DNA of 64,000 bases from Psococerastis gibbosa (Eukaryota > Arthropoda > Insecta > Psocodea > Psocidae), in the NCBI GenBank assembly GCA_963971405.1, contig OZ020485.1, positions 1,798,001-1,862,000 on the forward strand, in the 5' to 3' direction. Of the stretch, positions 1-64,000 are shown one piece after another. The notes below the pieces were generated by a model, which searched no databases, was not told the DNA's origin, and worked only from the letters and a program-made list of their open reading frames with translations. How positions within the stretch are numbered: position 1 is the first letter of the stretch; each line of letters starts with the position of its first letter. Position numbers and translations under genes: made by a program.

Positions 1-520
1 TTGTACGGGGCTGGTGTTTTGTCTGTTGTAGAAGAAATGAGGTTACTTATTTTTTCAGTGATTTTTTCTATGTATTGTATCCTGAAATATGATTTATTGG
101 TTACCGGGTTTAAGCTCTCTGGGGGGTAAATTAGTTTGAGGTTGTGTTTGATTTTGTGATGTCGTAGGACTTACTTGACTTACTTGACTTAGGGTGGCGC
201 TAACAGCCCATGGGGACTTTTGGCCGCACGTACTATGCCTCTCCATTCCGCTCGATCACAAGCCACCGTCCGCCACGTTTCTGGGTGCAAGCCCATTTTT
301 TGGACGTCATCCGCCATCTGGTCCTGGTACCTCTTCCTTGGCCTTCCCAGGGGTCTGGGTTCGGTCAAGTGAGCCTCCCATACAGCGCGTGCTGCTCTGG
401 AGGGGATTGTCGTAGGATTCTGTCTATTAGGTTGAGATTGAAATTGTTATTTTGGGCAATTTGTTTTATTGTATTTAATTCATTATTATAGTTGGTTTCA
501 TTCATAGGGATGTTAAGGAG
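1..520 (-). pseudogene. Penelope-like element fragment, RT/GIY-YIG linker region
   Basis: Read on the minus strand, 1-160 and 418-520 are a near copy of 48550-48847, the part of the PLE protein between the RT and GIY-YIG domains. The shared stretch carries the same codons as the longer copy at 48566-49297. The two blocks are separated by a LINE insertion at 170-408. The fragment runs off the left edge of the window, so the GIY-YIG domain may lie outside. PLE proteins make cDNA from the element RNA and cut the target with the GIY-YIG nuclease. This copy is broken and cannot encode a full protein. Confidence 0.85.
170..408 (-). mobile_element. 5'-truncated LINE 3' end inserted in the PLE
   Basis: A 239-bp insertion is flanked by the 9-bp direct repeat GTCGTAGGA (161-169 and 409-417), which occurs once at the empty site in the PLE copy near 48680. 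Its left end on the plus strand is a short repeat built on TTACTTGACT, i.e. a 3' tail of AAGTCAAGT-type units on the minus strand. The block GGGGACTTTTGGCCGC is shared with the LINE tail at 61890-62139. It is a severely truncated LINE retroposition event. The two forward open frames across it are not genes. Confidence 0.85.
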
Positions 521-750
521 TCGAAAAATCATACTATGGAATGCTGCGTGGAAGTAGAAGAAAACAACTCCCTGAACATCTTAGACCTCACCATCACCAA
601 TAATAATAGTACCCTAGACTTCAAGATATTTCGTAAAGAAACCCATAGCGATAATATAATCCCTGTTGATTCTTCTCACCCATTCCAGCACAAACACGCA
701 GCATTCCATGGTATGATTTTTCGACTCCTTAACATCCCTATTCCCTGTTC
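521..750 (+). pseudogene. Penelope-like element fragment in inverted orientation
   Basis: 549-745 matches 48413-48600 of the other PLE copy on the plus strand: end of the RT domain and start of the linker. The coding sense includes the segment with NNSTLDFKIF and ETHSDNI. It directly follows the minus-strand block, so 491-545 and 695-745 are inverted repeats and the copy folds back on itself. The strand switch falls in a 17-bp sequence (549-565) that is also the arm of a small inverted repeat in the 48-kb copy. Read with the neighbouring minus-strand block as one rearranged element. Confidence 0.8.
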
Positions 751-815
751 ACGAAATCGATAATTTCATCCATCACAAAGCTTTTCTAACAAACCTATAA
801 AAGTAGGAAAGCAAC
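745..815 (-). repeat. RepA terminal fragment
   Basis: About 70 bp resembles the outer end of the RepA family in reverse orientation: TCGA...CATCACAAAGCTTT followed by a TATAAA...GGAAAGC segment. Full-length RepA is at 54853-55790. Confidence 0.5.
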
Positions 816-1995
816 AATAAAATTTACAAGACCGCATTACTTTTTTTTTCAAAATCTTGCAATAAATTCAAATCGAATCTGAAGAAATGTGCTCTATGAT
901 TGCACAGAACTAAAAAAAAATTTATGAAGCTCCGTTTTCGACTAGATACATGTCAATCGTGATTGTTGTACCATCTGTTATTGATTTTCAATGTAGGCTA
1001 TATTTAATTTATAGGAGGGCATTGCGATGGTCAAAATTTTCAAATTCATGTCCACTGTCGCCTGTTTCACAAAGAAGTGGGGAACCCTATTTGCCAGAAT
1101 GAGCAGGCATTAATTTTTAATGGCACAGAGATAGGTACGGGCCCTTCATGTTAAAGATGAGTTGCCCATAGTTTTGCATGTGAGTTAAACCTCGGATGGA
1201 TTCCTGGTATAAAGGTCGCAACCTCGCAAGGGCTGACTGGAAGGAAAGTTGCCTAACGAATGAATGCAAATGAGCATTGTTTGGAATTCATAGGGTACTT
1301 GGCAACTTTAATCTTGTAACTCCCCACGTTTCAAATGTAATGTATGGCCCTCCACTCCCTAATTAAAACTAGTGCACTGCCTGCCACAACCTAGCTCTGC
1401 TGCAAGTTAGCCTATAGCCTAGCATTTGGTTTCCATAGGATGTAAGAACCAAGTCAAACTTTTAAATTGCATAGTACGCGCTGATGTAAAGCAGTATGCA
1501 TCGTATTTTGCTTTATAAGCTCGCAAACAAAACGAGTGGAGCCGTACATGCTTTCCTATATTTTATTAATTACTGTATTGTACAGCTGTGAATGTAACGA
1601 ATAAGCGGTCTCCAACCAAGCAGCGGTATAATTGGACGGTGTGCTGGCAAATCTGGTGGGTAGTTCAGGCTTGTCTAGAAAAAGCTAAAGCAGGCCGAGG
1701 ATGACTATGTGATGGGGCGAATAGTTGCACCACTAAGTAAGCACTCCCTAAAGGCGAATGAACCTGCAGTGGGCCCGCGGCATTACGATGCGGAAAGAAA
1801 CGGGAAACTACCGCTACGGCATCCCTAGAATCAGTAACATGTCTATAGCAAAAATATATTCCGGAGCTCCGGGTGGGAACTGCTCGAGACGACGCAGGAA
1901 AGAAGACAAGAAATGAAGATGATAGAATATGAAAAATAAATAAACAAACAAACAACATGACACACAGATGAAAGAATTGAACAAACGCAAGTACG
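816..1995. other. No recognisable feature
   Basis: AT-rich sequence without a convincing reading frame or repeat. The overlapping minus-strand frames at 1665-2061 have biased composition and sit opposite a LINE relic, so I do not treat them as genes. Confidence 0.5.
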
Positions 1996-2180
1996 GAGGA
2001 GCAAGATACGCCACATGGAACGTTCGGACGCCGTTGCAAAATAGCAAGTTAGAAAACACAAAGAAAGAGATGAAGAAAATGCAAAATTATTGGAATTGCG
2101 GAAATGAGATGGCCAAGTATTGGTAGTGCTGGCATACGAGAGTTAAGAGCTATGTACAATACTATGGCAAAATAACACTG
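1996..2180 (+). pseudogene. LINE endonuclease N-terminus relic
   Basis: The plus strand reads ARYATWNVRTPLQ, then after an in-frame stop SKLENTKKEMKKM, then shifts frame. This is the start of an apurinic-like endonuclease of an RTE/CR1-type LINE, whose typical form is a TWNVRTL motif followed by GKLENVKREM. The Asn of the WNVRT motif is kept. Similarity fades after about 2130. No matching RT follows, so this is a short decayed fragment. Confidence 0.65.
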
Positions 2181-2227
2181 GTTAAGATAGAGACCAAGCC
2201 CAACTACAGAGTTTGTTAGAGGAAAAG

Positions 2228-2282
2228 CGGGGTCTGCGCTTGCATGAGATCTCCCTACACCGGTGCCGAAAGGGATTTTTGA
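2228..2282 (+). repeat. Repeat shared with 57924-57978
   Basis: The block GCGGGGTCTGCGCTTGCATG, followed by ATCTCCCT and a GAGGGATTTT-like end, occurs here and at 57924-57978 in the same orientation with about 80 percent identity by eye. Probably two copies of one uncharacterised element end. Confidence 0.6.
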
Positions 2283-2355
2283 AGGCTAAAATCTCCTTAA
2301 ATTGAGTTAGCTCAAAATAAAGAACTTTAACAGCTTAAAAGGCTTAAAATGAAGA

Positions 2356-2697
2356 ATGAAGAAAAAAATTAATAATAATTCTTTTAACAGTACGGTACTA
2401 GATATTTTGTCAGAGACGGGGAACTACAAGCAATATCAAGGCATGTTTCAGAAGAATCAACACCCAAAGATGTTCCTACTAAAATCTGACAAGGAAAGTG
2501 TCCCTAATTTTCTTATGGCTTTTCGCATTCTGCTGACGCTGCCTGTTTCTGTGGCCTCAGGTGAAAGAAGCTTCAACAAGTTGAAGTTAATCAAAACTTA
2601 CTTGAGGTCAAGTATGACTCAAGACAGATTGGTCAGTTTAGCAACCATTGAACTATTGAACCTGACTTGGCGCAAAATATTAACCTCAAGTAAGTAA
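2356..2697 (+). pseudogene. hAT transposase C-terminal (dimerisation) fragment
   Basis: A 113-residue open frame holds the hAT C-terminal dimerisation signature: FLMAFRILLTLPVSVASGERSF at about residues 53-74, then KLKLIKTYLRSSM, then QDRLVSLATIEL. This matches the form seen in the ZMYM1-like group of hAT transposases, where this region joins subunits and carries the last part of the RNase H-like fold. Full hAT proteins are 600-800 residues, so everything upstream (BED finger and DDE core) is missing. The nearby GGGCCGGCCCTG at 3441-3452 looks like the right terminus of such an element. Confidence 0.85.
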
Positions 2698-2915
2698 GCC
2701 AGAAGACAAAAGTTTTAAAGTTAGTTTTGGTTTTTTGAAAATAATAAAATATTGCATTGGCGTAAATAAGGGGGTCCTGGGCGGGGGGGGGGGGGCTTAG
2801 CCTCCTCCCCAGGATTTCCGGTGACAAAGGAAGCGAAAGGCATCGTATCCGCAATAACGAAAGGGAAATTAATTCTTGGTATGCTTATTTTACATGAAAG
2901 ACATCATGAAAAGAA

Positions 2916-3069
2916 TCCAATGTAGGGTTTCTCTCGTGACTTCGTGGAAACGAAATATAATGTGTAGAGTAATAAAATTGAACAAATTTGAATAATTTCC
3001 ACATAAATGTATTATTAAAAGTTAAAAATTAGTTACAGCTGTTTCGGTGGTACACCATCATCGGTCTAC
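2916..3069 (-). mobile_element. Short PLE/retrozyme-like insertion with hammerhead motif
   Basis: A 154-bp insertion is flanked by the 15-bp direct repeat ACATCATGAAAAGAA (2901-2915 and 3070-3084). Its minus-strand 5' end is a hammerhead-like motif and near its 3' end (2933-2947) lies CCACGAAGTCACGAG. The same box occurs in the 62-kb hammerhead element and behind the PLE at 49568. Direct repeats of this length fit PLE integration. It is far too small to encode protein and must have moved with help from another element. Confidence 0.7.
3030..3066 (-). ncRNA. Hammerhead ribozyme-like motif (one core change)
   Basis: On the minus strand: CCGATGA (3058-3064; consensus CUGANGA, so U4 is C), one U, stem II GGTG-TAC-CACC, then GAAAC (3041-3045). 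Stem III is the perfect self-complementary ACAGCTGT (3035-3042), and the cleavage-site base is A. A UAG/CUA stem I is possible beyond an A-A mismatch. The architecture matches the other hammerheads here. The U4 change probably weakens or abolishes cleavage. Confidence 0.55.
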
Positions 3070-3539
3070 ACATCATGAAAAGAAATCAACATTTTGACCA
3101 AGTACATTCCCAAAAATATATGACTCAAAATGCCTAAAACCACAATATTTCAATATTTGTCAAAACTTTTCTTCGGGGGAGACCCCCCCCCCCCCCCTCC
3201 AGTGGTAGGTTTATTTTCAATGTATTTTTATTATGTATTTTCAACTGTATTGCTTGCAAAATGCGTAAAACCTCACTAATTTGGGCCTATAGTTATCAAT
3301 TTTTATTTCCGGGTGAGACCTCCGGGCCCCCATATCTCCAAGGTATAATATTCGTAAAACCTCACTAATTTGGGCCTATTTCTCAATTTCTTTCACCGGG
3401 CGCTAGGCAAAAGTTTTGCCTCGGGAGCTGAAAAACCACGGGCCGGCCCTGGTCACTGGAGGTGAGATAAATTCTAGATAGGTGAGACCAACACATTATC
3501 ACTTGGCAGGGCACGCAAGGCATTTCAGCGTGAATTTTC

Positions 3540-4240
3540 TATTATCATTTAAGAAATATATATATTTGCACAAAACCAAATAGTTTTTTGCGAAAGCAAC
3601 CTGTCCGGTTTCGTTACTCAATTAAACACTTAAAACATGCCTGAAGGTAGAAATCATCGATAGAAAGGTTTAGCAGAAACATTATTTTTTTTAGTCATTT
3701 TTCATTAAAATTTAGTTATTTTTATTTTTGAACTTTTTGAACTTGAGCTCCTCTGGACAATGGAGCTTCCTCTTATTTTTCTACCCCAGTACAGTAGCAA
3801 ACAATCAAGGGGCAAGCATTTTGTTAACATTAATAACGACTAAAATATGTGAATTTAAAAGAAAACGTTGGAGCCGTTTTTGAGAAATAATTTTTTAGAC
3901 GTTTTTTTTGGAGTTTTTTGAGAATAAAACCCCCCAAATTGAGTTAGCCAAAATAAAAATAAAACCATCCCAAGGTATGAGTTTTGTGAACCTACATGCT
4001 TATTTTCACCAAAATCGACAAAATCGATGAACAAAGTGACAGACAGAGCGACAGACGGACATTTCATAACAACCACTTTTTTTAGTTTCTGGGACCTCAA
4101 AACATGTAATTCCGTTGAAATCTCGGAATTGAAAATTTCGACCATCACAAAGCTTTCTTTATACTGCGTATAAATTGGAAAGCAAAAAGTAAAATCGAGA
4201 TATGATTTTTCTGAACCTACATGCCAAATTTAACCGAAAT
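3540..4240 (-). repeat. RepA copy
   Basis: Minus-strand copy of the RepA family, including CCATCACAAAGC at 4142-4153, the GACAGACAGAGCGACAGAC microsatellite at 4038-4056 and the AAACATGCCTGAAGGTAGAA segment at 3633-3652. The open frame 3855-4148 is one of the Cys/Ser/Val-rich frames that this repeat produces and is not a gene. A 31-bp piece of LINE sequence is embedded at 3739-3769. Confidence 0.8.
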
Positions 4241-4854
4241 CCACCAAGTACCCTAGATGATTAGACAAATTCGTTAATGATAACGAACTTTATTGGGGAA
4301 ACAAGCTTCCACGCGGAGAACAGTATGCAGTACTTTATCTGTGGTATTGTATTGTATACGTACACACAGTATGCAGTATGCAGGCGGAGTCATCTCTTGT
4401 GTGGACGCATGACATGATATTATAATATGCGTGTGTTTTGTTGCAGGTAGCAATGCAATGCTTCAACAAGGCTAATCCCATGCCGGAGGTAAGTCCATCA
4501 TACTTCACAGTAAGTTGTCCTTTGTCATGCTTTCATAATAACCAAGAAAATAAAAAATAAACTTTTGTTTAGGTGCAAATGCAAAATAATAACCACAGCC
4601 ATTTCCCCATGCTTAAATTCTTACGCTGAGGGTTTAGAAATGGAAATTAATATACTTTGACGATGTGATAAGGACGAAACGTATCACCTTCTGCATGTAA
4701 TATTCCAAGGGTGAAGGACAGAGGGCTCCCGGCAGAACAATATCCTGGTTGAAAAACCTGAGGCAGTGCAGCTGTTTCCAAGGTTCAAATTGCCATTTTG
4801 ATGACTAATCTTCGATGGAAGAGGCATTAAATTCTTTGATATGGTGTGGGTAAT
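4241..4854. other. No recognisable feature
   Basis: AT-rich sequence with a few short TATGCAGTA repeats (4320-4385). No reading frame or repeat family recognised. Confidence 0.4.
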
Positions 4855-5475
4855 ATGTTTATATTGACTATGTTGTCAATGGCAACGCGCTAAAATCCAG
4901 TTTTGGAATCAAAGATCTTGGGGTGCACTTCTCGTCTGATTTTTCCTTCAGTACCGTACCCATGTAGAGAAATCGGTAAAAGCTGCTATTAAGGTTCTTG
5001 GCGTTGTGATAACAATTTGCTGTAGCTTTTCGAATGCCAGAACACATGGCAGTGCCCAGGGGGGTGGTCCCGAAATAAACTTTTTCTATGTAAACCTGTA
5101 TGGTTTGAAGAATTTATCCATTAATTCATTAATAAATAACGTAAAAATGTTTTTTGGAAATCAAAACCTGGGCACGGCCTTGCCAGAAGCCCAGAACACA
5201 TGTCTTATTGTACAATACCTTTGTTAGATCTAGGCTGGGCTATGCTTGTTTAGTGTGGGATTCTAATATAGATATCAGATCTGAAAAAGTTCAAAAACAT
5301 TTTATCTACTTTAGAAAATGTGACTTAGACTATTTATTTCACCCAATAAGGAGCAACCAATTGCTGACTAATTTGGAGATGAGTTCTCTTGTCTCTGATT
5401 GTGTTTTTATTTACAACATGTTCAATGGTCTCGTAGACTACCCTTGTATTCTTGAGAGGCGTTTGACAAATTGAT
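4855..5475 (+). pseudogene. LINE reverse transcriptase C-terminal relic (CR1/Jockey-like)
   Basis: Broken frames read through the end of an RT palm and thumb: FGIKDLGVHFSSDFSF, then after a shift THVEKS, then ICCSFSNA, then after an inserted element VRSRLGYACLVWD and SLVSDCVFIYNMFNGLVD. These match the thumb and linker of CR1/Jockey-group LINEs. Removing the 142-bp insertion at 5049-5190 and one copy of its flanking repeat brings the two parts into register at NARTHVLLYN. The YADD box and everything upstream are absent, so the copy is 5'-truncated. Confidence 0.75.
5049..5190. mobile_element. 142-bp MITE-like insertion
   Basis: Flanked by the 12-bp direct repeat CCAGAACACATG (5037-5048 and 5191-5202). 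Its ends contain inverted GTGCCCAGG / CCTGGGCAC, close to the ends of small hAT-like elements. The duplication is longer than the usual 8 bp of hAT, unless part of the match is chance. Confidence 0.6.
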
Positions 5476-6191
5476 AAAATGCTATTTTTATTTTCCTCCT
5501 TTTCAATTTAACTGCGTGTATCTCGGGTATTGTTTTATGTTGTAAGTGATGTTGTTTTTTGACTTTGACTGCGTTGGCAACACATTATAAGCGTATATTA
5601 ATTTTATTATTTTTTTATTAGAATAAGAAGAAATACTTAGGTACTTATCTTATACAATATTTTTTTTTTATGCAACTGACTCTCTCCGAAGACTCCGAGA
5701 GAGACAAAATAATTTTTTTGTCTTATTGATAGCAGAAATATGTCGAAGATAGCAGCTTTTGTTTTTAATATCATGCCAATGATGATGTTATACTTAAAGC
5801 GTCCCCAAAATATTAAAGAAAATAATGAATGTGAGTATGGACCTACTGTTGATAGCTTAAATCTGAGCATCAGTTTCCATTATAATTTTCTCATTGATAA
5901 TATTTATTTCGATCTACTTGTATAGTATATAACTACTACGAAGCATTATTACTGAATGCTTTTTGGCCTTTATTAATATTTGATAGAAAACGTGCCGAGT
6001 GTTTTGTGACAAAATGGTTTTCCAATTTTTCCTTCTACATCCGCAAAACGTGGAGACTCGTATTGAAAATTGATTTTAAAAATAATAAAAATCTAAAAAC
6101 GCGGACTATTGACCCATCTGATTTACTGGCCTAGCTGCTGAAGTCTTTATGCATATAGTACTAGTAATATATATAGTCGGTATAATACATT
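5476..6191. other. No recognisable feature
   Basis: AT-rich. Probably the 3' untranslated end of the preceding LINE followed by unique sequence. No gene seen. Confidence 0.4.
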
Positions 6192-6204
6192 TTATAAAGT
6201 GGTA
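6192..6204. repeat. Target-site duplication, left copy
   Basis: TTATAAAGTGGTA, repeated exactly at 8536-8548. The 13-bp pair defines the ends of the LINE between them. Confidence 0.85.
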
Positions 6205-8535
6205 GTAGTAGTTGTTGTTAAGGGCTATATTGCTATTTGGGCCCATAAGTCCGCCCTGCTCTTCTACTGCAATTTTATCACATTGCTTAACTTCAGAAGC
6301 TCCCGTGGCCTGAGGTTCATTTGACGCTCTGCATCGGCCATCCCAAACTCCAAGTGTTCCAAACGTGAACGCCAGATTGCAGGACAGTCTGCCAGTATAT
6401 GCCACCCTGTTTCGTTTTCACTCTCATAATAGCGACACTCCGGATTGATCGGCATTCCGATTCGTGATAGGTGTTGCCGAAAAGGTGAGGAGGGCAATTA
6501 CTCTCTGCGCGCCAATACGCCCGAGTCCCAGCAGCTCTTCTGTCAGTTTCATCGAATGGCCGGCAATGCATAATCGTGAATGCCGGAAAGTCTGCATACC
6601 CCATTCATGCGAAAACTTTTCCGCCATCCAGCTGTGTACATGCGCTCTGACGCGGCTCCAGGCTATGGGGAGGAAAGGTTCTGGCCCAATGGGATTTAGT
6701 TCAGCACCATGCTTTGCCAATTCGTCAGCAGCCTCGTTGCCTGAGATTCCTTCATGTCCCGGCACCCACATCAACTTGATCTGGTTCTTCCGTGAAAGCT
6801 TGTTTATTGTCACCTTGCACTCTCTGACGATATGGGATGTGACGACTGGTTGAATTAAAGCCTTTATAGCTGCTTGGCTATCACTGCATACGACAATGGT
6901 CCTATTTTCGATATTGGTGTCAGCACACAATCTCAGTGCCTGGTCAATTGCATAAACCTCTGCTTGGAACACTGTTGCCCATTTCCCCAATGGGATCGAG
7001 AGAGACACCTGCTGCTCCTCACAATGTATTCCAGCACCTGCTGGCTGGTCAGTTAAGGATCCGTCCGTGAAGAGTACAAGATCCTCTGGGTTATAAGGAA
7101 CGGCTCCGTCCGTCCAATCGTTTCGCTCTGGGAGTAAAATGTCCACCTTGGCGGGAACATCTTCTTTTGGGCATCTGTCTTTAGGCATTTGCAGTTCAGC
7201 CGACTTGATACTCATATCAGCGTGGCCGCCTTTAACAGGGCGCGGGTGCATGAGCTTAAGCTGCTTCAGTCTGAGAAGAGCCATGTTTGCTACGCCTTCC
7301 AGATAGATGTGTAGGTGTGGTAGGCACATCAAAACCTCAAGGGCGGCTGTTGGCGTTGTTCTTATGGCACCGGTGATTGCTATGAGCACAAATCTTTTTA
7401 GCTGGCCTAAGGACTTCTGACATGTACGAAGTTGCGCCCTCTTCCACCAGACTAGACAACCATTAGATAACATGGGTCTTATAATCAGAATATACAGGAG
7501 GCGAACAATGCGAGGAGGGAACCCCCAGGAGCTTCCCATGCATTTCCGAAGAACGTAGAAAGCGGATTTAGCACGTTTAATAGTGGCTTCAACGTGGCTT
7601 GACCAAGTGAGCTTACTGTCTAAATACACTCCTATGTATTTTACTGAGCCACTTAACGGAATAACAGTGCCTCCGAACTTGAGCTCCTCTGGACAATGGA
7701 GCTTCTTCTTTGTGGTAAGCAGTACGGCCTTCACCTTTGCTGGATTTACCGAGAGCCCTCTTGTTTCGCCCCAAATTGTAACTGCAGTCATAGCGTTATG
7801 CATGAGGTCAAAAATAACACAAGGCACGTTTCCCACGATAACTAGGGCGATATCGTCAGCATAACCAACAACGAATACACCCATACTTGTCAGCAGTCTA
7901 AGCAGTCTGTCGATTACCATGTTCCAGATAATTGGAGGAAGAACACCGCCTTGCGGACAACCCCTCTTCACGGCGGCTACTATAGAGGCTTCCCCTTGGT
8001 TGGAGACCACTATACGTTTTGTTAGGCACTGTTCAATCCATGTAGTAAGAAAGCTTGGCATCGACTGGCAGCCCAAAGCTCTACGAATGGCTTCAGCCGT
8101 CACGTTATTGAAGGCCCCTTCGATGTCAATAAAGCAAGCTAAACCCAGTTCTGATCTATCCAGGCAAGACCTTCCGGGGCGAAAAGCATGTTGGGATCCA
8201 TGTAGGCCGCCGTTTCTTTCAAGTATGTTGCGCACATGCCAGTCAAGGATTCTTTCCATTGTCTTCAAGAGAAATGAAGTGAGGCTTATAGGTCTGAACG
8301 AGGAAGCTAAAGTATAATCAACTCTCCCGACTTTAGGGATAAAGACAACTTTGACCTCCCGCCACTTCTTTGGGACGTATCCAGTCCTCGCGCATTCTGT
8401 GAAAATTCTCGCAAGATATTCAAAGACAACTACAGGTGCTTTTTGAAGAAGCGCGGGGAAGATGCCGTCGAGCCCGGGGGCCTTATACGGTAAAAAGCTT
8501 GAAATAGCTTGATTCACCCTGTCGGATGTAAATGA
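6205..8535 (-). mobile_element. 5'-truncated non-LTR retrotransposon with RNase H
   Basis: A 2,331-bp element bounded by an exact 13-bp target duplication. The 3' end (plus-strand left side) is a short repeat of CAACAACTACTACTAC type preceded by GGACTTATGGGCCC, a 3' untranslated signature common in arthropod LINEs of the I/R1/Jockey group. The 5' end stops inside the coding region, as usual when reverse transcription ends early. The sharp target duplication suggests a fairly young insertion. Confidence 0.9.
6264..8535 (-). pseudogene. LINE ORF2: reverse transcriptase plus RNase H, frameshifted
   Basis: Long frame 8517-6424 (697 residues, coding sense continues upstream to 8535). RT motifs: YKAPGLDGIFPALLQ near residue 10, motif A CFIDIEGAFNN, motif B GCPQGGVLPP, motif C YADDIAL. 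An RNase H domain follows with LFTDGS, FQAEVYAI, CSDSQAA and the GHEGISGNEAAD block, so its acidic residues are kept. RT plus C-terminal RNase H places it in the I/R1/LOA assemblage. Near 6485 a small indel shifts the frame; the C-terminal zinc-knuckle-like part (CRYYESENETGWHILADC) continues at 6264-6497 in another frame. The endonuclease and ORF1 are lost by truncation. It cannot act alone. Confidence 0.9.
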
Positions 8536-8548
8536 TTATAAAGTGGTA
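8536..8548. repeat. Target-site duplication, right copy
   Basis: TTATAAAGTGGTA, identical to 6192-6204. Confidence 0.85.
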
Positions 8549-9586
8549 AATTGAGGATTTCGGGCTCCTACGTGATTGTGTCTTATGTCATGCCTTTGTT
8601 TCATTTATCTATTATAGCAGCTACAAATTCAGTAAAGAAATTGGCGATTAATGGCTTGGTTTTTGCCCAGCTGAATCATCCGTAATGGTAATGTAGGACA
8701 ATAGCCCAAGCAAAATATAATTGGTATCCAGCACTAAATGTGGGCACTTCATGGGATTCGTCTTTCCGGGGACGGTAATTAATTATAAATTGTAATCTCA
8801 GCATCCTCAATTAAAGCGCTTCACCCAATCTGTAATTTAAAAGTCTACCCCAGTATACACGGGCCAAAGCAATCCATGCGTAGTCCTAGAGTTGACAATG
8901 TTGACAGGCTTATTATTATTTTTACATTCCTCATTTCTGAAGTCGTGTATTCGTGATAACACGTTTTCAGCTAGATTATCGAAAGCAGATGGCATTTAAA
9001 AAGTACGACGCTTAAGAGGGCAGCAAATGCTGTATGTAGTTGAGTTGTAAATGCCGCAATGACCATTGATGTCATGTGCAGTCGAGATGGCAATTGTGAT
9101 CGAAACTGAGCGAAGCAGATGAGCAGTGGAGCCGAGTCAGCAACAATTATTGACACGCCACACCTCATCATCTCGTCCGATAACATATTCCACAAATTCC
9201 CATCAATTCAATACCATAATAAACAATTTGTGACAAGCTCTCATCATACCATGTGCCTTATAATTTTATTTAAGGTCAAATTTTCAAGTCAAACAATACG
9301 TTGTACGTACCGTAACACAAAAATTGTAGATCATATAGCAGATCACAATGATTATTAATTCCTTTTCACTCGAAAGAATTTCACAAGCATAGGATCGGTC
9401 AGAACATTATTTCGCGTTTTGTCGAGAATGACTCTGAGGGGAGCAGTACCATTTTCGTGGGAAATTACGGAACCTACAATTTCTGTTCAGGGCATAATAT
9501 GGTACTAAACTTATTTCCGCGCGTCTGTCGGCACTCGGTGGTACGCCTCCACTGCCCTGAGCCCTCCACTCGTACTCCTGCAGTGT
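8549..9586. other. No recognisable feature
   Basis: No supported reading frame or repeat. Frames of 74-79 codons near 9000-9350 overlap on both strands and look like chance. Confidence 0.45.
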
Positions 9587-9743
9587 GATCGAGGCGATCA
9601 TAATACCGGTATTTATTTAATCCCCTGGTAATAAAAATGTAAACAAGATAATTTCATAATGGAAAGTGCTATTCAAAATTTGTTTGTTTACAGTTATAAT
9701 CCTAGGGTATTTATTTAACCCCGGTATTATAATCGCCTCGATC
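9587..9743. mobile_element. Small inverted-repeat element (MITE-like)
   Basis: GATCGAGGCGATCATAATACC (9587-9607) is mirrored by GGTATTATAATCGCCTCGATC (9723-9743). A second inner pair is built on TATTTATTTAA next to CCC/GGG. The 157-bp unit has no coding capacity. I could not see a clear target duplication. Confidence 0.6.
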
Positions 9744-9823
9744 AGGCTACTGGTTTGTGAGTGTGAGTTGGACCATATCTGCCTGGCAGCGTTTATGTGA
9801 TAAAACGTATCCGTTTATCCTTC

Positions 9824-10690
9824 ATTTTTCCTTTCCTATTTAAAGGTTATATTATGAGGAAATCTTTGTGATGGTCGAAATTTTCGATTTCGGGATTTCA
9901 GTGCATTTACACGTTTTTTTTCTACGAAATGTCTGTCTATCTGCTGTCTGTCAGTCTGTCTTATTTTAGGTAACTCAATTTTGGGAAGTTTCGCCCAAAA
10001 AAATTATTTCTCAATAACGGCTCCAACGATTTCCTTTAAATTCACATAGGTACTGTATATTGTAGTCATTATTAATGTTAACAAAACGCAATAAGTCACT
10101 TGCTCCTTCATAGTTTGGTTCTGGGGGTAAAAAATAAATAGAAAAAATGATTCAATTTTCATCAAAAATACTAAAAAATAATTTTCTGTGGAACTGGGGA
10201 AACTTTTTATGGTTGCTTTCTAACTTCACTCATATTTTATTGTTGACGTTTAGAGTAACAAAGCCGATCAGGTTAATTTCCCAAACAAGGATTTGGTGTT
10301 GAAACAAAAAATATTTTGTGAGGAAATTATGGATAATTAATTAATTATTTGTGTCTTAATGCATTACATAGTATTCTTTATTACTGTGTTGTAATGTATG
10401 TTGATGAATGAATGTACTGCCCTTTCTAGACCATGCAATCATCCTGTCAGGCCCGTAACCAGTTGCCACCCCCGAATTTTTCGTCTTTAATCCTGCTAGA
10501 ATGCAACTTTCCATATGTGCGACATATTTCACTACAGGATGGGAGTCCTCCCTGAAATAAAATCCTGGTCAATTGAGTGCTTGGGGATAGGGATTTCGAC
10601 TATGGAAATATGTTATTATTTATCTCGGTATACGTATACTTATATGACAAATAGGAAAGCATGTTGAGTAAACTCGGACCGGCTCTTACG
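9824..10690 (+). repeat. RepA copy
   Basis: Almost complete plus-strand RepA: starts near a CCTTTCCTATTTAAAGG end, has GTGATGGTCGAAATTTTCG at 9871-9889, a short CTGTCTGTCAG microsatellite, and ends at GGAAAGCATGTTGAGTAAAC followed by TCGGACCGGCTCTT. Confidence 0.75.
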
Positions 10691-12636
10691 AAATGAGTTG
10701 TTGGAGTTGGAAATTATAGACTTGTGATTCAGTAACTTAACTTAACAACTAAAATATAGTACCGCATGATTGAAATATAACCTAATTTTAAGTAACGCCT
10801 TAGAAATAAATGTTTAGCGTGTGTTATCGCAGCTCGCAGTGTAGCCAGTGAAATTTACAATGATAAAAATATTCATGAGATGTTGTGGATGTCGTAATAA
10901 TTTGCAGCCGCTTTATTTGCAAATCGTGAAACCTTTTACATTAACCTACATGAACCTGCATGTGTTGTATGTATAATATGTCAATTACTGTGTTTTAACT
11001 AACTGCTAATACCAACAAAATCAACAAAATTGTCAAATTTGCTTGTGTGCTTGTATGCCATTATGTCCTGCACAAAATGAACGTCTCTTATGAATTATCA
11101 ATTTCATTATGTTATTAGACCTTTTCAAATCTCAAAAAAGGCTTTTAAATTGCTGATCCGTCTTTGTTGGTATCTTTATTGACAAAATTAATTTACTCAA
11201 GTGACTTCTTGCTATTTCATTTTAATGAACAAAATATAATGAATTAGTGTTTTATGGAAACTTAAGTTATTTAAATTTAAATTAACCCGAGCAAGAGCCC
11301 ATGACGGCCGTTGTTTTATAAAAGCTGCAAGTTTTTCTGTGCGTGACCCCTGTACAGGTAAGAACGAGCAGCGACTATAGAGTTTGGGTTGTGGTTACTT
11401 GGGGAGTTAACGTAGTAAAGGTGCATAAAATAGTACTTTAAATTCGTTAAAGTATAAGGCTCAATTTTTTTATACTGCCGGACACATATGACAGCTGCCA
11501 GACACCCTAAACTTATAACGTATATATAATTATACTTTCGTTATAGTATAAAGGCTAAATTTTATGTGTTACCTGGGATGTAACCTCAATATTCGGACAG
11601 TTTTCATGGTACTGTAGGTGCGAGCGGCAGGTAACAACTAGAGCACTTAGTCGACTGTGAAGTGCGATCATAGAGATTATGTTTTTTTTTCTTCTAATTT
11701 TCAAACTATTTTGACATTTATTCACGTTTCCTCCGAGAACAATATTATTTTTCATTATAAACGAAACAAATTAATGTAGGGCCCATTACAAATAATAACA
11801 CTTTTTGACTAAAATTGGCCTTTTATTTTACAGAAAAAATGCACAAATGAACCTGTGACCTGGTCCGCATGATGCACAGAAGGCACAGTACTCGCCCCTT
11901 CACAGCTCATCTTATTGAGAAACATTCCCCCTAAATCGCTGATTAATGGCTTGAGTGGCAGCCAACAAATCTAAATTACAATACTTACCGTACCGTGCTT
12001 ACTACAGCTACAGTATGTTGGCACGGACTCATTTTATAGGGCAGTGAAATTATGAAACTCGATCCCTGATTGGCAGGCTTGTGTATCCAATTAGGAGGAG
12101 ACAATGCGCAACGACTGATGTGCCTGTCATAACAGGGATCCGATAATGTGTCTTATGTATGCATACTGTATTGTTGCAATGGCTCACTAACTATCATACA
12201 ATACCACGAGGCACGACTTATTGCTAGGTCCCTGTCGATGATGGGCTGCGACCTCAGTATTATGTATTATTATCAGCAATAACAAATTTTGCGACCAGAA
12301 CGGTATAGGGTAAGCATAGAAAACTCAATGAAAAATGTTGATGTATTGTAGTTTCTGGCCAGTAGCTGGTCACATTAATTTACTCGTAGATGAATACTGG
12401 ATTTACCCAAGCCGATATCGCGATAGATAGCCCTATTAATTCGCCTTGGTGTATTTTTTGTTAATTTTTTAAGTGAAAACTTCTATAGTGCACCGCACAC
12501 AGATTTTAGCAGGGTAGTAACTTGAGCTGGATCACGCTCGGTACTTTTCGGTACTTTTCGATGGAGTGAATGAACTGAACACCCAATTTAAATTGTATGG
12601 CCGGGTATAAAACAACTTTTTAGGCAGATGTAGAGG
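10691..12636. other. No recognisable feature
   Basis: About 1.9 kb of AT-rich sequence. A short duplicated phrase (GTATAAGGCTCAATTTT near 11451, GTATAAAGGCTAAATTTT near 11547) is the only internal repeat I noticed. No gene seen. Confidence 0.4.
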
Positions 12637-13030
12637 GCCTATCTCAATTTTAATTATATCCATGCCTTCTTTGTCTATTCTTCCTCTTTCAAGCCATGCT
12701 ATACTTGACGTGATAGGGCAAGGGGTTCGACTTAGATGGGTGGAAACGTGAGGAAATATTAGAAATTTGCCAATTTTAATCGTTAAGCGTTTTTGGGGGT
12801 GTTAATATCTATTTGAAAACTCCAAACTACTTTAGTTCTTTTCCGCCTTTCTTACTCTTTCCAGACATATGATATATTCAGTTTTACTATCCGTCTCTTC
12901 GTTCAGGCTCAGATGAATGTATAAGCCATCCGTGTTTTGGCAGAAAACAGGTTCAAAGGGTACTTTTCAATTTACATGTATAGAGTAAAAAATTCCACAG
13001 CCTGACATTTTCAACCGAAATAAATTTTGA
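12637..13030 (-). repeat. RepB copy
   Basis: Second dispersed family, most complete here and at 23825-24240 and 49867-50290. Shared phrases: CACAGCCTG..ATTTTCA, CAGGCTCAGATGAATG, GGGGGTGTTAATATC, CCATGCTATA..TG and TATATCCATG. No terminal structure or coding sequence recognised. Confidence 0.75.
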
Positions 13031-13197
13031 ATGTCTTATTAGAAGCAATATGAGTATAAAATTAATACATAGTTTCAAATTTACCCCTTCACCCTTTAGA
13101 CATTAGACACCAGTGGATCACAAAACTTGTAAAAACCGAGTGTGTGCTTAAGTCCGCACGGTAGAAGTGAAAACTGCATTGGCAATCCCAATCAATT

Positions 13198-13216
13198 TAT
13201 ATATATATATATATAG
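13198..13216. repeat. (TA)n microsatellite
   Basis: About nine uninterrupted TA units. Confidence 0.9.
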
Positions 13217-13244
13217 TAAATAATATTATGTATTATTTAGTAGG

Positions 13245-13247
<3 letters not shown>

Positions 13248-13286
<39 letters not shown>

Positions 13287-13290
13287 CTTT
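13248..13290. repeat. (AAT)n tract, LINE 3' tail
   Basis: About 13 AAT units (ATT on the LINE strand) directly follow AATAAATAAAGATT, a typical simple-repeat 3' tail of a LINE on the minus strand. Confidence 0.85.
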
Positions 13291-13500
13291 ATTTATTCTT
13301 TAAGTACAACAGTTACAATTTAATTACATTTGGAAGGGGAGCCCAAAGGACAAGTCCCGTGCTGGTCCCCCCCTTTACAAAAGTTAAAGTGAAATATAAT
13401 AAATTTACAATCTATAATAGTTACTATTAGATTTAATGAAAATAAATAAATAAATAAAATAAAAGGAATCAAACAAGATAATAATATAGCAAACAATAAT

Positions 13501-14014
13501 AGGGGTGTTCACAGTGTTCGTGCTATCGAGTTATACCTAGTTAAGTGTGTTATATCAAGTTAAGTTAACACACTGATAACCCGATAACCAAGCTAACCAG
13601 CCTGCTATCTTAAACGCACTTCCAAGTTGGTTAAGTGTGCTATTTAACTTGCACTGCGTTCGATAGCTCAGGTTTGACCGCCACCATCTTTCTTTTTGTC
13701 GATGAATTTGAAACACGCGTTTAAAATTTTGTAGTATTTAAATTTATTTGTATAATCTATTATCACAAGCAATTACCGTAAATACTTAAAATTATAATAA
13801 CCAAAATGAACAAAAAATATAAAAAATGTGGCTCTAGAATAAAGTTCTGCCACTTTCTTAAAACCCGTGCCACGAACGTCTGACTACTACCACGTTGTTT
13901 ACTCTGTCGATATAGCATGATAACTCACTCCCGAGGTCCACTCACGATTGTGTGTTAACTTGAATAGCACATCTAACTCGATAACTCGATAACACGAACA
14001 CTGTGAAGACCCCT
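13501..14014. mobile_element. MITE, 514 bp, inside the LINE 3' region
   Basis: Terminal inverted repeats AGGGGTGTTCACAGTGTTCG and CGAACACTGTGAAGACCCCT, continuing inward with variants of TATCGAGTTA. A second copy in opposite orientation lies at 37121-37628. Flanks allow a 3-4 bp target duplication (ATAA-like). The termini and short duplication suggest a PIF/Harbinger-type MITE, which is inference. No coding capacity. Confidence 0.8.
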
Positions 14015-14184
14015 AATAAAATGCAAGGCAAAGAGTAATATGGGCTATAGTGTGAATATTTTAGAATAAATGTTATATATGTACTGTACACACATCCACT
14101 CATATACATACATATATATTTACTTTTACGTATCTATATGTATACATATATATACGGTATGTATATTGAATACGGTAGGTAGAT

Positions 14185-15893
14185 TTAAAGTATGTCATTA
14201 CTGAATCGCCACTCTGCTAATCCTGTGTTCGGGTCTGTATTAATTATTAATTTGTAAATTGTGTAGAGATATCTCGTTACATCACGTTCAAATTTTTTTA
14301 TGTAAGGGATTATTTTGATATTTTGAGGTATTCTGTTGTAAATTTTAACGGATGTGAAAAGGTGCGAGTGCTGAAAAAGTGATGTCCTGTGTTCTGGAAT
14401 TTGGAGGGTGCGACCTGTGCCAAGCCTTGTTCCCATGTTATGGTTAGTTAGTAGTTCTGTAGTGTTTGTATTTTGTAGTTGTCGTTGTCTGTATAGTGCC
14501 AGCTGTCTTGCGTATGTCAACGTCATAGGTGGGACTTTTAGTTCTTCGTAAAGTCCGGTGGACGGGTAACGGTATGGTTTACACATGATAACTCTCAGCA
14601 CACCCCTAATGGCAGTTTCAAGTGGTTCAATGTGGGTTATGTGAGCACCACCCCATGCAAGTATAATGTACTGTATAAGTGATTGTACTGTTGCGAAGTA
14701 TACTTGTCTTATTGTATTCCGGTCAAGTATGTGTCGTAGTCCAGTGAATTTATACATAGTCTGTCTCAATCTTGTCGCTGTAATTTGTATATGATTCCTC
14801 CAGCGTAAGTGCTGGTCTATGATTACCCCAAGGTATTTGTATTTGTCAGTTTTTTTTATTTGGTAGCAATCTTTACACTCCTTAAGTTCACAGTCATTCG
14901 TGTGTAGTATTAGTTGAGAATTGTTCGGCTGTCCTGTTATGGTATTGCTGAAGGTCATGTACTCTGTTTTCGATATATTAAGTGTTAGTAAGTTTGTGTC
15001 AAGCCAAGATTTTACTTTTACCATTGCTTTTGTAGCTTTACCGTATGTCTCGTCCCATGTTTGTCCCGTAAAGTATATTGCTGTGTCATCTGCAAAACCC
15101 ACCACGACACCATCTAGGTCTAATTGTAGCAGTTGGTTTATGTAAATTAGAAAACATAATGGACCCAGAACGGTTCCCTGGGGGATTCCGCACGTTGCCG
15201 TGGTAGGGTTGCTTAGTATAGTGTTCCTTTCAAGTTGTGTGAGCGTCTGTTTGAGTCGTACTTGTTGTAGTCTGTTGTGTAGGTACGAAGTCATTAGTTG
15301 GTGAGCGTGCCCTCTTATCCCAACCTCTTCGAGTTTGTCTAGTAATATTAAGTCCAGGAAGATGCATAGGGGATGTTGTCCTTTGTCTAGGTCAGAATAG
15401 AGTAGTCCAGTAAGATTAGTTATTGCGTCCTGAGTGCTCCGTCCTTCCCTAAAACCGTACTGTCCGTCAGATAAGATGTTTATATTTTGGAGAAAATTCA
15501 TTATTCTGTGCTTCAAAGTATTTTCGATAATTTTCGCCAAATTTGAGATTAACGAGATTGGTCGGTAGTTAGTCATATCCGTTTTGTCTCCGTTTTTGAA
15601 TATAGGAATAACAGTTGCACGCTTACAAGATGCCGGGAAAGTAGCAGATTCCATAGTGAGGTTAGTTATGTATGTAAATGGTTTAAGTAGGTGCATTCGC
15701 TGTGTCTTTAGAACTGTATTTGGTATTCCATCTGGTCCAGGGGATGAGTTTGTCCTGAGTTCGCGTAAGTATTTTTCTATCTCAGTTTCATCAGTCGGTG
15801 TAAGAAACAGTGTTTGAATTGTACGACAGTTGTGACTGTTTAGAGTGACTATGATTTGTAGTGTTAGGCAGTTTTGCAGCCAGCTCCTCTCCC
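14185..15893 (-). pseudogene. LINE ORF2, reverse transcriptase part
   Basis: The open frame 15696-14185 (503 residues) and its upstream extension to about 15830 carry: SSPGPDGIPNTVL, ATVIPIFKNGDK, NYRPISLISNLAK, QYGFREGRST, GIPQGTVLGPLCFLIYIN (motif B), GFADDTAIYF (motif C), KYKYLGVIID. The region ends with an unrecognised ~150-residue C-terminus and no RNase H. Motif A is damaged: after IFLDL the sequence jumps to ILLDKLEEVG, losing about ten residues where KAFDxVxH belongs, in frame. A frameshift separates this part from the RVGEELAAKL stretch at 15893-15850. The catalytic core is therefore probably dead despite the long open frame. Confidence 0.9.
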
Positions 15894-15898
15894 ACCCT

Positions 15899-16723
15899 TG
15901 TAGCGTGCAACCCTACCTTTTTATATGTGTATCCAGTTTACTGGATATACTAAATCTTAATATTACGATTACATATCTTCTTATTATTATTTATTAAATT
16001 TTTTCAATTTATTTATTTATTTGTAAATCCGCCATATTTGTTTTGTTCAATTAACCAACCTCCAAATAAACATCATCGGTTTAAAATAAATTAATTTTTT
16101 CTATCTTTTATTATTATTCACAATTTAATTATCGCCAGATCTTTTAAAATCACAAAATCATAAAGTATCTATTATTATTTATTTCTATTTATTAATAAAA
16201 ATACTTTTATTATTATTATTATTACTTTAAAAAAGTTTTTGACGAGAGGTTGGCGGCCGGTTGAATTTGCGGTGGCTTGTTAGAAAATGTTACGAGAAAG
16301 GATGGCCGAGAATTTCTTATAACCCGATTTGGATTTTAAAAAAGAAAAAAAAGAAATGAGATTTTAAAGAAGGAAGAAGTCATAAGGATGATGGCTGGCA
16401 GGAGTTGTGGTGGCATGGATTGATTTCGACGATGATGGGCTAAACCCCACCCGGAAGGGGGTGTTCGGACTCCGCTCCCTCCTCAGCCCAGACAATGTGA
16501 CGATTTAGGATTGAGCCATGAGGTGATCGCTTACTTTTTATTTATTGGAGACGCTTATTGGCCACGCTACTACAGGTGCTCTATTTTTCTATATCTTAGG
16601 GTTTCATAATTCTATCAAGAATATAATTTCTGTTAATTAATTCTTGTTGTAATTATTTCACAACATTCATTCCTCGATCCTACAGCCTCCTAAAGAACCC
16701 TAAGCCGGGGAGAAAACGCAACA
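15899..16723 (+). repeat. 5' LTR (LTR1) of the nested Ty3/gypsy-like element
   Basis: 825 bp starting TGTAGCGTGC and ending AAAACGCAACA. It matches 19445-20269 in length and, as far as I compared, base for base. It is bordered on the left by CCCT (15895-15898), matching CCCT at 20270-20273 after the 3' LTR: a 4-bp target duplication usual for Ty3/gypsy integrases. The LTR strand is opposite to the host LINE. Confidence 0.92.
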
Positions 16724-16726
16724 AAG

Positions 16727-16744
16727 TGGCGCCCAACGTGGGGC
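16727..16744 (+). promoter_or_regulatory. Primer-binding site, tRNA-Lys type
   Basis: TGGCGCCCAACGTGGGGC, three bases after LTR1. This 18-mer is the standard site complementary to the 3' end of a lysine tRNA (Lys1,2) and would prime minus-strand DNA synthesis. Confidence 0.9.
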
Positions 16745-17117
16745 CCGAGGTTGTAGAATGGTTGGAATGATTGTTGTGAAATTGTTACGAACATGATAAT
16801 CTTATTTTTAAATGGATTGTTGACAAAAGTGATATTTCTAGGCTGGAACAATAGTTTTGAAAAGATATAAACAACAGTAGTTTTGAATTAGTTGTTGAAA
16901 AGTGATATTAATAATTTTGGAAATGATAGTTTTCGAAAAGATAATAACAAACAGTAAATGATACTTTTTAAAATTCTTAATCATGGCATTTATATTTTTG
17001 AAAGATGTTCGCTAAGAAAAAATAGTGATAATAAAATGTTTTGATTGTCAACAGGGCTTAGGTTACGGATAATCTTTGTGCTGTTGTGGTTATAATTACA
17101 GTTTCGTCAATTCGTCA
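16745..17117 (+). other. Leader-like AT-rich region without gag
   Basis: About 370 bp with repeated TTTTGAAAAG/AGATAAT phrases and no open frame. In an intact element gag would begin here. The join to RNase H sequence lies close to 17118. Confidence 0.5.
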
Positions 17118-18517
17118 GGGTTGAGGACGGACGTCTGGCCCGTTGGTTAGTTACTCTAAACCAGTTCGACATGGAGATCCTCCATAAGAAGGGTTCCACT
17201 CATGTTGTTCCTGACTGCTTGTCACGAATGCAGCCTTCCACCGTCATTTCCGCCTTGACGGGAATTACTGCGCCTTTACCCGACTTTAGTACCATTACGG
17301 ATCCATGGTACCTCGCCTTACGTAAGAAGATAGAACAGAATCCTACTCATTTCCCGCAGTTTCATCTTACTCCCACATCCATTTTCAAATCCGTTCGAGA
17401 TCGACTTACCAAAACCGATGATCTTAAGTTACTTGTACCATCCGAGTTTCGAGAGGAGCTGATTAAGCAGCATCACTCGTCATTACCGTCTGGCCATCTC
17501 GGAATCAATCGCACTCTCCGTCGCATCGCTGAGAACCATTACTGGCCAAGAATGGCCCGAGATGTGCGCCTCGCCGTTCGCCGATGTCTGGATTGTCAAC
17601 GCCATAAACCACGCAATACCACGCCTCATGGGCACATGCAGGTGCACCCGCCATCACTCAAACCATTTCGACTTCTGACTTGCGACTTAGTGGGACCATT
17701 ACCCCGCAGTCGCGGTGGCCATCGTTATATCTGTGTCTTCATTGACTCGTGCACAAAGTGGAGTATAGGAGTCCCATTGAAATCTGCGACTTCGAAGACT
17801 GTCGAAGACGCCCTGTTCAATCATGTTATCATGCATCATGGAGTACCGGAGATCATACTGGTGGATAATGGATCACAATTTACTAGTAGGCGATTTAAAC
17901 AATTCTGTGAAGACCACCATATCAAAATACATTTCTGTCCGCGTTATTATCCACAAAGTAACCCAACTGAAAGATATAATCAGACAATCAAGACCGCGCT
18001 GGCTATTTACGCTAAGGATAATCACCAGCTTTGGCATTTACATTTACCATTTGTTCTGTTTGCTCTTAGAACGTCGGTAAGTGAAGCAACGGGTTTTTCT
18101 CCATCCAAGCTAGTCTATGGCAGAGAACTGCGCTCCTTTTATGAGTTGGCTGCAACTACTGATAATTCTGATTTAATGCCATTTGATCCTGTCACCTATA
18201 ATGGCACTTTGACCACTAATCTTGACGCTCTCTATCAACGGGTACGATCCACCGTAAGGAGGGCTAAACAACGACAGGCGGCACGTTATAATTTGCGAAG
18301 GAAAGATGTGACCTATCAACCGGGAGAACTAGTGTTTAAGGAAGATTTTCACCAATCTAGTGCTATTGATAAGAAAACAGCCAAATTTTATCCACGATGG
18401 GAGGGACCATTCATTATAAAAACAGTGCTTTCGCCAACGCAGTATGAACTGCAACGCATGAATGGTACTTTGGCTGGACGTTGGCATGTGTCTCACTTGA
18501 AATCTGTGTTGACCTAG
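17118..18517 (+). CDS. Ty3/gypsy Pol fragment: RNase H C-terminus and integrase
   Basis: The frame from the ATG at 17171 has 448 residues, but coding sense starts earlier: GRLARWLVTLNQFDMEIL leads into HKKGSTHVVPDCLSR, the end of a gypsy RNase H. The integrase follows: zinc-binding H/H and CLDC (about residues 99-142), catalytic Asp 172 (LTCDLVGPL), Asp 232 (VDNGSQF) and a Glu about 35 residues later (NPTERYN), then a C-terminal GPF motif (WEGPFIIKTV). There are no stops or frameshifts, so the integrase could be functional if expressed. No chromodomain is visible. With RT and Gag missing it cannot support transposition alone. 54 bp after the stop comes a purine tract and LTR2. Confidence 0.9.
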
Positions 18518-18570
18518 ACTATAATATCGTGGGTTCGACTGTGTATTGTTGTGTACTTAAAATAGTATAT

Positions 18571-18585
18571 GAAAGAAAGAGGGGG
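18571..18585 (+). promoter_or_regulatory. Polypurine tract before LTR2
   Basis: GAAAGAAAGAGGGGG immediately before TGTACC. A purine run in this position primes plus-strand synthesis in LTR elements. Confidence 0.75.
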
Positions 18586-19124
18586 TGTACCCTACATATT
18601 TTTTTTGCTTGTTTTAGTTGTCGTCCCGGAGGTGATTAATAGTTAGTGAGTTTAGTACGACGTTGAATAGGAATGTCCTGGTTGTTTGAGTTTTGAGTAC
18701 TCCTGGACGTATTAAATTTTGGAAAATGATTCGTGAATCGTTAATGGGGGGTGAGCTTTCTATCCTTCCATGTCGATTTGCATTGGAGAATGAGGTTGAA
18801 AAGACCATGTTTGGATACCTTCTGTTCTGAGTTTGGTTTTTGGTATAGTTAGTGGATTGATCAATAATTGGGTGGGAGTTTGTTTTCGAGTGTTTGATTT
18901 ATGAGTGTGTGTGAACTCCCCAATGTGTAATTTTTTTACGGAGGGTGGTCCGCTATGACCTTTTGAGGGCGATCCTAATGCTATCGCGAGATGCTTAGTA
19001 TCGACGTTTTACGTTCTGGAACTCCCTTCTGTACTCTGTTACGATGGGATAGTCCGGTCTTTTTGGGACCGCGAAGTCCCATACCATATCTCCTCAGCTG
19101 TTCTTCTTTCTCTCTGCTCCTACA
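18586..19124 (+). repeat. LTR2, a different LTR family
   Basis: 539 bp beginning TGTACCCTAC after a purine tract and ending CTCCTACA just before a primer-binding-like site. It shares no obvious sequence with LTR1 beyond TGTA. TG...CA ends and position between purine tract and primer-binding site identify it as an LTR belonging to the integrase-coding element. The minus-strand frame 18808-18614 within it is not a gene. Confidence 0.7.
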
Positions 19125-19126
19125 GA

Positions 19127-19143
19127 TGGCGCCCAATCCGTGG
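19127..19143 (+). promoter_or_regulatory. Second primer-binding-like site after LTR2
   Basis: TGGCGCCCAATCCGTGG shares its first ten bases exactly with the site at 16727 and begins two bases after LTR2. It implies that LTR2 is followed by 5' leader sequence of its own element, as at the joint of a tandem or one-LTR circle. Confidence 0.65.
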
Positions 19144-19411
19144 ATGGATGTTGTATGAATGGGATACGAATGGTGTATGATTGGTTTTTCCCTCTTCTGT
19201 AGCGAGGTTACCCGTCAGTGGATCGGTTAAGATGTTCTTTAGGTTTTAACCGCTCAAAGGTCTCGTACTGGCTCAGGCTAGTGTAGATCCCTTCCCGTTG
19301 TTCCGTTCTTTTCTTCTCTGTTTTTCTGGGGATCTTTGGTTCGTGTGGTGTTGACTTCTTGGGGGCGATGGGGGCTTTTCTCTCGTTTGCTTTCCTAACG
19401 AGTGTAGGTTT
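19144..19411 (+). other. Leader-like spacer between LTR2 and LTR1
   Basis: No open frame on the plus strand. The opposite strand has an 82-codon Lys/Pro-rich frame (19456-19208) I cannot assign; likely chance. Confidence 0.4.
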
Positions 19412-19436
19412 GAAAAAAAATGGGGGGGGGGGGAAG
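19412..19436 (+). promoter_or_regulatory. Polypurine tract before 3' LTR1
   Basis: A run of A8, T, G12 and AAG. It is followed by ACCCTTGT and then the LTR at 19445; those eight bases are unexpected because the tract normally abuts the LTR. Seven of them repeat the bases spanning the left insertion boundary (15894-15900). Confidence 0.65.
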
Positions 19437-19444
19437 ACCCTTGT

Positions 19445-20269
19445 TGTAGCGTGCAACCCTACCTTTTTATATGTGTATCCAGTTTACTGGATATACTAAA
19501 TCTTAATATTACGATTACATATCTTCTTATTATTATTTATTAAATTTTTTCAATTTATTTATTTATTTGTAAATCCGCCATATTTGTTTTGTTCAATTAA
19601 CCAACCTCCAAATAAACATCATCGGTTTAAAATAAATTAATTTTTTCTATCTTTTATTATTATTCACAATTTAATTATCGCCAGATCTTTTAAAATCACA
19701 AAATCATAAAGTATCTATTATTATTTATTTCTATTTATTAATAAAAATACTTTTATTATTATTATTATTACTTTAAAAAAGTTTTTGACGAGAGGTTGGC
19801 GGCCGGTTGAATTTGCGGTGGCTTGTTAGAAAATGTTACGAGAAAGGATGGCCGAGAATTTCTTATAACCCGATTTGGATTTTAAAAAAGAAAAAAAAGA
19901 AATGAGATTTTAAAGAAGGAAGAAGTCATAAGGATGATGGCTGGCAGGAGTTGTGGTGGCATGGATTGATTTCGACGATGATGGGCTAAACCCCACCCGG
20001 AAGGGGGTGTTCGGACTCCGCTCCCTCCTCAGCCCAGACAATGTGACGATTTAGGATTGAGCCATGAGGTGATCGCTTACTTTTTATTTATTGGAGACGC
20101 TTATTGGCCACGCTACTACAGGTGCTCTATTTTTCTATATCTTAGGGTTTCATAATTCTATCAAGAATATAATTTCTGTTAATTAATTCTTGTTGTAATT
20201 ATTTCACAACATTCATTCCTCGATCCTACAGCCTCCTAAAGAACCCTAAGCCGGGGAGAAAACGCAACA
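19445..20269 (+). repeat. 3' LTR (LTR1)
   Basis: 825 bp, apparently identical to 15899-16723, followed by CCCT (20270-20273). Confidence 0.92.
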
Positions 20270-20273
20270 CCCT

Positions 20274-21588
20274 AGAAAAATACAAGTTGAAAGAGTCAGC
20301 CATCTCCTTACCCTTGTTATCAGCCATGGTAATAGTAGTATTGTGACATGTTTTTATTTCTGTTATATCACTGTGCGCCCTTTCTGTGCCTGTTGCTTCG
20401 TTAATGAGTTTCCAAATGTTGCGTGGCTTAAACTTATTTTCCTCGATTTTATTATTGTAATAGTCGTTTTTTGTTACCTTAATTAATTGTTTCAGACTAT
20501 TTCGGTACGAGTTGTAGCTTGCCCGGAGTGCCTCGTTTTGTGTGTTTTTTTGCCAGCTTTCGTTTTAATTGGTCTCTCTTTCTGATAGATCGTAGTAGGC
20601 CACTGGTAATCCAAGGCTTTAGTTTTGTTGTTTTATTAGGGCATGAAGTGTTTTTTTTAGACATATTTATGTGTTCAGTAAGTATTTGGATGAAGTTGTT
20701 TGTGCATTTATTGATGTCCCGTTCGTTAATTACTGTATCCCATGTTTCGTGTATTAATCTCAAGCTAAGCTGTGGTTGGTCTATGACCACTCGATTCTTC
20801 TTTATTGACTGTCCAGTGTTCGTGTTTTTATGACTATGTTTTATTGTGATGGCTGTTATGTAGTGGTCTGTTATGCTAGTACGTAGTATGTGGCCGTCTG
20901 CTCCCTCAGGATTGGAGGTGAAAATGTGGTCTAGGCATGAGCTTTTAGTTGCGATTGATTCTCTTGTGTAATTATTGATTGCTGAGAATAGGCCCATTGA
21001 GGCTAGGATATCTAAATAGTTTGCTGTGTCTGTAGTCTGGTTATCCTGTAACATGTCGATATTTATGTCACCCATCAGTATAAAATTGTCATACGGCTTA
21101 CCTTTCTGGTTTTCTAAAAAGTTGGCTAAGCCGTCATTAAATGTAGTTAATGCGCCGCATGGAGGTCTGTATATTGCTAAAATTTCATATTTTTTGTTTT
21201 GCAAATTTAAATATATAATTGAAGCATTAGCGCCCGGTATAGTTGCTGAGGTAACACTGGCTGCAAGGCTAGACTTGGTAAAAATCGCAACCCCGTCACA
21301 TTTGTTTATTGTACTGTAGCTGTAAAAAGAATCATAATTAGGTATTGTATATGTGGAACCGGATTCAGCAGAGTGGTGTGTTTCAGTTAGTACAATTACA
21401 TCAAATAAGGTGTTCATACCTTGCATATTCACTAGAAATTCATCAAAATTCCTGTTTATACTCCTTATATTCATGTGCAGAATTTTTAAAGAGTCTGGAG
21501 TAAAATAATTGCTATTAAATTTAGTATTCGCAACATGTGTTGTTATAACTATTTTTTCATTGTCAAGATCTCCTAGAAATTCGTTCAA
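20274..21588 (-). pseudogene. LINE ORF2, endonuclease and linker part
   Basis: The open frame 21588-20497 (363 residues) is an apurinic-like endonuclease, which nicks target DNA for primed reverse transcription. Motifs in order: HMNIRSINRN (N), VLTETHH (E), YRPPCG, MGDINIDM (D,N), SSCLDHIFT, SITDHYI (D-H). The domain is complete. A frameshift near 20515 (after KRGTPGK) moves the linker to another frame, KPRNIWKLINEATGTER and MADSFNLYFS, which reaches the LTR insertion at 20273. The RT continues at 15893. The long plus-strand frames opposite (20519-20833, 21026-21319) are shadows. Confidence 0.92.
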
Positions 21589-21619
21589 TATTTTTTTTTC
21601 CTTTCCTTCTCGCGGTCAT

Positions 21620-21830
21620 TGCTTACTTGAAAAATTACAAATAGCCTATAAATAAGTCAATAAGTAAATCTATTAGTAAGGCGGCTAGTGAGCTGGGAAG
21701 ACCAGGAACCGCCTGCTTTACATGCCCTCTGAATCATGGCCAGAAAGTGCAGCAAGTGTAGGATTCGAACCAACAACCTTTCGGGCGAGGGTCAGTGTCC
21801 GTACCACTACTCTACATGTCCTAGTTCTGG
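21620..21830 (-). mobile_element. tRNA-derived SINE
   Basis: On the minus strand a pol III A box TAGAGTAGTGG (21814-21804) and B box GGTTCGAATCC (21771-21761) lie 43 bp apart start to start, the spacing of a tRNA gene. The sequence around them does not fold as a good acceptor stem, so it is not a working tRNA gene. It lies between ORF1 and ORF2 of the LINE. The outer ends are approximate; I could not fix a target duplication. Confidence 0.7.
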
Positions 21831-21944
21831 CTTATTCTTTTTTGTTACATAGTAGGCTATAATTCGTAGTTGATTTCTATTGTTAATAGTCTATAGTCTA
21901 TTGTTCATTTGGAGAGGTTCTCATCATCATCACACCGGTGTATG

Positions 21945-22509
21945 TTATTTCTTTTTGTTACTCCGAGTCTCCCTTTTTTCGAAGTTTTCCGCCGTTTGTG
22001 CCGGAGCTCCTGCTTCAGGTTCTTGAGGGCTCGAATCCTTGTTAAGTTGGTGTAACTGGCGTAGCTCCTTTTCCGTAGTGATGAATACTTTCTTCTGTCC
22101 AGCCATTATAACAATACGCCCATCACTACTGTATACTTGCTGCACTCCCCAAATTGAGCGTGCATTTTTTAAAAGTGACATTCTGGTCGAGGTGAGGGAT
22201 TCGGTGATTGCGTATGGAGTTCCTTTAAGGCGTTTCTTTTTAAAGAATATTTCAGAGCGGTGCTGGTAACTCACGAACGTTAATGATTGCTCTATGTTTC
22301 GGTGTTTTGGACGGTCCTATTCTGTGCGCTCTGTCGATGTGATTCGCAGTCATTTCAAGACCCAACTTGTCCTTGAAGAAGCCTAGCACTATGTTCATGG
22401 AATTTTCTTTAGTTTGTTCCGGCACTCCGTGTATTAACGGACAGTTGCGTCTTGAATACTGCAGGCAATTGTCAAGTTTTTCGTTCGTTTCCCCCAGTTT
22501 TTCATGCAC
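21945..22509 (-). pseudogene. LINE ORF1 (L1-like RRM/CTD nucleic-acid chaperone), frameshifted
   Basis: The frame 22509-22252 reads a short coiled-coil-like start (LGETNEKLDNCLQ), then YSRRNCPLIHGVPE, KENSMNIVLGFF and IDRAHRIGPSK. After a one-base shift near 22270 the frame 22274-21945 continues with FFKKKRLKGTPYAITESL, RMSLLKNA and YSSDGRIVIM. This order is that of L1-type ORF1 proteins: coiled coil, RRM, C-terminal domain. They bind element RNA and act as chaperones. A long N-terminal coiled coil is missing or decayed upstream of 22510. It lies 5' of the endonuclease on the same strand, as expected. Confidence 0.85.
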
Positions 22510-22654
22510 TTTCCCGACACTTTTTTTGTGAAAATGCTGAAGTGTTCTCTGATTAGTGAGGTATTAATGTATTATTAGGGATTTCATAGTAGATTTTCCA
22601 ATCTGAAAAAAAAGACAGTAGACAGTTGTCCTTCATATCTCATAGGTAAATTCC

Positions 22655-22945
22655 ATAGAGAGAAGAATGGAGAACAAGCAGCTGCAATGGTTTGGCCACG
22701 TCCAAAGGATGGATGAGAACAGGCCCACCCGGAGGTTGGCTGAAGCAAGGCCACAAGGAAGAAAACCGAGGACAACCCTCGAGGAAAGGATTGAACAACT
22801 CGCCGGAGCAAGAGGGAAAACAATGGCCGAGCTCAAGCTCAAGGCGTTAGCATCTGACCGGGGCGAGTTCAGGAAATTAGTCCGGGACAACCCCCTCCCC
22901 CTCCACGTGGCATTAAGGGGGAAGAAGAAGAAGAATAATAATATT
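22655..22945 (+). pseudogene. 5'-truncated LINE ORF2 C-terminus with 3' tail
   Basis: The frame starting at 22667 reads LQWFGHVQRMDE, then RRLAEARPQGRKPRTTLEER and later RGEFRKLVRDNPLP. This is the distal ORF2 segment found in RTE/CR1-like LINEs (GHVxRM ... GRPR ... DR..W). It is followed by a GAAGAAGAAGAATAATAAT tail. Different from the LINE tails at 170 and 61890. No clear target duplication seen. Confidence 0.75.
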
Positions 22946-22949
22946 AATT

Positions 22950-23414
22950 ATATCAATATTGTCTTCGTTATTAATTACTGTTACCAGTGGTTTATGATGG
23001 ATGGTAACTAAAATAATTCACATGAACGTCGGTAGATACGTGGTTCACGATTCTTGAAAACGCTGCATCAAATGTAAAATATATTCTAGTAGGACCTATA
23101 TAAATGTAAATTATTTAAAAATTCTAAAAAATAAAAAAAAATAGCGTGCGTGTATCGGTGTACACACGTAAGAAGTGAAACTTCCTTATGACATCATTTT
23201 TCGAAAAATTATCTACTACAATATATTTACAACTTTACAGAAATTGGTTAAGTAAAGCTAAATTAGATAAATTTTAAGTAAAAGACTTTTATTATTATAA
23301 ACATGTATACAAATAATTCAATTATTTAACCTTATTGTTGCTAAGATTATAATAGCATTTCATAACATAGTTTAACGTGATAACGCCTAAATTACTAAAT
23401 TTCACTTACATAAT
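22950..23414. other. No recognisable feature
   Basis: AT-rich sequence with no gene or repeat recognised. Confidence 0.4.
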
Positions 23415-23640
23415 ATATGGCTGGAAAGAGAAAGAAATGTGGAAAAGCCCTTAAGTAGTTTGAATTTTTTAAGTAGATAATAACGCGTCCGAAAGAGGCC
23501 TATTTTTGTTGAAAATCATGCGCACCCCCTAGCTGACGTTTCACACCCCTTGCTTGATCACCAAAAATATAGCATGGCCTGAAAGAGGAAGAATAGACGA
23601 TGACATGGGTATAATTTAAATTAAGATGGACCTTCTAAAT
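23415..23640 (+). repeat. RepB partial copy
   Basis: Matches the distal half of the RepB copy that follows (GGCTGGAAAGAG, AGGCCTATTTTTG, ATAGCATGGCCTGAAAGA, GACATGGGTATAATTTAAAT). The two make a broken tandem pair. Confidence 0.7.
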
Positions 23641-23824
23641 CTGCCCATAAAATTGCTTTCAACTCGCCCATGCAATTCAAATGGGATTGCTGGAAATGAA
23701 ATTTTTAGTGTCATTTTTTGGAACTTTTGTGTTCCACTCGTGTGTGGTGGATTTGAAAATATTTTTTTATACTCGTTTGAAACCATAATTCATACTGCTT
23801 CTCATGAGACATTAAAAATTAATT

Positions 23825-24240
23825 TCGGTTGAAAATTGCAGGCTGGGGAAGTTTTTGTACTCTATGCATGTTAATTCAAAAGTACGCTTTGAACCTGTTT
23901 TCCGACGAAACACGGATGGCTTATACACGCACCTGAGTCTGAACGAAGATACGGATAGTAAAACTGAATATATTATATGTCTGGAAGGAGTAAGAAAGGC
24001 GGAAAAGAAACAAAGTAGCTTGAAGTCTTCAAATTGATATTAACACCCCCAAAAGGGGTTTTTAGATTAAAATCGTCAAATTCTGGCCAAATTTGGGCGC
24101 ACCTCTTCACGTTTCCGCCCCCCAAAGTCGAACCCTTTGCCCTATCACAACAAATATAGCATGGCCTGAAAGAAGAAGAATAGACGAAGACATGGGTATA
24201 ATTTAAATTGAGATGGGCCTTCTACATCTGCCCAGAAATG
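23825..24240 (+). repeat. RepB copy
   Basis: About 415 bp from GAAAATTGCAGGCTG to ATGGGCCTTCTACATCTGCC. Other copies: 12637-13030, 49867-50290, 55975-56200 and a weak one near 52010. Confidence 0.75.
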
Positions 24241-24269
24241 AGCGTCAGAAATCAGGATGCGCGTAACAA

Positions 24270-24480
24270 GATGGCGCGTCACCCACCACGTGACGAGTCG
24301 GTCAGCGTAACACCTGTGTTTGCACCATTCGTTTGCACTGCGCATGCTCATAGACTCCAACCACAGAACATCGTATAATTATATATTAGGGCTGCCACAT
24401 TCCGTGGTTTAACTCAGAATTCCGTGGGAAATAATTCTATTCCGAGAAATTTCCGGGATCAACAATTTTTGAGGTTTTTC
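24270..24480 (+). repeat. Left arm of large inverted repeat
   Basis: Mirrors 25855-26055 with high identity; shared phrases include GGTCAGCGTAACACCTGTG, TTTGCACTGCGCATGCTCAT and AGGGCTGCCACATTCCGTGG. The left arm has about 12 extra bases near 24442-24456. AGGGCTGCCACA could itself be a hAT-type terminus. Confidence 0.8.
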
Positions 24481-25142
24481 TGTGGATTTTTGGGGAAATA
24501 CCTATGCATACCAATATTTGTATGCCAATTTATGGAAATCATGTCAATTTGTGATGGTTGAATCTGAAGCTGATGGGTATTTTTTATCGGCTGCAATTTA
24601 AAGTTACAATTAAAATTTAAAATAACCAGATATGGTTAGGAACCAGGGCCATGGACAGATGAGAGTTAAAAAAATCATATCATATGAAGGGGACTAACAT
24701 TTTAAAAAATTCCGGAGTATTCCGTATTCCGTGAATTATTTAAAAATCGTTTGGAATACGGCTGAAGTCGTTTGGCTGCCCAGCCTGGTACTCATCGTAG
24801 CCTACCATCATTGGTATTTAGTGCATTTAGTTTTTTTTCTACTACTGCACCTAATAAGCTAAATGATGAAGCAGTGACACACCTAAATTTCAAATTATGT
24901 AAATAGGATTAAAGAAGCTTGTGTTTTGATATTAAGTTACTAAATAATTAACGGAAAAATTAAAATTCCACAATTAAAAATTAATTTGACTTAGGCCTAT
25001 ATTGTGTTTGCAATTGAAAACTTCACTGCACTTTACAGAATAGTCAGCAGCACATAACACCAAAATAGCATACAGTACCGTATGCCAAAAGTAAATTACA
25101 GTATTACAACCCTTCACATGGAACTGTAGCCTACGTACCTAC

Positions 25143-25833
25143 CAGTGGCGGCTCGTGGTGTATCAAAATGGTGGAGCAACGAATTGTAATAAAGTAATAG
25201 CATATAACTTACCACTACTTGAATATCAAATAGATTCTTCGGCATTTCGATGTGGCAAACAAGTCTATCACTCGCTGTTTACATTTTTGTAATATTTGTT
25301 TACATTACCCTGCCTGGCCGTTGGGCAGAACCTGACTTCCCTAGTCAAAAATTCTTCTTTGAAAAATTTTATAATAATCATCACTCATGAAAAAATAGTG
25401 AAACTCTTCTCAAAAATAACTCTTATAATTATGATTTTAAAAAAATACCAATATTCAACGATATTATTAATACGAAACATTTAAAGTCATTTTTGGGGCG
25501 CTGCCCCGCTGCCCATGTATAAATGCCTATGGCATGAATTGCATTGCAAGGTCCATAAGAGAAAAGTTGTGTACACCTTTTCAATGGTGCGAACGATCTT
25601 CTTAACTTTTGCCTGACTCGGTTGCCATGGCGACCCGGGGCTAAATTGAAAATTGCCCCAAGTTGCCCAGAGCACGCACATAGCATAGCCGAATTGTAGC
25701 AGTTGCATTTTTCTTCAGAATAGTATACTATTATTTTATTATTATTATTATTATTAAAAGGAAATTGCTTTGTTTGCCTGTAAAATTATGGGAGGGCTGT
25801 AGCCCCAGTGCCCTTATGGACGAGCCGCCACTG
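25143..25833. mobile_element. hAT MITE, 691 bp
   Basis: Terminal inverted repeats CAGTGGCGGCTCGT / ACGAGCCGCCACTG and the exact 8-bp target duplication GTACCTAC (25135-25142, 25834-25841). Eight-base duplications and CAGTGGCGG ends are hallmarks of hAT. It contains a TTATTATTATTATTATTAT tract and no coding sequence. Confidence 0.92.
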
Positions 25834-25854
25834 GTACCTACAGTACCCACTGTT

Positions 25855-26055
25855 CTTAGGTACTCAAAAATTGTTGATCCCGGAATAGAATTATTTCCCA
25901 CGGAATTCTGAGGTAAACCACGGAATGTGGCAGCCCTAATATATAATTATACGATGTTCTGTGGTTAGAGTCCATGAGCATGCGCAGTGCAAACGAATGG
26001 TGCAAACACAGGTGTTACGCTGACCGACCCGTCACCACGTGGGCGAGTCCCGATA
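25855..26055 (-). repeat. Right arm of large inverted repeat
   Basis: Inverse of 24270-24480. Confidence 0.8.
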
Positions 26056-28236
26056 TGGCGCTTCCATTGATATACATTTATTCATTTATTTATATACATA
26101 TTTATATATAGTTCAATGGGTGCTTCACTAGGATTTTCTTCCTACGTCGATATAGAAGTTTCACCTCAATAAATTTTGGAATGAAAATTTTATAAAACCA
26201 TTATAATATGGAAAAAATATTTTTTAATTATCAAATAAATATTCTATCAGATAATTTTTGTGTAATACGAGTATTTAAGTTAACACTATGGGCAAATTAT
26301 AAGAGTGGGCGGAATGTCCCAAAATTCGCCACATAGAAAATTAAGAGAATTTCATTCTTTCTTGCTTTTAATATTATCTAGGCCTAATTATTGATTATAA
26401 TTATTAATATTTCAAAAATTATTCATAAAATAATAAATACATTATCGTAATAACCATGAGAAAATTAATTATCGATATCGAAAAAATAATAATTTTTGGT
26501 AAGGTTAAAAGGTTGTCTGTCGTCAGTCCCTCCCCTTTCCCTCAACAGCTTCAACAATAACTAATTACAATATATACGTTTAAACACCTCACAAACTAAT
26601 AAACTCATATAAACTAAAAATAGATAGTGTAGTCCCATTAGTACATATTTTATCGTGGAATCCGCGTTATACTCGTAATTCATAATTATTGGAATAGGTT
26701 AAGTTGGAATTCAATGCGCCCAGCAAAAAGTTCCCTGCAGGTCAGACCTGGGGCTGCTGTTGGGCCCCCTGCCGAGGTGGCATTTGTTTGAAGCTGCTAA
26801 ACCCCTATGTTGGAACAACCATAATAATAATAAAAAATGACTAAAATAATAAAAAACAACTTGAGACATGCTAAATAGAGTGACGAAAGGATAGGGTACT
26901 TTCCAAAGCCACGTTTTGGTTTTGAAAAAATATATGGTTGATGAAGATAATCTGAGCCCCAATTCTATACTATTCAATTTCCCCAAATATTAGCCTATGA
27001 ATTAAAATTCTATGAAATATTTAGTGAATATTAACTAAGAGAAGACGCTGGAAGCCATGTTGATTTCGAAATCAAATTCAAAGTAAAATATGAAACTGTT
27101 AATGGATTTTGACTTTTAATAAAAAAAACGGCGGATGTAAGCCAATATCCCGTGTTTCCTCATCTCATTTATTTCAAATTGGAAATGGAGGACAACCAAC
27201 CAAAGAATTTCATTAAGTCTGAAAATTCCTCTCAACAAAAAAACAACCAATGTCCTCTTGGTAACGGCAAATAGACTACTAGTATACTTACACCCTATTA
27301 GGACTGCTAATGTAAAAAACCAAATGATTGCTCCATGGAATTAGAACCAAGTCACTCTGGGCCACCCCCCCCCCCCAGATCCACTGACAGTCTTCTGGTT
27401 GACATTTTGTTTACTCGATACACCCTATAGCGGTTCAAGTACAGTAGATTTGTATTCGTTTTTAGGCAATAGCTCACGTTCCCTCAAAATTAGAGATTTA
27501 ATTTTTACTTTTTCGTTCCATCACTACGTTCAGCCATTTTTTTTTAAATGCTGGATAAACACTACTGGTTGACCAGTAGGCCTACATGTTCGGGTTTTCA
27601 AGTTTTCAACGCAAAATTTCATACTATTCTGTTACTCGTACATAATCATGCGTATGCGTCCCGCGAGATCTTGAAATGCAGTAGCTACTATACCGTGTGT
27701 ATGAAAGTACTACATTATGTAATACGGTAAGTTTTACGTACGGTAAATAATACGCGCAATAATGTAAAACCTAAATGGAAGTCTTGAAATAACTATGAAA
27801 TATGCCAGGTGTGGAAACCTGGGGGCTACAACTGCAATCATAAATACTAATATTTTTTAGTTAGTTAGGAGCTATGCTTTCCACTAACTTGAAGAAGCCA
27901 AACAGCATTAATATGCCTCTGGCAAGGGAGGCAAGTTGGAGAAGCAAGTTATAATAACAAATTAGGCCAAATTGTATCATCTAGCCTAGTATTGATTGTG
28001 TAACATCATTTTATCATGCATAAACACTAGGTGGTACTGTAGCAGAAATACTTTCAAAAATATGAAAATTTCTCCGGTGCCCGCTGACAGTCTCTATCTC
28101 GACGTGCGAATCGTGGCAACGCCTAAAACAACATGTGCAGTATGTTATCTCAAAACCATTATATGCGATACATAATATTTATAGATTTACAACCAGCAAA
28201 TTAGGATTAGGTACCCGAAATGCACCTCCCAGTCTT
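26056..28236. other. Mostly unassigned sequence
   Basis: No gene recognised. 26715-26840 (GGGGCTGCTGTTGGGCCCCC, then an ATAATAATAATAA run) may be a LINE 3' end, weak. A C13-14 run lies near 27363. The remainder is unique AT-rich sequence. Confidence 0.4.
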
Positions 28237-28370
28237 ATATAAACAGCTTCCTTGCCACATTTCCATCAATCTTCGGATTGAGCAAGTCATAAATCATTGT
28301 TAAAGTGTGACTGTGCCAGTGGGTCCCCTCTGTAGATGACAGTTCTTGCCTAGCAAGTCAGAGTTTTTAG
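28237..28370 (+). mobile_element. PLE 3' untranslated fragment
   Basis: Matches the 3' untranslated region of the PLE at 49292-49435: TATATAAAC, CACATTTCCATCAATCTTC-like block, TTGAGCAAGTC, GTGACTGTGCCAGTGGGT, CCTCTGTAGATG.CAGTTCTTGCC. The rest of the element is missing, as in 5'-truncated copies. Confidence 0.75.
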
Positions 28371-28959
28371 TAACTTTACAAAGTTTTCTTCAATTGTTTA
28401 ACATTTATTGCGGTATTAGTAATAACTTTAGATTAGATAACGTATTTACGTTTTTTTCATCATGTTATTAAGATAATATGAAATTAAAATCGATAAAACA
28501 ATCATTTTCATATTGAATCAATGGCTTATTTCTTATGAGCAGGCCTATACGTACTATACACCATGAATTAAGACAATTTAATGTAATGGATAAGTAAATA
28601 TTGGAAGGATGATAATGTATGCGACAACTAGTCACTAGTCACTTTATCAAACGAGCAAATGTTCAACTCAACTTTTTACATCCAATTAAAACTTGTCTTT
28701 ATATATTTAACAATGATGGTCAACTGTGACACAGCTCTCGTTAGTCGTTACTACTATAGGTCATCCTCTCCAAATACGATACCTATGGCCTAGGCTAATG
28801 TCGTAATGCGTTACACTACATTTAAAGTGCATACAAGGTGATCCACACCATCCATCCACCCCTTCCATTTTAGTTACGGACTAACCGGGCAAAATCTGAC
28901 GAAAAGTGCAATGGTTGTAGTATAACAGCCAAGCCTCGGCGAAATACAGATAAGTTCTA

Positions 28960-29034
28960 TGCAAATATTCACGGCATTAACAAAGAACCGGTCCGAGTTA
29001 CTCGAACATGCTTTCCAATTTATCAATTAGTATG
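28960..29034 (-). repeat. RepA end, separated by PLE insertion
   Basis: AAAGAACCGGTCCGAGTTAC followed by TCGAACATGCTTTCCAATTT, the outer end of RepA in reverse. RepA sequence resumes at 29310 beyond the palindromic PLE piece. Confidence 0.65.
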
Positions 29035-29081
29035 AAGAACCAGTAGAATCCGGGCAGTGGTCGAAATGAAAGTCAACTTCC

Positions 29082-29117
29082 AAACGTTTCGTCAACATCT
29101 GCGGTTGACATCTTCAC
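29082..29117 (-). ncRNA. Hammerhead-like motif, C3 changed
   Basis: Minus strand: GTGAAGA (C3 to G), U, stem II GTCAAC / GTTGAC with a 7-base loop, CGAAACGTTT. All else fits; the conserved C3 is lost. Confidence 0.5.
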
Positions 29118-29142
29118 TCGCTACGGAGCCACCGAGGTACGC

Positions 29143-29184
29143 AGATGAAGATGTCGACCGCAGATGTTGGCGAAACGTTTGGAA
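29143..29184 (+). ncRNA. Hammerhead-like motif, C3 changed
   Basis: Plus strand: ATGAAGA (C3 to A), U, stem II GTCGAC / GTTGGC, then GAAACGTTTGG. Inverse partner of 29082-29117; C3 is lost here too. Confidence 0.5.
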
Positions 29185-29309
29185 GTTCACTTTCATTTCG
29201 ACCACGGCCCATCAGCCCGGATTCTACTGGTTCTTCCGGCCGTGAAAGCCTTTGCAGTTACATATCAATTAGTAGATAGAGAAAATGAGTAATTTCATAG
29301 CAATAATTT

Positions 29310-29465
29310 CATAGCAATAACAGACAGACAAACAGACATTTCGTAAAAACCACATTATTGGGTTCCTAGGACCTCAAAACGTGTAAATCCGTTGAAATCT
29401 CGGAGTCGAAAATTTCGAACATCACAAAGCTTTCATTATACTACGTATAAATTGGAAAGCAACAA
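29310..29465 (-). repeat. RepA fragment
   Basis: AACAGACAGACAAACAGACA, then GGACCTCAAAACGTGTAAAT and CATCACAAAGCTTTCATTAT in RepA order on the minus strand. Confidence 0.75.
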
Positions 29466-30213
29466 CTAACTGAGGGTACGTTCGCGATGGGTCCGATAAC
29501 TTTACATTAAGGAGAAACGTGGTTGACGTGTTAAATTATTTGTCCTCTCGCGTCATGTATGCTTATTAGCCAAGATACTACATTTGATCAGCAAGTGTAA
29601 GCGTTCATACCTGATTAGCTTACCTAATTTTATTAATTTTAAAATTTTGAGAATGCATTGGGTACGTTTCCTTTACCCGCGCTAATTGCAGCCATATTGT
29701 ATTTGTCTACGACCGCGCAAATGTTACACGTGCGCGTCCAAATGTTTGAACGAGAACGTCAGCAGTGGGCAGTATAATTAAATAATGGAATGAAAGGCTT
29801 TTAATTCAACATTTTGCGAGATAATCTGATTGGAAGGGGCAATGGGAAAGCAATGTTATACGAATTTTAAACTCACGCACAAACTCACAATTGGCGTTGC
29901 TTATTTCCTGTTGCTAATAAAATTCCATTCAGAATTACCAAAAACTCAGTCAATATTGTGCTTGCATCTTGCACTTAATAGTCCATTAATAATTTCAGCC
30001 TACAGTTCTACAAATGGAAGGCTGCACAGGACATTAAGTTCTAATTTAATCGACTCCAACGTCATTTTTCCCTTTGAAGCATGATATTTGCATATTTACA
30101 CAATGTCTACAGCAAACAAATATGGTCGTTTTTGCGAGCGCTAAAGCCCGGTGTAGTCCGTGCCTACAATTAATTTAAAATTAGACAACTTTGGGCACTA
30201 AATAAGTTCATAG
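29466..30213. other. No recognisable feature
   Basis: No supported gene. The 84-codon frame at 29830-30084 has no recognisable domain and no supporting context. Confidence 0.4.
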
Positions 30214-30588
30214 ATTTTTAAATGGAGCAATGTCGGCCACAGATATGGCAGTATAAAATGACTTGGCGGTCGGCGCAATCTTATATACTCGCTGAGATGT
30301 TTGTCTTGGGAGCTTCGTGAGGGACTGGTGCAAAACCAGAAAACCACAGAGTGTACTTGACAAGATGGCGTGTCATGGGCGTGTCTAGAGGAAAATCTTG
30401 CACCTGCTGAGGTCAGCGACTCAGCGTCAAGCCTTCAGAAGCCTTGTGAAGTAGACTCTGGGGGTTTGTACCAACCTGTGACAAATTTCTCACCGAGTCG
30501 CCGCGCCGAATCATTAGTGTGTACCGGGCCGTCATGAAATTGTATATTACCATGTTAATCTGTGACCGACATTGCTCGATTTACAAAT
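30214..30588. mobile_element. Inverted-repeat element (MITE-like), 375 bp
   Basis: GATTTTTAAATGGAGCAATG..GGCCACAGAT (30214-30250) mirrors ATCTGTGACCGACATTGCTC..AAATC (30550-30588) with about 80-85 percent identity. The centre is GC-richer and contains GCACCTGCTGAGG. No coding sequence. Confidence 0.55.
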
Positions 30589-30761
30589 CGAAATACCAGC
30601 CAACTTATTTTCCCCCCAAAGTCGCTTAGTTTTATGAATTTCATATTAATATTGTGAATACACGTTTAGAATCCTCTTTTCGTTACTACTATGGAGTAGA
30701 ACAGTACAGCCCAACAGAGAAGAAGAAAAGTCAACAGAATATGGTGTCCAGCCTTAAGCAA

Positions 30762-31480
30762 GTTTGGTTCTGGGGGTTGAAATTTACATAAACTCAACTT
30801 TCATGACAATTGATTAATTCTGCGGAACCTTTCCGTCGATGCAGCAATGTTTTTGGTGTTAAATAGAGAAACAAAACTGAGCCCATGCAAAGATATTGTG
30901 CATACATCAATAAATGGTATAACTTGCCATTATTACTGTGTTGTTTTAATAGGACAGAAAATGAGCACCCCAAAATTGGTTGTTTTATGTTTTATTTTTT
31001 TATTTAATTAACAAAGCAAGTCATTAAAGTATTTGGCTCATGCAAGCTTTAGAAGGCTACTTCATGCATCATATACTCGTAATAGGAAATATTAAATTTT
31101 TGGTGCCTTAGTTCTTTCAAAAATATCAGACACGACTAAAATTTCGCGTATTTTGGGATTTTTGGAAGAACTACAAAACCAAAAAGTAAAAATACCCGAT
31201 TATATGATGCACAAAGTAGTGTTCTACAACTTAGATGAGCCAAATTTTTAATAACTTGCTGAGTTAATTAAATAAAAAATTTAAAAGTATTTAATTATGG
31301 TGTGCCAATTTTCTGCTTAGTATATATCCTCTTAAATTGTCCTGCCCGTTCTAGAATTCATTTCTTTGGGATAGAGTAACTCGAGGCAACTGAAATTTAA
31401 GCCCTGGACAAATTATTTACCATGGAACTAACTCATATCTATCACAGTACCTAAATATGAAACCGTACCGGTTCATTCGT
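30762..31480 (+). repeat. RepA-like decayed segments
   Basis: 30762-30960 (GGTTCTGGGGGTTGAAA, TGCGGAACCTTTCCGTCGAT) and 31350-31470 (TTTGGGATAGAGTAACTCGA) follow the RepA order but are separated by unrelated AT-rich sequence. Confidence 0.5.
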
Positions 31481-31919
31481 TTGACAAATGTTTATTTCTC
31501 TAAATTGAACAATTTATTATTTTTAATAAGTAATATTTAATTATAAATAATATTTAATAATTAGTAACTTTATGGCCTTTCTGATAATTGCAATGTATAA
31601 TGCTGCACTATATTGAATTTTATTATTATACATAATAACTAAATTTTATTTCTTTGATTTTAATTTTTACGATTCCATGGATTTTCACGACACTTTCGTA
31701 ACCCCTTAATTCTACTAAATTAGCCGTATTTTGCTAACCACACGCTTTCGCCGAATTATAAGTCTGACTAGATAGGTACTGTATACACTAGTCTCCAGGG
31801 TTACTTTGATTTTTTGACATATTAAGTAAAATTCAGTAAAGTAAAAGCACAATTCCGAACACCTGTATGAGTAGTCCATACTGTATCTGCTATATTGTTG
31901 ACAATGGTCTCTTGTTGGT

Positions 31920-32590
31920 TTCCAATTTATACGGAAAGCTTTGTGATGGTCCAAATTTTCAATGGATTTACACGTTTTGAGGTCCCAGGAACCCAAAAAA
32001 TTGGTTTATACGAAATGTCTGTCTGTCTGTCGCTCTGTCGCTCTGTCTGTTCATCGATTTCCGGGCAAACTACTCAATAGATTTTGCTGAAATTTAGCAT
32101 GAAGGTTAACAATCATACCTCGGGACCTTTTTTTTTATTTTGGGCCAATTAAATTTGGAGGGGTTTTATTCTCAAAAAACTCCAAAAAAACGTTTAAAAA
32201 AAATATTTCTCAAAAATGGCTCCAACGATTTCTTTTAAATTCACATATATTGTAGTCGTTCTTAATTTTGATAAAATGCGGGGGGTCGCTTACCCCTTGA
32301 TAGATTGCTTCTGGGGGTAAAAAAATAAAAATAACTTAATTTTAATGAAAAATGAATAAAAAATATTTTTTTCTGCAGAACCTTTCTATCGATGACATCT
32401 ACCTTCAGGCATGTTTTAGGTGTTAAATTGAGTAACGAAACCGGACAGGTTGCTTTCCCAGAAAACTATTTGGTTTTGCACAAAAAATTATTTTTTGAGA
32501 AAATGCTAGAAAATCGTGCTGAAATGCATTGCGTGCCCTGCCATTGTTGCTGTATGGTAATTAATGTGTTGGTTTGACCTATCTAGAATT
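31920..32590 (+). repeat. RepA copy
   Basis: From GGAAAGCTTTGTGATGGTCC to the TTGTTGCTGTATGG segment, with a CTGTCTGTCTGTCGCTCTGT stretch at 32021-32040. Frames 31895-32080 and 32392-32577 belong to the repeat and are not genes. Confidence 0.8.
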
Positions 32591-33294
32591 TGTCTTTATT
32601 GCAGTGACGTCAGGTGGACAATAGCCACCTCTATTTCACACCTTCATTTTAAAAACCTCCTCGGGATAATGGCAACATGACTATTAATATTTCATGGTAT
32701 ATAGCTACTATACAATCTAAGTCGTCGTCATTCAACAATATGGTTTAGTCCGCATAAATGTGAAAATACGATGCCCACACTAGTTCCACTGAAATTTATA
32801 TTTAAATTAATACAAAGAAGTTTTGAAGTATTATGACATCTACTTCAACAAGGCTTTCCCTTTTGGGTTGATGCTTTAGGGAGATTTTATACTAACAGCA
32901 CAACCATTTTACATAATAATTGTTGAATTGCAGAGTAGAGAGTGTTCCCAATTTTGTTAAAGCCTTACAGGGAGCCAAGTCTTTGATGTCGTCTAATGAT
33001 AGCTCGTTACAGGCGTCTTCCCTTCCCTTTGACTTTCCCTAATTTCAAACTGCAGTTCTGTTAGGTTAGTCAGCAGTCGGTGTTCAAAACCGAAAATAAT
33101 AGGCAGTAAATATTGGTTGTAGAGAGGTCGCATAACATCTGACTGAAAACCCGAAGTTTTGTCTACGATAAAGGTACGGAACAATTTTTACGGCAATTAC
33201 AAAATGTTGACGAGTTAAAGTGAGAATTATGTGACACGTGCACATAAGTTGAGTCGTCTACAAAGTGATGTAAAAGGAGAAACCAGACTGTCCT
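32591..33294. other. No recognisable feature
   Basis: No gene or repeat recognised. Confidence 0.4.
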
Positions 33295-34550
33295 CACTGA
33301 AAGAAATGTTTACGAAAGCCATTTTCGTAAGCGTTTTTTTCGTTAGTGCAACGAAACATTATTATCGTAGTTCGTTGCATTAACAATATCGCTTTTCGTT
33401 AAAGTTCATTGTCGTTGGGTTCACAAAAGTGACTTTTTCGTTAGCCATTATCGTTGCTACTACGAAAAGCGCCTTAACGAAAACCCGCAATTTTCGGTTT
33501 TCATTAATGCAACGAATCTTCCAATTTCGTAAAACTGATTTTCGTATCAGTAACGAAATAACATATAAGGTTTCTATCTGGAGCTGTTCTGATTCGCGCC
33601 AAAATTCAAACGTCCATTTGAAAAAACTTTATTTTAAGCTTTGGAAGGTTTTGATATGCATGTGATAACCAAGAAACAACATAAAAGATGAAATTACAAC
33701 GAATGAAACCATTTTTCTAAAGAATTTGGCATAATTACGAAGTTTCCTTTAAGCTCATACCGATTCTCAAATTTACTATCATATATGGATGCAGCTAGGC
33801 CCCTAGCTTTTACCTAGGAAATTCAACCCATTTTTAATGGTGACATGAAAAACGCAGCGGAAAACGAGGTCTGTAAGGCTTCCCGAAATTCGGGTTACAG
33901 GATTGGTTCGAACCGAACCGGGTAACCACGAACCTAGCCCCGGGAGTATCCATGAGCATTCTGAACTTGCCTATAGATAGACAGGTAGAGATTCAGTTTG
34001 CATCGGAAAATTGACATGGGGAAGTTTCATGTTTCGAACTTGAGAACCGAGGATCGGCCTAACCTCGAACAGAACCAGGGACCAATCCTACACTACAATT
34101 AATTCCAGAGGCTCAGTTGGAAAATCTACATAAAATTTCTGGGGTTGGATAATTTTCGCAGAATCAACTCGAACCGAACCTAAAGTTATTCATCGTCGAA
34201 CTGAAGTGAGGGAAAGGTTCATTTCGAGGTTAGGCCTATATCTTATGAGTCCTAAACAATTGGCACATGATTAGAGAGGCTTGCAAAGGGGTGATCCCGG
34301 CAGTCGCAGATAAAACGTTTTAGGCTACATTGAGGCGCAGGAGTACTCCTCATGAGCTTTCCTAGATTCACGAGGTTCGGTTTGGATTAGAAAATTGACA
34401 AGGGATTTCTTGTTTCAAGCTGGGCCAGACAATTTAGGGAAAACGTAACTTCAACCCGAATGTAACTGCAAAGGCTTTCACGGCCAGAGTCGATTGAAGA
34501 ACTTGAAGAATCCGGGCTGATGGGCCGTGGTCGAAATGAAAGTGAACTTC

Positions 34551-34592
34551 CAAACGCTTCGTCAACATCTGCGGTTGACATCTTCAGTGGCG
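34551..34592 (-). ncRNA. Hammerhead-like motif, GAAA changed
   Basis: Minus strand: CTGAAGA intact, stem II GTCAAC / GTTGAC intact, but GAAG replaces GAAA before CGTTTGG. Confidence 0.6.
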
Positions 34593-34668
34593 CTGCGTAG
34601 ACTTCGAAGATTGTACTATATTGACTCGCTACGGAGCCACCGAGGTACAATCTTCGAAGTCTACGCAG

Positions 34669-34713
34669 CGCTACTGAAGATGTCAACCGCAGATGTTGAC
34701 GAAACGTTTGGAA
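34669..34713 (+). ncRNA. Hammerhead ribozyme, intact core
   Basis: Plus strand: CTGAAGA (34674-34680), one U, stem II GTCAAC-CGCAGAT-GTTGAC, GAAAC (34701-34705), then GTTT. The core satisfies CUGANGA / GAAA / NUH with H=U. Stem III is self-complementary AC/GU inside AAACGTTT, too short for a single molecule, so a dimer is expected. Stem I can start with CUA/UGG. Predicted self-cleavage would fall after the U at 34707. Confidence 0.7.
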
Positions 34714-35744
34714 GTTCATTTTCATTTCGACCACCGCCCATCAGCCCGGATTCTACTGGTTCTTCATTCCCTCAACCTGAATGTATAGTCGAACCAAAGC
34801 GAAGCAAAGTTCAGCTCGAGGTTCGGTTCGTGATGCACTATGCTTTTCCTTAAAACCCTAGACTATCGTGATATAACATAGGGTGGCATATAAAGCACAG
34901 TGACCCAGGCAGCCGCAGTTTAATTTTTAAGCTGCATAAGCTACATGTACCTACTGTTGGCAGTGTGGTCCATTGGGGGGGGGGGGGGTCGGAATACATT
35001 GTTCCAACCCTCCATTAATCATTTTTAAGAAACTGCATGTTTTTCGTAACTGTAACGACAATGGGTTTCTTAAAGGTGTTTCGTAAATTTGACGAAACTG
35101 GGTTTTTGTCGTATTGGCTACGAAATACAAGGCCTGAGCAGCGGAGTGCGCACATCCTTTTCGTTCCTGGTACGAAATGGAATGGGAGAGGGTAGCAGGT
35201 TTTCTGAGTTTTCTCCCATTACCATTTCGAATTCAGTCTGTTTCCAAATCGCATCAGTAACGGAGCTATTGCTCTTTTTTTTCTATCTTGTCATTTAATA
35301 TATCATAATTATTGGTCTTACTTTTATTTATTGTTTATTATTTTATTATTAAAATTACTTTTGCAATTTGGTATAATATATTGAAAGAACAAATAATTGA
35401 AATGAATTACCCTATTTTATTTACTACAAGTCGCAAATTTCCCCTCACAAACGCACATAGTGTATTTTTAGCTGTAACTGTAAGGCAGTAGGCTAAGGGG
35501 ACTCCCTTCAGTTTTATACCTTGCTATGTTATTGATTCAGTTGATATGGCAATAGAAAGAAATCTGCCTTATAAAACGATTAAAGTGAGACCCTTGTATG
35601 TTTACAGATGTTTTCGAAGGTATATTGTATATGTTTCGCCGAGAGTGCTTTGCTTCTGCAGCTTGCCTTTGGAGCAACTTCTATAGGCCTACATCCCAAA
35701 GATAAATAGCAGCCTGTGCGGCAGCAGATGAAATGAGCTGTGAT

Positions 35745-35770
35745 CCCCCCCCCCCGGGGGGGGGGGGGGG
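35745..35770. repeat. C11G15 homopolymer palindrome
   Basis: Eleven C followed directly by 15 G, then TTCGGGGG. A perfect inverted repeat able to form a hairpin and, on either strand, G-quadruplex or i-motif structures. It may also be an assembly artefact. Confidence 0.85.
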
Positions 35771-35823
35771 TTCGGGGGCTACGGTGACAGTAACGAAAGT
35801 CGCTAAAGAAAGCCAGCAAGGCT

Positions 35824-35883
35824 ACGATAATAGTAACGAAAGCGAGCTAGGGTACAATAATAGTAACGAAAGCGAGCTAAGCA
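35824..35883 (+). repeat. 33-bp tandem pair inside the CACTA-like right end
   Basis: ATAATAGTAACGAAAGCGAG occurs at 35827 and 35860, with partly conserved spacers. Local amplification of the ACGAAA-bearing unit. Confidence 0.75.
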
Positions 35884-36218
35884 ACGAAAATACTTTCGTA
35901 AATGGGACGAAATGCCCTACGAAACTAAACCTTGATTTCGTAATTATCAACGAAAGTCTAAACGAAAGTGGTTCGGGAATACTCGGGTATCATCGGGTTT
36001 GGTCGGAAAACTTTTGGGCATTATCGTTAGTGCAACGAAATTGGATTTTTCGTCAGCGGGCTACGAAACTGCACTTTCGTAAGGTTAACGAAAATAACAC
36101 GAGCAAATATTTTACGAAAGTGCTGACGAAAACGCGTTTCGTTAATTCAACGAATCGCATTTCGTAGCTCAGTTTCAACGAAGTCTTTCCGTTCCCACTA
36201 CAAAACGTTTTTAGAGTG

Positions 36219-36849
36219 CTGTACTTCCAGAACAGTTCCAAAATACATTAAATATACCGAATGATGACAAGAAAGAGCTTGGTCACGTGAAGACTGTCAA
36301 TGTGACGTGGCAGTAGTAGATAGGTCGGGGTTGTAGACTCGCGTATGATTCACTATTCATTATTCAACATGGCGATATAATATGTATGGTTTTGTCTAAC
36401 AATATATTTAATTATATAGCACAAATGTGATGTGTTCTTAATCATATTACAGTCAATACCATGTCAATACAAATGTTTTTTTGGTGGGGACAACTACAAT
36501 ACTCCACCATTACTGTTTACTTTTAGTGATGTACTATTTATTATATTCGTGGTTGTTTACTAACAAACTCGAAGTTTGATTATATGGCCATGCTCTTGAA
36601 TTATGGGGCGATTTTTAATTGGCTACATCAATTAACCCGATTCTTTTGTGTTCAAAATTGGCCTATATTTACTCGTATTCTGTCTAACCTGATTCACATT
36701 TCACTTAGTTTGCGTTTAACTCTTGTCCCCTTTACTAGGATCTTTTTATGGAGTTGAATGAAATAGAATTTTTTAAAGGCGGAAATAGGGTCAGCGATCG
36801 TGGGAAAAATGATCTATTGTACGTTAATAGCGCAATATCTTATCAATTG
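36219..36849. other. No recognisable feature
   Basis: Unique AT-rich sequence, no gene seen. Confidence 0.4.
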
Positions 36850-37120
36850 TAACGGAAAGAAAACAGCCGCTCCGCGAAGTGAGGTCGGTGCTTTTATGAA
36901 ATCTCCCTCATCGATTTGTGGACAAACTATTCGATGGATTTCGATTAAATTCGTCATGTACAGTAGGGTAACAAAAATCTTACCTCTGGACATATTTTAT
37001 ATAACTCAATTAGTGGGATTTTACCCATCAAAGACAGCAAACAAACTGCTAAAAATTGTTTTCTAGCAACGGCTCCAACGATTTTGTTTGTTATCCGCAT
37101 ATATACAATATTACCTACTA
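36850..37120 (+). repeat. RepA fragment cut by a MITE
   Basis: ATCGATTTGTGGACAAACTA, TTCGATGGATTTCGATTAAA, and CAACGGCTCCAACGATTT in RepA order. The MITE at 37121 interrupts it. Confidence 0.65.
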
Positions 37121-37628
37121 CGGGTCTTCACAGTGTTGCGGTGTTATCGAGTTAGATGTGCTATCCAAGTTAACACACAATCGTGAGTGGACCTCGGGAG
37201 TGAGTTATAATGCTATATATATAAAATTGAAAACAGACTAAACTACGTGGTAGTATAGTCAGACGTTCGTGGTACAGGTTTAAAGAAAGTGGCAGAACTC
37301 CATTCTAGTGCCACATTTGTTTATATTTTTTGTTCATTTTGGTTATTATAATTTTAAGTATTTACGGTAATTGCTTGTGATAATAGATTATGCAAATAAA
37401 TTTAAATACTACAAAATTTTAAACGCGTGTTTCAAACAATCAACAAAAATAAAGATGGCGGCGGTCAAACCTGAGCTATCGATCGCAGCGCAAGCTAAAT
37501 AGCACGTTAACCAACTTGGAAGTGCGTTTAGGATAGCACGCTGGTTATCGGGTTATCGGTGTGTTAACTTAATTTAATTTAACACACTTAACTAGGTATA
37601 ACTCGATAACACGAACACCGTGAAGACC
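37121..37628. mobile_element. MITE, second copy of the 13.5-kb family
   Basis: Ends CGGGTCTTCACAGTGTT and GAACACCGTGAAGACC; interior (AAACGCGTGTTTCAAAC, TTGCTTGTGATAATAGATTA, TTTTTTGTTCATTTTGGTTA) is the reverse of 13501-14014. Confidence 0.8.
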
Positions 37629-37869
37629 AGGCGCGGATCTAGAATGAGACCAAGGAGGGGACTAAGATATGAAGGGGAAATGTTTTGAAGAATAGGGCTG
37701 AAATATTGGAGTTTTACGAATTTTCAGAGCAATAAGGGTACTATATTATAGGTAAATAATCCAATTGAGCACAAGGAAGGCCCGGGGGAGACCCCTACTG
37801 TATACCTAATATAGTCGTTAATAATGTAAAAAATAGTTGTTATATTTTGTTGTTCCAATTGTCATGTAG

Positions 37870-38280
37870 CCTATTCTTGTCCCAACACAATGCGTACCTT
37901 GTCATTATTACTGTGTTGTAATATATTGGTCTTGCTTTAGATCATGCAATTGTCCCATCGATCAATCAAGTGCTTTGGGTTAGGGAATGTCTAGGCCACC
38001 CAAATTTGACAATTATTTGCCATGATAATAGATAATATGAGTAGTTACTCATATTATCTATCTCGGCTTACTAATTTTATTGGTAAATAGGAAAGCATGG
38101 ACGGGTTCAATCGTCCCTGTTCTTATTGTATTTGTCTCATGTTTCAGTACCTACACTTTTTGGGGTCCTGAGAGGGTGGGAGCTGGGACTTCAAACGGTG
38201 CAAATCCGTAGACTTATCGCAATCTAAAAATTCGACCATCTTAAGTATAAATAGGAACGAAAAATCATTTTCAATTGTTT
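37870..38280. repeat. RepA ends in opposite orientations
   Basis: 37870-38130 is a plus-strand RepA 3' part ending GGAAAGCATGGACGGGTTC. 38160-38280 is a minus-strand 5' part (GGGGTCCTGAGAGG, CAAATCCGTAGA, TTCGACCATC). Confidence 0.6.
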
Positions 38281-40009
38281 GGCAATGTACTTATGATGTA
38301 TCGTCTTTGAAGAATGTCAAGTTGCAATTTACATGTTTCTTCGATAAATATAAATGCAACACATTTACGAGCATGCGGTGATTTGGTCTTGTCGCGTTTT
38401 TTGGCAGCAGTGCTGAAATCAATCGGATTGGTAGTGGCTTGGGTTTTTAATTGTTGAACAAAACAGCTAGCGTGATGATGCCACGGCCTACGGCGGAACG
38501 AGTTTATTCACCATGCCCGACTGCTGTCAGATCAAGTGCGATAAACGGCACTGAGAAATTTCTTGTGCCTTTTAGAAAAAGGCTTCTTGTAAAAAGATTA
38601 CAAGTGACACCGGATGCCTTCCAGGCTTTGTTTACTGAGACGCTGCTCAAATATGGGCGTAATATGCAAATTTGAAATAGAGAAGGGCGGGGGCGGGGCG
38701 GTATAGCCTCCATCACTCGCTGCTGCTGCTGCTTTTAGAAACAAGTTTGCTTTTCTGGGACATTCAGCAAAATGCCTGTCAAGACCAACGCAGTCATATC
38801 TACTTTCCTCATGTGCTCAACTTGAAGGAGTGGCAAGAAAGAAGCTAGCCTAACAGAGAGCAACAATTTCTTTAAATTGACATGCATTGTAGTAGCTATT
38901 ACTGTTGAAGTAGAATCCGGGATGGACGGGCTTTGGATAAAGTCAAGTATAAACAGGAGATGTAAAGGTAGACAAATCGGAAAGTACGTGTATATCAGTA
39001 GAAAATCAGCGCTCGGAAATTTTAATTTCCTCCACTATGAATTCGTAGCAGCTCGCACACTCCAAATACCACTAATTTAACTTAACTTATTAGCGAGATT
39101 GAAAATTTAAACAACACAATTTTAGAATTGCCACATTTAAAAAAAAATTACTTACTTTTATAACCCCCAGTGATTTATTAAATTTGTTACTCGCCCCATG
39201 CCTGCAGGAAATGCAAATTTGTGGCTTAAAGGTGAGCAAGAAATTATTACACCGGAGGAAATGCTACATAAAATGATAAAAATGAAAAACACAAAGTGAA
39301 CAGAAACATAAAAATTGGAATACAAGAACACGATAAAAGTGAGTTGTGCCTTATTGATCGACGTACAAGCTACAATATCAAGCATCATAAATGCATGTGC
39401 TATTGCAGGAATTGCTTTGAGTACCGTGCACACTCAATCACATCCAAACAAAAGCGTAACAACCATTTTCAACTGATGCAGTGCCTCACGTGGGGCTTCT
39501 GAATTATTTCCGTAAATCTGAAAATAAGCCAACTCAATAATTTGCAATTTCAAATTTTACACAAATTAAAATCTACCTAAAAAAAAATGCTAGCAAAAAG
39601 TCGTAAAGTAAATGAGTAAAAGTAGTTTCTCAAGACGTTTTCATCATAAAGAAGACGGGTTCGAAAAACAAAGAATGAATTAATTTGAGAGAAGTTCTCG
39701 ACCTCGGTGGACATGGTGAGACCTCGGGCGAGCGAATGTCTTTTCAAGTTTTTTCATTAACGGCCGTGCTCGGGGACACCGAGTGATTGAGAAGCATTTC
39801 ATTTGCAACGGGTTTATTGCCGACTGTCGTCTGCTTCAACTCAAATAACCGTCCAACAATCACCTCAACTTCAGCCTAGTTCTTCACAAACTATAATCAA
39901 AATTTTTGGGTTTATTTATCGAATTTCGATATAACCTTCATTATAATTATACCTGAAAAAAATAAAGACTGACTGCAAATATAATTCCCGTTTCCAGTAC
40001 TATTCTTTT
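38281..40009. other. No recognisable feature; two unassigned small frames
   Basis: Frames at 38451-38675 (74 codons) and 39296-39502 (68 codons, CMCYCRNCFEYRA) have mildly coding-like composition but no family I recognise and no start or splice support. I list them as unassigned. Confidence 0.35.
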
Positions 40010-40130
40010 CCTATTTATACGCGACGACTAGGAAAGCTCTGTGATGTTCAACATTTTTGATTTCGAGATTTCGAGGGTTTTACGGTACCAAAACGTCAAA
40101 TAAATAATGTCAAATGCTTTCTATTCACTT
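40010..40130 (+). repeat. RepA 5' fragment
   Basis: TTCCTATTTATACGCGACGA, AGCTCTGTGATG and TTTCGAGATTTCGAGGG in RepA order. Confidence 0.55.
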
Positions 40131-40460
40131 GTAACGGTCGCTGTACTAATTGTTAAATAGAATACCATGTGCAGGTATACCAAATTTGGGTGGTGTAATT
40201 TAAAACTAGTTGCAGTACGGGCATACTATGCTGAAGCCAGGCTTAGGTACAATGTCAAGAGCAGCACTACGCATTAGGTATGCACTATAAACTAGGTATA
40301 TAGGCTCAGAAAAGTTTGCAAATGCACAAAAGATTTTCCCGTAATGCTTTCACAAGTCCCGCCTCTCCTATGCTGCATTTTCAAATCAGATAGAACTACA
40401 TTGCATGTGTTTGTATAAACAAAACTTATGGGGGTTCCATTACAAATTTAATGCATTGAG

Positions 40461-40976
40461 GCAAGCCCGTAGCCAGGATTTTTTTTTCGGGGGGGGGGGG
40501 GGCTGTGCCAACTGAGATCCAATCTAGTGTAAATTTACTTCTTGAGAATTCAATTGTATGTAGTGTATTCCTTAGAGGTTATGGTATAGGCACATCAAAA
40601 GGCAATTTATTGGAGGGTTTAGCTTCGGTGCGAACACAGGTTTATAACATATTGCGGATATGCGGACTAAAATGTGATGATATCATTACGATGGTTTAGA
40701 AAGTATATGGATATGGATTTGACAAAGTCTACAAAAGAATGCTCAGTCATAAAAATTATATTGCTTTTAACCGAAAGAGGGGGGCCCGGGGGTCTCCCCC
40801 GGTGATAATTTTTGAAAATGTAAGTGCAAAACAGTGGGGTTTTACAGCAGGAAGGCTTGCAAAGAGATGCATATTCATATTGCACCAAACAGGGGGACCG
40901 GGGGTCTCCCCCGGGGGAAAATTTTTGAAAAAATAGATACGAAATAGTGAGGTTTTAAGATTTTAACAGAAGTAAA
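40461..40976 (+). mobile_element. Insertion in the left arm of element A
   Basis: Begins AAGCCCGTAGCCAGGATTTT with a G13-15 run, then holds two GGGGGTCTCCCCCGG hairpin blocks (near 40790 and 40905). The same GGGGGTCTCCCC/GGGGGAGACCCC theme occurs at 3180 and 54430, pointing to a hAT-related non-coding element. Confidence 0.55.
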
Positions 40977-41534
40977 GTTTAAAATTTACTTAGGAAAAAT
41001 GGACATTGCTTATTTATTTAGCTAAAATTTTGGATCTGTTGCACTTTTTACGAATTTACTGCTCCAATGTCAAAAATTGAAATTAAAATTTTCTGAGTGT
41101 GGGTAATTGTCTTCTACTACTGTAGCACCGTTAGTGGAACGATTTTAGGGTCATCATAGAAAATATCAAAGCAATATTTATTGTTGTAAATATTATTAGT
41201 GCGTTTCTTGAATTTGAGAAATTTATAAAATGTTCTTCTTCTTATACTGTATTATAAAATAGATCAACTTCAAAGTAGACAGTTAACTTCGACGTTATGA
41301 GCATTCAGATCACAGAAAAAAGGAGGAAGCAGGCCTAGTATAAGAGGAAGATGGAAGGCCAAAGCAGTGCAAGTGAAGCAAAATTTCCGCATAAACCCTT
41401 TGGTAAGGCCGGTAAGGCCAGGCCCGAATGTGATCTTAAACCTTTGCAAACTATTTAATGAAGAGGGGGGAAGTTGAAAGTTATGTCAGTGATTTATTGT
41501 CAGATATGCTTCAACTCTGATATAACAGAGTCAA

Positions 41535-42297
41535 GAAGTCAGTCGAGGTATAAAATCAACAAAAACAGCATAAAGGAAAAAAAACGTCAAGAATACTACG
41601 CGATCTCGACGTATGTGATGAAAGTATGATAAGGAACCACATAATTATGTATATTCATCCTAGAATGATTGCTGACACCCTACGTCAAGAAATGTTAGAG
41701 CTTGATGGTCGTTACCAAATGCCCAAGGAGAGCCTCCGCGTAATTATCACTAGACGTCTTCACTTTAGGTAAATTAAAAATCTGTACTCTGTAGTTACCA
41801 TATATGAAAAGAAGTTCCGAGGGAAATAAATTTCAATTTGCTAGTATTAGTATTTTGGTCTGATAGATACAATATTTCAAAATACTTCTCCACAACATAA
41901 AGAAATCTATGTAATCAATATATTAGTACTCGCATCAGAACTCATTGTGAAAATGGTTTTCATTGTAAAGTGTTACGTACCGTAATAAAATAAAAATCAC
42001 AACCAGTTTCGGCTCACGCCATCTTCAAGTTACTAAGGAGAATATTATATACGCATCACGGATCAGAAGTGCGTTAGAAACAAAGGAGTCACTATTTGAA
42101 TGCTTTGCAGATTTAAGAAGTTTAACAAAAATCAACGTCTTGGTCGATTCGCCACGCACCCGTTCTTGGGCGTTATAGGTATTTACAACGAATCCGGAAT
42201 GCCAGGTCTGAAGGAAAGCGCAATGTATACCTTGATGAGATGTACCCTTATTGGTATGATACACAGATACTCTATTCTGTGGCTTGAACGCTCTTAA
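41535..42297 (+). pseudogene. Tc1/mariner-like transposase relic
   Basis: Parallel to the frame in element B: YKINKN.IKEK.RQEYY, MYIHPRMIAD.LRQEMLELDG and RYQMPKESLRV, interrupted after RRLHFR by about 250 bp of foreign sequence, then LFECFADLRSLTKINVLVDSPRT. It has multiple frameshifts and stops; the YLDET box of copy B has decayed here (near 42235). No function expected. Confidence 0.7.
42004..42034 (-). ncRNA. Degenerate hammerhead-like motif
   Basis: Minus strand: TTGAAGA (C3 to U), U, stem II GGC-GTGA-GCC, GAAAC, then TGGTT, again a nearly self-complementary stem III. Part of it (AAAATCACAACCAG on the plus strand) also aligns with transposase sequence in element B, so the match may be partly accidental. 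Confidence 0.35.
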
Positions 42298-42776
42298 GTT
42301 AACTGTCTACTTTCAAGATGATCCATTTTATAATAGCCTACAGTACTCGTATATAGTAAGAAGAAAATTTAATAAATTTCTCAAATTCAAGAAACGCACT
42401 AATAATATTTATAACAATAAATATTGCTTTGATTTTTTCTATGATGACCCTAAAATCGTTCCACTAACGGTGCTACAGTAGTAGAAGACAACTAACTAAC
42501 ATTCAGAAAATTTTAATTTCAATTTTTGACATTGGAGCAGTAAATTCGTAAAAAGTGCAACAGATCCAAAATTTTAGCTAAAAAAATAAGCAATGTCCAC
42601 TTGTGATCTTAATGCATTAAATTTGTAATGGAACCCCCATAAGTTTTGTGTATACAAACACATGCAAAGTAGTTCTATCACATTTGAAAATGCAGCATAG
42701 GAAATTTACATGGAAAGGCGGAAGGCATTACGTGAAAATCTTTTGTGCGTTTGCAAACTTTTCTGGGCGAACAGTA

Positions 42777-43344
42777 CGTCCATTTTTCTCAGATTTTTAC
42801 TGAGAAAAATCGTCACAACCCGGACATGATGATACAGAGAAACTTGTACTTGCTGAATGTGCACAACACATAGTAGTTATAGTATTAACTAAGAAAGCAT
42901 TGTCAAGTATTTCGTTGGGGCTAGATCGCTAGGAAATTCGGCGGACTTGTTATTTGGTGGTTGGGCCGCGGGCTGTTGCAGTTCACAAACAACCGTAATT
43001 ACTTGTTCCCCCCCCCCCCCTCGCCTAGCCACTGCCCCTGGCCCCTTCACTTTAACTAAGACGTTGGCTCCTTGTCACAGCCATTCCCACAAAATGTAAT
43101 TTAATGCACGCTTACGATATTTATACAGTGTTAAGTAATTGAATCAGCCGAACTCATAAAGAGAAGTATCATAAAAAAAAGTATAAGAGGTAAACGTTAG
43201 AGCTGTTTTTCATATTCATAACTATTACCATTTCTTGCAGACAATTGGTTAAAGTTCGAGAAGGTGGGGGTCCACAGGAGGCCCCCAAAGTAATAGAATC
43301 AATAAATACCGTAATATATGACTGTGTCATAGACAACCCTAAAG
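42777..43344. other. No recognisable feature
   Basis: Contains a C13 run at 43008-43020 and a short GTGGGGGTCCACAGGAGGCC block. No gene seen. Confidence 0.4.
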
Positions 43345-43530
43345 AACCGGTACGAGCGAACCCGTACCATGCTTTCCTTTTTATTAATTATTATACATAC
43401 AGGTATACAGGTACATGGATAATATAAGTAGGCTAGTTCCATGGTAAACCATTGTTAAATATCGGCTGTCTCGACTTTCCCTATCCCAAAGCAATGAATT
43501 GATTGATGGGACGATTGTATAGTCCAGAAC
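43345..43530 (-). repeat. RepA 3' fragment
   Basis: AAAGAACCGGTACGAGCGAA, ACCCGTACCATGCTTTCC and later CTTTCCCTATCCCAAAGCAA in reverse RepA order. Confidence 0.65.
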
Positions 43531-43540
43531 GGCCATACCA

Positions 43541-43707
43541 ATATATATATAATATATATTATAAAGGTGTATATATATGTAAATTATGAAATGAAAATGA
43601 AAAAAAGACTTTATTGCAAACAAAAGGTGAACAATAAGACTATAAAGTCTTGTTTTCATGCTAACCTTAAAAACTAAAATATATATATATATATACATAT
43701 ATATATA
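43541..43707. repeat. AT dinucleotide-rich tracts
   Basis: (AT)n runs near 43541-43578 and 43679-43707 flank a spacer. Element B is inserted at a TA in the second run. Confidence 0.85.
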
Positions 43708-45433
43708 CTGTTCGCCCAGAAAAGTTTGCAAATGTCCATGAAAATATCCCTTAATGCTTTACCAAGTCGGGGACAAGCCCCGCCTCTCCATGTAAATTCC
43801 CTATGCTGCATTTTCAAATTAGATAGGACTACTTTGCATGTGTTTGTATACACAACACTAACGGGGGTTCCATTCCAAATTTAATGCATCAAGGTCAGAA
43901 GTGGACATTGCTTATTTTTTTAGTTAAAATTGTCGATCTGTTGCAGTTTTTACGAATTCACGACTCCAATGTCAAAATTAAAATTAAAGTTTTCTGAATG
44001 TTAGTTAATTATCTTCAACTACTGTAGCAGCGTTAGTGGAACGGTTTTAGGATCATCATAGAACAAAATCAAAGCAATATTTATTGTTATAAATATTATT
44101 AGTGATGCGTTTCTTGAGTTTGAGAAATTTATAAAATTTTCATCTTACCATACTGTGTTATAAAATGGATCAACTTAAAAGTAGAAAGTTAACTTAAGAG
44201 CGTTCAGGCCACAGAATAGAGTTTCTGTGTATCACACCAATAACGGTCTCGTCAAGGTATACAATGCGATTTCCTTCCGACCTGGCGTTTCGGATTCCTT
44301 GCAAATACCTATAACGCCAAAAAAGCGTGCGTGGCGACTCAACCAAGACGTTGTATTTTGTCAAACATCTTAAATCTGCACAGCATTTAAATTGTGACTT
44401 CTTTGTTTCTGCTGCACTTCTGATGCGTGTATTTAAAATAGTCTCCTCAACCGACTGGTTGTGTTTTTTATTATACCTGAAATGAAGACGCCTAATGATA
44501 AATACGCGGAGGCTCTCCTTGGGCATTTGGTAACGACCATCAAGCTCTAATATTTCTTGTCGCAGGGTGTCCAAGCTTAACAGTCAGCAATCATCCTAGG
44601 ATGAATATACATAATTATTGGGTCCCTTATCATACTTTCATCACATTCGTCGAGATTATTGTAGTATTTTTGACGTCTTCTTTCCTTTATATTTTTGTTG
44701 ATTTTATACCTCGACGGACTCCTAGACTCTGTATATATATATATAATGTATATCCTAAAAATAACTTTCAACTTCCTTAAATAGTTCGCAAAGGTTTAAG
44801 ATAATCATTCATACCTCCTAGTGAATTTGCTTGCCTTGCCAAACGGTTCATGCGGAAATGTTGCTTCAGTTGCTTCCTCTTACTAGGCCTGCTTCCTTTG
44901 GTAAGACTTAACCATCTTTTCTGTGGTCTGAATGCCCTAACTTCGATATTAACTGTCTACTTTCAAGTTGATCCATTTTATAACACAGTATGGTAAGATG
45001 AAAATTTTATAAATTTCTCAAATTCAAGAAACGCATCACTAATAATATATATAACAATAAATATTGCTTTGATTTTGTTCTATGATGATCCTAAAACCGT
45101 TCCACTAACGCTGCTACAGTAGTTGAAGATAATTAACTAACATTCAGAAAATTTTGATTTTAATTTTGACATTGGAGTCGTGAATTCGTAAAAACTGCAA
45201 CAGATCGACAATTTTAACTAAAAAAATAAGCAATGTCCACTTGTGACCTTAATGCATTAAATTTGGAATGGAACCCCCGTAAGTGTTGTGTATACAAACA
45301 CATGCAAAGTAGTTCTATCTGATTTGAAAATGCAGCATAGGGAATTTACATGGAGAGGCGGGGCTTGTCCCCGACTTGGTAATGCATTAAGGGATATTTT
45401 CATGGACATTTGCAAACTTTTCTGGGCGAACAG
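43708..45433. mobile_element. Tc1-like element B with ~0.5-kb terminal inverted repeats
   Basis: 1,726 bp, exact ends CTGTTCGCCCAGAAAAG and CTTTTCTGGGCGAACAG, with TA on each side (43706-43707, 45434-45435), the duplication of the Tc1/mariner superfamily. Arms 43708-44215 and 44925-45433 match at well over 90 percent by eye. The inner ends of the arms reach into the transposase 3' coding sequence (TTCTGTGGCCTGAACG). The central 0.7 kb holds a truncated transposase. Confidence 0.88.
44194..44771 (-). pseudogene. Truncated Tc1/mariner-superfamily transposase
   Basis: Two frames: 44771-44577 (YKINKNIKERRRQKYYNN ... MYIHPRMIAD) and 44574-44194 (LRQEILELDGRYQMPKESLR ... YLQGIRNARSEGNRIVYLDE TV). 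A short insertion carrying TGTTAAGCTTGG separates them, absent from copy A. The VYLDET box with upstream YLxxIRxAR is the form of the first catalytic Asp region in a DDE family of the IS630/Tc1 group. The protein ends 14 residues after this box, inside the terminal repeat, so the second Asp and last acidic residue are missing. It is an internal-deletion derivative. Confidence 0.75.
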
Positions 45434-45544
45434 TATAATAATTATAAATTATTATCATATTTATAATTCTGCATTATGCTTAGTTTATTCTATTATTCCA
45501 TTATTATTATTATGATTTACAAAATGGTGTTATGCCTAATGTAA

Positions 45545-45824
45545 GGCACTATATACCCGGGTATTGTCATCCGCCATTTTGTATCCTATAATTCCTATAT
45601 GGTAAGTATTGTAAGAAAGTAAAAGATTGAGAATAACGAAAACAGTTTATAGTGTTTTTTTATTAAACACTTCCCTAATTGGTAGAACCTTTTTTTTAAA
45701 TAATAACAAATAAATAACGATAAATTTCTAAAAATAAATAGGTAAACACCCAATGCTTTGCTTATAGACCAGACTTAAAATGGATACAACATGGCGGATG
45801 ACAATACCTGTCTAATATAGAGCC
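45545..45824. mobile_element. MITE, about 280 bp
   Basis: Ends contain GGGTATTGTCATCCGCCAT (45559-45577) and its inverse ATGGCGGATGACAATACC (45791-45808), with further matching GGCxCTATA outer sequence. No coding sequence. Confidence 0.7.
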
Positions 45825-45998
45825 CTAGCCTAAAGAGGTGTTGAAAATGACTGTTATTCAATTCTTTTATAGGTATGTAAAACATCTGTCTTCTTTTATC
45901 TTTCATTCGTCTGTTATGTATTTTAATTGTAATTATGTAACAATATAATATCTCTTTTATAGATTTAATCGTATAAAGTCATACTGATTTATTACAAA

Positions 45999-47610
45999 TT
46001 GAATAACTTCAAAATAATAATAACAATGGCAAAACTACATGTACACATTGTCAAGGAAGCTGAAGGACAATATGAAATTCACACTTTATCTGAAGACAAA
46101 GAAACTTGGTTTACAATTCCAGAACATCTACGGGATTTGTCGATTCATTACGAGTTGTTGAAAGTAAAAACTATCGTGAGTAGTTGTAACAGTATTTCAA
46201 AAATTGGAGGCTATCGAAAAGTCTCTATTCTATGCACCGAGGACCTTCAATGAACTTATTTTGATGAACATGGCAATTTTTGTATGGACGAAATTTACTT
46301 TGAGGAACAGAAACTTGAAGATGCCAATGTCACAATGGACGTAGGAGATAGTTCTTTGCACATGACAGAATCATTATTAATGAGACGTATTCGGGAATTA
46401 GAATCCCAAATTATTTCTTTTCATAAATTAGCTTGTTAGATGTCGAAAGGAAATTTTTGGTAGAGAAGTTTAATGGTAAACCAGAGGCTCTTACGTGGAT
46501 AGAAACATTTGAAAAAGAATGCGTGCGTTACAAAATCGTTGATCAGACTAAAAAAATTGAAACTTTGAAATTCTTTCTTGATAAAAATGTAATGGAATGG
46601 TATTCATCAAACTTGCTTAAGCTGCCATTGAATAATTGGGAACTTTGTAAAAATTCGTTCTTAATTGTTTACGAAAAAAGAAATTGGGAATGTATTCGTA
46701 CAGCTTTTGATTTTAAGTACATAGGTGATTGCTTGATTTTGCTGTAAAAAAGGAACGTTTATTGTTAGATGTTGACAAAAATATGCCTGAAATGTTTAGA
46801 GTATATCAAATAGTTTACACACTGCCTCTGGAGACTCAAGATAAATTAGACCGAGAAAAAATTCAGACTTTTGATGATTTACTACAAGAACAGAAGAAAA
46901 TGAATGTGTACGGTTTAAGAAGAAAAATCATATGAATAATTTTCTGAAGATAAAAAAAGTTTTGATAATGTTAAGACTACAGAGGGAGTACGGAAACCGT
47001 GCACAACTTGTGATGGGCTTGGATATAAAAATCGATATCACCCTGTTCAGTTCTGCAGGAATAAAGATACTAAACAGAAAAGAATGATTATGAATGTAGC
47101 GGAGGAGATGAGTGATGATTATTCACAATATAAAAAAAACTAAGAGGCCCGGACAGAAGTACCCCACTTCCGCTGCTAAAAGTTAAAATTATTGTCAACA
47201 AACATAAATTGATAATTGCAGTTTATGACAGTGGTTCAACATGTTCGTAAGTAAACGAAGAACTTGTTAGGCTACTGAAATCAAAACTGATTGAAAACCG
47301 GACGGTTTTAAGAAGCTTAGGGAGTGCGGACTTCTGCAAGAACCGGGCAAATTTGCACTTGAAAATCGGTAAAATTGAAGATACACTCAATGTGCACGTT
47401 GTAAAGAATGATAAATTTCATTATGATTTATTATTGGGTTTAGACGCAATACAGAAATTCAAAATGATCCAAGATGAGAGTTTGCATATTAAACAACGGA
47501 TCAATGGAAGAGAATTTTCTATTAGCGAGCCCATAATTTCGGAGAAGGGCAATAAGAACCTGGCGACACCTGAAATTAATCTGAATGAGAACAGGTCAGA
47601 TTTATCTCAT
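45999..47610 (+). pseudogene. LTR-retroelement Gag-protease region, decayed
   Basis: Successive frames on one strand: an N-terminal region (46026-46435, one stop), a capsid-like Gag (46433-46930: FNGKPEALTWIETFEKEC, IETLKFFLDKNVMEWY, then a frameshift near 46735), a zinc knuckle (PCTTCDGLGYKNRYHPVQFC, spacing C-x2-C-x9-H-x4-C, near 47000) and an aspartic protease (VYDSGSTCS near 47225, then YDLLLGLDAIQKF near 47425). The RT start resumes at 49616 beyond a PLE insertion. The order Gag-knuckle-protease-RT is that of Ty3/gypsy-type elements. It has stops and shifts and no LTR that I can see. Confidence 0.82.
47595..47610. repeat. Target-site duplication of the PLE, left copy
   Basis: GTCAGATTTATCTCAT; matches 49600-49615 (GTCAAATTTATCTCAT) at 15 of 16 bases. 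Confidence 0.8.
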
Positions 47611-47722
47611 AAACAAAAAATAACAAAAACTTAGAGTTTTAGAAAAACTTGTTATAACAACCCGAATTAGTAAAACCCAAATAATCGTTAAGAAATTAAC
47701 TTTGTCTAAGAAACCCACTTGT
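47609..47722 (-). repeat. Inverted terminal arm of the PLE, left
   Basis: 114 bp, exact inverse of 49443-49556 as far as I compared (ACAAGTGGGTTTCTTAGAC ... TTTTTGTTTAT). Confidence 0.9.
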
Positions 47723-47723
47723 A

Positions 47724-47948
47724 TTAGTGGCGGGGTGTGAAGTTTGATAGCTCGCGAATGTGTTTGTTGAGAAAACTAGCTACTTTGCTGGCTGGGGCAC
47801 TGTTATACGAAACTACTGGGCGGATAGGTTGATTGGGTTTAAGAAGTTTAACCAGACCAAAAAATGAAGGAGCTACGGGGTTCATGTTGGTAAATTTATA
47901 GGCTATATCTTGGGGTATCGTATTAGAGCAATACCACAGCGTCAAAAA
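47724..47948 (-). pseudogene. PLE reverse transcriptase N-terminal segment, inverted
   Basis: The minus strand reads IPQDIAYKFTNMNPVAPSFF then GLVKLLKPNQPIRPVVSYN and SAPASKVASFLNKHIREL, the PLE RT block before motif A. It is in the opposite sense to the rest of the protein and its end (FTPRH) adjoins, in the parent, the VKNSFELVSR at 47949. Confidence 0.88.
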
Positions 47949-48564
47949 CTCATTCGAGTTGGTTTCCCGCCTTAAGCACCTTTCCTTATCCAGCAATGCC
48001 AAACTCGTCTCTTTCGATGTCAAAAATCGGTTTACTAATATTCCCGTACCCGAAGTACGTAAATTAGTTGCCCAGTCACTCTATCACAATAATACCTCGA
48101 CCAGCCTTATTTCTGAGACCCTCCTTCTGTTAGACACATGCACTCATCAAAACTATTTCCGTTTCGAATCCGACTACTACCAACAAAAAATAGGCCTACC
48201 TATGGGTTCTTCCCTTTCTCCCCTTCTTGCTGAAATTTTTATGGATAACTTCGAACACAAACTTCTACTCAATAAAAATCCCCTAGTTAAATGTATATCT
48301 TTCTGGACAAGGTATGTGGATGATATCTTCTGCATTTGGACAGGAAGTAACAGACAACTAGACAATTTCTTAAGTTTTATCAACACAATTCACCCAAAAA
48401 TCCAATTTACCATGGAAGTAGAAGAAAACAACTCACTGAACTTCTTAGACCTCACCATCATCAAAAATAATAGTACCCTAGACTTCAAGATATTTCGTAA
48501 AGAAACCCATAGCGATAATATATTCCTGAGTAGTTTTCTTCTACTTCCACGCAGCATTCCATAG
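47949..48564 (+). pseudogene. PLE reverse transcriptase, core
   Basis: Residues in order: motif A KLVSFDVKNRFTNIPV, then YFRFESDYYQQKIGLPMGSS (motif B region) SLSPLLAEIFMDNFE, and motif C RYVDDIFCIW. The catalytic Asp residues are kept. After ETHSDNI the frame leaves the normal PLE course: 48527-48549 holds an inverted copy of 48413-48429 in place of the usual linker, ending the frame at 48564. PLE RTs are related to telomerase RT. Active protein is unlikely because of the inversion upstream and the break here. Confidence 0.9.
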
Positions 48565-48565
48565 T

Positions 48566-49297
48566 ATGATTTTTCGACTCCTTAACATCCTTATGAATGA
48601 AACCAACTATAATAATGAATTAAATACAATAAAACAAATTGCCCAAAATAACAATTTCAATCTCAACCTAATAGACAGAATCCTACGACATCACAAAATC
48701 AAACACAACCTCAAACTAATTTACCCCCCAGAGAGCTTAAACCCGGTAACCAATAAATCATATTTCAGGATACAATACATAGAAAAAATCACTGAAAAAA
48801 TAAGTAACCTCATTTCTTCTACAACAGACAAAACACCAGCCCCGTACAACCGCAACAATTTGGCCAATAAACTCATGAACTGCAAAACCAAACCAGAAAA
48901 GGAAAAAGGCAATGGAGTTTATCGTCTAAATTGTAACGATTGTAACGCAATTTACATAGGCCAAACAGGCAGAAGCTTTAAAACTAGGGTCAGAGAACAT
49001 ATAACAGGTATAGGAGACACCAACACCAACAGCACATTCGCGAAACACCTTAACTCGGAAAATCACACATTCGATCCTCACAATTGGACAGCCCTACACA
49101 AAATAAAGAAAAGTTACACTTTAAATTTTTTTGAAAATGTTGAAATCAAAAGAGCTTTACACAATAGGGAAAAATTAACAAACGACATAACATTCACACA
49201 ATCATCCCCTCTAATAGATCTAGCTAGTAGGTTAGGAATAGGTAACCAGCCACGCCCCCTCCCACCCCCTCCTCCCCCCGCTCCCAGTCCTATATAA
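48566..49297 (+). CDS. PLE linker and GIY-YIG endonuclease domain
   Basis: 243 open codons. The linker (NETNYNNELNTIKQIAQNN, then NLNLIDRILRHHK) precedes the nuclease at about residues 112-210: GVYRLNCNDCNAIYIGQTGR (GIY as GVY, YIG intact, a Cys pair), SFKTRVREH with the conserved Arg and His, STFAKHLNSENHTFD, and a final FENVEIKRALHNREK with the likely catalytic Glu. The domain makes the target nick that primes PLE reverse transcription. It ends in a Pro-rich tail (PRPLPPPPPP). The frame is open but detached from the RT, so only a partial product is possible. Confidence 0.9.
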   Translation: MIFRLLNILMNETNYNNELNTIKQIAQNNNFNLNLIDRILRHHKIKHNLKLIYPPESLNPVTNKSYFRIQYIEKITEKISNLISSTTDKTPAPYNRNNLANKLMNCKTKPEKEKGNGVYRLNCNDCNAIYIGQTGRSFKTRVREHITGIGDTNTNSTFAKHLNSENHTFDPHNWTALHKIKKSYTLNFFENVEIKRALHNREKLTNDITFTQSSPLIDLASRLGIGNQPRPLPPPPPPAPSPI

Positions 49298-49442
49298 ACC
49301 AAGGTTTCCTCTCTCTAGTCACATTTGCATCTTCTCCTCGAGTTGAGCAAGTCTCAAATCGCAGATAAGGTGTAACTGTGCTAGTGGGTTTCCCTCTGTA
49401 GATGGCAGTTCTTGCCGAAAGCGCTCAGGGTTTTATACTAAC
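49298..49442 (+). other. PLE 3' untranslated region
   Basis: Shares CTCTGTAGATGGCAGTTCTTG and neighbouring sequence, up to short runs, with 28237-28370, showing it belongs to the element. Confidence 0.75.
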
Positions 49443-49556
49443 ACAAGTGGGTTTCTTAGACAAAGTTAATTTCTTAACGATTATTTGGGTTTTACTAATT
49501 CGGGTTGTTATAACAAGTTTTTCTAAAACTCTAAGTTTTTGTTATTTTTTGTTTAT
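49443..49556 (+). repeat. Terminal arm of the PLE, right
   Basis: Inverse of 47609-47722. Directly followed by TAAAATGAAATACCACGAAG, repeated at 51351-51370. Confidence 0.9.
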
Positions 49557-49599
49557 TAAAATGAAATACCACGAAGTCACGAGTAATCTAATTATTTAT

Positions 49600-49615
49600 G
49601 TCAAATTTATCTCAT
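49600..49615. repeat. Target-site duplication of the PLE, right copy
   Basis: GTCAAATTTATCTCAT; one mismatch with 47595-47610. Confidence 0.8.
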
Positions 49616-49790
49616 TGAGATGGTGAAAGCCAGAGAAAAATATCTGAGATGCTAAATCAAAATAGCGATATCTTCGATTCGAATAAATGTGATGTCGGGC
49701 GGAGAGTTGAAAATCAAGAAGTATCGCTCGCTCTCAACACAACAACAACAACGTCCAGGTATAAAGATCAGTGCGCAGCTCCCTACCCAG
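49616..49790 (+). pseudogene. LTR-retroelement RT N-terminus, continuing the Gag-protease
   Basis: Reads DGESQRKISEMLNQNSDIFD then SNKCDVGRRVENQEVSLALN, the segment just before the RT palm in Ty3/gypsy Pol. Joining it to 47610 without one duplication copy keeps the frame (RSDLSH). It ends at about 49790 where another PLE fragment begins, so the RT catalytic core is absent. Confidence 0.72.
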
Positions 49791-49791
49791 T

Positions 49792-49866
49792 CACTCGCTA
49801 CGGAGCCTCCGAGGTACAACCTTCGAAGTCTACGCAGCGCCACTGAAGATGTCGTCCGCAGATTGA
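49792..49866 (+). mobile_element. PLE terminus fragment with half hammerhead
   Basis: CACTCGCTACGGAGCC, CGAGGTACAACCTTCGAAG and TACGCAGCGCCACTGAAGATG match the palindromic elements at 29.1 and 34.6 kb. The hammerhead stops after its first half (CTGAAGA, U, GTCGTCCGCAGA) where RepB begins. Confidence 0.75.
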
Positions 49867-50290
49867 AAATTGCAGGCTGTGGAATTTCATACTCTATGCA
49901 TGTAAATTGAAAAGTTCCCTTTGAACCTGTTTTCCGCCGAAAAAAAAGATGGCTTATACACTCACCTGAGCCTGAATGAAGAGACGGATAGTAAAACTGA
50001 ATATATGTCTGGAAAGAGTAAGAAAGGTGGAAAAGAACTAAAGTACGGTAGTTTGAAGTTTTCAAATAGATACTAACACCCCCAAAAACGCGTCCAAAAA
50101 AGGCCTATTTTCGATTAAAATCGGCAAATTTGGGCGCACCTTCTCACGTTTCCAACCCCCTATGTCGAACCCCTTGCCCTATCACAACAAATATAGCATG
50201 GTCTGAAAGAGGAAGAATGGACAAAGACATGGGTATAATTTATATTGGGATAGACTTTCTACGTCTGCCCAAAACGTTGCTTTAAACCAG
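49867..50290 (+). repeat. RepB copy
   Basis: GAAAATTGCAGGCTGTGG through GGGATAGACTTTCTACGTCT; same order as 23825-24240. Confidence 0.78.
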
Positions 50291-50295
50291 CGTTA

Positions 50296-50360
50296 CTGAC
50301 CTTCGTTCCCGATCCGCGTTGCCGATCCGCGTTACCAATCCGCGTAACCGACCCGCGTTA
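50296..50360. repeat. Short tandem repeat, unit about 13-14 bp
   Basis: Four units of CGATCCGCGTTGC type (GATCCGCGTTG, GATCCGCGTTA, AATCCGCGTAA, GACCCGCGTTA). Confidence 0.8.
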
Positions 50361-50369
50361 AATTTTTCC

Positions 50370-50525
50370 TACATGCACCTATTAGGTGGCTAATCCCACC
50401 GCTGCCACCAACTATTAAGTTGGCTAATCCCACCGCTGCCACCAACTATTAAGTGGCTATTCCCACCGCTGCCACCAACTATTAGGTGTCTAATCCTACC
50501 GCTGCGGGGGTAGCCACCTAACCTT
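50370..50525. repeat. Tandem repeat, unit about 39 bp
   Basis: Four units containing ACTATTAAGTGGCTAATCCC and ACCGCTGCCACCA. The first and last carry CCTATTAGGTGG/AGCCACCTAA, an inverted motif. Confidence 0.85.
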
Positions 50526-51019
50526 CGCAAGGATGGGGGGGGGGGGCTGTTGTAGTAAATGTAGTTTTATAGGTTTTACATTATATACAATAGATATATT
50601 AAGACACTCACCGATTTACATTATATTGTACACTCGAGCACTTGGACAAAGAACGACAGTCATGGTCTACAGGCCACAGGGTTGCTCTAAGAGCTCCGAG
50701 AGCCCGAGAGAGGTCCAAGAGAGATCCGAGAGAGAGCTACGCACTTTCTGTCGCTACTCCTATTTATAACCTCGCCTGGCTTCGTCACATGAACAGGCTT
50801 TCACAGACTGTACCGAAGGCGCGCTGCTAATTCAGCACTCTTTTAGCACAGACCGTAGAAAGCAATTCATTGACAGCTATACAGCGTGTTACAATATATG
50901 AGATAGATACAGAATGTGCCAACAACTATACATTAATATACGGTGCCCACCGGCAGGTGCCTGGAGCACCTGACACACCTAGTATTCCAGCCGGCGCTCA
51001 ACGATTTATTAGACGTTGT
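50526..51019. other. Unassigned, GC-rich patch
   Basis: A G13 run near 50535, a GAGAG-rich purine stretch (50690-50735) and GTGCCTGGAGCACCTGACAC near 50956. It could be part of an LTR or promoter but nothing decides it. Confidence 0.3.
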
Positions 51020-51335
51020 CACGTCAAAAACCAAACAGGTTCCTTTCCCAAACAAAGATTTAGTATTGAAAAAAAATTTTTTTTAAAGAAATAATAAAAT
51101 AATTCTTGCCCAATACTTAGCCACCATTTTTGCATTGTATCGTATTATATTAGTCTGCCAATTGTTGACTATGCAATCGTTGCAACCATCAATTCCGTAC
51201 TCTGGGATAGAGAAACCCGAAATTTAAACCTAAACTGATATTTAACCATCGGCAAATTCTTCACAAAAGAACTATTACTGTACCTATCCTAATTGGTAAA
51301 TACAAAAGCATGTACGGGTTCACTCGTACCGGTTG
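51020..51335 (+). repeat. RepA 3' part
   Basis: CAAACAGGTTCCTTTCCCAA, CTGGGATAGAGAAACCCG and AAGCATGTACGGGTTCACTC, the distal part of RepA. Confidence 0.7.
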
Positions 51336-51348
51336 TTTTTTGTCATTC

Positions 51349-51385
51349 GTTAAAATGAAATATCACGAAGTTACGAGTAGGTTAT
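51349..51385 (+). repeat. PLE tail-like box
   Basis: TTAAAATGAAATATCACGAA followed by GTTACGAGTAGGTTATCTAA, a near copy of the PLE tail at 49556-49592. Confidence 0.6.
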
Positions 51386-51419
51386 CTAATATTTTCTATA
51401 CCTGTAGGTACGGTACATC

Positions 51420-51840
51420 TCTGTAAATAAAAATGAATCCCTATTGCCTATTTCCCTTTGAACGGCTGGACCGATTTCACTATTTTTGTTGTTGTTGTGT
51501 TTTTTATTGTCAGGAGAAGGTTCTTATGAAAGAAAAAACTTAAAAATGACCTTTTTCAGAAATCTGAGCCTATAATTTTCGAATTTTCGACCCCTATACA
51601 TTGGTTTCCTATACTGCGGAAAACCCGATAAAAAAAAATCCAGAACCACCACGCCCAAAATGGCTTCGTAGTGGTATTCGGTGAACCTTTGGCCAACTTT
51701 CCCCTCAATTCTCCCATCTATGCCATACCTGACTGCTTCTGGATAACTCAAAAAGTAAAAACGTGCAGCAACTCGATTTTCGACCAAAAAAACGCGTTTT
51801 TCGGAGGCAATTTTCGCGGGGAAAAAATGGATTAGAAAAA
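51420..51840 (+). repeat. RepC copy
   Basis: Shares AAAAATGAATCC, GAACGGCTGGACCGATTTCA, TTGTTGTGTTTTTTAT and AAGGTTCTTATGAA with 52470-52640. A dispersed non-coding family. Confidence 0.6.
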
Positions 51841-52007
51841 TTTAAAACCTGTTTGATGCTTTCCACTATTCTTGCTCTTTACAACTGTATAACCGGGTTT
51901 GCTTCTCGACTAGCGGTTTCACCACAGCTAGGTACTTAAGGTCTGAAAGTCACTTAAATGCGGGAAAAGGGTACTCTCAGCGTGTTTACATGTTTACAAG
52001 CGGTGCA

Positions 52008-52070
52008 TTCATAAAGTTAAAAAATTCCACAGCCTGCAATTTTTAGCCGACATGATAAGTTAATATATCG
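52008..52070 (-). repeat. RepB short fragment
   Basis: AAAATTCCACAGCCTGCAAT and TTTTAGCCGA resemble the RepB end in reverse. Confidence 0.4.
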
Positions 52071-52469
52071 TTGAAAGCAGTATGAATGAGGGTTTCAAGC
52101 GAGTATACAAAAAGTGGTTCCATTCTTCCTTCTCCCCCCTTTAAAATCGGATCAAACAGGAAATTTCACTAGATATTCCCGAAAATATTCTCGTTTTCTA
52201 TAATTTCGAAAAATCTACCTACTTATTCGGGGCCACAATGTTTTGTAAATTTGCAGTTTTGCATGTTGTTTACTAATGTAAACAAATTATCAACAAATCA
52301 TCCAATTTAGGCCTACCATTTCGGCTACAGTGTGGACGTCTTCAAGTTTCTCGTTAAAAATGGCCTGTTTTGCTTCCGATTTCTATAATATGTATTTTAT
52401 ATGGATAAAAATTATCACACATTATACTACTGTACCGGTTTAATGTAACATATTTCCTCAATTTAAGAA

Positions 52470-52705
52470 GATATATAAAAATGAATCCTTATATCCCTAT
52501 GTCACGAAATCACTCGTGAACGGCTGGACGGATTTCATTTTTTTGTTTTTGTTGTGTTTTTTTTTATATTCAGGAAAAGGTTCTTATGAACGAAAAAATT
52601 AAAAAAAATATCGCGGAAAATTAGAAAATTCTGGAAAGTTGTGTCATGCGAGCCCCAAAGGGGCGAGCTGCCGCCCCAAGCCCCGCTTGTTGCAGATAAA
52701 TCTAG
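52470..52705 (+). repeat. RepC copy with GC hairpin end
   Basis: As 51420-51840, then GCGAGCCCCAAAGGGGCGAG (52648-52667), a perfect hairpin, then GCCCCAAGCCCCGCTTGT. The hairpin also occurs at 56226-56250. A 3' GC hairpin is typical of Helitrons, but I see no clear CTRRT end. Confidence 0.5.
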
Positions 52706-53160
52706 TCATTAACTAAAACTGTTTCTACGTTTTTCTGGGACAAGACATCCATAAACTGTAAATCCTAAATCCTAAATCGGATCCTTTGGGAAATGGTTTT
52801 GGCTTTACAAGGAAGAAGGAGGGGATAACTTGAGGAAACATGAGCAAATTAGCAGGTCAACTCATTCTTATTCGCAACACGAAATAACTGCTGCTCCACG
52901 AAAAAACCAACGCGTCTTCACATTTTCATTACCTAAAATTTTGGCCTCACCATGTTTTAAAACTCAATTTTAGGTACGGTAGACCTGCGTTCATTTATAA
53001 ATCCTATACAAAACCTACATGAACTGTTTAGTGAGCTTTTGAATAACTACTACTGTAATGTTGTGGAATTCATGAGACTTCTTAGAATTTAAAAATGTGT
53101 TTATCCCTTTATCATGAATTATTGTACATATTAGGTCTAGAGTAATACTATGTGGGATTA
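52706..53160. other. No recognisable feature
   Basis: No gene or repeat recognised. Confidence 0.4.
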
Positions 53161-54796
53161 CAGGGGCGTCGCGAAGGGGGAGGGTAGGCCCCCGCCCAAT
53201 AATTGAGTTTCTCTTGAAAGTTGGTAATTAGGTGGTGGCCAGTTAGCAAATTGAGGATGGCCATAAATAATTCATTGTTATAGGCAGTTGGATAATTGCA
53301 GCGAGACAACACAAGACAATAATGTGAAGGAATGCACATGCCAACATTTATTATTATCACTTATAGCTACATGAACGCAGGACAAGCAGCAATCAGAATT
53401 ACCTGTAAGTAGGCCCCTGCAGGCCTTATTTTCAGTGTTTCAGCATTCTGATTGTGAATTGTTTGCTGAGCCAGGATTGAGCACCTTTCAATCGAAAATT
53501 GCTGAATATAGCCTACAGGCTACAGACTTGGCTAAATCACTAATCAGTATTCAGTAGTCACTCGTTAGTACTGGCCGTCGTCGTGAATTTTATCCAGTTT
53601 ATTAAATTTATAGTTTCCCTCTTTTGTTTGATGAAACCAAGAATTTTGTGTTTTTTTTTTTTTTATGTGTGTGTTATGGCGAATGATGTGAATTAGAAAT
53701 AGGATACTTTTGAATATAAATCATAGCAACGCAAGCAGCCTGAGGTGGTAAGTTATTGTTTACATCAGATGCCAATGGCCCTATAAGTTATTTTGGCCAG
53801 AATACAAAATTACCCTAAAACGCATAGGTGAATCCAGGGACCAGGATTTTCTTCAGGATGGGGCATGAATAATAATGGCAATTATGAATTGAAATGTTCC
53901 TGCACTAAGTTTTTTTTGCGCCGGAAAATGAAGCACGTACTGTATGTGTAAGTTATGTAGAATTCCTCTTCAGGGAGGAGGAGGGAGTTTGGAAAACGTT
54001 TGTGCAGCCGTGCAGGGCGGCGGGGAATTATTTTAAAAATAGACGGAATGGGCGAATGGCGAGGCATTTTGATAGATGTAAAATTTACGTTTTACAAAAC
54101 AAGAATTAGTGGGGGGGGGGGGATTTCTAAGATGCGGGGCAAAATATTGGGGTTTTATGAATTTTGAATGTAAAAAAACTAGGCCTATATGGACTTTACT
54201 GATGACGAGAACTGGCAACTAACCAGCTAGCGTAGTGGCGAGTGGAGTAAGGGTTTTTATTTGAGGGACGGGGGTCCATTGGCGTAAATAGATGGGTCCT
54301 GGGGCCCCCAGGGGCATCCGTAGGCCGTAGCTCCCCCCGCCGATATATTGACAAAAAATTCACAAAAAATATATTACTCAAAATGCTTAAAACTCCAATA
54401 TTTCTGACTTATTTTTTGAAAAATTTCCTATGGGGGAGACCCCCAGGCCCCCCTCCGTGGTCGGTTTTTTCGTCGGTAAAAAACTCAAATGTACTGCTTG
54501 CAAGATACGTAAAATCTAACTAATTTGGGCCTATTTATCGATTTTTTTTCTCCAGGGGAGACCCCCTTTCTCCCTCTTTCTCAGTTCGGAAGTGAATGAG
54601 TAATGATTCAAAATCTTGGAGTCCTAAAGCCCCCTCCCCCGGAAATTTTGAGAATTTATGCCATTGCGGGGGTCTGTGTATAACTTAATTTGTATGATAA
54701 ATTATACATTTATTAGAGTATTGAGTTGGAATATTCGCATGCCAGAGTTGGCAAATCGCTGGGTCCCCCAATCACCATACCCTCGCGACGCCCCTG
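53161..54796. mobile_element. hAT-like non-autonomous element, 1.6 kb
   Basis: Inverted ends CAGGGGCGTCGCGA and TCGCGACGCCCCTG. TGTGGGAT (53151) and TGTGGGAA (54797) are a 7 of 8 target duplication, with two extra bases on the left. No transposase. Another hAT MITE is nested at 54277-54666. Confidence 0.72.
54277..54666. mobile_element. hAT MITE, 390 bp, nested
   Basis: Ends CATTGGCGTAAATA and AATTTATGCCATTG, exact 8-bp duplication CGGGGGTC (54269-54276, 54667-54674). Interior has GGGGGAGACCCCC blocks shared with 3090-3400. Confidence 0.9.
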
Positions 54797-54852
54797 TGTG
54801 GGAAATAGGAATATCTATCTTTATAAAAATGTATGTGTGTGGACACTTTTTG

Positions 54853-55790
54853 CTTTCCAATTTATACGTAGTAAAAGGAAACCTTTGTGATGGTCGAAAT
54901 TTTCGATTCCGAGATTTCAACGGATTTACACGTTTTGAGGTCCCAGGAACCCAAAAAAGTGGTTTTTTCGAAATGTCTGTCTGTCTGTTGCTCTGTCTGT
55001 CTGTCTGTCTGTTGCTCTGTCTGTCTGTTGCTCTGTCTGTCTGTCTGTCTGTTCACCGATTTCCGGGCAAACTACTCGGTCGATTTTGATGAAATTTGGC
55101 ATGTAGGTTTTGCAAAAATCATACCTCGGGACCATTTTTTTTATTTTGGGCTAACTCAATTTGGGGGGGGGGGGGGGGTTTTATTCTCAGAAATATCCAA
55201 AAAAACGTCTAAAAAAATTATTTCTCAAAAACGGCTCCAACGATTTCTTTTAAATTCACATATATTGTATTCGTTATTAATGTTAACAAAATGCGGGGGG
55301 TCGCTTGCCCCTTGTTAGTTTGTTTCTGGGTGTAAAAAAATAAAAATAACTAAATTTTAATGAAAAATGACTAAAAAATAATTTTTCGGCGAAACCATTC
55401 TATCGAGGATTTCTACCTTCAGGTAGGTTTTAGGTGTTCAATATGTACAAAAACGGACAGGTTGCATTCCCAAAAACATATTTGCTGCGGTGCAAAAAAT
55501 TATTTTTTGAGAAATTATGGATAATTCACGCTCCAAAACATTACGTGCCATGTGTCATTGTTGTACTACTGTTACAATGTATTGGTCTATTCGTTCCAGA
55601 ATATGCAATTAAGTTTTAAGGGGTTTTTAATATATTGAGGTGGACCCTCCCCCCCCCCCCTCCCCTCGAGGGATCTGAAATTTAACCATAGGGAAATTAT
55701 TTCCCATGAAATTACACATGTCTATATCTACTTCTTTATAAATTGGAAACCATGTTCGAGTAAACTCGGACCGGTTCTTTGACTCGCCAT
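54853..55790 (+). repeat. RepA, full-length copy
   Basis: Most complete copy, about 0.94 kb. It begins near GCTTTCCAATTTATACGTAG and ends near TATAAATTGGAAACCATGTT, so the outermost 14-16 bp are inverted repeats. Order: GTGATGGTCGAAATTTTCGA, ACACGTTTTGAGGTCC, a CTGT microsatellite (54974-55053), CCGGGCAAACTACTCG, a G15 run, CGGCTCCAACGATTTC, GGGGGTCGCTTGCCCC, AGGTAGGTTTTAGGTG. Cys/Ser/Val-rich frames on both strands come from the microsatellite and are not genes. Confidence 0.85.
54974..55053. repeat. CTGT microsatellite
   Basis: CTGTCTGT runs broken by TGCTCTGT units. The other RepA copies have much shorter versions, so it has expanded in this copy. Confidence 0.9.
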
Positions 55791-55974
55791 AACTCGGGCC
55801 CCACTAGAAACTTGCGGATACACTCAAAATTTAGAGAAAAATCGGGACATGGTTTTCGTCTAGGTCCGAACCTGAAAAAATGAACCTGATCAGGTGCAGG
55901 AGCGATAATCGGTTCGAAAAATCCCATGAGAAAGCAGCATTGGAGGGTTCAACGCAATTCCTTTGCCAGACCTT

Positions 55975-56200
55975 TGGACCTACCTCAATTTAAATTATAT
56001 CAATGTCTTCCTCCATTCTTCCTCTTTCAGGCCATGCTATACATGATGTGTTGGGGCAAGGGGTTCGACTTTGGGGGGTGGAAACGTGGGGGGGTGCGCC
56101 CAAATTTTCCGATTTTCAGCGAAAATAGGCCTTTTTTGGCCGCGTTTTTGGGGGTGTTAATATCAATTCGAAAACTTCAAACTTTTAACTGCTTCGTTTG
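55975..56200 (-). repeat. RepB partial copy
   Basis: TCAATTTAAATTATATCAAT, CTTTCAGGCCATGCTATAC and GGGGGTGTTAATATCAAT in reverse RepB order. Confidence 0.72.
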
Positions 56201-56221
56201 GGGTCGGGATCATTCACACAA

Positions 56222-56340
56222 GTCATGCGAGCCCCGAAGGGGCGAGCTGCGTAATGCCAAATGGAACCACGTTAATGCGAGGCCCCGCAGACGCAAGAGG
56301 GGCAGGGCCGCGAAGCGGTCCCAAGCTCCGCTTGTATATC
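56222..56340. repeat. GC-rich hairpin cluster
   Basis: GCGAGCCCCGAAGGGGCGAG (hairpin, shared with 52648) followed by GGGCCGCGAAGCGGTCCC (second hairpin) and AGCTCCGCTTGTAT. Two consecutive stem-loops, origin unknown. Confidence 0.65.
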
Positions 56341-56816
56341 ATATAATTCATATATGGTGCGATACAGCAGAGTCTGTTATGAAGTTGTATCCAGTGAGAT
56401 GAGAGTGATGGGTTTCATTCTCATTTGATTGCACAATATGCTCAAAGGATAAACCGCTTAAATCGGCGCTGCGGTTTAAATGTGTACTTTGGACCTGTTC
56501 ATCCCGCCATTGTTTTCTTGCCTGGTGGCTAGTTCTCATGTTTTCACGTATCATTTTCAAAGTACGAAAAAACAAACACCAAATAAATTATTTATGTTTC
56601 TGATCCAATCCAATCATTGAAATAATTGTTCACTGCACCTTAACATTTGAATAGTACATAATATATTACAATATCCCATTATTAGGAAGATTCATCAACC
56701 TATTGAGAAGGCGACCAATGTTCGACTTGCAATTTCTTCACAAGTTATCATTCATGACCCCCTAGGCCTAAAAACCACCCTTGTTCAAGATGTTATATAT
56801 ACTGTATACTGTATAT
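56341..56816. other. No recognisable feature
   Basis: No supported gene. Confidence 0.4.
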
Positions 56817-57302
56817 CAGTGGTGGAACTTTTCATTTTGGGGAGGGTCATCTCTCAAAATGCCGCCTCAGGTACAAACTTAGAATAAAAATAATACGGTA
56901 TTTGATTTAAGTAACAGATTTTGTTTTTCCGAATAATTCTCGTAGGTACATACAGGGCGAAGCGAAACGATTTAAAGAAGTATTACAATAACACTTTCCA
57001 TATTTAATGGTTTTTTAAATAATTAAATTGTCATTTTGCCGCCTTTTTAAAATTTGGGGAGGGAGGTGGTATAGTATGGGTGTGGCATGTGCTAAATGTT
57101 TATAAGTAGGTACCCTGCGTGGTACGGGAGGAGTGTAGTTAAAGTAGCGGAAGTGTGAGGATGAGAGAGAGAGAGAGAGAGAACTGTCGAAGATTTAACA
57201 ATACAGTACAGTAATTGAAGTTATGTGAATTCTTATTACGAGAACCTTACTTCAGGGGAGGGGGTTCATGACCCCCGTGACCCCCCTGTGTGTCCGCCAC
57301 TG
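56817..57302. mobile_element. hAT-like MITE, 486 bp
   Basis: Ends CAGTGGTGGA and TCCGCCACTG; flanks CTGTATAT and CTATATAC are an imperfect 8-bp duplication. Contains a (GA)n tract. Confidence 0.65.
57163..57182. repeat. (GA)n microsatellite
   Basis: Ten GA units. Confidence 0.9.
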
Positions 57303-57923
57303 CTATATACAATGTATGTATGTAAATCGATTTTAGGAAACACTGCAACTTCCGAAATATATTATTCGATTTTGATGAAACTTACTTGGCACAAACATTT
57401 ATCATGCAAATGTTTTGGTAGAGCTCGTTAACCAGTTACCCATTTGGTTTCAAGATGGTGGCCGATCAAAACCTTAATAATTCATATCTCAGTTAATATA
57501 TGTTATTGGTTGCGGTAAAATGTGACTGAAAGTCCGTATTATTATCTACATGTGTATGTGTATTATGTGTATTATGTGTGTATGTGTATTATGTGTATAA
57601 TGGTGATTAACAGGATTTTTTTACTGCAAATGAATGACTTCAAGATGGCGTCCACTCAAAGCCAAATTAATGTTTTAGGCTTCTTAAGTAATAGTTCATA
57701 GTCGTCATTGTGGTTCGAACTTCAGAACACAGGAGTGTTTTGTTTGTTGATGGTGTGGTCGGGAAAAAATTGAAGTCAACAGAGAGCGCAATAAATTTTA
57801 GAAGTATTTTTCATTTTAAATTATATACATTGAGTAGGCCTAGCATAGAGGGAAAGCGGGATAGGCGCTTGTTCAATATGATAGAATTTACAAAGGAGAA
57901 AAAGAAACCACCGCCGCGTGCAG
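57303..57923. other. No gene; TGTGTATTA-type minisatellite
   Basis: GTGTATTATGTGTATTATGT variants at 57548-57600. The 90-codon frame at 57710-57982 ends in the repeat shared with 2228-2282 and has no recognisable domain. Confidence 0.4.
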
Positions 57924-57978
57924 CGGGGTCTGCGCTTGCATGGAATCTCCCTGATCGGCCAGAGCCGCGAGGGATTTT
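57924..57978 (+). repeat. Repeat shared with 2228-2282
   Basis: GCGGGGTCTGCGCTTGCATG then AATCTCCCTGATCGG and GCGAGGGATTTTCT. Confidence 0.6.
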
Positions 57979-58044
57979 CTAATATCACAGATTATATCTG
58001 TGATATTAGAACATATTAGACAGATTATATCTGTGATATTAGAA
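57977..58044. repeat. Palindrome with tandem copy
   Basis: 57977-58011 is a perfect 16-bp inverted repeat with a 3-base centre (TTCTAATATCACAGAT). 24 bp of it are repeated in tandem at 58021-58044, unit length 33 bp. Confidence 0.8.
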
Positions 58045-59401
58045 CTATAGAATTATATTATAGGCTATATTATTCTAAGGCTCTAGACGTGCGAATTTGT
58101 GCGATAATGTGCTGTAGCGTGCAGCGTGCAGCTGCACCAGGAGTAGCCTGTCTCCGGCATTCATTAATGTTGGACCTGTAACCCAGCCTGCGGGGTTCAG
58201 TTTGGACATGTTGACACGCGGGTCGAGGCTAATTGCATGTGTGTCATAAACTATTTTTTGTCAAAAATTAAAATTGTTATCCCAATTTCATCATCGTAAT
58301 TGATTGAAATTATTGAGGCATTACAATGCAATTTTGTGACTATATTAAATTTTTTAAGGGGACGTGGCAACCTATATACTTCTTCGTGCCGAATTTGCAC
58401 GGTCGAGAATCCGTTTCATCTTTCCCCCGGTAACTTAAGCACCATGGCTCAAAAAACTATTAAACAACCACAATCAGCTCAAAATACCTATTGGGTCTAG
58501 TGATGCCGGGTTCGAGTCCCAATCCAGCAATATCATTTATTACTTAGGCACGGTACACACGGACTATTTAGCACGCGCGAGCCACTGTTATTGTAGCAAA
58601 TGGACAAACCTGAACTTTGGAAACCACAGATTTAACTTGAGAATATTTGTGAGTCTGGCGGGAAGCCGAACACCAACCGATGCACAGTTTTCCCTTCGCC
58701 ACGCCGGAAACAAGCGTTCACTCTGTGCTTTTCCTACTATACTCATAGGCTACATTGGACAAAAATCGCACATGATTCGTGGGTGCCGAATCGTCAGTTT
58801 GTACTTAAAATATAGTGAACTTGCAAGTGAACTTTGTTGGGGCGGGCGGGGTGAGGCTGGGCCGATGACCCAAACAACATAAACTACAAACTACAGAGCG
58901 TGCATATGAAGTTTACTGTACAGCTTTGTTATGAATGTTGTTGTGCTAAGTCTTTGTAAAACATGATTTTAATTTAGCAAATGTCATAGTTGTGCTGAGT
59001 TAGGTTTATACCCTGTTACCGACTAACTGCGTTTCAGTAGCGCAGGAAATGGAATTGACTAGTGCTGTCATAATAAATGAAGCTAAGCTTGCAGGAACAA
59101 AATTCTTTTTTACTCGAGGTTAAACAAGTTAATTTCCCTAAAGACAAAAGCGCCGTCTACTTAGTGATCCGCTCAATATGGAGTTGTTCTGTTGACTTTC
59201 CCGACCAATTCTAATTCATGGAGCCGTCTAATCCGCGGCTGGCGTGCGCATGCCCCGCGCCTTCATTCCAGTCACGTCGGACAATGGTCCGAATTTGTCT
59301 TTTCAATTAGCTCCGTTTAGTTTCTTTTACGCAATTACGTGGCCTCTTCCATGTGGTGCATAATCAACAAATACCACATCATTTTAGGGGGTATTAACAC
59401 C
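58045..59401. other. No recognised gene
   Basis: A GGGTTCGAGTCCC box at 58508-58520 resembles a pol III B box but no good A box precedes it. The GGCACGGTACACAC block near 58549 resembles MITE ends. Nothing decisive. Confidence 0.35.
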
Positions 59402-59470
59402 AGTTCGTCCCAATGGCGGATCCACGGGGGGGGGGGGTCGGGGGGGGGGGGTCATGACCCCCCCTAAATG
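59402..59470. repeat. hAT-like terminus with G runs
   Basis: CCAATGGCGGATCCACGG followed by G11-12 runs and CATGACCCCCCC, a common end of small hAT elements. No matching second end found. Confidence 0.45.
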
Positions 59471-61889
59471 AGTAAATGTATAAGATATAAAATCTATAAT
59501 AGTAGGGAATAAATAACGTACGGTATAATGTTTTGTAAAATTTAGTGGATATCCCGAATACTCGGTGGCAGACATTTTAATATGGGCAGGGCGAGTGAGA
59601 GGGTGATTTTTCAATATTAGCGGTATTGAGTGGAGCCCGCACCGCCATCAAAGATGGGCTGCGTGCACGGCCTACTAATGCCCGACGCCCAAGGAAACCC
59701 CGTTTGTTAGTGGTGTTACACCTCCTGGGACAGCCACTGCATACAGTACTGTACTAACTGCAAACTTTTAGTCAGTCATATTATCTGGTTCGTGCGTTTA
59801 CAACATTCTTTGTACCTGTATATAGATCTCTCATAGTTTGGCACATAGATTAAAATTGGCGTGACGGGAACACTAAAATAGCCATGGTTACTGTAGCACT
59901 GATTGCTTACCTTCAAACCTAATTCCACGCAGAGAACGATCCTATCTCTTTGGCAAATTTTGAATTTCAAGTTCAAAATAGGACCTACTATACATAATTT
60001 ACACATGACTATTGGTGGGGCACAGTATAAGTACCGTGCCGTATTGACAGTAACCCTTTCTGGGCACTATTCGGTAGATTTAATGTATCTTGAAACTGTT
60101 TTGTTAATGCAGGAATCTGGTTCATCCTTTTACATCACTATGCAGACTGATAAAAATAGCATTATTAATTCATTAATTTTGAAATAGACGTGCGTTAACT
60201 AAACCCTCTGGATTTGAGCCGTCCAATAATTTTTGAAATTGCGCGGAAATTGAGGAGGGGGAGGTACCTTTCATGTGAAAAATGTTTTATTTGGAAGCGG
60301 CGGTGCTGCATTATTTCATCACATGTCATTTTCATATCACCACTTTAATTATTAATTGCCCGCGGGAATTCCGTGTACAAACGGCACTGCAAATTCCCAG
60401 GAAATTAGTTTTTCCACCATAATTTTTATAGCTGCCTGCCTCATTATCCGTCCCTCCATTTTTATAATTTAAGCGCGCTCCTCGTGTCCCAAACTGCACG
60501 GATGAAAAGTACTCACTGAAAGATGCGCCACCATGTTGCATAATTTTGTGGAATTCAGTTTTGAGCGACTCCAACAAAAACGGCCCGTCAACGCTGTAGG
60601 CCTACAAGTATAAAACTGTATGGAGATGTTGAAAATGAAACAAAACCTCGAAATATAGCGCCACAAATGTTGTAAGAAAGTACGATTTCAACAGTGAAAA
60701 TTGGATATAAATTAACAGCAAAGCCTATCTTCTTCAAAAGTTAAGTAAAGGGTAAAATAAAAATATACATACCTGATATTCATCGCCTATTTATCTATGC
60801 CATAATTAACTTTATTTGCTCAAAATTTGTGGTGAACTATTATTATGATGTCGATGAGTGCGAAATGGAATATACGACAAGGTAGTTGGGGTGGTGTTAT
60901 AGAGTAAAGATTAGGCTGAGATAGTAACAATACGCATGAATTAATAACGAATCTGGTTGCAAAGTTTGGGAGAAATGCCAAGGTGGGTTCTAAGTGTTGT
61001 GGCCCGTGATTGCTAGTTAATAATGCAGCAGCAATCTGCCAGGTGTCCCGAAGGGGGGCGACCCCGTACTGCTTAAAAAGGTAAGGGGTAGCAAACGCGC
61101 AAATTATACCAAACTACCCTTCCAGTCTGCGTTCATTTACCCAGCCTTTCCTTTTATGAGCCATTGAATTAATGTGAATATTTCCTTATTTTTCCTTGCG
61201 GCCAGTTTTCCCGTTACATTTTACCCTTTTAATTAAAATAATTGGAATTACCATTCTTTTCGCTATCTCTACGCTGCAGTTATGTTAAAAAAATGGTTCT
61301 ATTGTACCATACTTGCAACACAGCTCTATATTATTTCCTTATATCAATCTGATTTAATCAAAAGATGCGAAAATATCTCTTACAATAACTTCACGTAGGC
61401 TATCTATTGTAGTTCATACTACCATACCGTACCGTACATAGGTGAAACCAACACTCGGAACGACAACTAACTGTAGAAGTATTTCAAAGTTTTGCGCACT
61501 CTGTAGCCATGGTAGCGCACTGTGCACTAGGAATGGAAACTGTTTGCAATAGAATGGAGTAATTGAAGTGCTGAGCGCAGTGTAGAGAAACTCCAACTAA
61601 GATAACGCACTTTCTGCGCATTGTGCTCCCATCCCTTTGTCAGTCTTTCAAAGCTACAGGAAATCCAAATGAATAGTCCCCTCATTTTGTGATATTCTTT
61701 TCTATATTTTCTAAGGGGAGTTCCGCCCCTTTCTTTAGCTGCCTTGGTTAATTCATTCTTGAAATTCTGGGTCAGCACTTAGAGAGTCTTCTGTTTATTG
61801 AATATTTCGCACAAGTTTTCAGATTTTTGCTCACGAGCATTCTTGAGATGGTTCCGTTAGTGGTGCTCTGCGGCATTTCCCTCCAGCAT
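59471..61889. other. No recognisable feature
   Basis: 2.4 kb without a supported gene or repeat. Frames of 60-94 codons occur on both strands with no recognisable motif. GTCCCGAAGGGGGGCGACCC at 61044-61063 is a small hairpin. Confidence 0.4.
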
Positions 61890-62139
61890 ACTTAACTTGA
61901 CTTAGTTGACTTAGGTAGCCGCGTCCAGCCCGGGGGACTTTTGGCCGCTGCCACTGCACCACGCCATCGTCGCCATCTCGGACGATCTTCCGCCGCCAGC
62001 TTCTAGTCCCGGGAGCCGGTCGCACATTCTCGAGAACTTGGCCTCTCCGTCTGAGTCTTGGCCTACCGGGCCGCCTAGGGTGGTTGAAAGTGTCTTCGAA
62101 AACCAGCTTCGGCGTCTTCTCCCCTTGCATACGACGCAC

Positions 62140-62152
62140 ATGACCCAGTCAT
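62140..62152. repeat. Target-site duplication, left copy
   Basis: ATGACCCAGTCAT, repeated exactly at 62351-62363. Confidence 0.85.
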
Positions 62153-62350
62153 CATGAGTAGAGGAAGAAGAACGCAATGATCCACAGTAAAATACATTAA
62201 TAGTGACCGGTTTCGGATTAAATCCATCATCAGACTACGAACCGAAACCGGTCACTATTAAAGTATTTTACTGTGGATTATTGCGTTCTTCTTCCTCTAC
62301 TCATGATGTTCTCCAAGTTCCACGAAGTCACCTAGGAAACTCTCACAAGG
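62153..62350. mobile_element. 198-bp palindromic hammerhead element
   Basis: Inserted in the LINE with an exact 13-bp duplication. Arms 62151-62216 and 62242-62307 are near-perfect inverse copies (CATGAGTAGAGGAAGAAGAA, TAGTGACCGGTTTCGG). The centre completes a hammerhead on the minus strand. A 43-bp tail follows the right arm and contains TTCCACGAAGTCAC (62319-62331), then AGGAAAC. The same box ends the 154-bp element at 2916-3069. Confidence 0.85.
62201..62237 (-). ncRNA. Hammerhead ribozyme, intact core
   Basis: Minus strand: stem I TAGT, CTGATGA (62233-62227), one U, stem II GGATT-T-AATCC, GAAAC (62214-62210), self-complementary stem III ACCGGT (62211-62206), cleavage base C (62205), stem I ACTA. 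Every consensus position (CUGANGA, GAAA, GUC) is present. As stem III has no loop, an active form would need two copies pairing, as known for PLE and other minimal hammerheads. Predicted cut between 62205 and 62204. Confidence 0.75.
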
Positions 62351-62363
62351 ATGACCCAGTCAT
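62351..62363. repeat. Target-site duplication, right copy
   Basis: ATGACCCAGTCAT, identical to 62140-62152. Confidence 0.85.
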
Positions 62364-62819
62364 TGGATTCGACGCCCTTTTGTTGTAATAGGTGAGGCGA
62401 ATAGGGCATGTATTTCGGCATTGTGTCTGATCCTCCAGACGCCGTTCACCCATCTACTGCCGAAGATAATGCGAAGCATTTTGTTCTCGAAGACTCTTAA
62501 TCTTTGGGCGTCCCTTATGGATAGAGTCCAGGCTTCACCTCCGTCCATTACAACAGGCCGAATTAGGGTCTTGTACAGTCGAACCTTGGTAGTTCTAGAC
62601 AGGAGAGGAGTCGAGATCCAAATGGAGGTCGGACTTGAAAGAAAGCCACATTCGCAGCCTTGATACGGTTCTTAATGTCCTCCCCCATGCAAATGTCCCT
62701 TGTTATCACCAAGCAGAGGTATCTGAATTGCTGAACCGACTCGAAGCGGTATATATGTATATATTATATAGATGATTATCATCTATATTGGTTATTTATT
62801 TTAACAGTTTAACATCATG

Positions 62820-63330
62820 AACAAATTTTAGTATTTTACTATACCCTTAATTATCTGGACTAAGTCGTTTACCAAAAGAATTAAAAATAGAGGAGCTAGT
62901 GTGCTACCTTGGATTACAGAGGAAAGGATGATAAATAGTGCGGAGCAAATTCCTTCACAGAAATAAATAATTGTTTCCTGTCCGAGAAATATGAGATAAG
63001 CAATTTTATTAATTTTTTCGAAAGATCATATTTTCTTAATTTGCTAATAAGTATTTCATGATCCACTTTGTCAAAAGCCTTCACATAATCAGTATAAATA
63101 AAAAATCCGTTTGACTATTTTTCTGAAATTCTCTGATAGAAGGTTTCGATTTGGGGGGGGGGGGGTCCGGACCCTATGGACCACCCCCTGGGTACGGCCA
63201 TGGGCAGTAGACCTTCTAGGTACGAATCCATGCTGAGATGGACTAATAACAGATTTAATATGCTCATAGATTTTTTGTTTGAGAATTTTATCAAAAACCT
63301 TACTTATCGCACACATAATACTAATAGGAC
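62820..63330 (-). pseudogene. LINE reverse transcriptase relic
   Basis: Minus strand: ISKVFDKILKQKIYEHIKSV, ISPSQHGFVPRRST, then a small G-rich insertion, NLLSENFRKIVKR, YTDYVKAFDKVDHEILISKL (motif A with Asp), ISYFSDRKQ, QGSTLAPLF (motif B remnant) and FVHDVKL, a decayed YADD box. Order and motifs fit a CR1/Jockey-type LINE. The insertion (about 63148-63210) holds GGCCGTACCCAGGGGG, a hAT-like end. Stops and shifts throughout. Confidence 0.8.
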
Positions 63331-64000
63331 TAATAATGCCTCAGCATCCTAAATAAATAAATAAATAAATAAAATTTTGGCTTTATTACTACTACTTCTT
63401 GGTCTCTCATTTTCTAATTGATACTTGCATACCTCGTCATGTTTTTTCAGCTATATACAATACAGGTATGTTGTATTTTTTACGGTTGGGTTGAGTTCAA
63501 ATCAAATTGTATCTTGGATAGGTATGTCCCGTATTCAATTTTTTGTATTTTATAACAAATATATGAATTTCAGTATCCAATGTTTTCATCACTGCTTTGA
63601 ATTGATTTGTTAATTTATACTTTAATGTTAATCAAAAGTTGAAATTGGCTAAAACCTTATCAGGCTATAAATGCCCAGATACTCGTGTAAAGGAGCAACA
63701 TACTCGTCTCAGCCTCACTGTACAGGCTACGTCAGGCCTTACGTAAATATACGGTATGCAAAGGAGAAACTTGTGATTTTCAAGCTGTGTATAATATGTC
63801 ACAATATGCACCTGATTGTGGACTGGTATGGGTGACAAACAAAGTTGACAAGGATGAATTCTTCCTCAGAAAAACCTATAAATAAAATATAAACTCATGG
63901 AAGATGATGAAAGCAGTAAAGTTTCCCTGGATGCGAAGAAGGCTTTAGATATTGAGAAGGGAATTATTTGTGTAATACTACTAGTAGTATAATGGATTGA
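63331..64000. other. No recognisable gene; (AAAT)n tract
   Basis: (AAAT)n at 63350-63373, then AT-rich sequence to the window edge. No supported frame. Confidence 0.45.

Follow-up and report, generated by a model that had tools for sequence, protein, structure and literature searches.

The two short hammerhead-bearing insertions in a 64,000 nt stretch of the Psococerastis gibbosa genome (the whole stretch analyzed, here called the window) are, to judge from their letters, truncated ends of two different Penelope-type elements (PLEs). Short hammerhead insertions of this kind are very probably terminal PLE copies made by a PLE reverse transcriptase/GIY-YIG endonuclease, each ending inside the start of the reading frame. 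A preliminary description of the window had treated them as separate small hammerhead elements sharing only a 3' box, CCACGAAGTCAC. Its sizes and duplications (154 bp with a 15-bp duplication, 198 bp with a 13-bp duplication) are exact at the places it gave, but the separation was wrong, the two being PLE ends of families II and I, respectively.

Insertion 1 (2916–3069, minus strand, 154 bp) is a 5'-truncated family II PLE end comprising a hammerhead-like head, the pLTR, the start of the open reading frame with the box (2936–2947, minus strand, exact; codons of FHEVT) and the tail. It is flanked by the 15-bp target-site duplication ACATCATGAAAAGAA at the element 3' end (2901–2915) and 5' end (3070–3084), the two copies being identical at 15/15 positions. 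The element begins 5 bases before its hammerhead-like core (CCGATGATGG..CCGAAA, 3042–3064, minus strand, with C replacing U4) and ends 32 nt past the first base of the box. Insertion 2 (62153–62350, plus strand, 198 bp) lies between 13-bp duplications ATGACCCAGTCAT (62140–62152 and 62351–62363, 13/13 identical) and joins a family I end to an inverted head. The direct part (62242–62350, plus strand) is a truncated family I end with the tail and the box (62320–62331), while the inverted head (62153–62241, minus strand) is the reverse complement of a family I end without box and tail, starting about 11–14 nt before the box position. Since the direct half begins midway through the hammerhead, the sole complete core of this insertion (CTGATGATGGATTTAATCCGAAA, 62211–62233, minus strand) is that of the inverted head and runs antisense to the box. 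By reading, both insertions hold a single unit between their duplications, with no tandem unit.

The same box is found in the tail of a longer PLE copy in the window. This family A copy (47611–49599, plus strand, 1989 bp) opens with an inverted pLTR head from 47611 and is bounded by target-site duplications at 47595–47610 and 49600–49615 (15/16 identical). Its reading frame, broken in this copy, contains a reverse-transcriptase part (47959–48564, plus strand; Pfam PF00078, 46 bits) and a GIY-YIG endonuclease part (48566–49297, plus strand; Pfam PF01541, 24.4 bits with a cut-off of 22.6). The hammerhead position is degenerate (CTGTAGATGGCAGTTCTTGCCGAAAG, 49396–49421, plus strand, with U replacing A6), and CTGTAGATGGCAGTTCTTGCCGAAAG occupies the hammerhead-equivalent place in 9/9 family A copies printed. 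The box (49569–49580) and the remaining tail run to the element 3' end (49569–49599, plus strand). At the left edge of the window, positions 1–760 hold inverted and rearranged family A PLE fragments with a LINE-like insertion inside, which by eye shows an apparent TGTCGTAGGA duplication.

Element 3' ends do carry the box as a genuine feature and, as the preliminary description expected, full PLEs carry it too. Exact copies of CCACGAAGTCAC occur in the window at 2936–2947 (minus strand), 49569–49580 (plus strand) and 62320–62331 (plus strand), so that both insertions do share it with the PLE tail at 49569. Allowing up to two mismatches yields 11 matches, whereas shuffled sequence gives 2.29 on average and 0/100 shuffles reach 11. 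One further occurrence, previously placed at 51361, exists as a diverged match, TCACGAAGTTAC, but its true place is 51363–51374 (plus strand, 2 mismatches); by eye it belongs to a tail remnant resembling family A/A'. Across the 409,210,807 bases and 68 contigs of the genome scanned, the box has 1614 + 1611 = 3225 matches compared to 7 + 9 = 16 for a reversed-pattern control.

Nearly all box loci that we read are PLE ends. The sample consisted of the 100 matches listed out of 3225, all on contig C1, and the three window loci, giving 103 loci; 40 were read over 3 kb of flank in both directions and 60 over about 450 bp upstream and 120 bp downstream of the box. PLE ends of six tail types account for 98 of the 100 listed loci and 3/3 window loci (101/103): 41 of type A, 8 of A', 15 of I, 9 of II, 16 of III and 12 of IV. 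Tail-string scores sorted 99 of these and two (L009, L086) were added by eye, while L065 and L077 fit none of the six types. PLE endonuclease sequence is located directly upstream of the terminal segment in L019, L028 and L036 (family A), L010 (family I) and L040 and L044 (family III). For family II, the endonuclease C-terminus lies upstream in L088 (52.8% to family I, query residues 149–218, E = 6e-18) and again in L093 (E = 2.7e-4). The preliminary description had itself named simple 5'-truncated PLE copies as the finding that would overturn it, and this is what the 154-bp insertion proved to be; the same is essentially true of the 198-bp insertion given the endonuclease upstream in L010, its extra half being an inverted pLTR head of the sort known in PLEs. 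In total, endonuclease is found upstream at 16/103 loci at E ≤ 0.001, a count for which 60 loci were covered over only about 450 bp upstream and from which L107 was excluded as its match falls in a part of the query outside the endonuclease. Type IV shows no upstream endonuclease at any of its 12 loci, most of them covered over only about 450 bp upstream.

At the level of sequence similarity, families A, I, II and III are thereby shown to be PLEs. Their endonucleases share 38% (A and I), 40% (A and III) and 57% (I and III) identity. Sampling by the exact box misses tail-less copies and PLEs lacking the box, and makes identity within the box partly a product of selection. Box-free family anchors scanned in the read loci returned 7 non-seed matches, namely the 3 window boxes and 4 with unrelated letters at the box place. 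A reverse-transcriptase motif gave 128 + 122 genomic matches (control 0 + 0); as the 50 among the matches listed all resemble family A, these matches cannot serve as a list of PLE families. One type III insertion recurs with near-identical flanks at eight places about 77–168 kb apart (L037, L039, L041–L043 and L045–L047; C1, about 2.98–3.74 Mb), perhaps representing a large repeated genomic unit.

The box sits between two breakpoints, the starts of inverted heads on one side and the element 3' ends on the other, in six tail types. To define boundaries, we reduced the 103 loci to 94 non-redundant ones by removing 9 likely duplicates: seven sharing the L037 insertion and flanks, L063 (same letters as L062) and L044 (near-identical to L040); L065 and L077 were kept. 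A target-site duplication, defined as a direct repeat that is exact over 11 bp or more, starts 26–36 nt past the first base of the box and has its other copy within 440 bp upstream, is present at 36/94 loci, and the remaining 58/94 show no exact duplication of at least 11 bp within 440 bp. Six shifted control windows found such a repeat at 1/94 (two windows) or 0/94 loci (four windows). Combined with four longer elements from a first scan of 43 loci, the 36 make up a set of 40 bounded elements. All 40 have their 3' end 29–34 nt past the first base of the box within the search window of 26–36 nt. Scored by script, 33 carry an inverted head, 6 are direct and 1, L093 with its endonuclease end, is unassigned; after a check by eye (L016 and L070 becoming inverted, L057 direct) the figures are 34 inverted, 5 direct and 1 other. 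The 32 script-scored inverted heads start 7–20 nt before the box, or 11–23 nt before it if shared bases are assigned to the duplication, and 0/32 include box or tail. Two exceptions, both from the first scan of 43 loci, lie outside the 40 bounded elements: L026 gives a weak inverted match beginning at +2, within the box, and the recurrent L037 insertion, whose tail is missing some of the bases that precede the box, begins at −3. In the bounded inverted-head elements the tail is found at one end only, in a sample where selection by the exact box favors tailed copies.

Within the known PLE tail the box also encodes [F/Y]HEVT near the start of the open reading frame, and it is in frame in the five family sequences compared. 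Starting with the ATG at the hammerhead core (A9) and running to the box, the family I frame reads MDFIRNRSLL...SKFHEVTKETLTR and the family III frame MVFYRNRSRL...MMKFHEVTLENLTM. In the copies of families II and IV that were read, the frame from the hammerhead ATG is interrupted, and another ATG immediately 5' of the box gives MFRFHEVTRETLHW and MFHFHEVTEETLSW, respectively; family A reads MKYHEVTSNL (all three by reading). At the third position, the F/Y, H, E and V codons have C, C, A and C, respectively, in families A, I, II, III and IV, while the following codons (T, E, T, L) vary there between the five. As these families were found via the box, their codon agreement alone is biased, and we therefore searched the genome with a pattern left free at the four third-base positions (TWYCAYGARGTNACNNNNGARAMYYTN), which covers types I–IV only. 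It has 575 + 568 = 1143 matches (control 1 + 0), of which 536 + 523 = 1059 contain the exact box (control 0 + 0) and 84 differ. Codons are thus frozen in types I–IV, with 1059/1143 matches using one of 32 possible combinations, a figure whose weight comes from a few families agreeing since copies within a family are not independent.

Outside the box the families have diverged. Identity between family consensuses averages 0.30, 0.41 and 0.47 in three successive 20-nt windows leading up to the box, 0.57 in the four bases immediately 5' of it and 0.46 in the 22 nt after it; the consensuses are box-anchored, ungapped and include duplicates, and the identity of 1.0 inside the box is by selection. 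With four synonymous positions frozen and the next ones variable, the codons of the box suggest a signal at the RNA level. The box as a stem-loop found no support: the PLE tails fold no better than shuffles (z = 1.50, −0.77, 0.77 and −0.34), and no stem-loop like that of an Anolis PLE is seen in them. Nor did the box as a target-site motif, as the rejoined insertion sites of the 40 elements match it at best at 5–7/12 positions in 37 cases and 8–9/12 in 3 (raw counts without a shuffled baseline) and display a weak A/T preference.

A functional hammerhead does not appear to be required for the box. The hammerhead-like cores of both insertions are real as sequence motifs. Rfam detects no hammerhead in the window at the gathering score or at E up to 10, three hammerhead-bearing stretches fold no better than shuffles (z = 0.18, −0.67 and −0.23) and insertion 1 has a minimum-energy fold other than a hammerhead. 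A core is located within 200 bp upstream of the box at 20/92 non-redundant assigned loci, 14 of them direct (2 also inverted) and 6 inverted only. Box and hammerheads are not coupled in the way the preliminary description implied: 72/92 loci have no core in this range, 49/49 of the commonest types, A/A', among them. In types I–IV, cores occur at 20/43 loci and are clearly enriched over a background of 7 in 218,480 bp of far flank. Box-ended insertion of A/A' copies without a core within 200 bp indicates that the core is apparently not needed for it. Direct cores of types I–IV lie 88–121 nt before the box, and the cores carry an extra U after A9 that yields the ATG, as in the Anolis element. 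Both insertion 1, at its 3069 end, and L014, likewise a direct copy, start 5–7 nt before the core. In L010 and L040 a TATA box precedes the core by 34 bp, so direct copies such as insertion 1 and L014 may begin at a transcription start site. Hammerhead cleavage was rejected as the maker of the 3' ends, which read ACAAGG, ATTTAT, CATTGG and CTATGA, unlike a hammerhead 3' product, and which by reading fall after the box, about 120–140 nt past the core.

The architecture of the elements and their tail are known biology; what stands out is the box, which looks frozen to an unusual degree between families. One element contains both reverse transcriptase and GIY-YIG endonuclease, and inverted plus direct pLTRs (34/40 bounded elements, not insertion 1), a tail and target-site duplications are present. 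In PMC3846280, Pen2a-type PLEs of Adineta vaga share the reverse transcriptase and GIY-YIG endonuclease, a TATA box in the pLTR, target-site duplications, an inverted 5' pLTR shorter than the direct one (by 37 bp), a 31-bp tail at one end, and a pLTR and tail that reach into the reading frame. Inverted heads with a short 3' extension are known for PLEs from both this source and PMC8969392, and an optional tail of 30–40 bp is known from other PLEs. In contrast to Pen2a-type elements, the tail here carries a 12-bp box that several diverged families have in identical form, and a large number of copies are very short. Our search of the open-licence literature found no report of a tail box common to several PLE families, and the letters CCACGAAGTCAC appeared there in two papers, neither of them about transposons to judge by its title.

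A Poseidon PLE of Anolis carolinensis (PAc) offers a parallel for how such ends could arise. PMC11167929 calls its protein the first PLE active in vitro, describes internal starts of reverse transcription in vitro and explains the tail by two such start sites early in the reading frame. The printed template shares a hammerhead core whose A9 starts the ATG, and copying begins about 110–120 nt into the ATG frame. It differs in containing no CCACGAAGTCAC, only a loose look-alike, CCATGAAAGCC, at ORF nt 96–106 (by eye), and in placing its start sites (nt 111–118) in an AC-rich stem-loop of a kind not seen in the tails here. The far breakpoint in P. gibbosa is 120–142 nt from the hammerhead-linked ATG in four sequences compared to 111–118 in the Anolis element, similar although not identical. 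By analogy, the PLE reverse transcriptase/GIY-YIG endonuclease would make each copy, with copying breaking off near the start of the template, and the two breakpoints would represent two internal start points of reverse transcription. The copy giving rise to the tail would begin at the far start point, and a copy primed from the opposite DNA strand at the near one, with the box acting as a putative signal in the RNA that the PLE protein recognizes or is positioned by; in types I–IV the hammerhead-like core would lie near the likely transcription start. A broader version, that CCACGAAGTCAC, while also supplying the N-terminal codons for FHEVT, is a clade-wide PLE RNA address positioning two divergent starts and letting the enzyme of one family copy the RNAs of others, including short ones lacking coding sequence, is offered tentatively by analogy with SINE-LINE pairs with common 3' tails.

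Conservation of the box solely as codons of a protein N-terminus, without any nucleic-acid signal, would account for its being in frame as [F/Y]HEVT in 5/5 family sequences. We regard this as doubtful given the four identical synonymous positions in A and I–IV alongside varying neighbors, a comparison biased by itself since the families were found via the box, and the single predominant combination in the free-codon search, which is free of this bias, notwithstanding that its weight rests on few families. It is unlikely that the box is instead a DNA recognition site of the PLE endonuclease serving self-targeted tandem insertion: work in D. virilis, cited in PMC11167929, found the tail necessary for endonuclease recognition of a plasmid, yet the rejoined insertion sites of the 40 elements are unlike the box. 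Recent exchange, in which a box-bearing start of a single origin spread between PLE families by template switching and not by selection, draws on the frequent joins between copies that the inverted heads reveal. Low identity between families on both sides of the box (0.47 over the preceding 20 bases and 0.46 over the following 22) renders repeated exchange of exactly about 12 nt improbable, and we give this origin very little credence.

The reading that the preliminary description favored, a metazoan retrozyme-like system of small non-autonomous hammerhead elements with unrelated bodies recruited by one PLE enzyme via the 3' box, is largely refuted and highly improbable. Metazoan non-LTR retrozymes, as characterized in PMC7229834, are small genomic repeats that carry a hammerhead and show duplications of more than 4 bp; PLEs were proposed as their likely mobilizers. 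The sizes and duplications of the two insertions resemble them, and endonuclease upstream at only 16/103 loci also fits. However, retrozymes form tandem units of about 170–400 nt with canonical type I hammerheads, whereas the elements here are single units with PLE-end bodies and with cores that are minimal, broken or missing altogether: insertion 1 shows C at U4, insertion 2 a core antisense to its box, the window no Rfam hammerhead match and 72/92 box loci no core within 200 bp, while endonuclease lies upstream in families I, II and III. What stands of the idea that the box is a site for a shared PLE reverse transcriptase/endonuclease is its position, which is compatible with use by the PLE reverse transcriptase; retrozyme-like sharing does not stand.

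Two other parts of the window contain related or repeat-bounded sequence. At 34500–34790 and at 49849 there is an inverted-repeat piece with a hammerhead-like core (CTGAAGATG..GACGAAACG) and without the CCACGAAGTCAC box. The core ATG of the 34500–34790 piece opens MSTADVDETFGSSFSFRPPPISP, by eye reminiscent of the Anolis Poseidon N-terminus, and no duplication was found around this piece, which is possibly a second PLE lineage without the box. A long inverted repeat (about 43720–44160 versus 44980–45430, by eye) surrounds an open reading frame at 44194–44574, and this region (43720–45430) is possibly a DNA transposon.

The interpretation of the two insertions as terminal PLE copies carries a warning: where a genome is rich in PLEs, short 'hammerhead insertions' can be ends of such elements instead of retrozymes. 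For the question of how PLEs choose an RNA and where on it copying starts, a box that stays constant amid diverged surroundings, at a fixed place between two breakpoints, provides a 12-nt target for a direct test.
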